35,376 nt of DNA from a bacterium (GTDB lineage: Bacteria; Zhuqueibacterota; Zhuqueibacteria; Zhuqueibacterales; Geothermadaptataceae): positions 1-35,376 of the forward strand of contig JAJRYV010000037.1 in NCBI GenBank assembly GCA_024275575.1, read 5' to 3'. A program made the translations under genes and the position numbers. The notes below the pieces were generated by a model. That model did no database searches. It was not told the origin of the DNA and was given only the letters and a program-made list of their open reading frames with translations. Within the stretch, counting starts at the first letter, position 1; every line of letters starts with the position of its first letter. Shown one piece after another: positions 1 to 35,376 of this stretch.

Positions 1-104
1 TTGAGGATTCCTTTCGTTTGACGCTCCCGCCGCCGTCGCGGCGGAAACAGGTGTGGGCTCGAATCGGGTATTTTTTCTGCGCACGAGTAAAATACGAAAA
101 AAAT
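1..104. other. Non-coding left edge
   Basis: No convincing coding region is seen. The stretch holds a short GC-rich perfect palindrome near positions 28-44 (CCGCCG arms around a 3-base centre, on either strand) and a T-rich segment near 68-74. It lies beyond the recognisable part of the group II intron to its right. It may be more divergent intron domain I sequence or unrelated DNA that truncates it; I cannot tell which. Confidence 0.4.
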
Positions 105-319
105 TTAGCAAGGATAGGTGTGCTTGGCCGGATGCTTACGTTCCTGTTCGTCCGTACAGACTCTTGTAGCCCCGCTTCCTTCAGATTTTCGGTCACCCGA
201 AACACCCTTGCGGCTTACTGATGGGCTTCGCCAACTCGCCCATAAGGGGCTTGCTCCCCTTGGATAATCTGTGTATATTTTAACAATCAAAATACACACC
301 TGCCATGCCGGGCACACAC
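105..319 (-). mobile_element. Group II intron 5' end (domain I), fragment
   Basis: Read on the minus strand, the sequence starts with a GTGTG-type group II intron 5' end followed by CCCGGCATGG (about 317 down to 301). It then runs through a run of domain I landmarks: an AAGGGG/CCCCTT hairpin (about 256-273), GTAAGCCGCAAGGGTG (about 200-220), CTGAAGGAAGC (about 176-187) and GACGAACAGGAAC (about 140-153). These phrases in this order are characteristic of bacterial group II introns. Similarity fades near 105-125, and no reverse transcriptase or domain V/VI is visible, so the copy is either cut by the window edge or truncated. The exact 5' base is ambiguous by 2 nt because of the GTGTGTG run. The intron class is uncertain. 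Its position against an attC-like stem recalls the known group IIC-attC introns. Confidence 0.7.
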
Positions 320-446
320 ATTGTTCTCGTGCTGACCCGCCTCGGTTCGATGATTTTCCGAAGTTTTGTTGTTTAGTCAAGTTTTGATGCCTTTATTATG
401 GTTTGGTAGAAATTCATCGGCGGGCAGCACAGCAATGGCGTTATGT
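320..446 (+). repeat. Integron attC-like site, left end interrupted by the intron
   Basis: GTGCTGACCCGCC (329-341) pairs with GGCGGGCAGCAC (419-430). This gives a 12-bp stem with a single unpaired A at 335, the kind of extrahelical base seen in attC stems. The pairing continues outward through CATTG/CAATG on the two sides. The right end is GGC-GTTATGT (438-446), resembling an attC R' core (GTTRRRY with one mismatch). The matching R'' core (a complement of GTTATGT) is missing on the left exactly where the intron 5' end sits. The 77-nt interior is the length expected for a long variable terminal structure. No integrase gene is in the window. The call rests on structure only. Confidence 0.5.
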
Positions 447-461
447 GCAAAAGGAAGTGTA

Positions 462-1016
462 GTGTCAAAGAAACAGCTAAACACCGTGAAGGAAGTCTTG
501 TTTTGGTCATATGCTAATCTAGCTATGGCTCATACGGCAGTGGAAAAAAACCAGGAAAAGTATGCCCCTTTAAATTACATGATTAGAGCAAAATTATTCA
601 AAGGTCTCATCGAAGAATCGATGAACATACGAACACTATTTGATGATGAAAAGATAAAATTATTATCAGGCAACAAGTGTAGCTATTGTGGTTCGATTGA
701 GAATTTAACACTTGACCATATTTTTGCTAAAGGATTGGGTGGTAAGGATTCAGGGGATAACCTGGTTTATGCGTGTCGGTCTTGTAATAGTTCAAAAGGA
801 AAAAAGGATATGATGGAGTGGATGGATTACAAGAATACATTTCCACCACTGATGATTTTAAGGCGCTATCTAAAATTGGTTGTCGCATATTGCATTGAAA
901 ATGATCTAATGGAATGTTCAGTAAGTGACGTAAAAAGTCAAAAACGCCCATTCAATATTGAACATATCCCAGTGAATTATCCAAAACCAAGTGAACTGGT
1001 GTTGGTGGTTGAATAA
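462..1016 (+). CDS. HNH endonuclease, possible integron cassette gene
   Basis: Encodes about 184 residues. I chose the GTG at 462 because AAGGAAG lies just upstream (451-457); ATGs further upstream would run the protein through the attC-like stem. The core at roughly residues 70-115 is a zinc-stabilised HNH fold: CSYCG, then LTLDHIFAKGLGG, then NLVYACRSCNSSKG, which gives the two Cys-x2-Cys pairs, the catalytic DH and the terminal N/K-rich helix. The family cuts DNA; the substrate here is unknown. It could be a restriction, homing or defence nuclease. The gene is clearly more AT-rich than its neighbours and begins 15 bp after an attC-type core, the usual layout of a promoterless integron cassette. 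N- and C-terminal parts are not recognised. Confidence 0.85.
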   Translation: MSKKQLNTVKEVLFWSYANLAMAHTAVEKNQEKYAPLNYMIRAKLFKGLIEESMNIRTLFDDEKIKLLSGNKCSYCGSIENLTLDHIFAKGLGGKDSGDNLVYACRSCNSSKGKKDMMEWMDYKNTFPPLMILRRYLKLVVAYCIENDLMECSVSDVKSQKRPFNIEHIPVNYPKPSELVLVVE

Positions 1017-1063
1017 TGCACATAATCGAGTAGGCGGCTCCGGCCATTAAGCCGGGTGCGCTA
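1017..1063 (+). repeat. Degenerate attC-like site after the HNH gene
   Basis: Immediately after the HNH stop codon comes TGCACATAATC, a near-complement of the GTTATGTGCA at the gene's left boundary. It is followed by a hairpin (CGGCTCCGGC, loop CATTAA, GCCGGGTGCG) and GCGCTATGCAC, one base off a GCGTTATGC attC end. Arms of 6 and 4 pairs are interrupted by two mismatches. The right half also reads as the former coding end of the neighbouring secreted-protein gene on the other strand, so some of the match may be chance. Confidence 0.35.
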
Positions 1064-2222
1064 TGCACATCGAACAAAGTGCATACCCGCTGGCCGGTGG
1101 CGTTGCAAATCACCGAAGCGGGTTTGACCGGCCCGCGCCACGTCAAAACGAATGGTCGTTTGTGGATTGAAAGGATTGGGATAATTTTGATATAGTTTAA
1201 ATTCACAGGGCAGCGTTGCTGCGTTGACACGATAGTTTTGTCGCCGCGCTTTGGCCAACGGCGCACCACCCATTTCATTGGTATAAAATGCTTTGGCGTT
1301 TTCCAGAGCGGTTTTAAATGCCGTAATGCCCTGCGTCTGCAAAATGGCCACCGGCAAAGTAACCGCTTCTCCGGTCGCAAGGGAGAGCGGACCGTAACTC
1401 AGCAAAAAGCGAAAATCGCCTGGATTCTGACCGGTTTTGCCCATCTTTTCGCCCTGCAACGCATTGTACCATTCGCTGTCTGTTACCGGATCATCATCGA
1501 CTTTCCAGTAGTTCACGATGGGGCTTTGCGTGCCCGGAATCATGGCGCCGAGCAAAGGAATGTTATCATTTTTTTCCGCTTTTTGCTGGATATAAACCGC
1601 CTGTCCGTTGAGCGCAAAACCGATCTGGTCATCAGCCGGTGTATCTTTGCCGTTTTCATCGGGCACATCGATATCACACCACAGGCCGAGATAAAGGTTT
1701 TTCAAAGCTTGCGCTTTTTCATCGAGTCTCACCCGAAACTCGATTACCGCGAAATCCTGACTGTTGGTTTCGATAATCCGCTGCTCAACGATGAGGCCCA
1801 GCGGAACATGCCCTTCAAAAGCCTGCCGGTCTGAATATGTGACCGTCGCTTCCTTGCTCGCCGAATTGAGCGCAGAACCGGAAATAATAGCTGCCGATGA
1901 AGCACCAGGCGCCCATTCCGGCTGCCAGGTTTTATCATCGCGCAGGCCGGAACTGACGCGCACTTCACCGGTTTCGGTCAAACCGCCGACCATGAAAGCG
2001 AACCGTGTGGAATAGTTGACAAAACTTGCCTTCTCACTGCTGTGCCGTTCGGTGGCAAAAGCGCCGATACCGGCGTCGGCCATGGCGAATCCGCCAACCT
2101 GGGTCAGGCTTTCAGTTTTGTCGTTTTGGGCCAACATATTGGAAGAAAAACAGAAGAATGAGACTATCACTAAGAGACGAGAGACGAGAGACGAGAGACG
2201 AAAATACTTTTAGATTTTGCAT
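1061..2222 (-). pseudogene. Type IX-secreted protein, frameshifted at both ends
   Basis: The long open frame (2170 to 1061) encodes a secreted beta-rich protein ending in KLYQNYPNPFNPQTTIRFDV, the start of a type IX secretion C-terminal sorting domain. The probable original start is the ATG at 2220-2222 with an AAAGGATT ribosome site at 2228-2235. It reads MQNLKVF..., but four copies of a 7-bp repeat shift it out of frame with the rest of the signal peptide (VIVSFFCFSSNMLAQ). Three or six copies would restore a normal signal peptide. Near 1135 a second shift moves the sorting domain into another frame (ICNATGQRVCTLFD), and the last strand is cut off close to the HNH cassette. The middle domain is not assigned. 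The gene is either decayed or phase-variable with later decay. Confidence 0.75.
2174..2201. repeat. (GAGACGA)4 heptanucleotide repeat
   Basis: Four perfect tandem copies of a 7-bp unit lie inside the predicted signal-peptide coding region of the minus-strand secreted protein gene. Because 7 is not a multiple of 3, gain or loss of a unit changes the reading frame, which is the hallmark of slipped-strand contingency loci. With four copies the ATG at 2222 is out of frame. Confidence 0.9.
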
Positions 2223-2249
2223 GCGTCAATCCTTTTTAAAAGACAGTCC

Positions 2250-2312
2250 ATGCATTTTCCCCGTTTGCGTATGCCGGCGGTGCTGTCAATTTCAGGTTGT
2301 GGAAAAATGCAT
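2250..2312. repeat. Inverted repeat ATGCATTTTCC / GGAAAAATGCAT
   Basis: ATGCATTTTCC (2250-2260) and GGAAAAATGCAT (2301-2312) are inverted with one extra base and a 40-nt GC-rich loop. It lies upstream of the minus-strand secreted protein start, so it could form in its 5' leader. No known riboswitch is recognised. Confidence 0.45.
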
Positions 2313-2581
2313 CCTGCATTAAAAAAAGAAATTTAACAGGAACAAGAAATAATGCGCCGGGTTTTTGTTTTTGTGGATCACCTCCTGTCGGATAGAGTGC
2401 AGTTGGGAATTTAAATAAAACAGAGATTTCGTCGACGGATTAAATTAGTGCGAAAATCATAAAAAAGCCAAATGTTTTTAATAATTCTTCCCAGATTGCC
2501 AGACTGTGTGAAAAACTGACAATAGCTGAGGATGAGCATAAGCTGTTTAAAAAAAGAATGACGGCCGGACATTTCATCACA

Positions 2582-2766
2582 GGTATCTGTTCAGCCTCAC
2601 TCGCGCTCAATAGAGCGAAACGATGTCCTGAGCTTGCCGATGGGGCGTCTCGCCGAGCGTAATGTTCCCTGAGCTCAAAGGGCACGCTTCGAGCCCCCTG
2701 TGAATTCCGTAGTGTCACTCCCGTTTCAGCAGGCTCAGCGTCCGCCTGGTGCGCTGAACAGAGACC
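2582..2766. mobile_element. MITE-like element with 14-bp inverted ends and 6-bp target duplication
   Basis: The 185-bp element begins GGTATCTGTTCAGC (2582-2595) and ends GCTGAACAGAGACC (2753-2766); the ends are inverted with 13 of 14 matches. Both sides are flanked by ATCACA (2576-2581 and 2767-2772), a perfect 6-bp direct repeat expected from target duplication. The interior has no transposase, contains the core GGCGTCTCGCCGAGCG that recurs inside ypdA, and resembles a degenerate copy at 8432-8547. It is therefore a candidate non-autonomous transposable element. The rest of 2223-2932 shows no gene I can support. Confidence 0.6.
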
Positions 2767-2932
2767 ATCACAGTGTGGCAAGTTAAACATTACCGGGAAA
2801 GAGCTCCCGCAAATATTTGACTTTTCTGTTGCCATCGAATGATAAAAAGGATATTTTCTCTGCGGCTGAAATAATGGTTACAGGTTTCAAGATCAACTCA
2901 ACTCGTGTGGAATTAAAACAGGAATTTTAAGC

Positions 2933-5900
2933 ATGCAAGAAGCGCCAGTTTATAAACCCAAAAATAAAATACGCCTAACCACCGCCGCCTCACTTTTCGA
3001 TGGGCACGACGCGGCGATCAACATCATGCGGCGCATGATGCAGGCCGGCGGCGCTGAAGTGATTCACCTCGGGCACGACCGCAGCGTCGAGGAAATCGTC
3101 GAATGCGCCATTCAGGAGGACGTGCAGGCGATCGCCATCACTTCGTACCAGGGCGGGCACAACGAGTATTTGAAATATATGGTCGATTTACTGCAACAGC
3201 GCGGCGCCGGACACATCAAAATCTTTGCCGGCGGCGGCGGGGTGATTTTGCCGGATGAAATCAAAATGCTGCAGGAATACGGCGTCGCCCGCATTTATTC
3301 GCCGGATGACGGCCGTAAAATGGGTTTGCAGGGTATGATCAATGATTTGCTGGCGCAGTGCGATTTTCCCACCGGGCAAAAAATCGGTGATGAAATTTCG
3401 CTGTTACCAAAGAAGAATAATCTCGCCATCGCCAGACTGATCTCGACGATGGAAAACAATCCCAGCAATTCTGCGGTTTTAAAAGAAAAAATCCACACAC
3501 TGGCACAGAAAAAAGTCGTGCCCGTACTCGGCATCACCGGAACCGGCGGCGCGGGCAAATCATCGCTCATCGATGAGCTGGTGCGCCGCTATCTCAACGA
3601 TTTTACCGATAAAACCATTGGTATTATTTCCGTCGACCCTTCAAAACGCAAAACCGGCGGCGCGCTTTTAGGTGACCGTATTCGCATGAATGCCATTCAT
3701 AATGACCGGGTTTACATGCGCTCACTGGCAACACGGCAATCAAACCTGGCGCTGTCGACGCATGTGAAAGAGGCGCTGCACATACTCAAAGCAGCACAGT
3801 TCGATCTCATCATTCTCGAGACCTCGGGCATCGGCCAGTCGGATACCGAAATCATCGAACATTCGGATGTGAGTCTCTATGTGATGACGCCGGAATACGG
3901 CGCCGCCACCCAACTCGAAAAAATCGATATGCTCGATTTTGCCGATCTAATCGCGATCAACAAATTCGACAAACGCGGCGCCCTCGACGCCCTGCGCGAC
4001 GTGAAAAAACAATATGCCCGCAATCATAACCGCCGGCACGAGGACGAAGAAAACCTGCCGGTTTACGGCACTATCGCTTCGCAATTCAACGATCCCGGTA
4101 TGAATCGGCTTTACGCAGCACTGACGCAGATCATTTCTGAAAAATCAGGTATTTCGTTCAAATCTTCCTTCTCCGGCCCTTTTGATCTTTCGCAAAAAAA
4201 CCACATTATTCCCACGAACCGCACGCGCTATTTGTCGGAAATCGCCGATACGGTGCGCAATTACAACCTGTGGTCGGAAAAACAACGGCAGGTGGCGCAA
4301 AAACTTTATGGTCTTGAAAAAACCATCATGGCCATAGAAGAAACAGCGCCCGAAAACAAAGAAATGCTCATCAGCGCTTTGCAACAAACAGCGAAAAAAC
4401 TGGAACTGGAACTGGACCCGCACAACAAACAGCTCATCGAACACTGGCACGAAAAAAAGAAAAAATACAGCGAGCCGGTTTTTGCTTTTAAAGTGCGCGG
4501 CAAAGAACTGAAAATCGAAACGAGGACCACTTCCCTGTCGCATATTGTCATCCCGAAAATCTGCCTGCCGCGCTTTGAGGCATGGGGCGATATTTTACAC
4601 TGGAGCTTGCAGGAAAATGTGCCCGGTGAATTCCCCTACACCGCCGGACTTTTTCCGTTCAAACGTCAGGGCGAGGACCCAACACGCATGTTTGCCGGCG
4701 AAGGCGGCCCCGAACGCACCAATCGCCGATTTCACTATGTCAGCAAAGATGCACCTGCCAAGCGCCTTTCAACGGCTTTTGATTCGGTGACACTCTACGG
4801 CAACGACCCGCACATTCGGCCGGATATCTACGGCAAAGTGGGCAATTCCGGCGTATCCATCTGCTGCCTCGACGACGCCAAAAAACTCTATTCCGGTTTC
4901 GATCTCGTCGATCGTATGACTTCAGTCTCCATGACCATCAACGGCCCGGCGCCGATGATGCTGGCTTTTTTTCTCAACGCGGCCATCGACCAGCAATGTG
5001 AAGCATACATTCGGGAAAACGGATTGACGCAACAGGTTGAAGCGCAAATCGAAAAGATTTATGCGGAGAGAAATCTGCCGCGACCACGCTACCACGGGGA
5101 TTTACCAGCAGGCAATAGCGGGTTAGGATTATTGCTGCTGGGCGTCACCGGTGATCAGATTTTGCCTACCGAAAAGTACAACGAAATCAAAGCCTGCGCG
5201 ATGAGCCAGGTGCGCGGCACGGTGCAGGCGGATATTCTTAAAGAAGATCAGGCGCAAAATACCTGCATTTTCTCCACCGAGTTCGCCCTGCGCCTCATGG
5301 GTGATGTGCAGGAGTATTTCATCAAAAATCAGGTGCGCAATTTCTACTCTGTTTCCATCTCCGGCTATCACATTGCCGAGGCGGGCGCCAATCCCATATC
5401 ACAACTGGCATTTACCCTGGCGAACGGATTTACCTACGTAGAATATTATCTCAGTCGCGGCATGGATATCGATCAATTCGGGCCCAATCTGAGTTTCTTT
5501 TTTTCCAACGGCATCGATGCGGAATATGCTGTGATCGGGCGGGTGGCGCGGCGCATCTGGGCCAAAGCGATGAAATTGAAATACGGCGCTACCCCCAGGG
5601 CGCAGATGCTGAAATATCATATTCAGACTTCCGGGCGCTCACTGCACGCACAGGAAATCGGCTTCAACGACATCCGCACAACACTGCAGGCGCTTTATGC
5701 AATTTACGACAACTGCAACTCCCTGCACACCAACGCTTACGACGAGGCCATCACCACACCAACGGAAGAATCGGTGCGCCGGGCGATGGCTATCCAGCTC
5801 ATCATCAACCGGGAACTCGGTTTGGCGAAAAACGAAAACCCCATGCAGGGTTCGTTCATCATCGAAGAGCTGACGGACCTCGTCGAAGAAGCGGTGATGC

Positions 5901-6313
5901 TGGAATTCGACCGGCTCACCGAGCGCGGCGCCGTGCTCGGCGCCATGGAAACCATGTATCAGCGCAGCAAAATTCAGGAAGAAAGCTTGTATTATGAACG
6001 TTTAAAACACACAGGCGAGCTGCCGATCGTTGGCGTCAATACTTTCCTCAGTTCCCAAGGTTCGCCGACGGTGTTGCCGGACGAAGTTATCCGCTCGACG
6101 GATGAGGAGAAAAACCGGCAAATCGAAACGGTGAAAAATCTGCATGCCATGTTTGAGGAAAAGAGCGCAACGGCCTTGCAAAAAATTCAGTACGCTGCGT
6201 CTCATCATGAAAATGTATTTGCAGAACTGATGGAAACCGCCAAAATTTGCTCCATCGGACAGATCACCAACGCACTTTTTGATGTCGGTGGGCAGTATCG
6301 AAGAAATATGTAG
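2933..6313 (+). CDS. icmF: Fused isobutyryl-CoA mutase (IcmF)
   Basis: This 1126-residue adenosylcobalamin enzyme interconverts isobutyryl-CoA and n-butyryl-CoA (some members act on isovaleryl/pivalyl-CoA) and carries its own G-protein chaperone. Three parts are visible. A B12-binding domain (about 15-150) has DGHD at 23-26. A MeaB-like GTPase (about 195-410) has the P-loop GTGGAGKSS at 203-211 and the base motif NKFDKRG. The large mutase barrel follows, with [19 protein letters not shown] and [10 protein letters not shown] near 568-600, running to the C-terminus. Length and order match IcmF rather than methylmalonyl-CoA mutase, which lacks the central GTPase. The ATG at 2933 is preceded by AGGA. 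No B12 riboswitch is seen upstream. Cytosolic. The nearest downstream gene, a ferritin, has no evident link to it. Confidence 0.95.
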
Positions 6314-6380
6314 TGTAAATTCAAAAGTAAAAACCAGATTAATTTATTAAAAATGATTCTATAAAAAAGGAGATGACCTC

Positions 6381-6884
6381 ATGCATGAAAAGAGTATTGA
6401 ATTATTAAACAAAGCTATTGGCGACGAACTCACGGCTGTTCATCAATACATGTATTTCCACTTTCATTGCGATGATCAGGGATACGAACTGTTGGCCAAT
6501 CTTTTCAAAAGAACGGCAATCGAAGAGATGATACATGTGGAAGTGCTGGCCGAACGCATTCTTTTTCTCAAAGGCGAAGTCATCATGCGGGCGGCAGGCG
6601 AAGTCAAGAATACTCACGAAGTCAGGGCTATGCTCGAAATGGCGGCGAAGATGGAAGAAGCCAGCGCCCGGGATTATAATTTATGGGCGAACGAATGTTC
6701 GGCCAATGCGGATTCAGCTTCGAAAAAAATATTCGAAGATCTCGTTGCCGATGAAGAGCGACACTTTGACCAGTACGATACGGAACTGGATAATTTGCAG
6801 AAATTCGGTGATCGCTATCTTGCGCTGCAATCGATCGAAAGAAGCAAGAGCCAGGCCGCCGCAACCGCTGCCGGCGGCAATTAG
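6381..6884 (+). CDS. bfr: Bacterioferritin
   Basis: A 167-residue four-helix ferritin-like iron store. Ferroxidase ligands are visible: E16 (GDELTAVHQYMYF), E49 and H52 (IEEMIHVEVLAERIL), about E93, then E125 and H128 (ADEERHFDQYD). M50 lies between E49 and H52, matching the haem-ligating Met52 of E. coli Bfr, so haem binding at the subunit interface is likely. Length is close to the typical 155-165; the Ala/Gly-rich tail after 155 is extra. A strong AAGGAG site precedes the ATG, and an intrinsic terminator lies 40 bp after the stop, so it is probably transcribed as a single gene or at the end of the icmF transcript. Cytosolic; oxidises and mineralises Fe(II). Confidence 0.93.
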   Translation: MHEKSIELLNKAIGDELTAVHQYMYFHFHCDDQGYELLANLFKRTAIEEMIHVEVLAERILFLKGEVIMRAAGEVKNTHEVRAMLEMAAKMEEASARDYNLWANECSANADSASKKIFEDLVADEERHFDQYDTELDNLQKFGDRYLALQSIERSKSQAAATAAGGN

Positions 6885-6923
6885 CGCCCTGTTTATCCGT
6901 ACAAACCGTTCGTTGCCCGTTGC

Positions 6924-6955
6924 GAGCCCAGGCAATCATTGGGCTCATTTTTTTT
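6924..6955 (+). terminator. Rho-independent terminator after bfr
   Basis: Stem GAGCCCA (6924-6930) / TGGGCTC (6940-6946) with a 9-nt loop is followed by ATTTTTTTT. The 7-bp GC-rich stem and eight-T tract are a textbook terminator on the plus strand. Confidence 0.9.
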
Positions 6956-7061
6956 ACCTGCCGGGAAATACTGTCTGTTGCCGAAAACAGATGAAATCTG
7001 ATCAAACAATCATCGGTTTTATAAGAAGAAAAACAGGAAGAATTTATGGGAAAAATAACAG

Positions 7062-8306
7062 ATGAAAATGAAATGGCTAAATGTGTTGTTATGTGGGTAT
7101 TTCTTTACAATAGTTGAGGCGGCGCCTGCGGGTGCCGGCCCCTATATCCCCACGAAAGGCACATTTCGGGTGCTCGCGGTTTTCGTGCAGTTTCGAGACG
7201 ATACATGGGATCACCCCTGCCCTTCTGATGCGAAAAAAGGCTGGCCGGCGGCAAAACACGCTATTCCGGAATGGGCGCGCGGCAGCAAACTTTTGCACCC
7301 GAAAAAAGCGAGAAGATACAGCAAAGGCAGTCTGAGTGATTATTTTGCCGTCATGTCCAGCGGCAAATTTCACTTCATCGGTGATGTCTTTCCCCATCTC
7401 TATCTCACTCCGCAGCCTTTCGCGTTCTATTCGCAAAAAGAAAAGCGCGGCCGAGCCTATCTCACGGCAAAAATCATCGATTGGCTCGATATCAACGGTG
7501 TCGATTTTTCCCGCTATGACAACGACGATGACGGCGATGTGGATTTCATTCTGTTTCTTTTCCGCCACTGGAAAACGGAACTTTTCACACCGGGTGCCGG
7601 CTATCAGGGCATTTCCGGTTTTGGTTTCAACAAACCGATCATCAAAGACGGCAAGAAAATTATCGGGATTTTCCCCGGATCGGGAACCATGCAGCGGGGG
7701 AATTACACCCTTGCAAATTGCCGTTCCATCGTGACCCACGAGATCAGTCATTTTTTTTTCGGCAGCGGCCATTTTAGCCGCATCGGTTCTTTCGGCATCC
7801 ATGACGGTAACGCTTTTTGTTATGCCATGAGCGGTTATGAACGCGAACTGCTCGACTGGATAACACCGCGCGAAATATCGCCGGGAAAAACCGTCACCCT
7901 AACAGATGCTATCACTACAAATCGCTATTTCAAACTCAAATCAGGGCATGGCAGCGAATATTTTCTCATAGAAAACCGACAGCGGAAAAGTATTTTTGAA
8001 AAGGGTGATTGTGTCGAAGGAGCGTTGCCGGCACAGGGCTTGCTCATCGCCCGCATTCGACCAAACGTGACAAAATCGAGCCGCATTACCTGGGTTACAG
8101 CTGATAAGACGTTCACCATTAACGATAAAGGCAAGGCCGAGGATGCTTTTCAAAATGGCGCCACGGTGCTTCTCGAACCATCCCGTGCATATTTTGCCCA
8201 GCCAGCAAGCAGTGCCACTCCCCCCTTCCAGCTTAAAATTCTGCGACAAAAGGGAACAAAACTGACCATCCGGGTAGATACCGTAAAAAACGAAACAACG
8301 CACTGA
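7062..8306 (+). CDS. Secreted M6-type metalloprotease
   Basis: 414 residues. A signal peptide (about 1-21, ending IVEA-AP) is followed by a protease domain resembling the M6 (immune inhibitor A-like) family. The zinc motif is HEISH at 226-230, with a further G-x-G-H at 234-237 that could supply the third ligand. A DNDDDGDVDF stretch near 150 looks like a calcium-binding acidic loop typical of the family. The C-terminal 100 residues form a beta-rich extension. Unlike the decayed gene at 1061-2222, no type IX sorting tail is visible, so the export route beyond Sec is unclear. The only well-spaced AGGAAG site (7035-7040) serves an overlapping out-of-frame ATG at 7046, so translation may be coupled. 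It follows the bfr terminator and so needs its own promoter, which I cannot place. Confidence 0.85.
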   Translation: MKMKWLNVLLCGYFFTIVEAAPAGAGPYIPTKGTFRVLAVFVQFRDDTWDHPCPSDAKKGWPAAKHAIPEWARGSKLLHPKKARRYSKGSLSDYFAVMSSGKFHFIGDVFPHLYLTPQPFAFYSQKEKRGRAYLTAKIIDWLDINGVDFSRYDNDDDGDVDFILFLFRHWKTELFTPGAGYQGISGFGFNKPIIKDGKKIIGIFPGSGTMQRGNYTLANCRSIVTHEISHFFFGSGHFSRIGSFGIHDGNAFCYAMSGYERELLDWITPREISPGKTVTLTDAITTNRYFKLKSGHGSEYFLIENRQRKSIFEKGDCVEGALPAQGLLIARIRPNVTKSSRITWVTADKTFTINDKGKAEDAFQNGATVLLEPSRAYFAQPASSATPPFQLKILRQKGTKLTIRVDTVKNETTH

Positions 8307-8961
8307 GCAGAATATCGGGATTGTATTATGCAGCCCCGACGATTTTTAGGGGTATATCGGGCCGGGAAGCGAACACATGGAATAGCGCCGTAGACCGCTA
8401 TCGATGACAGCCTTGCATAGCGCTGCAGGAAGGTATCAATTCAGTCAATTCGCTCGGCGGGATTTTCTTCCTGTTTGTCGATAGTAGAATTGAAGGGCTC
8501 CCGCTTGGGCAGGCTCAACGTCCGCCTAGTGTATTGAACAAGATACTTTTTCTCTGCGCCGCTGCGTCTCCGCAAAAATAGTAAAGGCTAAAAACAATCG
8601 CGGGTTATTCTGCCGTCATTTTTTGGCCTTTTAAGCCGGCAGTCCTGTATCCGTAAAAATCCGCTAAATCCGTGTCCAAAGCTTTTCAAAAACAGGACAC
8701 GAATTTTCTAAATAGAAGCCCGAATGAATATAAAATAATACATCCAGGCTCAGGGAGCGCTTCTCATGCGCACGCTGAACAAATACATGGAAAATGTATT
8801 AATTTTGTGTTTTTTCTTTATTTAATTGCAAAAAAAAGTCGAAATCATTAAAATTAAGGTCGGTCAAAATCATCTATGGAAATAGCGAATAATTCGAACG
8901 GACCGTGGATCCACTACTATCGCACCCGGCCGGGATACAAATAAAAATCCAAAGTGAAACC
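8307..8961. other. Repeat-rich intergenic region
   Basis: No gene is supported in 650 bp. It holds a degenerate relative of the 2582-2766 element (8432-8547), another partial end (AGGCTCAG 8746-8753 ... GCTGAACA 8774-8781), three ATCCG units spaced 9-10 bp (8649-8672), and an inverted repeat CGTGTCC/GGACACG (8671-8677, 8695-8701). The last 150 bp are AT-rich and probably contain the promoter of the PAS kinase, but no clear -35/-10 pair stands out. Confidence 0.6.
8432..8547. repeat. Degenerate second copy of the MITE-like element
   Basis: It starts GGTATCAATTCAG and ends TATTGAACAAGATACT, close to the inverted ends at 2582-2766. A 43-bp segment (8498-8540) matches 2718-2760 at about 80 percent by eye, including AGGCTCA-CGTCCGCCT. 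The interior is shorter. No target duplication is apparent, which fits an older copy. Confidence 0.5.
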
Positions 8962-11900
8962 ATGAATGAGCGCAAAAAAAACAAAAACCAACTTCTCGCT
9001 GAATTGGCTGAATTGCGCCGCCGTGTCGCCGAACTTGAAATGCAACCGGCACAGAAAAATTTCCCGAAAGGACCGCCGGACGAACGCGCCGAACTAATTC
9101 ATCGTCTTGTCGATAGTGTACCGGATATCATCTACCGGTTTCGTTTAATGCCGGAGCCGACTTTTGATTTTATCAGCGCCACCGTGGAAAATATCACGGG
9201 TTATAAAGCAGAAGACTTCTACGAAGACCCCTCGCTCGGTTTAAAAATCATCCACACGGAAGAACATCATTTTTTACAGGATTTTATCGCCGGGCAATTG
9301 CCGGAGCAGCCGCATGTCGTGCGCTGGATTCATAAAAACGGCTCAGTTATCTGGATCGAAGATCGGCAAGCGCCTCATTTTGAAGATGGAAAACTCGTTG
9401 CGGTTGAAGGCATTGCGCGTGATATAACCGCACGCAAGAATGCTGAAACGGCTCTTGCAGAGCAAGAAAATCTATTGCGTAAAATTGCTGAGAATTACCC
9501 CAGTTCATACATCTCTATCATCGAGAAAAATCTCACCATCGGTTTTACTTCAGGGCAGGAATTCAAAAAACAAGGACTTGATCCGCAGCAATTCATCGGT
9601 TTGAAGTTGAAGGATGTTTTTGGTGACAAGACCGCCTTAATTAAAAAACACTATAAAAAAACATTCGCCGGCGAGGAGCAAACTTTTGACATCGAAATCA
9701 ATGGTCAATATCAAATTTACCGAACGGTGCCTCTGCATGCCGGGGATGGTTCGATCCCCCGCATACTCGTCGTCGTTGAAAATATAACCGAGAAAAAAAA
9801 TGCAGAACTGGCACTGCAGGCAAGCGAGGAAAAGTACAAATCGCTTTTTGAGGATGGCCCCCTCGCCTATCAATCGCTCGATAAAGATGGTAACTATCTC
9901 GACGTCAATCTGGCCTGGTTAAAATTATTGGGTTATGAGCGCAAGGAAGTTATCAGTAGCAATTATACAGATTATCTGCATCCTGATTCGCTGCCTGCAT
10001 TTCAAAAAAACTTTCCCGCCTTTAAAAAGCAAGGGCATGTTCACGATGTTTATTTTAAAATCAGGCATAAAAAGGGGCACTACCTCGATATTTCGCTTGA
10101 CGGCTGCGTCGGTTATAATCCGGATGGCAGTTTCAGGCAGACTTATTGCGTTTTTCAGGATATTACCGAACGCAAGCAAGCGCGAGAAAAGCTGATCAAA
10201 AGTGAACAGGGATACCGGGCGTTGTTTGAAAACTCACCGGCGCCTTTATGGGAAGAAGATTTTTCTGCCGTAAAAGAATTCATCGATGCACTGGAAAAAG
10301 AAAGTGTCGATGATTTCAGCAAGTATTTTGATGAAAACCCGCAAATGGTCGCCCACTGTGCCGGCCTGGTCAAAATATTATCACTCAATCAGGCCGTGCT
10401 CAAACTTCATGAAGCAAAATCGAAGGATGCGTTGTTGCAAGGACTGCCTGTCATTTTTGGTCCTGAGTCACTACATGATTTTAAAAAAGAACTCGTCGCC
10501 ATTGCCGAAAAACGCTTATCCTGTCAGTTTGAAGGCAGTGTTCTGACATTAAAAGGAAAGAAAAAATATGTCGAGCTAAAGTGGGCCGTCATGCCGGGGC
10601 ATGAAAAAAAGCTCGACCGTGTTTACGTCTCGACGGTTGATATCACCGCACATAAAAAAGCAGAGGCAGAATTACAGGACAGCCGCGCCAAATATCAAAC
10701 CATCTTCGACAATGTCAGTGACAGCCTGGCATATTTAGATAACCGTGGAATAATTCTTAATGTGAACAATCGCTGTATCGAACTCTACGGCGGGCCACGT
10801 GAGGAGCTCGTCGGCAAGCATTTTACAAAACTGGGATTTATTCAAAAAAACACCATTCCATCTCTTCTGAATAATTTAAAACAGGCGCTGACGCAGGATC
10901 GTTTCACCATCGATTTTGAGTTTATCAACAAAAAAGGTGTAAAAATATACCTCGAATGCTCTACCGCCCGCATGTGGGAGAACGGTAAAACCAGGGGAAT
11001 AATCGTTGCGGCGCGAGATATTACCGAGCGTAAGCTGAGCGAACATGCGCTGCGGACGAGCGAAGAAAAATGGCGCTCACTTACCGAGAACTCTCCCGAT
11101 CATATCATGCTGCTGGATCTGGATTACCGCATCCAATTCATCAACCGGACGACTGCTGGTTTGACAAAAGAAGAGGTTCTCGGTCGCTCTTACCTCGATT
11201 TTATACCTGCAGGATTCCAGACCGTAGCAGAAACCTGTTTTGAGCATGTATTGCTCTCCGGCAAGCCCGATAGTTTTGAAACTGAATATCACACAAAAGA
11301 TGGCGCCATCGAACATTTTAATGTTCATGTTTCACAGGTCAAAAATGCCCGGGGGAAAATTACCGCACTCATCAGCACCTCGCACAACATTACCAAGCGC
11401 AGACAAAGGGAAAAAGCGCTTGAAGCCAGCGAAACCCGTTACCGCAATTTGGTGGAGCATGCACCCGTCTGTATTCATGAAGTGGATCAAAACGGTAAAA
11501 TCATCTCGATGAACAGCGCAGGATTGAGCATGCACGGTGTTGATTCCGCCGAAGAAATTGTGCAGCAAAATTATCTCAAAACTATTCATCCGAAAGACCG
11601 GTCCCGAATAAAAACGCTCATGCAGCAGGCATTCGCCGGCGCTCCGTCACAATTTGAGTTTGCCGGTACGGAAGAGCTTGGCGGCCGTCTTTTTACTTCA
11701 AGTTTTATTCCTATTCCCGCCGGTGGTGGCGAGGTGTTGCGCGTTATGGGTATTACTCGCGATATCACAGCACGCAAACGGGCTGAACGGGCAGTTTTAG
11801 AAAGTGAAAATAAATTGCGCACTATCACCAATCAGTCTATCGATGGCATTACCGTTGCCGACCTGGAGGGCAAATATGTCTTTGTTAACCCGGCCTTCTG

Positions 11901-14900
11901 TAAAATGATGGGTTATTCACAAGAAGAATTACTACAGATGAATGTTCACGATATGCGTGGCCCTTCACAGGAGAAAATGGTATTTCAGACGATAAAAACT
12001 TCGGGGGAATCGACGTTTCAGATTTATCTGAAGCGCAAAGACGACAGCGAATTTATCTCGGAAATATCAGCTAAACCTATAACATTCAATGATTCGAAAT
12101 GCATTTTAGGCATCGTGCGTGATATCACCGAGCGGGTGCGGGCCGAGGAAAAAATCCGCGCCAGTGAAGCTCGGCTGAATGAAGCGCAACATTTGGCAAA
12201 AATGGGCAGCTGGGTACTCGACCTGTGCGATAACGCCTTAAAATGGTCGGATGAAGTCTACCGTATTTTTAATCTCGAACCACAAAGTTTTGATGCCACT
12301 TATGAGTCCTTTCTGGATATGATTCATCCACAAGACCGGGTGATGGTTGATCAGGCCTACAGAGATTCTATTCAAAACAAATCCCCATATGATAACATCC
12401 ATCGTTTGCTTCTGCCCGGGAACAAGGTGAAATATGTACATGAACGATGTGAGACATTTTACGATGCCAAAGGCCGGGCTATACGTTCTGTCGGAACCGT
12501 GCAGGATATCACTGAACGCAAATTAGCCGAGGATGCGCTGCGCGAAAGTGAGACCCGCTATAAAACCCTTTTTGAAAAATCTGCAGATGCAATTCTCATC
12601 ATCGAAGGTGATAAGTTTGTCGATTGCAATGCGGCGACAGTAAAAATGCTGCACTATAACGACAAAGAAGAACTGCTGCAAACGCATCCGTGGGAACTCA
12701 GTCCGGAAAAGCAACCGGATGGGCGACTTTCGTATGAAAAGGCTAATGAGATAATAGCCATTGCTCTGGAAAAAGGCAGCCACCGATTCGAATGGGAGCA
12801 CAAACGCAAAGACGGCAAAGTTTTTCCGGTGGAAGTTTTGCTAACGGCCGTTCCGTTTAAAAACGGCAAACTTTTGCATACCGTCTGGCGCGATATCACA
12901 GAACGCAAGAAAATTGAAAGGGCGCAGCGTGAAAGTGAAGAAAAATACCGCGTGCTTGTGGAAAATGTCGGTCAGGTTTTGATGGTGGCGCAGGAAGGCC
13001 GTTTTAAATATGTCAATCCACAAATTTACAAAGTGATCGGATACCGGCCAGACGAACTGCTCGGCAAACTTTTCAGCGATTATATTCATCCGCAAGACCG
13101 GGAATTGGTGGCTGAACGTCATCAACAGCGCATACAGGGTGATGAGATAACTTCTGTTTATTCTTTCCGCATCATCACTCGGGCCGGTGAAATTCGCTGG
13201 GTTGAAATCAGCATCGTGCTCATCGAATGGGAAGGCCGGCCCGCCACGCTCAATTTTATCGACGATATCACTGAACGGAAAGAGGCCGAACAAGCCTTGA
13301 TCGAGAGTGAAAATCTGTTGAATGAATCCCAGAAAATCGCCTTTCTCGGTTCATATAATCTCGATATCCCAGGCGGGAAATGGCGCTGTTCAAAAGGGCT
13401 GGAAGCACTCGCCGGCATCGATCCGACATACGAAAAATCGATGCAAAACTGGATTCAGCTCATCCACCCCGATGACCGGGATAAAATACAGCAATATTTC
13501 GATGAAAATATCATGCAGAAGCATGAACCTCTAAATCATGAGTACCGGTTGATTCGATTTTCAGATGAAAAAGTACGCTGGGTACACGATATCGCTAAAC
13601 TGGAACTCGATGAGAGCGGTAATCTCGTGCGGATGTATGGCACTATTCAGGATATCACGGACCGCAAGACCGCCGAACAAGCCTTGATCGATAGCGAACA
13701 TCTGCTCACCGAGTCACAGAGAGTGGCACAAATCGGTTCCTACATTCTCGACATTAGCACCGGGGTCTGGAAAAGCTCGCAAGTGCTCGATAAAATTTTT
13801 GGCATCAGCAGCCAGTATGAGCGAAACATCGAAGGCTGGCTGGCCATCGTGCAAACGCAAGACATAGAACAGATGCAAAACTATTTCGCGGTAAATATTT
13901 TGCAAAAACATGAAGATTTCAACAAGGAATACCGCATCGTCAGGAAATCTGATGGTCAGGAGCGCTGGGTGCATGGTTTCGGGCAGCTTGAACTTAATGA
14001 AACCGGAGAGCCTGAACGCATGATCGGTACGATTCAGGATATCACCGGGCGCAAACTCGCCGAGACAGAGCTGAGAAAACTGGGGCAGGCGATAGAACAG
14101 AGTCCTTCCATCGTCATCATAACCGACACTTCCGGCAACATCGAATATGTTAACCCGAAATTCACCGAAGTGACCGGTTATTCCAGTGAGGAAGTGCTGG
14201 GGAAAAATCCTCGCATTTTGCAGGGTGGTGAAATGCAAAAAGATATCTATGTGCATCTCTGGGCAACAATCCGCGCAGGAAAAGAATGGCGCGGTGAGTT
14301 TCATAATAAAAAGAAAAACGGCGAAATGTACTGGGAAGATGTCCGCATTTCATCCGTGACCGACGCACAGGGTACGATTACGAATTTCATTGCGGTAAAG
14401 GAAGACATCACACTGCTGAAGCAGGTGGAAGAAGACAAAAACAAGCTGGAAATCCAGTTGCGGCGTTCGCAGAAAATGGAGACAATCGGCACCCTCGCCG
14501 GCGGTATCGCTCACGATTTCAACAACCTGCTGACGCCAATTCTCGGTTATTCCGACATGGCATTAATGTCGCTTTCCGAAAAAGATGCTCTTTATCCGGA
14601 CATCCGCTCGATTCTTAAAGCGGCAACCCAGGCAAAAGAGCTGGTGCAGCAAATTCTCATATTCAGCCGTCAGGCAGAACAGGAACACAAACCCCTGTCT
14701 TTGCAGTTGATTGTTAAAGAAGCGTTGCAACTTCTACGGCCTTCGCTACCGGCTACGATCGAAATCCGGCAACGCATGGACAAAAATTGCTGCAAGGTCA
14801 ACGCTGATCCGACACAGATGCACCAGGTCATCATGAATTTGTGCACCAATGCTTTCCACGCCATGGAAGAAAATGGTGGTGTGCTCACGCTGGAGCTCAA

Positions 14901-15591
14901 ACAGATTCATTTCGATGAGAATATGCGAAAAATGCATCCGGAATTAAAAGCGAGCGAATACGTGCGGCTTTCGGTAACCGATACCGGCATCGGTATGGAC
15001 CCGATAACGGTTGAACGGATTTTTGAGCCGTTTTTCTCCACAAAACAAGTGGGCAAAGGCACCGGACTCGGGCTCTCCGTAGTGCATGGAATCGTGCGTA
15101 GTCATCGGGGTGATATCACGGTTTACAGCGAGAAAAATATTGGTACAACCTTTCATATTTATCTGCCGGCGTTGTCTGTATCGGTTGCGACGGCAAAAGA
15201 GAAAGTTAAAAAAATTCAGCGCGGCGATGAACGCATCCTCGTGGTTGATGATGAAAAAATGATCGTGCAGATGCTCAAGCAAATGCTGGAGCAATATGGT
15301 TACACAATTATCGATTCCGCCAACAGTATTGAGGCATATGAGGCCTTTTGCAAACATCCGCAAGATATCGATTTGCTCATCACCGATTTGACCATGCCCG
15401 GCATGACGGGGCTGGACCTGGCACGCAAAATGAAACAATTACGTAATGACCTGCCGGTCATTCTCATCACCGGGTACTCGGAGACCATCAGCGACGAAGT
15501 CAAGCAACGTTACGGCATCCGGCACGTTCTGACAAAACCGGTAATCACCATGGAAATCACCGACCGGATCCGGGGAATATTTGATGACTGA
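8962..15591 (+). CDS. Giant multi-PAS hybrid histidine kinase
   Basis: About 2209 residues from the ATG at 8962; a GTG at 8905 is in frame, but the ATG starts cleanly at the N-terminal coiled coil (KNQLLAELAELRRRVAELE). About fourteen PAS/PAC units follow, each ending in a DITERK-like linker at residues near 154, 275, 400, 559, 686, 810, 934, 1054, 1183, 1311, 1435, 1564, 1693 and 1815. Next come a HisKA dimerisation helix with phospho-acceptor H1851 (GGIAHDFNNLL), a HATPase domain (N-box NLCTNAFHAME, DTGIGMD, GTGLGLS) and a receiver domain with acceptor D2142 (LLITDLTMPG) and a KP motif. There is no membrane segment or signal peptide, so it senses cytosolic or diffusible cues (redox, light or ligands are possible for PAS; none is identifiable). 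No DNA-binding regulator is adjacent, so the output partner is elsewhere. PAS12 and PAS13 look recently duplicated. Confidence 0.93.
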   Translation: MNERKKNKNQLLAELAELRRRVAELEMQPAQKNFPKGPPDERAELIHRLVDSVPDIIYRFRLMPEPTFDFISATVENITGYKAEDFYEDPSLGLKIIHTEEHHFLQDFIAGQLPEQPHVVRWIHKNGSVIWIEDRQAPHFEDGKLVAVEGIARDITARKNAETALAEQENLLRKIAENYPSSYISIIEKNLTIGFTSGQEFKKQGLDPQQFIGLKLKDVFGDKTALIKKHYKKTFAGEEQTFDIEINGQYQIYRTVPLHAGDGSIPRILVVVENITEKKNAELALQASEEKYKSLFEDGPLAYQSLDKDGNYLDVNLAWLKLLGYERKEVISSNYTDYLHPDSLPAFQKNFPAFKKQGHVHDVYFKIRHKKGHYLDISLDGCVGYNPDGSFRQTYCVFQDITERKQAREKLIKSEQGYRALFENSPAPLWEEDFSAVKEFIDALEKESVDDFSKYFDENPQMVAHCAGLVKILSLNQAVLKLHEAKSKDALLQGLPVIFGPESLHDFKKELVAIAEKRLSCQFEGSVLTLKGKKKYVELKWAVMPGHEKKLDRVYVSTVDITAHKKAEAELQDSRAKYQTIFDNVSDSLAYLDNRGIILNVNNRCIELYGGPREELVGKHFTKLGFIQKNTIPSLLNNLKQALTQDRFTIDFEFINKKGVKIYLECSTARMWENGKTRGIIVAARDITERKLSEHALRTSEEKWRSLTENSPDHIMLLDLDYRIQFINRTTAGLTKEEVLGRSYLDFIPAGFQTVAETCFEHVLLSGKPDSFETEYHTKDGAIEHFNVHVSQVKNARGKITALISTSHNITKRRQREKALEASETRYRNLVEHAPVCIHEVDQNGKIISMNSAGLSMHGVDSAEEIVQQNYLKTIHPKDRSRIKTLMQQAFAGAPSQFEFAGTEELGGRLFTSSFIPIPAGGGEVLRVMGITRDITARKRAERAVLESENKLRTITNQSIDGITVADLEGKYVFVNPAFCKMMGYSQEELLQMNVHDMRGPSQEKMVFQTIKTSGESTFQIYLKRKDDSEFISEISAKPITFNDSKCILGIVRDITERVRAEEKIRASEARLNEAQHLAKMGSWVLDLCDNALKWSDEVYRIFNLEPQSFDATYESFLDMIHPQDRVMVDQAYRDSIQNKSPYDNIHRLLLPGNKVKYVHERCETFYDAKGRAIRSVGTVQDITERKLAEDALRESETRYKTLFEKSADAILIIEGDKFVDCNAATVKMLHYNDKEELLQTHPWELSPEKQPDGRLSYEKANEIIAIALEKGSHRFEWEHKRKDGKVFPVEVLLTAVPFKNGKLLHTVWRDITERKKIERAQRESEEKYRVLVENVGQVLMVAQEGRFKYVNPQIYKVIGYRPDELLGKLFSDYIHPQDRELVAERHQQRIQGDEITSVYSFRIITRAGEIRWVEISIVLIEWEGRPATLNFIDDITERKEAEQALIESENLLNESQKIAFLGSYNLDIPGGKWRCSKGLEALAGIDPTYEKSMQNWIQLIHPDDRDKIQQYFDENIMQKHEPLNHEYRLIRFSDEKVRWVHDIAKLELDESGNLVRMYGTIQDITDRKTAEQALIDSEHLLTESQRVAQIGSYILDISTGVWKSSQVLDKIFGISSQYERNIEGWLAIVQTQDIEQMQNYFAVNILQKHEDFNKEYRIVRKSDGQERWVHGFGQLELNETGEPERMIGTIQDITGRKLAETELRKLGQAIEQSPSIVIITDTSGNIEYVNPKFTEVTGYSSEEVLGKNPRILQGGEMQKDIYVHLWATIRAGKEWRGEFHNKKKNGEMYWEDVRISSVTDAQGTITNFIAVKEDITLLKQVEEDKNKLEIQLRRSQKMETIGTLAGGIAHDFNNLLTPILGYSDMALMSLSEKDALYPDIRSILKAATQAKELVQQILIFSRQAEQEHKPLSLQLIVKEALQLLRPSLPATIEIRQRMDKNCCKVNADPTQMHQVIMNLCTNAFHAMEENGGVLTLELKQIHFDENMRKMHPELKASEYVRLSVTDTGIGMDPITVERIFEPFFSTKQVGKGTGLGLSVVHGIVRSHRGDITVYSEKNIGTTFHIYLPALSVSVATAKEKVKKIQRGDERILVVDDEKMIVQMLKQMLEQYGYTIIDSANSIEAYEAFCKHPQDIDLLITDLTMPGMTGLDLARKMKQLRNDLPVILITGYSETISDEVKQRYGIRHVLTKPVITMEITDRIRGIFDD

Positions 15592-15712
15592 TTTTAACTT
15601 TATTTAAACAAACCATCCCATTCCTCTGTCTTATATAGAATAATGGCTTATATTGTTTAAAATTATTACTTAAAGGCTGTTTTATTTAATTTCACAAACG
15701 GAGGAATTATTG

Positions 15713-17890
15713 ATGAAAAGACTGGTGTGGGTTTTGTCGTTTATCCTGTTTTTGGGATTTACGGTATCGCCGCCCGACGAGGGCATGTGGCTGCTGACCC
15801 AGCTCAAAAAACTTGACCTCAACAAAAAAGGACTCAAACTCAAAATTGAGGACGTTTACCATCCAACAAAAAAATCACTGACCGATGCGATCGTTTGGCT
15901 GGGCGGCTGCAGTGCCTCGTTCGTTTCTCCCGACGGTTTGATTCTAACCAACCACCACTGCGCCTACGGCGGTTTGCAGCGGGCGTCCGCCGCAACCGAG
16001 GGTGTCGATTATATCACCGACGGTTTTCTCGCAAAAACCCGATCGGAAGAGCTGCAGTCCATGGGCGCGACAGCATCCATTCTTGAAAAAGTTGAAGATG
16101 TGACGAAAACAGTTCTCGCAGCCGGCGAAGGAATCGATGATCCCGTTGCACGCGATAAAAAAATCAACGCTAAAATCCGTGAAATGGTCAAGGAAATCGA
16201 AGGAGACCGCGAGGATATCATGGCACGGATCGCCTCGAATTACAAAGGCAAGCAATACATGCTTTACGTCTTTAAACGCTATCGCGACGTACGAATCGTT
16301 TATGCACCGCCGGAATCTATCGGCAAATATGGCGGTGATATCGACAACTGGATGTGGCCGCGCCACACCGGTGATTTCACCTATCTGCGCGCTTACATGG
16401 CGCCGGATGGCTCGGGTGCGGAATACAGTCCCGACAATATTCCGGTGAAACCGAAAAACTGGCTGCACATTTCCCAAAGCGATCTTGACGACGGCGATTT
16501 CACCTTCATTCTCGGGTACCCGGGAGCGACCACCCGCTGGAGAACCTCCAATTCCGTCGCATGGAATCTCCAATACAATTATCCCCAGACCGTCGAGAAT
16601 TATGCTCAAATTCTCGACTTGCTGGATGAACTCACCAAAAATGATAATGACGGCAAAATTAAAGTCGCACGTTTGCACGCCGGTTTGGCTAACACCATGA
16701 AAAATTATCAGGGAAAAATTGAAGGCATGAGCAAAACCGATTTTCTCGGCAAAAAGAGAGCCTTCGAACAGGAACTGATGACCTTCATCAACAACGACAA
16801 AAAACTGAAAAAGAAATATGGCAATACTTTGAAAAAAATCGAGGAACAGTATGCTTTTCTCGGCAAAACCCGCCTGAAAGATGATGTTATTCAGATGGGG
16901 CGGTTTTCCGGTACGCTGGCCGGAATTGCAGCGCGAGCCTACGGTATCGCTAAAGAACTGGATAAACCCGAAGAAAAGCGCCAGCCAGGCCTTGATCAGA
17001 AGATGATCGATCAAACCATCAAACGCCTGTCAATGCGTTATCTGGGTTATTTCGAACCGGTCGATAAAGCCATGTTCGCCCGCGTGCTGAAAAAGGCCGA
17101 TACACTGCCACAGGATCAGCGGCTAAGCGGTTTGGATGAGTTTTTCAATAACGATTATTCCACAGTCGATGCTTTTGTCGAAAAAGCCTATAGTACATCA
17201 AAACTTGCCGATCCTGAATTTGCCAAAACATTGTTTGGTAAATCGGTAAAAGAACTCGAAGCGATGAACGATCCGTTTATTCAGATAGCCGTGGCGACCT
17301 ATGATGACAACCAGGATTTGAATGAGCGCTACAAAAAATTCGGCCCGACGATCACCGCATTACGCAAAGAGTATATCGATGCGCTTTATGCCTGGAAAGG
17401 TGCCGGCCTTTATCCTGATGCAAACGGTACGATTCGTTTTACCTTCGGTAATGTTTCCGGTTATAAACCGGCGGACGCTACCTGGTACGAACCCTTCACC
17501 ACGCTCGCCGGCGTTATCGAAAAAAATACCGGCAAAGAGCCTTTCGACATGCCGGCAAAGCTGGCTGAACTGCATGCGAAAAAAGAATTCGGCCAGTGGG
17601 CTGATCCCGATCTCAATGATGTTCCGGTGGCCTTCACACATATGTGCGATATTACCGGCGGCAACAGCGGCAGCGCCGTACTGAATGCCAACGGTGAACT
17701 CATCGGTCTCGCATTCGATGGCAATTACGAAGCCATGACCGGTGACTGGCAGTATGATTACGACATGCAACGCACAATTTCTGTTGATATCCGATACGTG
17801 ATGTTCATCACTGAGAAATTTGCCGGCGCTCACCATTTAATTAAAGAAATGGGGCTGAAAAGCAGCGCTGTGAAAAGCGACACGAACTAA
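15713..17890 (+). CDS. S46 family dipeptidyl-peptidase, DPP7-like
   Basis: 725 residues from the ATG at 15713, with GGAGG at 15700-15704; a TTG one codon earlier is unlikely. Signal peptide at about 1-20. S46 serine peptidases remove dipeptides from oligopeptide N-termini in the periplasm. The chymotrypsin-like triad is visible as H82 (TNHHCAYGG), probably D221 (MWPRHTGDF) and S652 (TGGNSGSAV). The residue 18 after the catalytic serine is glycine (G670, in LAFDGNYEAM). The equivalent in DPP11 is an arginine that selects acidic P1 residues, so this member should prefer hydrophobic P1 like DPP7. Length fits the family (about 700-720). It follows the kinase by 120 AT-rich bp and ends before a convergent permease gene. 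Confidence 0.95.
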   Translation: MKRLVWVLSFILFLGFTVSPPDEGMWLLTQLKKLDLNKKGLKLKIEDVYHPTKKSLTDAIVWLGGCSASFVSPDGLILTNHHCAYGGLQRASAATEGVDYITDGFLAKTRSEELQSMGATASILEKVEDVTKTVLAAGEGIDDPVARDKKINAKIREMVKEIEGDREDIMARIASNYKGKQYMLYVFKRYRDVRIVYAPPESIGKYGGDIDNWMWPRHTGDFTYLRAYMAPDGSGAEYSPDNIPVKPKNWLHISQSDLDDGDFTFILGYPGATTRWRTSNSVAWNLQYNYPQTVENYAQILDLLDELTKNDNDGKIKVARLHAGLANTMKNYQGKIEGMSKTDFLGKKRAFEQELMTFINNDKKLKKKYGNTLKKIEEQYAFLGKTRLKDDVIQMGRFSGTLAGIAARAYGIAKELDKPEEKRQPGLDQKMIDQTIKRLSMRYLGYFEPVDKAMFARVLKKADTLPQDQRLSGLDEFFNNDYSTVDAFVEKAYSTSKLADPEFAKTLFGKSVKELEAMNDPFIQIAVATYDDNQDLNERYKKFGPTITALRKEYIDALYAWKGAGLYPDANGTIRFTFGNVSGYKPADATWYEPFTTLAGVIEKNTGKEPFDMPAKLAELHAKKEFGQWADPDLNDVPVAFTHMCDITGGNSGSAVLNANGELIGLAFDGNYEAMTGDWQYDYDMQRTISVDIRYVMFITEKFAGAHHLIKEMGLKSSAVKSDTN

Positions 17891-17903
17891 GCTCTGTGAG
17901 ATT

Positions 17904-17989
17904 GAGCGGAGCCGAAAGCGGGCACAACTTCGAGCAGGAGCGCACACTTTAACCGCCGCTTAATGTTCCTGGAATTTCGGCTACCGCTC
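17904..17989. repeat. Inverted repeat between convergent genes
   Basis: GAGCGG-A-GCCGAAA (17904-17917) faces TTTCGGC-TA-CCGCTC (17975-17989) across a 57-nt GC-rich loop. It lies between the convergent S46 peptidase and permease genes. The arms are long for a terminator and lack a T-tract; a palindromic repeat element is as likely. Parts of the loop (CTTCGAGC, TAATGTTCC) also occur in the 2582-2766 element. Confidence 0.45.
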
Positions 17990-18093
17990 ACCCGCTTTGC
18001 AACACTGTAAAAGATCTTCGACGACATTGTGTTTTAAAATCGCGGCGGTTGTCAAAATCAAGCCATCACAGCCATCTTAAATCTGTGGCAATT

Positions 18094-19452
18094 TTAATCC
18101 TGCGAATTGTTTTTTCTCCGAACCCAATAAAAGGCAAAAGGCAAACCCGTTGCAATCATCATGAGATCGATCAATGAGTTTTGCCATTGATACCAGGCAC
18201 GAAACAGCAGCAGTGTTACGATACCGGCAAAATAGATTGCCGGCAGGACGGGATAGAACGGCATACGAAAAATAACTTTACTACTCGCAGTTTGCCGCAA
18301 TTTGAACAGCGCTGCTGCATTAAATGCATAAAAAATCAAAATTGCAAAAACCATCCCAGCAGCGATAACCTGAAATTCACCGCGCATGACGAGAATGACC
18401 GCAGCCCACAAACAATGAACGACGATTGCCCGCGAAGGCGTGCGGAAAACGGGGTGCACAAAGTTGAGCCAGCGAAAGAACAGACCATCTCGCGCCATGG
18501 CGAAATAGACCCGTGGTGCTGTCATCATAGTGCCGTTAATACTTCCCATTGCAGAAATCATCACCAGAATAGCGATCAGCGCGGCGCCGATGGGGCCGAA
18601 AATTTTTATCGCCGTATCCGAAGCGACAATCGTGCTGTCGCGAAGCCCAACGATGCCTAAGGTTTGATAGTAGATAAAATTTGCAGAAACATAAAGCACG
18701 ATGACGATGCTGATACCGACGAGCAGGCTTTGTGGAATCACACGTTGGGGGTTTTTCATCTCACCAGCACTGTAACCAATACGTTCCCAGCCGGTGTGAC
18801 TGAAAACGATCATCATCAAAACGGAGACGGTATTACCGACAGGGCCGAAATCGATGGTTGCCGGAGCTGTCGTGCCGAGCAGCCCTTCGCTGCCGGGAAT
18901 TAACCAGAGTCCTGCCGCTACCAGCAAAAAGAGTCCGCCTATTTTGCAAATTGTGCTGATCTTTTGAAACATGCCGGCTTTTTCAATACCGATATAATTC
19001 AGGACACCAAGCAAAAAAATGATGCCCAGGGCAAGCAATGTATGCGCCCGATTCGATAATTCGATAAAATATTCAAAATAATTTGCAGTGATCAATGCCA
19101 GACCGGCAGCCGCGCTGGTGCGAATGATAAAAAGCTGTGTCCAGCCAAAAATAAACGCGACAAACGGACCGAAACAATGATGCAGATAGACGTATTCGCC
19201 GCCGGTATCGGGCAGACGAGAACCCAGCTCTGCGTAGATCAGGCTGCCGACAAATACGAATGCACCGACTAAAACCCATAAAGTGATGATACCTTCAAAC
19301 GAAGTCTGATAGCGGGCAATAATTTGTGGTGTGGAGTAAATCCCGGCGCCGATAGTGATTCCAACGAGCAAGGCGATGCCGTCTGCGATGGTCAGGGTGC
19401 GGCGCAATTCGGGCTGTTTCTTTTGCGGGTTTAACTTGTGAGCAGCGGACAT
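18094..19452 (-). CDS. APC-superfamily amino acid permease
   Basis: 452 residues, with about 12 predicted membrane helices. The first helix carries the APC signature GITIGAGIYSTP (about 31-42), which forms the unwound substrate site. AELGSRLPDTGGEYVYL follows (about 73-89), as in the LAT/SteT-like branch, so it is probably an inner-membrane amino-acid transporter or exchanger. Substrate cannot be read from sequence. Next to an extracellular/periplasmic dipeptidyl-peptidase, a role in uptake of peptide breakdown products is a reasonable inference. An AGGAT site precedes the ATG. A weak GCCACAG-containing hairpin near 18060-18095 may end the transcript. Confidence 0.9.
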   Translation of the reverse strand: MSAAHKLNPQKKQPELRRTLTIADGIALLVGITIGAGIYSTPQIIARYQTSFEGIITLWVLVGAFVFVGSLIYAELGSRLPDTGGEYVYLHHCFGPFVAFIFGWTQLFIIRTSAAAGLALITANYFEYFIELSNRAHTLLALGIIFLLGVLNYIGIEKAGMFQKISTICKIGGLFLLVAAGLWLIPGSEGLLGTTAPATIDFGPVGNTVSVLMMIVFSHTGWERIGYSAGEMKNPQRVIPQSLLVGISIVIVLYVSANFIYYQTLGIVGLRDSTIVASDTAIKIFGPIGAALIAILVMISAMGSINGTMMTAPRVYFAMARDGLFFRWLNFVHPVFRTPSRAIVVHCLWAAVILVMRGEFQVIAAGMVFAILIFYAFNAAALFKLRQTASSKVIFRMPFYPVLPAIYFAGIVTLLLFRAWYQWQNSLIDLMMIATGLPFAFYWVRRKNNSQD

Positions 19453-19815
19453 TGTACATCCTGTTTGATTAGCCGGCGTTTATGTTCAGAGAACTGTTTC
19501 TTTTTTTTCTGTACAACTCCAATGATGTAAAAAAATCCACCAAGAGCAATAAAAACGTATCTCGATGGAAGCCATCTCGCCGGCCGTTGCGCCGCCCTTT
19601 TGCCAGGGGCCTTTGCAAAAACCAAAACATTTTGGTCCATTTGGAAACATTGCACGGAATTTTGTGCCCAACCGCATTCAATTGAACTGGATTTGGAGAA
19701 CGAGCCACGGATTTACGCTGATCAAACAATGATTTTTCATTTTATCCAAGCTAATCAGTATCAATCCGTGGCTATATGAGCAGTTTTAGCGTGGTCGGAG
19801 GCTGCACCTTGGCCA
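19453..19815. other. Intergenic region with dispersed-type repeat
   Basis: No gene is supported. The right part carries the inverted repeat described at 19703-19773; the left part, next to the permease start, probably carries its minus-strand promoter, but none is clear. Confidence 0.5.
19703..19773. repeat. Inverted repeat AGCCACGGATT / AATCCGTGGCT
   Basis: Perfect 11-bp outer arms (19703-19713, 19763-19773) and inner CTGAT/ATCAG (19718-19722, 19754-19758) enclose an AT-rich loop of about 31 nt. Phrases of the type 'CCACGGATTnACnCnGAT' are in my memory a common dispersed intergenic repeat in FCB-group genomes. Related ATCCG units occur at 8649-8672. Confidence 0.6.
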
Positions 19816-20205
19816 TCAGTTGTGCTGATAGTATATTTTACTGACAATGCGCCAGCCGCTTTGAAAGCGATAGAGCGACAGGTAGTCAGTATAGATGTGT
19901 TTGCCACCCGTGCGCAGTTCGATCTTAGCCAGCGCAGCATTGTCGGTGATATCGACGGAAATGAACTTGACCGTTGTTTTTTGCTCCGGGCCGCTGGGGG
20001 GGGACTTCTTCTTTTTCTCGGCGATATTGTCAGTCCAGTCGGAGACGGTATAACGCTGCAAAGTACCATCTTTGCCGATGATCAACAGATTGAAGGTTAG
20101 ATCGGCTCCCTCTGTCTCGGTAATGCGATAAATGATTCCCCGGAATATGATTTCCTCCCAAACGCCCATCACAGAAGAGATATGGATTTTTTCGTAATGT
20201 CGCAT
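19816..20205 (-). CDS. NTF2/SnoaL-like protein (putative lumazine-binding family)
   Basis: 129 residues. The C-terminal half (FISVDITDNAALAKIELRTGG ... YTDYLSLYRFQSGWRIVSKIYY, about 80-127) matches the ending of the small alpha+beta 'putative lumazine-binding' NTF2-like proteins. The middle LLIIGKDGTLQRYTVSDW (about 40-57) also fits. The expected N-terminal helix and cavity residues (usually ...AFHPDA...) are poorly conserved, and the first 35 residues could be altered by a past frameshift. These proteins bind or turn over small molecules; no catalytic residue can be assigned. The start lies 4 bp after the membrane-protein gene upstream, so the two are cotranscribed. Confidence 0.65.
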   Translation of the reverse strand: MRHYEKIHISSVMGVWEEIIFRGIIYRITETEGADLTFNLLIIGKDGTLQRYTVSDWTDNIAEKKKKSPPSGPEQKTTVKFISVDITDNAALAKIELRTGGKHIYTDYLSLYRFQSGWRIVSKIYYQHN

Positions 20206-20209
20206 TCAT

Positions 20210-20647
20210 CTACAAACCTGTTTTTGCATGTTGGATAAATGCCAGCGCCGTCATGATAAAAAAAAGCATCACGGAAATGATTACCCAGGTTTTTCCGGTA
20301 TTTGCGGCAAGCCCGATCATGCCGCCGGTGCCGGCAAAAAAGAATGTCACATAGGTTATGGTCGCCCACCTGATATTTCTAAAATCAACTTTAAAAAGAT
20401 AATCAAGCAGCAATTCAAGGATGATAAATCCGATCATTACCGCCAATTGAATAAAATATATCGTCGGCCTATCCAGTCGGTTTGCTATCAGTAAGAGATA
20501 AATCAGCGGCAAGGCCATGAGCATAAAAACCATGCCGCTCCAGTATTCCACTTTTTGCTGATCGAGCAGCCTGAAGATGAAAATAAGGCAGCTCAGTATC
20601 AGGAGAGTGGCTGCCGTAAATGCGCCAATCAGGTTTATTTTATCCAT
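20210..20647 (-). CDS. Conserved hypothetical membrane protein
   Basis: 145 residues, about five hydrophobic helices (near 5-25, 38-55, 63-83, 92-112, 119-138) and few charges in the segments, so an inner-membrane protein. No family name is recognised, although the style (VEYW near the second helix, FRNIRWATITYV, FFAGTGGMIGLA) is reminiscent of small uncharacterised membrane proteins of Bacteroidota-like bacteria. It is first in a probable two-gene operon with the NTF2-like gene. Confidence 0.7.
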   Translation of the reverse strand: MDKINLIGAFTAATLLILSCLIFIFRLLDQQKVEYWSGMVFMLMALPLIYLLLIANRLDRPTIYFIQLAVMIGFIILELLLDYLFKVDFRNIRWATITYVTFFFAGTGGMIGLAANTGKTWVIISVMLFFIMTALAFIQHAKTGL

Positions 20648-20779
20648 GTCCGTTTTTGCACCTGTTTTTAAAGGAATCTCATATTCGTGAAAATATATAA
20701 AAATGCTGCCTGAAATTCTTTCTTCCGTATATGAAAGAAAGAAAACAATGAAGTTCGATCATGTGGCTGATTCCTTTCT

Positions 20780-21180
20780 TTAGCTATGGCTTTGCCGCGC
20801 TGTAATCTTTGATTTTTTATGTCGAACGAAAAATGCAAGCTAATGCAGCCGCAGACCGAGTATATTCAGGTATCGAAACAAAATACCAGCCAGCAGCAGC
20901 GGCAGGAGTCGTCGGTGCTTGTAGTAGGTGATATTTAACTATTGAACAGGAGTGCTGTGGCAAACCCGCTTATCAAATCTGGCCAGCCCACACCAATATC
21001 AGCTCGTAAATGGCGTCGCTGAAAACGAAGAACAGGATGGATTTGCTGCTCCTGATGGTGAGGGATAGAAAGAGCAAAACAAAAATACGGTTTTGAATTC
21101 TGCTATACTGGAAAAGTTTCAAAAACGCAAGCAAAAACAAGCTATTTGGTAAAAGAGAAAAATGTAATGTTTCCGGGTGT
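20780..21180 (-). pseudogene. Remnant of a multi-helix membrane sensor domain
   Basis: On the minus strand, downstream of the kinase gene stop, one frame reads SLFLLAFLKLF...IQNRIFVLLFLSLTIRSSKSILFF...IYELILVWAGQI and then stops at 20973. Hydrophobic pieces continue in other frames (YHLLQAPTTP; RRLLPLLLAGILFRYLNILGL). The pattern resembles the N-terminal membrane domain found on some AraC-type regulators, broken by several shifts; no DNA-binding domain follows. It could also be chance hydrophobic translation. The stretch 20648-20780 holds nothing I can name. Confidence 0.35.
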
Positions 21181-21183
21181 GCA

Positions 21184-21831
21184 CTAAATAATTCCGTTTT
21201 CTTGCAAGGCCGTTTCAACCCGGTCAAAGAATATATTTCTCCCCGATTCCGAGCGAATATCGATTTTTTCAACATTGAAAACACAGGTTGGAATGTTGTG
21301 TTTTTTCTCGCAAACCTGCGGGAAGGTCGAATAGTAGGCATTTAATCCGGAAAGAAACTCGATATCGATAGCGCTTTCTTCCTTGCGGCCGCGCTTTTTA
21401 ATTCGCCTGAGCAAGGTTTCGACTTTATCGATAGTTAGCATCACAACCATATCCGGTGGATGCAAATCACGTTTCAGGCGCTGAAAATATTCGAAGTACA
21501 AATCTAACTCTTTATTGCTCATAAAACCCAGGCCATGCAAGTATTTGGCGAAAATTTCAGGGTCTTCGTATAAAGTGCGGTCCTGAATACAGCTCTTCTG
21601 CACGGTTTCAATCAACTCATGATGCTCGATTCGGCGAATGAGAAACTCTAATTGCAGTGTAAAAGACCAGCGGTGCATATCTGCGTAATAATCTTTTAAA
21701 AACCGGTTATCGATAACCGGTTCGTCGAACAATTCATATCCGAAATGCTGGCTGATGAGCTTGGCTGCCGTCGTTTTTCCGGCGCCGATATTGCCGGCCA
21801 TGGCGATAAACAATTTGCGCGCATTTTCCAT
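21184..21831 (-). CDS. Deoxynucleoside kinase
   Basis: 215 residues of the dCK/dGK-type family, which phosphorylates deoxynucleosides for salvage in the cytosol. Visible parts are the P-loop GNIGAGKTT (13-21), the substrate glutamate in FDEPVIDN (about 35-42), QDRTLYEDPEIFA (about 83-95) carrying the DR[ST] motif and the Glu that contacts substrate, and the LID arginines in RIKKRGRKEE (about 143-152). Length is typical. Substrate preference (dA/dG versus dC/T) cannot be read. GGAG lies 8 bp upstream of the ATG. It follows typA by about 50 bp on the same strand, so it is probably the last gene of a nudix-typA-dNK operon. Confidence 0.9.
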   Translation of the reverse strand: MENARKLFIAMAGNIGAGKTTAAKLISQHFGYELFDEPVIDNRFLKDYYADMHRWSFTLQLEFLIRRIEHHELIETVQKSCIQDRTLYEDPEIFAKYLHGLGFMSNKELDLYFEYFQRLKRDLHPPDMVVMLTIDKVETLLRRIKKRGRKEESAIDIEFLSGLNAYYSTFPQVCEKKHNIPTCVFNVEKIDIRSESGRNIFFDRVETALQENGII

Positions 21832-21881
21832 GCATCACTCCGTTTCTATATAATTTACAGAATACAGTCGGGGCAGTTTTT

Positions 21882-23708
21882 TCAGCTCTGTTTTTGTGCC
21901 CGTTTGCGGGTCGCCTGGCGAGTATTGGCGTCGAGCTCCATTTTACGAATGCGTACACCGGTCGGTGTCACCTCGACCAATTCATCTTCTGCAATAAATT
22001 CGATGGCCAGATCGAGCGACATGGGCCGCGGCGGACGAATCGTCACCGTAGCATCCGCAGTTGAACTGCGCATATTTGTCAGTTTTTTCTCCCGCGTGAT
22101 ATTGACCTCAAGATCGATGGGTTTATTGCGCTCGCCGATGACCATGCCACCATAAACTTCGGTATTGGAGCCCAGAAACAACTCGCCGCGGTCGGCCATG
22201 GCAAAACGGGCATAATCGGTGACTTTCCCGGCCCGGTCGGCAACCAGCGCCCCGGTATTGCGCTGGGGAATTTCACCAAACCACGGTTCGTAACCATGGG
22301 ATAGAGAATTCATAATTCCCGCACCTTTGGTATCGGTGAGAAACTGGCTGCGAAAACCGATCAGACCGCGTGCCGGAATCAGAAATTCGATATTGACCCG
22401 ACCGCTGCCGTTGTTGACGAGATTATGCATGCGGCCTTTTCGCCTGGAAAGTTTTTCCGTGATCACACCGACGAATTCTTCCGGCGTATCGATAAAAACA
22501 CGTTCCACCGGCTCATAAGTTTTACCATCGATTTCTTTTGTTATCACCCGCGGTTTGGAAACAGCAACTTCGTATCCTTCGCGCCGCATCGTTTCCAGTA
22601 AAATCGCCATTTGTAATTCTCCCCTCCCCCGCACCTCGAACATATCCGCACGGCTGGTCGGCAAAACCTGCATGGAAACATTGCCCAGGGTTTCTTTTTC
22701 CAAACGCGCTTTCAGGTGCCGCGATGTGAGATATTTTCCTTCCCTGCCGGCAAAAGGACTGGTGTTGACATAAAAAAACATCGCTACCGTCGGCTCGTCA
22801 ATTTTGATGCGTTCAAGCGGCTTCGGATCATCCATCGAAGTAATGGTATCACCGATTTGCACACTCTCAACACCGGCAACGGCAATGATATCACCGGCTT
22901 CGAGCTTCTCGACCTTCTCTCGCGTCAACCCTGTAAAAGTATAAAGCGCCGAAAACTTTATGTGGTTTTTCGTTCCTTTTTCGTGCACCAGGGCATAGCT
23001 TTCATTCAAGTGCAGGGTTCCGTTATTGAGGCGGCCAATAGCGATTTGCCCGACGTAATTGTCATAACCGAGGTTCGTAACGAGAAATTGTGGTACATGT
23101 TCATCATTTGCCAGGGGCCCAGGAATTTCTGCAAGGATGGTCTCAAACAACGGTTTCAGATTGGCGGAATTATCATTTAAATCTTTATGGGCAATGCCCT
23201 GTTTTGCAATGGTATAAAGAATCGGGAATTCAATCTGCTCTTCATCGGCATCCAAATCGATAAACAAATCATAAACCTCATCGATGACCTGTTCAATGCG
23301 TTGATCCGGACGATCGATTTTGTTGATGACAAGAATGACCGGCAGTTTTTTCTCCAGTGCTTTTTTCAAAACAAACCGGGTCTGTGGTAGCGGTCCTTCG
23401 CTGGCATCGACGAGCAGCATGACGCCATCGACCAGGTTGAGGCTACGCTCAACTTCACCGCCGAAATCCGCGTGTCCCGGCGTATCGACGATATTGATTT
23501 TCACTTCTTTATAATACACTGCAGTATTTTTCGCCGCGATGGTAATGCCGCGTTCGCGCTCCAGATCCATGGAATCCATCACCCGGTCTTCCACCGTCTG
23601 GTTTTGGCGGAAAATACCGCTTTGCTTGAGCATACCGTCAAGCAGGGTAGTCTTGCCGTGGTCGACGTGTGCGATGATTGCTATATTGCGAAACCTGTTT
23701 TTTCTCAT
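21882..23708 (-). CDS. typA: Translational GTPase TypA/BipA
   Basis: 608 residues. BipA binds the ribosome at the EF-G site and helps 50S assembly and growth under stress or cold. G motifs are all present: AHVDHGKTT (14-22), RGIT switch I (near 54), DTPGH (near 77), NKIDRP (near 130). EF-G-like domain II and the BipA-specific C-terminal domain ([27 protein letters not shown]) follow. Length equals the family's usual 600-615. GGAAAG lies ahead of the ATG. The 38-bp gap to the nudix gene upstream and 50-bp gap to the kinase gene downstream indicate an operon. Confidence 0.97.
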
Positions 23709-23746
23709 GTTAAATCTTTCCAGTAAATTGTGTTTTTATCAATCAT

Positions 23747-24352
23747 TTAATAGCCGATTTCAGTGATCATTTCCAGCAGACACCAAGTCGCCCTACCGGT
23801 CATCCCCCAGATGCAAATTTCTTCCCCGGAATCCGGAACCCGGCAATGGTAATGTAATTTCAAAACGTTGGCAAAATTCTCCACATTAAGATGGGATTGA
23901 TGAATTTCCAGCAAAGCTGAAATAGGGATGAAAAGAATTTTATCGACTTCATTTTTCGAACGTTTAAGTTGCGGTTTCATTTCCAGTTGACCCAGAAAAA
24001 TATGGGTCAGAAAACCGGAAACATGGGTGCTGAATTCGCCTAATTTTCCCAGCACTTCGACTTTTTGCGGGTTTAAATCGATTTCTTCATGGGTTTCCCG
24101 CAATGCGGCCTGAAGTTCGCTTTCGTCAGCTTCTACTTTGCCGCCGGGAAAAGCGATTTGTCCGGAATGAGGTGTTTCTTCACCATTGGCGAGAAATGAT
24201 CGCGTCCGCTGGATGTAAATAATTTTATATTCATCGTTCTCTTTGAAAATCGGAACGAGGGTAGCAGCGGTGCGAAAATCCGCAGCGGAAGAAAAGCGAA
24301 CAATATTTGTTTTTACAGCGAGGTATCTTCGAATTTTTTCATATAAGGTCAT
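23747..24352 (-). CDS. Nudix hydrolase, probable CoA pyrophosphatase
   Basis: 201 residues. The nudix box GGKVEADESELQAALRETHEEIDL spans 70-93 (G-x5-E-x7-REUxEE), giving the Mg-binding glutamates. Just before it, ETPHSGQIAFPGG (59-71) is the UPF0035-type motif of the NudL/PCD1 subgroup, which hydrolyses CoA or its derivatives to 3',5'-ADP and phosphopantetheine. Some members prefer other nucleoside diphosphates, so the substrate is inferred. It is first gene of the probable operon with typA. No strong ribosome site is seen before the ATG. Confidence 0.88.
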   Translation of the reverse strand: MTLYEKIRRYLAVKTNIVRFSSAADFRTAATLVPIFKENDEYKIIYIQRTRSFLANGEETPHSGQIAFPGGKVEADESELQAALRETHEEIDLNPQKVEVLGKLGEFSTHVSGFLTHIFLGQLEMKPQLKRSKNEVDKILFIPISALLEIHQSHLNVENFANVLKLHYHCRVPDSGEEICIWGMTGRATWCLLEMITEIGY

Positions 24353-24820
24353 GCGGTGAAATCAGATATTAAAATGTGAAAAAAAATCTCTGCATTTGAG
24401 AAAAATCGAGATTTCTCTTGGTTTTTCTTGTTATTGTGTTAGAATAACGACTTATGCGTCTCGTACCAGCGCGAAAAATCCTTCACCATCTCACCCTTAA
24501 AAAAGAAGGATAGATTCATGATCCGAACAATTTCACAAATTCTCAGCGCGATTTAATGTGCCGTATTTCCGGCGCCAGCTCTCATTTTTAACTACCCCCA
24601 TGACCTGCAGGTGAACTGTTAGTCCTGCAAATTATCTTTTATGCGGGTTTTCCAAACTGCGTTCAATGGCATTCTCATCGCAAACCGGCATAAACATCCT
24701 GCATAATTCAGGAAATATGTACGTCTTCTCAGGGTCGGTTTAACAATTAAATTTTTGCTGTCTGCGTTCAAACAGGAATAGCATTGCACTATTTTACAAA
24801 CCACCAATATAAGGATTATT
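24353..24820. other. Divergent intergenic region
   Basis: 468 bp between the leftward nudix gene and the rightward ABC exporter. It must hold both promoters, but no convincing -35/-10 pair is visible. ATCCTTC (about 24479-24485) faces GAAGGAT (about 24508-24514), a short inverted repeat of unknown role. AAGGAT lies just upstream of the exporter ATG. No gene is supported. Confidence 0.5.
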
Positions 24821-27103
24821 ATGTTTACAACAAGTACAAATATTTTAGAAAGACTCTTTAATCAGCCAGGGAAAATACCGAGCATTCTGGAAAAATCCAT
24901 CACCAGAGAAACTGATGGAGAAAAAATTCATCTTTATGCTTATTGCGATATGGATGAAACCAATCACTTCGCGGCAACCTGGATTGTTCTGACACAATCC
25001 TATTTCATCCTCGCCGGGGCCGAATCGCAAAAAATCGTAAAAATCTTGCCGGTTGGCGAGATTAATAATGCAGAAATTATCGAGGGTTTTACACTCAATC
25101 GCTTAAATTTGCATGATAAAGAGGGCATTTTGCTCAGTGAGACACGGTTTACACGGCGCCAGTTTCGTGCGGTTGCCAATATTCAGTATTTGCTCACACA
25201 AACGATAGGTCAGCAGAATGGCAGCGCCATGCACAGCGATTTCACCCCCGATGAGAAATACCACGACGCTCTGACCCGGGCATTGCAAAACACACGCAGT
25301 ACGGTGCATATCAAAAAGAAAGGCATGATCAGACGGCTGCTGGCCTACGCCAGACCGTACAGAACACGTATTATCTTCAGCCTGATCGCCTCAATTGTTA
25401 TCACTTGCTTGCATCTATTGCCCCCGGCGTTGATGCGCATTCTCATCGACGACGTATTACAACCGGTTAAAGGCAGAGATATCGATGCCGGGTATGATAA
25501 AATCTGGATGATTATCATGGCGCTGGCTTTTATCTGGACGACAGCGCAAGTGACGCATTATTTTCGTACGCGAACAATGAATGTCGTCGGTGAAGCAGTT
25601 GCCCGCGATATACGCAACGAGATGTACCAGCATGTGCAGCGGCTCAGCCTGAATTTTTATAATTCCCGCTCAACCGGCAATATATTGTCGCGCATTATCC
25701 ATGATACCGACAGAGTGTGGGAATTTATCGCTCATAACATCATCGATGTCATCGTCTCGGTATTGATGATGATCGGGGTTGGCACGGCGCTTTTTATGCA
25801 CGATGCATATCTGGCAAAATTTGTGGTCATTCCCCTGCCGCTGATGCTCATTTTCGTCTTTTTTATTCGCGGCCGGCTGAATACGTTTTTTTTGCGTTTT
25901 TCGCGCCGCTGGTCAGCGCTGTCAAGTGTGATCGGCAATGTTATTCCCGGCATTCGTGTGGTTAAAGCTTTCGCTCAAGAGGACAAAGAGAAAGACCGGT
26001 TTGCTGAAAAAAACCAGGCTGCTTTCGATTCTATTGTCGATTTGCATCATTACGGTAATTTTGTTTCACCGTTTCTCAACTGGATGATGTACGCGTGTAG
26101 TTTGCTGATCTGGATTTTCGGTGCGCCGCGAGTTCTGGATTATGTTTTGTCCGGCGGAGAGAAAGGAATGCCATTGGGTGTATTCATCGCTTTTACCAGC
26201 TATTTGTGGATGTTTCTCGGGCCAATTCAGGTACTTGGCAATGTCGTCTCGACGATGTCGCGTGCCATGGCGGCATCATCGCGCATCTTCGAAATTCTGG
26301 ATACGCAACCGGTGATCGTCAACGCAAAAAAAGCGAAAAAGCTGGAACCGTTGGCAGGCCGTATCCAGTTTGATAACGTGTACTACAGTTACGACGGCAT
26401 TCGCCAGGTGATCAAAGGCATTTCGTTTGATGTCAAACCCGGCGAAATGATCGGCCTCGTCGGCCCCAGCGGAGGCGGCAAAAGCACGCTGATCAATCTG
26501 ATTTGCCGCTTCTATGATATCACCGACGGCAACATCCGCATCGACGGTGAAAGCATCAAAGATATCGAGCTGGCTTCTTATCGCCGGCAGATTGGCATCG
26601 TTTTGCAGGAACCCTATCTTTTTCACGGCACCATTGCCGAGAATATCGCCTATGGAAAAAATGATGCCATGCTTGCAGATATCATCAACGCAGCCAAAGC
26701 ATCCAATGCTCACGAATTCATTTGTGGTTTTCCCGATGCTTATGACAGTCTCGTTGGTGAACGTGGACTAACACTTTCCGGCGGCGAGCGCCAGCGTATC
26801 AGTATCGCCCGTGCTATTCTCAACAACCCGCGGGTACTCATTCTCGACGAAGCAACCAGCTCTGTGGATACCGAAACAGAGAAAAAGATACAGGAAGCGC
26901 TGGATTATCTGATCTCCGGACGCACGACTTTCGCCATCGCCCACCGGCTGACGACACTGCGTCATGCCGATCGCATTTTTGTGATCGAAGGCGGGAAACT
27001 TGTGCAGAGCGGCACGCATAACAAATTATTCGCCGAAAAAGATGGAAAATACTTCAAATTGCATGAAACGCAGAGTGAATTGCAATCGCTAATGTACATG
27101 TAG
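24821..27103 (+). CDS. ABC exporter with N-terminal soluble domain (DUF1854-associated)
   Basis: 760 residues. An N-terminal soluble extension (1-165) is followed by a six-helix ABC exporter domain (about 180-470) and an ATPase with Walker A GPSGGGKST (about 549-557), Q-loop LQEPY, signature LSGGERQRISIARA (near 652-665), Walker B VLILDEATS and H-loop AIAHR. It is a homodimeric half-transporter. The extension, together with the adjacent DUF1854 gene, matches a family that NCBI names 'cyanophycin metabolism-associated ABC transporter'. No cyanophycin synthetase or cyanophycinase is in this window, so that substrate link is not supported here. The adjacent gene follows after a hairpin, and the pair ends at a strong terminator. 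Confidence 0.88.
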   Translation: MFTTSTNILERLFNQPGKIPSILEKSITRETDGEKIHLYAYCDMDETNHFAATWIVLTQSYFILAGAESQKIVKILPVGEINNAEIIEGFTLNRLNLHDKEGILLSETRFTRRQFRAVANIQYLLTQTIGQQNGSAMHSDFTPDEKYHDALTRALQNTRSTVHIKKKGMIRRLLAYARPYRTRIIFSLIASIVITCLHLLPPALMRILIDDVLQPVKGRDIDAGYDKIWMIIMALAFIWTTAQVTHYFRTRTMNVVGEAVARDIRNEMYQHVQRLSLNFYNSRSTGNILSRIIHDTDRVWEFIAHNIIDVIVSVLMMIGVGTALFMHDAYLAKFVVIPLPLMLIFVFFIRGRLNTFFLRFSRRWSALSSVIGNVIPGIRVVKAFAQEDKEKDRFAEKNQAAFDSIVDLHHYGNFVSPFLNWMMYACSLLIWIFGAPRVLDYVLSGGEKGMPLGVFIAFTSYLWMFLGPIQVLGNVVSTMSRAMAASSRIFEILDTQPVIVNAKKAKKLEPLAGRIQFDNVYYSYDGIRQVIKGISFDVKPGEMIGLVGPSGGGKSTLINLICRFYDITDGNIRIDGESIKDIELASYRRQIGIVLQEPYLFHGTIAENIAYGKNDAMLADIINAAKASNAHEFICGFPDAYDSLVGERGLTLSGGERQRISIARAILNNPRVLILDEATSSVDTETEKKIQEALDYLISGRTTFAIAHRLTTLRHADRIFVIEGGKLVQSGTHNKLFAEKDGKYFKLHETQSELQSLMYM

Positions 27104-27106
27104 CTC

Positions 27107-27136
27107 CCCTGCCGGGGATCAGCATCCGCGGCAGGG
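27107..27136 (+). promoter_or_regulatory. Intercistronic hairpin
   Basis: CCCTGCCG (27107-27114) and CGGCAGGG (27129-27136) form a perfect 8-bp GC-rich stem between the exporter stop and the DUF1854 ribosome site. No T-tract follows, so it is more likely an RNA-stability or partial attenuation element than a full terminator. Confidence 0.6.
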
Positions 27137-27165
27137 TTATCACTCAAAACTAACGAGGACAGTTT

Positions 27166-27669
27166 ATGAAACGATTAACATACAATCTCGATAATGGGCT
27201 CAAAATCATTCAATGCCGCGATGGCAAACCCGGTTATCGTATTAAACCCGGCGACGGACAGGTTAAAGAGTTGCCCCTCCGCCTGGTGCGATGTTTTCCC
27301 TGGCAACATACCGATGCGTTTATCAGCCTCAGAGATCACAGCGGCAAGGAGATTGCTTTACTGGAATCACTCGATGTCATCACAGACCCGGCAGTGAAAC
27401 AAATGCTCATCGATGAGCTAAATTTCATCAATTATGTGCCGGAGATTCAGCACATCGAGTCAATTTTGCACAAAGCGGAACTTTATCACTGGAATGTTGT
27501 AACCAGTGCCGGAAAACGCAATTTCTACATGCGCCGCAACGAAATCCCCCGCCAGTTAGCCAACGACGGGGTTCTCATCAAAGATATCAGCGGGGATCGC
27601 TATCTCATTAACCGCATGGAAGATCTCGACCGCAAAAGCAAAGACTGGTTATGGGCCTATCTCGATTAA
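27166..27669 (+). CDS. DUF1854 protein, partner of the ABC exporter
   Basis: 167 residues, cytosolic, no catalytic motif known. LPLRLVRCFPWQHTDAFISLRDHSGKE (about 36-62), LIDELNFINYVPEIQHIESI (about 82-101) and LIKDISGDRYLINRMEDLDRKSKDWL (about 137-162) are the pattern of the DUF1854 family, nearly always encoded beside an ABC exporter with a soluble N-terminal domain, as here. A regulatory or accessory subunit role is inferred from this linkage. GAGGA lies upstream of the ATG. It is the last gene of the two-gene operon. Confidence 0.85.
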   Translation: MKRLTYNLDNGLKIIQCRDGKPGYRIKPGDGQVKELPLRLVRCFPWQHTDAFISLRDHSGKEIALLESLDVITDPAVKQMLIDELNFINYVPEIQHIESILHKAELYHWNVVTSAGKRNFYMRRNEIPRQLANDGVLIKDISGDRYLINRMEDLDRKSKDWLWAYLD

Positions 27670-27705
27670 AAGAAAAGCCCCTTGCGCAAACAGGGGGCTT
27701 TTCTT
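27670..27705 (+). terminator. Rho-independent terminator after the DUF1854 gene
   Basis: AAGAAAAGCCCC and GGGGCTTTTCTT form a 12-bp stem (27670-27681 / 27694-27705) starting at the stop codon, followed by GGTTTTC. The A-rich and T-rich flanks inside the stem would let it act in both directions. Confidence 0.9.
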
Positions 27706-27761
27706 GGTTTTCAATAAACCGGCAAATGGCAACCGCTCTTTTTATTCTCATAAAACAAAAC

Positions 27762-27796
27762 TTGACAACGACCCTAATTAAGACTATATTTTAGTC
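27762..27796 (+). promoter_or_regulatory. Sigma70-type promoter with overlapping operator of the toxin-antitoxin operon
   Basis: TTGACA (27762-27767), a 17-bp spacer and TATATT (27785-27790) make a near-consensus housekeeping promoter. GACTA-TATTT-TAGTC (27782-27796) is a perfect inverted repeat covering the -10 box. A half-site TTAGACTA recurs at 27832-27839, overlapping the antitoxin start. Binding of the antitoxin here would explain autorepression as known for Phd/YefM systems; this is inference. Confidence 0.8.
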
Positions 27797-27838
27797 GTTT
27801 ACACTTAAAGATATGATAAAAGTTTTGGAGATTAGACT

Positions 27839-28114
27839 ATGAAGCTCAGTGAAACAATTAAACCAATAAGCTACCTGAAAGCACATGCTTCAGAAGTGAT
27901 TCGTGATGTAACCAATAATGAAAAAACGATGATCATTACACAGAATGGAGAAGCAAAGGTCATTTTGCAGGATATAAAACTCTACGAAAAGACCCAGGAA
28001 AGCCTGGCATTGCTCAAGATTTTAGCTCTTGGCAATAAAAGCCGGCAAGCCGGACATTTAAAACCAATCGATCAGGCTTTTCAGAGTATTCGAAAACGAA
28101 TTCAGGAAAGCTGA
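27839..28114 (+). CDS. Phd/YefM-family antitoxin
   Basis: 91 residues. The N-terminal fold (ISYLKAHASEVIRDVTNNEKTMIITQNGEAKVILQDIKLYEK, about 10-51) is the Phd/YefM DNA-binding dimer domain; the helical tail would wrap the toxin. GGAG sits 8 bp before the ATG. It neutralises the toxin encoded 2 bp downstream and probably represses the promoter just upstream. Confidence 0.92.
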   Translation: MKLSETIKPISYLKAHASEVIRDVTNNEKTMIITQNGEAKVILQDIKLYEKTQESLALLKILALGNKSRQAGHLKPIDQAFQSIRKRIQES

Positions 28115-28116
28115 TA

Positions 28117-28446
28117 ATGGTGAAATATGAAGTATTTCTCATCGATGATGCTGAAAAAGACATTTGTGAAATACACAGCTCCATAGCGCGTCACGATTCT
28201 CCCGGTAAGGCTGACAAATTATTAAACAGCCTGGAAAAAACATGTTATAGCCTTTCAACATTTCCCAACCGGGGGCACATTGCACCAGAGCTTGAACATA
28301 TTGGTATTTTTGAATACAAAGAAATTCATTTTAAACCATACGGAATTATTTATCAAATTATTGAAACTCGGATTTACGTTTATTGCATATTGGATGGCCG
28401 TCGCGCTATGCAGCAATTATTGCAAGAGAGGTTATTGCGACGTTAA
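28117..28446 (+). CDS. ParE/RelE-superfamily toxin
   Basis: 109 residues. The pattern VFLIDDAEKDICEIHSSIARHDS, YSLSTFPNRGHIAPEL, YKEIHFKPYGIIYQIIETRIYVYCILDGRR is the RelE/ParE fold (two helices, then a sheet ending in R/YVxxIxxxRR). ParE members poison gyrase and RelE members cut ribosome-bound mRNA; this sequence does not decide between them. It ends one base before the convergent rnhA stop, so transcripts of the two overlap unless terminated inside genes. Confidence 0.9.
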   Translation: MVKYEVFLIDDAEKDICEIHSSIARHDSPGKADKLLNSLEKTCYSLSTFPNRGHIAPELEHIGIFEYKEIHFKPYGIIYQIIETRIYVYCILDGRRAMQQLLQERLLRR

Positions 28447-28896
28447 CTACCGATTCAACTCAATCTGCTCAACAGCGAGACGATCGACCACTTCATTAAA
28501 TTCATTGCCCGAATGCCCCTTTACTTTTATAAATTCAACATTGTGTTTCTGCACCAGCAAATCCAAAATGCGCCACTGATCTTCATTTTGCACCGGTTGG
28601 TTTTTTTTTGGTCCCCGCTTCCAGCCGTTGCGTTTCCAGCCTTCAAGCCAGCCTTGCTTAAATGTGTTAACCACGTAAGCGCTGTCGGAATAGATTTTTA
28701 CGCTGCATGGCTCTTTCAGCGCCTGCAATCCTTCGATAACCGCCTGTATTTCCATGCGGTTATTTGTTGTCTGCTCTTCGTATCCCGCAAGTTCTTTTGT
28801 GCGGCCGTCAAACATTAACAGCGTTCCCCAACCTCCCGGACCGGGGTTGCCGCTGCACGCGCCGTCGGTGTAAATTTCTACTAAACGTTTTGTCAT
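28447..28896 (-). CDS. rnhA: Ribonuclease HI
   Basis: 149 residues. Catalytic carboxylates are D11 (YTDGACSGNPGPGGWG), E49 (NNRMEIQAVI), D71 (YSDSAYVV) and D138 (VVDRLA), with H127 in KVKGHSG. The basic protrusion is GWKRNGWKRGPKKN (about 86-99). It removes RNA from RNA-DNA hybrids such as primers and R-loops. GGAG precedes the ATG. It is tail-to-tail with the toxin gene with no intergenic space. The broken HNH module lies upstream. Confidence 0.97.
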   Translation of the reverse strand: MTKRLVEIYTDGACSGNPGPGGWGTLLMFDGRTKELAGYEEQTTNNRMEIQAVIEGLQALKEPCSVKIYSDSAYVVNTFKQGWLEGWKRNGWKRGPKKNQPVQNEDQWRILDLLVQKHNVEFIKVKGHSGNEFNEVVDRLAVEQIELNR

Positions 28897-28937
28897 TTAG
28901 TCTCCTTATAACGAAGGAATGCTTTTAGTACCTTCGA

Positions 28938-29379
28938 TCATTTTCCCAAAAGTTTAATTGTAGCAGAACCTGGATATTTCCCAAGTTTAATCAATGATTG
29001 CCGCTCAATAATACGATCGATATGATTAAAACCGAATATTTGAAAAGTAACTTTTGCGAAATCAGTGAGTGGTTTAATTATCGCACCATCCAGCTTGAAA
29101 TGATCTGATCAAATATCATTTCTTGGATGAAAAAATCGGAGGAAATTTTTGGAGAGTTGCAAGATTGATCCAATATCGCTCCCTTTATTGCGATTGCAAC
29201 AGACACACGCATATGCCAGATTATCCGGTTTTGTCTCACCCAAATGTTTTATGCTTATAATATGGTCAGCCTGGCATTTAAAAAAAAGTGTCATTTTCGT
29301 GGATTAAACAGTATTCGCACAAATAAGCTGCACGTTTAGCAACTAAAGCACGAATTTCATCACTGACATATCTACTCAT
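28938..29379 (-). pseudogene. HNH endonuclease, inactivated by frameshift and nonsense change
   Basis: The frame starts MSRYVSDEIRALVAKRAAY-LCEYCLIHENDTFF at the ATG 29377-29379. It breaks in a run of eight T (A on the plus strand, 29280-29287), continues as KCQADHIISIKHLGETKPDN-LAYACVCCNRNKGSDIGSI (C-x2-C pairs, catalytic DH), and meets an in-frame TGA at 29109-29111 where the family has tryptophan in RNDxWSDHF. It then runs HFKLDGAIIKPLTDFAKVT to the stop at 28938-28940. Seven T would repair the first lesion, so that one could be a sequencing or slippage event; the TGA is separate. The start overlaps the small gene upstream by a few bases. Confidence 0.85.
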
Positions 29380-29608
29380 GCGTGATATGTTTGTATGCAC
29401 GGGCTTTAGCTAACCGCATGATATGCTCCAACTGCATGTAATGGTCCAACTCAAATTTTTCATCTACGGAGAACATGCCGGGTTTTTCCTGATAAATCAA
29501 ATCCGCTATTCGCTCTTTAGCAGCCTCTGAAGGCTCGTAACCTACAAGGCTTTCAGGACTTGTACCTGCTGCGATAAACTCAATAACTTCCTCGTATGCT
29601 TTAATCAT
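29372..29608 (-). CDS. Small protein partnered with the HNH gene
   Basis: 78 residues from the ATG at 29606-29608 (a TTG four codons earlier is in frame but less likely). The sequence YEEVIEFIAAGTSPESL, PSEAAKERIADLIYQEK and ELDHYMQLEHIMRLAKARA is one I associate with small proteins encoded directly before HNH genes of this type, and its last codons overlap the HNH start. The function is unknown. An antitoxin or immunity role is possible from the layout but not shown. It appears intact although its partner is broken. Confidence 0.7.
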   Translation of the reverse strand: MIKAYEEVIEFIAAGTSPESLVGYEPSEAAKERIADLIYQEKPGMFSVDEKFELDHYMQLEHIMRLAKARAYKHITHE

Positions 29609-29741
29609 AACGATCACCAAATTTATTGAATACTGTGAAGCAGCAATCGAACTCAGGAATCTATACTATACCCTGTTTTAGACAATGTACCCACTTCGAT
29701 CATTTCAGGCAACTATAAAAATGAGCCTTGCCATTCTTTCC

Positions 29742-30617
29742 TTACTCCGTTAGCACCTCTCCCACCTGCTCATCCGCATGATACGAACTGCGCACCAACG
29801 GCCCGCTTTCAACATGGCGGAACCCCAGGTCCAGCCCGAATCGTTTGTAGTGAACAAATTCATCAGGATGCACATAACGGTCGATGGACAAATGTCCGAT
29901 CGTCGGCTGCATGTACTGGCCGATGGTGACGATATCGACCTCATGCGCCCGCAAGTCGCGCAAAACCTGCTCTACTTCCTCCGTTTTTTCACCGATGCCG
30001 ACCATGAGTCCTGATTTCGTCGTCATGCTGAAGTTTTTAGCGTTTTGCAAAACATCGAGGGTGCGCCGGTATTTCGCCTGCGGCCTCACGATGTGATACA
30101 AGCGCGGCACTGTTTCGATATTGTGGTTGAGAATTTCCGGGCGGGCGTCTATGACGATTTTCAAAGCATTCTCATCACCTCTAAAATCAGGAATTAAAAC
30201 TTCAACCGAGCACTGTGGGCGTACTTTTTTGATAGCCTGAATGGTCGCGGCAAAAATAGAAGCGCCGCCATCTTTCAGCTCATCGCGGTTCACCGAGGTA
30301 ATGACCGCATGGCGTAGTTTCATGTCAGCGACGGCTGCCGCAACCCGGCGTGGTTCATCGGTATCGAGAAATTCAGGGCGTCCCGTTTTTATGGCACAAA
30401 AGCCGCAACTGCGCGTGCAGGTATCGCCCAAAATCATGAAAGTCGCAGTGCCGCGGCTCCAGCACTCCGACATATTGGGGCAGCGGGCTTCCTGGCAAAC
30501 GGTGTGCAGTTGCTGATCATCCACCAGATTTTTGAGGTTGAAATACGTGCGTTTATTGGGAATTTTTATTTTCAACCATTCCGGTTGCCGGAGGCGGCGT
30601 GTCTTCAGTTGTTGCAT
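29742..30617 (-). CDS. lipA: Lipoyl synthase
   Basis: About 291 residues. I place the start at the ATG 30615-30617 ([14 protein letters not shown]); the upstream 25-codon extension passes through a repeat array and has no family match. This radical SAM enzyme inserts two sulfurs into protein-bound octanoyl groups. The auxiliary cluster is bound by C41, C46 and C52 ([12 protein letters not shown]), the radical SAM cluster by C67, C71 and C74 (CTRSCGFC), and the C-terminal VRSSYHADE holds the conserved RxxSx serine ligand. Cytosolic. lpdA, which acts on the lipoyl product, is 1.6 kb upstream on the same strand. No lipB is seen in the window. Confidence 0.96.
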
Positions 30618-30647
30618 ACAATTTCCAGTCGTTTGTTTGTGTGAGAA

Positions 30648-30729
30648 GTAATGGATCGATGGATTACTGGATTGTTGGATAAAAATACTCACAATAATCC
30701 ATTAATCCAAATATCCACGAATCCATTAC
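30648..30729. repeat. Opposed arrays of TGGAT-N3 and ATCCA-N3
   Basis: The left arm (30648-30680) contains four TGGAT units spaced by 3 variable bases; the right arm (30697-30729) has four ATCCA units spaced by 3. The two 33-nt arms are inverted complements at every TGGAT/ATCCA block and at the outer GTAATGGAT, while the 3-base spacers differ. The loop is 16 nt. The array overlaps the stop codon of the methyltransferase gene and lies just before lipA. It could be an mRNA hairpin, a multi-site protein target or a short tandem repeat family. Confidence 0.8.
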
Positions 30730-31346
30730 TCCTGCTTTTTCATAGCCACCAAAACCCCGTCATCCACCGGCAAAAGAATCGTTTGCGCATCCCGGCGGTT
30801 AAAAATTCGCAGGGTAAAAAGCTGGATTGTTTCAGTGGATTTATCGCCTGCAGTTGGATGGAAAACCGCGCCCTGTCTAAATATATTGTCTGCGAGCAAC
30901 AGGCCGCCCTTTTTCACTTTTGGCCAGGCGGCATCAAAAGCCTGGTTATATAGATGTTTATCGAGATCGATAAAGATGATATCAAATTCTCTATCATACA
31001 AATCAATCGTTTCCAGCGCATCGCCGCAGCGTGTTATCAACTGCTGCTTCAATTGCAATTCGATAAACAGGGCGGTCGCTTTTTGCAGATTCTTTTCAGA
31101 AAAATCAGTACAGATGATGCGTCCATTTCCCGGCATTCCAGCCGCAAACCACAGCGTTGAATAGCCGAACCCGGAGCCCATTTCAAACACAGATTCCGCC
31201 TGCAGCAGGGAGGCATAGTGCTGCAGAAGCTGCCCTGTTTGAAAACCGATAATGGGAAAATTGCAGGCGGCTGCTTCCTGTTCGAGTTGTTGAAGAACTG
31301 AGAATGGGGGTTTGTAATATGCAGATATGTAGTCGGTTAATTTCAT
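30726..31346 (-). CDS. SAM-dependent O-methyltransferase
   Basis: 206 residues of the CCoAOMT-like class I family (methyltransferase family 3). Motif I is VFEMGSGFGYST (53-64), the acidic cofactor loop IICTDFSEKNL (about 77-87), and the metal-site region FIDLDKHLYNQAFD (about 125-138), followed by LLLADNIFRQG (about 149-159). The bacterial members methylate catechol-like or other hydroxyls; the acceptor is unknown. Length is typical. It ends inside the right arm of the TGGAT/ATCCA array that separates it from lipA. Confidence 0.88.
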   Translation of the reverse strand: MKLTDYISAYYKPPFSVLQQLEQEAAACNFPIIGFQTGQLLQHYASLLQAESVFEMGSGFGYSTLWFAAGMPGNGRIICTDFSEKNLQKATALFIELQLKQQLITRCGDALETIDLYDREFDIIFIDLDKHLYNQAFDAAWPKVKKGGLLLADNIFRQGAVFHPTAGDKSTETIQLFTLRIFNRRDAQTILLPVDDGVLVAMKKQE

Positions 31347-31471
31347 CTATTTTCTGAATCAGGGTTCAATTCCGAGAATCAATAGCGGCACAGGCGGACT
31401 GATCCTTCCCTGTCTTAAAACATTGTACACTTCGCCTTCAAAACAGGCAATACCGGAAGACAAAAAACAAC

Positions 31472-31633
31472 TCAAACCTTTTGTTTCAACTGAATGCCAT
31501 ATTTCTTGCGAATCTGCTCCAAATCTTTTTCTTCTTTAGCCGGATTTTCAACATATTCTTTAGACAATTTATCCCTGATTTCTCTCATCATCGCAACGGA
31601 GTCTAATCCTTCATTTTTTAAATTATTTTTCAT
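31472..31633 (-). CDS. Small charged protein downstream of the PIN gene (candidate antitoxin)
   Basis: 53 residues: MKNNLKNEGLDSVAMMREIR ... EYVENPAKEEKDLEQIRKKYGI. It is helical and highly charged, the style of small proteins paired with PIN-domain toxins. Its ATG overlaps the end of the PIN frame (the two share a few bases at 31623-31633), which indicates translational coupling. It appears intact while the PIN gene is broken, the expected safe order of loss. Function is inferred from layout. Confidence 0.65.
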   Translation of the reverse strand: MKNNLKNEGLDSVAMMREIRDKLSKEYVENPAKEEKDLEQIRKKYGIQLKQKV

Positions 31634-32081
31634 CGATTATATCCCTCGGTGATCTAATCTCAATTAATGGATAACGTATTTTAAATTTGCAGCATTATAA
31701 AAGCTGTATTCGTCTGAAATCGACCATGTGTTTAAAATTCCAACTCACCAGAACATCGACTCGACTGATGGAGGCAATAGCTATGTGTTGAGCATCAACC
31801 AAACATTTGTTGCTTATGGCTTTCTCTTCAATGTATTTTTGGGCCATCAATCATGCTTCATCGTCGAGTACTGCAAATTCAATGAATTCGTTTGGGATGG
31901 AACCATATACATCCAAAACCTGTTTTGGTGCATTCTGCAATTCTCGAAGTGTGAGGTCGGAGCCTATCAGAACTTTCTCACCACTCCTGAATTGATCGAC
32001 AAGAATGGTTGAATATTTTTTAAATTCTTCATCATAACAACCGCCAAAAACCGAAGTATCTGTATAAACATGAAGTTTCAT
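31623..32081 (-). pseudogene. PIN-domain toxin, inactivated
   Basis: The N-terminal part MKLHVYTDTSVFGGCYD (catalytic Asp at 8) and SDLTLRELQNAP is a VapC-like PIN ribonuclease. The frame stops at TGA after LDDEA (31849-31851 region). It then continues as LMAQKYIEEKAISNKCLVDA-QHIAIASISRVDVLVSWNFKHMV, which holds the second acidic cluster (DAxHIA...SWNFKH). A further shift occurs near RIQLYNA, and IEIRSPRDIIDEK ends the protein at 31623. At least two lesions make it non-functional. Confidence 0.8.
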
Positions 32082-32234
32082 GTGAGTATTTCAATTTGGT
32101 TTTGGTATTTACAGTTGGACAGAGCTAATAATCATTTTCCTGGTAAAATACCTTAATTCAGAAGTACAGGCAAAAGCAGATATACTAATTGTAACGAAAT
32201 TCATTCAACAATTCAAGAAGCAAAACTCGCCACA

Positions 32235-33629
32235 TCAAATATTAATCGCCTCCCCGTGCGCTGCGGCAGCCGCTTCCATGATGGCTTCCGACAAAGTCGG
32301 ATGCGCGTGCACGGTTTTGAAAAGCTCAAACCCGGTTGTTTCCAATGTCCGTGCCGTAGCCAGTTCAGCGATCAATTCCGTCGCTTCCGGGCCAATGATA
32401 TGCGCACCGAGTAATTCTCCTTTTTCTTCATCAAAAATGAGCTTGGCAAAACCATTGGTTTCACCCATGGCGATGGCTTTCCCCAGTGCTGAAAAAGGAA
32501 ATTTTCCCACTTTGATTTTACAACCGGCTTCCAATGCGGCTTTTTCAGTCAGGCCGACACTGGCCACCTGCGGCTGGCAGTAGGTGCAGCCGGGGATGTT
32601 GCCATAGTTCACTGGTTTCGGTCCGAGTCCGGCGATGTGCTCGGCAACAACAATGCCCTCTGCCGAGGCGACGTGCGCCAAAAGCGGCGGCCCGTTGATA
32701 TCACCGATGGCATAATAACCATCGACGTTTGTGCGACAGAATTCGTCAACTGGGATGAAGCTGCGCTCGGTATGAATTCCTAATTCTTCAAGGCCGATAT
32801 TCTCCGTTTTGCCGGAAAAACCCACGGCAACCAGCACCAGAGAGCCGTCGATCTGCTTCTGCCCAGTCTCGCCGGAAATGGTCACAGCAACGCCGGAATC
32901 CACTTTTTCGATACTTTCAACCTTCGCGCCGGTTTCTATTTTGATGCCAGCTTTTTTAAAACTTGCCGTCAGTGTTTTTGCAATTTCCTCATCTTCAACC
33001 GGCAAAATCTGCGGCAGCATTTCGATGATAGTGACTTTAGCGCCGAAGCTGGAATAAATATAAGCGTACTCCACGCCAATTGCACCGCCACCGATGATGA
33101 TCATCGATTCCGGTACTTCTTTTAAAACCATAGCATCCGAGCTGTTGATAATGCGTTCGTGGTCGATTTCGATTCCCGGCAGCGAACGGTGTTTACCACC
33201 CGTGGCGATGATTATTTTATCACCGGTGATTGTTGATCGATTGCCGTTTTTATCTGTGATACTAATTTGATAATCTTTCTGCAATTTGGCGGTAGCGAAG
33301 AGCATCTTGATGCCGTTTTTCTTCATCAGATATTCGACACCCTTATTGAGTTTTTTCGACACAGTACGGCTGCGGCGTACGACTTTTGTAAAATCAAACT
33401 GCACATTTTCCGCAGAAAGCCCAAAGGATTTTGCCTCATTCATCAAATGAAAAACCTCGGCGCTGCGGATGAGCGCTTTGCTGGGAATGCAGCCCCAATT
33501 GAGGCAAATGCCGCCCATTTTATCTTTTTCAACGACAGCAACTTTTTTACCCAACTGCGCCGCCCGTATTGCCGCGACATAACCACCGGGGCCACCACCA
33601 ACGACGACTATGTCATATTTATCAGCCAT
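32235..33629 (-). CDS. lpdA: Dihydrolipoyl dehydrogenase
   Basis: 464 residues; E3 of the pyruvate, 2-oxoglutarate and branched-chain dehydrogenases and of glycine cleavage. FAD site GGGPGGYVAA (11-20), redox pair C42 and C47 (GGICLNWGCIPSKAL), NAD site IIGGGAIGVE (near 178), second FAD motif YAIGDINGPPLLAHVA, and catalytic H443-E448 (HAHPTLSEA). Length is typical (about 460-475). It is followed on the same strand by the small TA-like remnant, so it is probably a single gene. Functionally it fits with lipA nearby. Confidence 0.97.
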   Translation of the reverse strand: MADKYDIVVVGGGPGGYVAAIRAAQLGKKVAVVEKDKMGGICLNWGCIPSKALIRSAEVFHLMNEAKSFGLSAENVQFDFTKVVRRSRTVSKKLNKGVEYLMKKNGIKMLFATAKLQKDYQISITDKNGNRSTITGDKIIIATGGKHRSLPGIEIDHERIINSSDAMVLKEVPESMIIIGGGAIGVEYAYIYSSFGAKVTIIEMLPQILPVEDEEIAKTLTASFKKAGIKIETGAKVESIEKVDSGVAVTISGETGQKQIDGSLVLVAVGFSGKTENIGLEELGIHTERSFIPVDEFCRTNVDGYYAIGDINGPPLLAHVASAEGIVVAEHIAGLGPKPVNYGNIPGCTYCQPQVASVGLTEKAALEAGCKIKVGKFPFSALGKAIAMGETNGFAKLIFDEEKGELLGAHIIGPEATELIAELATARTLETTGFELFKTVHAHPTLSEAIMEAAAAAHGEAINI

Positions 33630-33664
33630 CCAAAATTACCTTTCATTTTTTATTTCTCCTGGAA

Positions 33665-33695
33665 AACCTTTCAGGTTTTTCAACCCTGAAAGGTT
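33665..33695. repeat. Palindromic repeat AACCTTTCAGG / CCTGAAAGGTT
   Basis: Perfect 11-bp arms (33665-33675 and 33685-33695) with a 9-nt loop lie between the broken membrane-protein gene and lpdA. Both flanks have only short T/A tracts, so it may act as a weak terminator. The sequence type is, to my knowledge, a common dispersed palindrome in this part of the tree. Confidence 0.75.
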
Positions 33696-33696
33696 A

Positions 33697-34016
33697 CTAT
33701 TTTGCAGACAGCTTTGAGCATTTCTGTTTTGTACCGACAGCATAAGTCAAACCAAAAACCGCACTGACCAGCGAGCTCCAAATCAACAAGCTATCGACCA
33801 TTTGCGGTGCAAAAATCAGTGCTGGAATTATCCCCAGCCCCCTGATGAGGTAAATGGCTGAAATAAGCACAAGCGCCGGTTTGAGAAATGGAAGTCTTCG
33901 AAATTTTCCCGCGCCCGAAAAAGCATAAAGCCGCCAAATATGATGGCCATATGCAGGATTGCCGTCAAAATACTAAATACGCCGCCGATTATGAAAAACG
34001 GGTTTGTTTTGTTCAT
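33697..34016 (-). pseudogene. Small membrane-protein gene with internal out-of-frame deletion
   Basis: The N-terminal helix MNKTNPFFIIGGVFSILTAI ... IIFGG starts at 34016, 3 bp after the ypdA stop. From there a different frame carries YAFSGAGKFRRLPFLKPALV ... FAPQMVDSLLIWSSLVSAVF and ends at TAG 33697-33699. Joining the two suggests a four-helix membrane protein from which the middle segment was lost by a deletion that also shifted the frame. Together with the tight spacing to ypdA, this was probably once the second gene of that operon. The family is not named. Confidence 0.7.
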
Positions 34017-34019
34017 AAT

Positions 34020-35090
34020 CTACCCATCCTGGTGTTTCGAAACAAAGTCATCAACGATATACTTTGCATGAATACGCCCGTTTTCAATAAAAATCTTATT
34101 CGCATCGCGCAAACCGCCGGCGACGACGCCGGCGAGATAAAGACCGGGAATTTCAGTTTCCATGGTTTGCGGATTATAAATGGGGATCAAACCATCATCA
34201 TTTATCCCTACACCGGCCCGGCGGAGAAAATCAAAATCCGGATGATAGCCGGTCATCGCCAAAACAAAGTCGTTTTCTATTTCAAACGGGGACTGGTTGT
34301 CGGTTTGCAGCATTATTTTGTTGGGCTGAATTTCTTTGACTTCTGTATTGAAACAGGCTTTAATGCTGCCTTCTTTAATACGGTTTTCGATGTCCGGCCG
34401 GATCCAATATTTGACAGAGTCACCAACTTCGGCATGGCGGTGAATAAGCGTGACTTCTGCTCCGGCACGGTAGAGCTCCAAAGCCGCTTCAACGGCTGAA
34501 TTCTGCCCGCCGATGACCGCCACTTTTGTGCGATAATAAATATGGGATTCTGAGTAATAGTGGGATACTTTTTCTGTATTTTCTCCGGGCACATTGAGCA
34601 AATTGGGATGATCGAAAAAACCTGTTGCCAGTACGACCGCTTTAGCGGAATAACTTCCCCCGGGAAATAGAGCGAAGGCGTCTCGCCGAGCGCAACGCTC
34701 TGCGGGAGGCTTTCGCTCTATGCTTTTAGTGAATCGGCCACTTTCCGACCGGGTTTCAACATGAAAACCAGAATCAGCCTTTTGCACACCAACCACTTTT
34801 TGCCGCAAACGGATATTCAATTTATAAAACTCAGCCACTTTAGTGTAGTAACGCAGGAGCTCGCTACGTGTTGGTTTTGGGCCGTTGGTTAAAAACGGAA
34901 TATCGCCAATTTCCACCAGCTCGGGCGTGGAGAAAAAAATGCAGTTTGTTGGAAAACGGTAAACGGCGTCGAGCAGCACGCCTTTTTCGAGCACGATATG
35001 ACGCAGGCCTTTTTTTTGCGCCTCAATGCCACAAGCCAAACCGATGGGGCCGGAGCCAATTATGATGAGGTCGTAGTTTGGTGAAGTCAA
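34020..35090 (-). CDS. ypdA: YpdA-family bacillithiol disulfide reductase with in-frame palindromic insertion
   Basis: 356 residues from a TTG start (35088-35090) preceded by AGGAAA. The family uses NADPH to reduce oxidised bacillithiol. FAD motif GSGPIGLA (12-19), NADPH motif VAVIGGQNSAVEAALEL (about 190-206) and a second FAD segment GLYLAGVVAGG near 325-335 are present; NCIFFSTPELVEIG (49-62) is typical. The usual length is about 325. The excess is at residues about 114-145, where SIERKPPAERCARRDAFALF is encoded by a palindrome (34667-34721) not expected in the family and located just before the ATGFFD strand. It lies between the FAD and NADPH domains' loops, so folding may be tolerated; activity is unproven. 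Confidence 0.88.
   Translation of the reverse strand: MTSPNYDLIIIGSGPIGLACGIEAQKKGLRHIVLEKGVLLDAVYRFPTNCIFFSTPELVEIGDIPFLTNGPKPTRSELLRYYTKVAEFYKLNIRLRQKVVGVQKADSGFHVETRSESGRFTKSIERKPPAERCARRDAFALFPGGSYSAKAVVLATGFFDHPNLLNVPGENTEKVSHYYSESHIYYRTKVAVIGGQNSAVEAALELYRAGAEVTLIHRHAEVGDSVKYWIRPDIENRIKEGSIKACFNTEVKEIQPNKIMLQTDNQSPFEIENDFVLAMTGYHPDFDFLRRAGVGINDDGLIPIYNPQTMETEIPGLYLAGVVAGGLRDANKIFIENGRIHAKYIVDDFVSKHQDG
34667..34721. repeat. Palindromic repeat inserted in the ypdA coding frame
   Basis: ATAGAGCGAA-G-GC (34667-34679) faces GC-T-TTCGCTCTAT (34709-34721), with a nested stem CTCGC/GCGGGAG and GAGCG-CAA-CGCTC, so nearly the whole 55 nt folds. The internal core GGCGTCTCGCCGAGCG also occurs in the MITE-like element near 2642, where ATAGAGCGAA (about 2610-2620) is found too. 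The reading frame is kept. Confidence 0.75.
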
Positions 35091-35156
35091 TTTATATTTT
35101 CCTATTTTTAATCATCGGGACGCAAGATATCAAATATCCACCCCCAATTCAAGCAC

Positions 35157-35190
35157 AAAAAAAGGCGGTAGCCCGGGCTGAGCTGCCGCC
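35157..35190 (-). terminator. Rho-independent terminator facing left
   Basis: On the minus strand GGCGGCAGC (35190-35182) pairs with GCTACCGCC (35172-35164, one G-T pair) and is followed by TTTTTTT (35163-35157). It would stop transcription coming from the insertion sequence at the right edge before ypdA, so ypdA must use a promoter between 35091 and about 35156. Confidence 0.8.
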
Positions 35191-35230
35191 TGCTGATGAT
35201 ATATGCTCGTTGTACTACTCGAGGTATAAA

Positions 35231-35376
35231 GTAACCGTCCGGCGAAGTACGTATACAGTTTATTGCGGCAGCAGCTCAGCAAGTTTTTTCTGCGGGTGAT
35301 CGGCGATTTGGCTGAGCGTGGCGCGCAGCCAGGCGAAAGGCTCGATACCGCGGAGTTTGGCCGTGGCCACCAACAA
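35231..35376 (-). mobile_element. IS66-family insertion sequence, left end only
   Basis: GTAACCGTCCGGCGAAGTAC begins at 35231 and resembles IS66 terminal repeats (GTAAGCGnCCGG-type). The transposase stop lies 29 bp inside. The 8 bases before it (GGTATAAA, 35223-35230) would be the expected length of an IS66 target duplication, but the other end is outside the window. The rest of the element is not visible. Confidence 0.7.
35260..35376 (-). CDS. IS66 transposase C-terminus (partial)
   Basis: The final 38 codons before the stop read LLVATAKLRGIEPFAWLRAT ... IADHPQKKLAELLPQ, the typical C-terminal domain of IS66 TnpC transposases (VA/C-x-K-x-G-x-EPFAYLR ... LLPW). The 5' part, including the DDE residues, lies beyond the right edge of the window. 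Confidence 0.85.
   Translation of the reverse strand: MLVATAKLRGIEPFAWLRATLSQIADHPQKKLAELLPQ

Follow-up and report, generated by a model that had tools for sequence, protein, structure and literature searches.

A probable member of a family of palindromic, MITE-like repeats lies in frame within the ypdA gene of a Calditrichota genus

A 55-nt palindrome interrupts the coding sequence of ypdA in frame, in a region that corresponds to a loop of the encoded enzyme. With a probability of about 0.87, this palindrome is a member of a family of palindromic, MITE-like repeats that belongs to one Calditrichota genus, a copy of which inserted into ypdA and survived at a tolerant loop. The window, i.e. 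the whole stretch of DNA analysed, comprises the 35,376 nt of contig JAJRYV010000037.1 (assembly GCA_024275575.1), and the genome to which it belongs measures 4.96 Mb.

Results

The ypdA gene and its palindrome

The open reading frame at 34020–35090 on the minus strand encodes a 356-residue protein identified as YpdA, a putative bacillithiol disulfide reductase. The NCBIfam model TIGR04018 (YpdA) scores it at 439.9 bits, with a cut-off of 339.9, and alignment to two solved YpdA/Bdr proteins supports the assignment. The AlphaFold model, with a mean pLDDT of 89, has the solved YpdA 7a76 as its top Foldseek match (TM-score of 0.96 on the target) and the YpdA fold is intact. Query residues 119–146 remain unaligned against 7a76. 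The pLDDT values drop below 50 for residues 119–139, which sit between the strands 108–115 and 146–154. The earlier note on this DNA had proposed modelling the structure to see whether the insert forms a loop, and the model indeed places it as a predicted disordered loop in an otherwise normal fold.

The palindrome occupies positions 34667–34721, is built around the hairpin core ATAGAGCGAA...TTCGCTCTAT and is given no strand; it encodes YpdA residues 124–142 (IERKPPAERCARRDAFALF). With 44 of its 55 columns self-complementary it is the top 55-mer of the whole window, where the second best has 36 and shuffled windows reach 34–36. The plus-strand RNA folds with −44.7 kcal/mol (z of −5.45), a value equalled in none of 200 shuffles. 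A near-perfect in-frame palindrome of 55 nt, as originally described, is thus found at exactly this position and surpasses all others in the window. An Rfam search returned no RNA family at the repeat.

Elsewhere in the window, the contig start (64–202, minus strand) matches the Rfam family group-II-D1D4-3 at 36.7 bits, over the gathering score, and represents a group II intron fragment. Between 9409 and 14073 a GATATCACnGAnCGCAA-like stretch recurs eight times at intervals of 372–1596 nt, as would be expected of tandem PAS-type domains in putative long sensor proteins. The contig end (35200–35376) is reminiscent of the C-terminus of an IS66-type transposase.

The insertion in comparison with YpdA homologues

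A search for the YpdA gene in 84,980 species genomes identified two Calditrichota metagenome-assembled genomes (MAGs) of the same genus as the nearest relatives, CLD2 (84% protein identity) and CLD5 (71%). The ypdA loci indicate that these are the genomes designated G001 (ypdA on contig G001:C15) and G002, in which contig G002:C478 shares sequence with the CLD5 locus. In an alignment of 27 YpdA proteins the insert is present only in the window's protein and in that of CLD2, whose ypdA has this repeat at the identical position; it is absent from CLD5 and from 24 distant homologues of many phyla. Relative to the empty site of CLD5 (VQT-ESGEK-YAAK), the coding interval 34653–34751 on the minus strand (residues 114–146) contains a net insertion of 28 residues, or 84 nt: the window's VETRSESGRFTKS-IERKPPAERCARRDAFALF-PGGSYSAK corresponds to VQTESGEKYAAK in CLD5. 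The alignment therefore locates the insertion within residues 114–146, where it had been suspected, with a length inside the proposed range of 20–30 residues and CLD2 as the sole other carrier. In principle, the empty site of CLD5 might also reflect a later loss of the insert. Because the CLD2 insertion is orthologous, the insertion in ypdA is old and real, and no assembly error.

A dispersed repeat family

The window contains a second member of the family, an intergenic MITE-like element at 2587–2761 on the plus strand with the ends CTGTTCAGCC...GCTGAACAG, delimited by its sequence, the core match and, for the ends, comparison of copies. It includes ATAGAGCGAA at 2610–2619 and GGCGTCTCGCCGAGCG at 2644–2659, the latter an exact repeat of the 16-bp core, which substantiates the earlier claim that the ypdA palindrome shares its core with an intergenic element near 2610–2660. 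The core 16-mer has four exact copies in the 4.96-Mb genome, compared with about 0.002 expected by chance (arithmetic), and 18 copies with up to two mismatches, compared with four for a reversed control in the same genome.

The 55 nt of ypdA match the dispersed family with a BLAST E-value of 1.9e-9. The core family model, R1, matches 34667–34721 at E 5.6e-17, a value obtained with a model trained on 16 copies that include the ypdA copy, so that the BLAST value is the independent figure. The 64-nt core consensus was found by BLAST at about 25 places in the window's genome, and a covariance model found at least 48 (rough E of 0.01 or better), together with more than 110 core copies in CLD2 and dozens in CLD5. 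These copy numbers are lower bounds because covariance scoring covered only the best candidates of a first pass, 150 out of 1657 in the window's genome and 150 out of 1160 in CLD2. The core is absent from four other searched genomes of the same family, and related cores occur in two genomes that represent a different family of the class, G031 and G037. In CLD5, tandem arrays of the repeat are seen at G002:C753:4447-5510 (spacing 176 nt) and G002:C312:5544-5734 (about 43 nt).

Cores, shells and mobilisation

The cores are surrounded by outer parts ("shells") with different ends, namely CTGTTTAGCC, TTAACGTGAGTTCGAT and GGCTGTCCAAAAAG. In the window's genome the end motif CTGTT[T/C]AGCC flanks 39 of 52 cores on at least one side, and the element at 2587–2761 is a longer form of this kind of shell. 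CLD2 cores reside mostly in TTAACGTGAGTTCGAT-ended shells (219 ends, versus one in a reversed control), the ends of which pair about 167 nt apart; many of these elements are identical, and young copies carry TTAACGTGAG ends. A recent MITE burst in that MAG is represented by over 100 elements of 167 nt that are nearly identical and end in TTAACGTGAGTTCGAT (e.g. L132, L136, L193). In G031 and G037 the shell end is GGCTGTCCAAAAAG. Judged by sequence, a single hairpin core occurs in at least three different, unrelated-looking shells. Members of the family are short, multicopy and non-autonomous and have terminal inverted repeats, as is characteristic of MITEs.

At ypdA, a stretch of shell on the 5′ coding side (34722–34755, minus strand, ending ...CGGTCGGAAAGTGGCCGATTCACTAAAAGC; the outer limit is approximate) adjoins the core. 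It was recognised because flank and core together (34667–34755, 89 nt) align at 84% identity to G002:C722:2963-3082 of CLD5. This is the single recognisable end, the right-hand shell being missing or eroded. A candidate target-site duplication, GGAAAGT/GGGAAGT, overlaps shell sequence, and the limits of the element are eroded. The dispersal of the family and its ends suggest that the element moved by transposition; as no target-site duplication can be fixed and the right shell is missing or eroded, the transposition event itself is one that we infer. PF01797 (Y1_Tnp; RAYT/IS200-like) has zero matches in the window's genome and is present in CLD2 and CLD5; mobilisation by a RAYT was therefore rejected for the window's genome, which has no Y1 transposase. 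Among the CLD2 shell-end pairs listed there is no clear transposon-sized pair that might represent an autonomous partner, and no transposase with matching ends was found.

Copies in other genes

Open frames of at least 90 residues across the repeat were sought at 120 distinct cores, and the candidate frames were tested against Pfam and then against homologues with the insert omitted from the query. The accepted in-frame genes are ypdA (the window's species and CLD2) and two genes of CLD5, encoding a polymerase and a pectate-lyase/GH-like protein. In each of the three, a dispersed repeat lies in frame in an unrelated gene and is missing from homologues, the pattern that typifies the Rickettsia palindromic elements (RPE). 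The polymerase is a DNA polymerase III alpha-type protein with error-prone DNA polymerase as its top NCBIfam match, the piece being too short for the cut-off of that model. About 80 residues are added, and these are absent in the window's species, CLD2 and G003. The repeat is read here in a different frame (SSPKASRRG...SAGRFRSS) and one arm is tandemly duplicated. The pectate-lyase/GH-like protein has about 50 added residues that are missing from its CLD2 homologue (73% identity). Two CLD5 contigs, G002:C683 (L124) and G002:C652 (L129), share the GH-like locus and its repeat and diverge beyond, reflecting a paralogue, a strain variant or a misassembly.

A search with the peptide of the ypdA insert ranked ypdA of the two species highest, together with a CLD5 solute-binding lipoprotein (G002:C722) in which the repeat is read in the same frame. 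The repeat is in frame at the N-terminus of this lipoprotein, upstream of the signal peptide; the case is ambiguous, as translation may actually begin at a TTG immediately ahead of the signal peptide. The element at this locus also contains the ypdA flank 34722–34755, and by reading, its two ends form an inverted repeat.

Several frames of 90–230 amino acids over other copies had no Pfam match and were not accepted as genes. Also set aside were a pyrE-like gene of G037 and an acyltransferase-like gene of CLD5, in both of which the recognisable protein begins after the repeat. The related element directly before the pyrE-like gene (L142, G037:C321) is open in the same frame and is possibly an N-terminal extension or a 5′ leader hairpin.

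The earlier note had put forward a protein-invading palindromic repeat peculiar to this lineage. The repeat family is borne out by about 50 further copies of the core in the genome (a lower bound), and the in-frame copies by at least two more genes of the genus. The in-gene share in the window's genome is about 1/50; as almost every copy lies between genes, "protein-invading" captures an infrequent outcome and not how the repeat usually behaves.

Discussion

The best reading is of a non-autonomous element that avoids genes and occasionally persists in frame in tolerant loops. A core-bearing element would have entered ypdA in the common ancestor of the window's species and CLD2, presumably moved by a transposase acting in trans. 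This copy survived because the core has no stops in this frame, the net gain in length is divisible by three and the loop site between two β-strands is tolerant. Translation of the repeat would then add about 28 residues, rich in Arg and Ala and probably disordered, which may have little or no effect on the enzyme. The ypdA frame, when followed through most CLD2 copies, encounters a TAG just outside the core; stop-bearing outer arms would not be viable in genes, which would account for the almost wholly intergenic position of the other copies. Insertion into a gene would also, in most cases, destroy the reading frame or the protein fold, and such copies would disappear. The survivors within genes keep the frame, and that of YpdA is in a loop.

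A tentative and rather unlikely extension is that the core is itself the mobile module, entering MITEs with unrelated ends, riding them and entering genes alone. This would explain both the core common to at least three shells in the phylum and the nearly shell-less copies in genes. If it is true, the protein insertions come from the core and not from any one MITE.

The designation of the palindrome as domesticated implies that the insert, or its mRNA hairpin, gained a function in YpdA, such as a binding surface or an effect on translation or mRNA stability, and was kept by selection. The repeat is in frame in two species that show changes at 65 of 125 fourfold sites in the rest of ypdA. In the 3′ arm of the insert 26 consecutive nt are identical, more than anywhere else in the gene, and between the window and CLD2 the fourfold changes number 0 of 6 in this arm and 2 of 10 in the insert as a whole. 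The few sites make this difference only weakly significant, however, and conversion by other genomic copies would look alike, the identical arm also being the family consensus. Moreover, three insert residues differ between the species (P/R, C/S, F/L) and the insert is predicted to be disordered. The sequence signal of selection on the insert is suggestive but small and can be mimicked by conversion; a gained function finds no support here and is improbable.

A lineage-specific expansion of the YpdA loop, with palindromic DNA that is coincidental or arose locally, would agree with the variable length of this loop among YpdAs. This explanation, which has very little probability left, is refuted by the dispersed copies, as seen in the BLAST match to the family, and the same peptide is encoded in the same frame at an unrelated locus. 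Repeats are a known cause of misjoins and the CLD2 and CLD5 genomes are MAGs, but a repeat-induced chimera or binning artefact at ypdA is refuted by the same junction context in two separate assemblies of different species, by the reading frame kept on both sides of the repeat and by differences at 6 of 57 nt between the window and CLD2 copies.

Among known systems, the RPE (Ogata et al. 2000) are described in a later review as short dispersed palindromes that are in frame and translated (PMC10969869). The present repeats likewise are short, palindromic, dispersed and multi-family, occur in frame in unrelated genes and add a peptide that is tolerated. They differ in phylum and in their core of about 55–64 nt set inside shells of about 130–230 nt. 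The in-gene share also contrasts with that of R. conorii, where nearly half of the RPEs lie in genes according to the same review (PMC10969869), and the host genomes measure 4–6 Mb, unlike the reduced intracellular genome of Rickettsia.

Intragenic GTAG/CGTC REPs are mostly intergenic as a class, a few lying in frame and adding 20–82 residues, with hosts that include DnaE/DnaE2 polymerases (PMC3733652). The present repeats resemble them as dispersed, mostly intergenic palindromes and in the polymerase host of CLD5. By definition a REP carries, at one end of a 5–13 bp stem, a GTAG or CGTC tetranucleotide that is unpaired (PMC3733652). In contrast, there is no unpaired head here, the CGTC being paired inside the stem in the fold of 34655–34730; the hairpin is larger and set in MITE-like shells, and the window's genome lacks the RAYT gene that accompanies GTAG-REPs. 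Like the prokaryotic MITEs Correia, ERIC and QMITE (PMC10969869), the elements are below 250 nt and have terminal inverted repeats, many intergenic copies and a strong hairpin; unlike these, one hairpin core is common to elements with different terminal repeats. Caldithrix abyssi, of the same phylum, has a REP-like repeat, AACCGTTnnAACGGTT, that is also palindromic and mostly intergenic (PMC5317091), but it is 18 nt long and unrelated in sequence. The family looks separate from RPE and REP, the likeness to RPE being one of kind. A limited literature search found no earlier report of it, although this does not prove that none exists.

Palindromic insertions that are translated were initially regarded as a trait of Rickettsia and later seen, as intragenic REPs, in other bacteria; the present repeats add a new family, from a phylum that is little known and for the most part uncultured. 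The ypdA insertion is placed on a tree, with two species that have it and one that does not, and is accompanied by two further genes. It thereby offers a natural case in which to ask whether inserts of this type are carried along neutrally or supply material from which new protein parts can be built. Caution is called for as well, since a lineage-specific insert of 20–80 residues in a protein from a MAG may be a repeat and not a domain.
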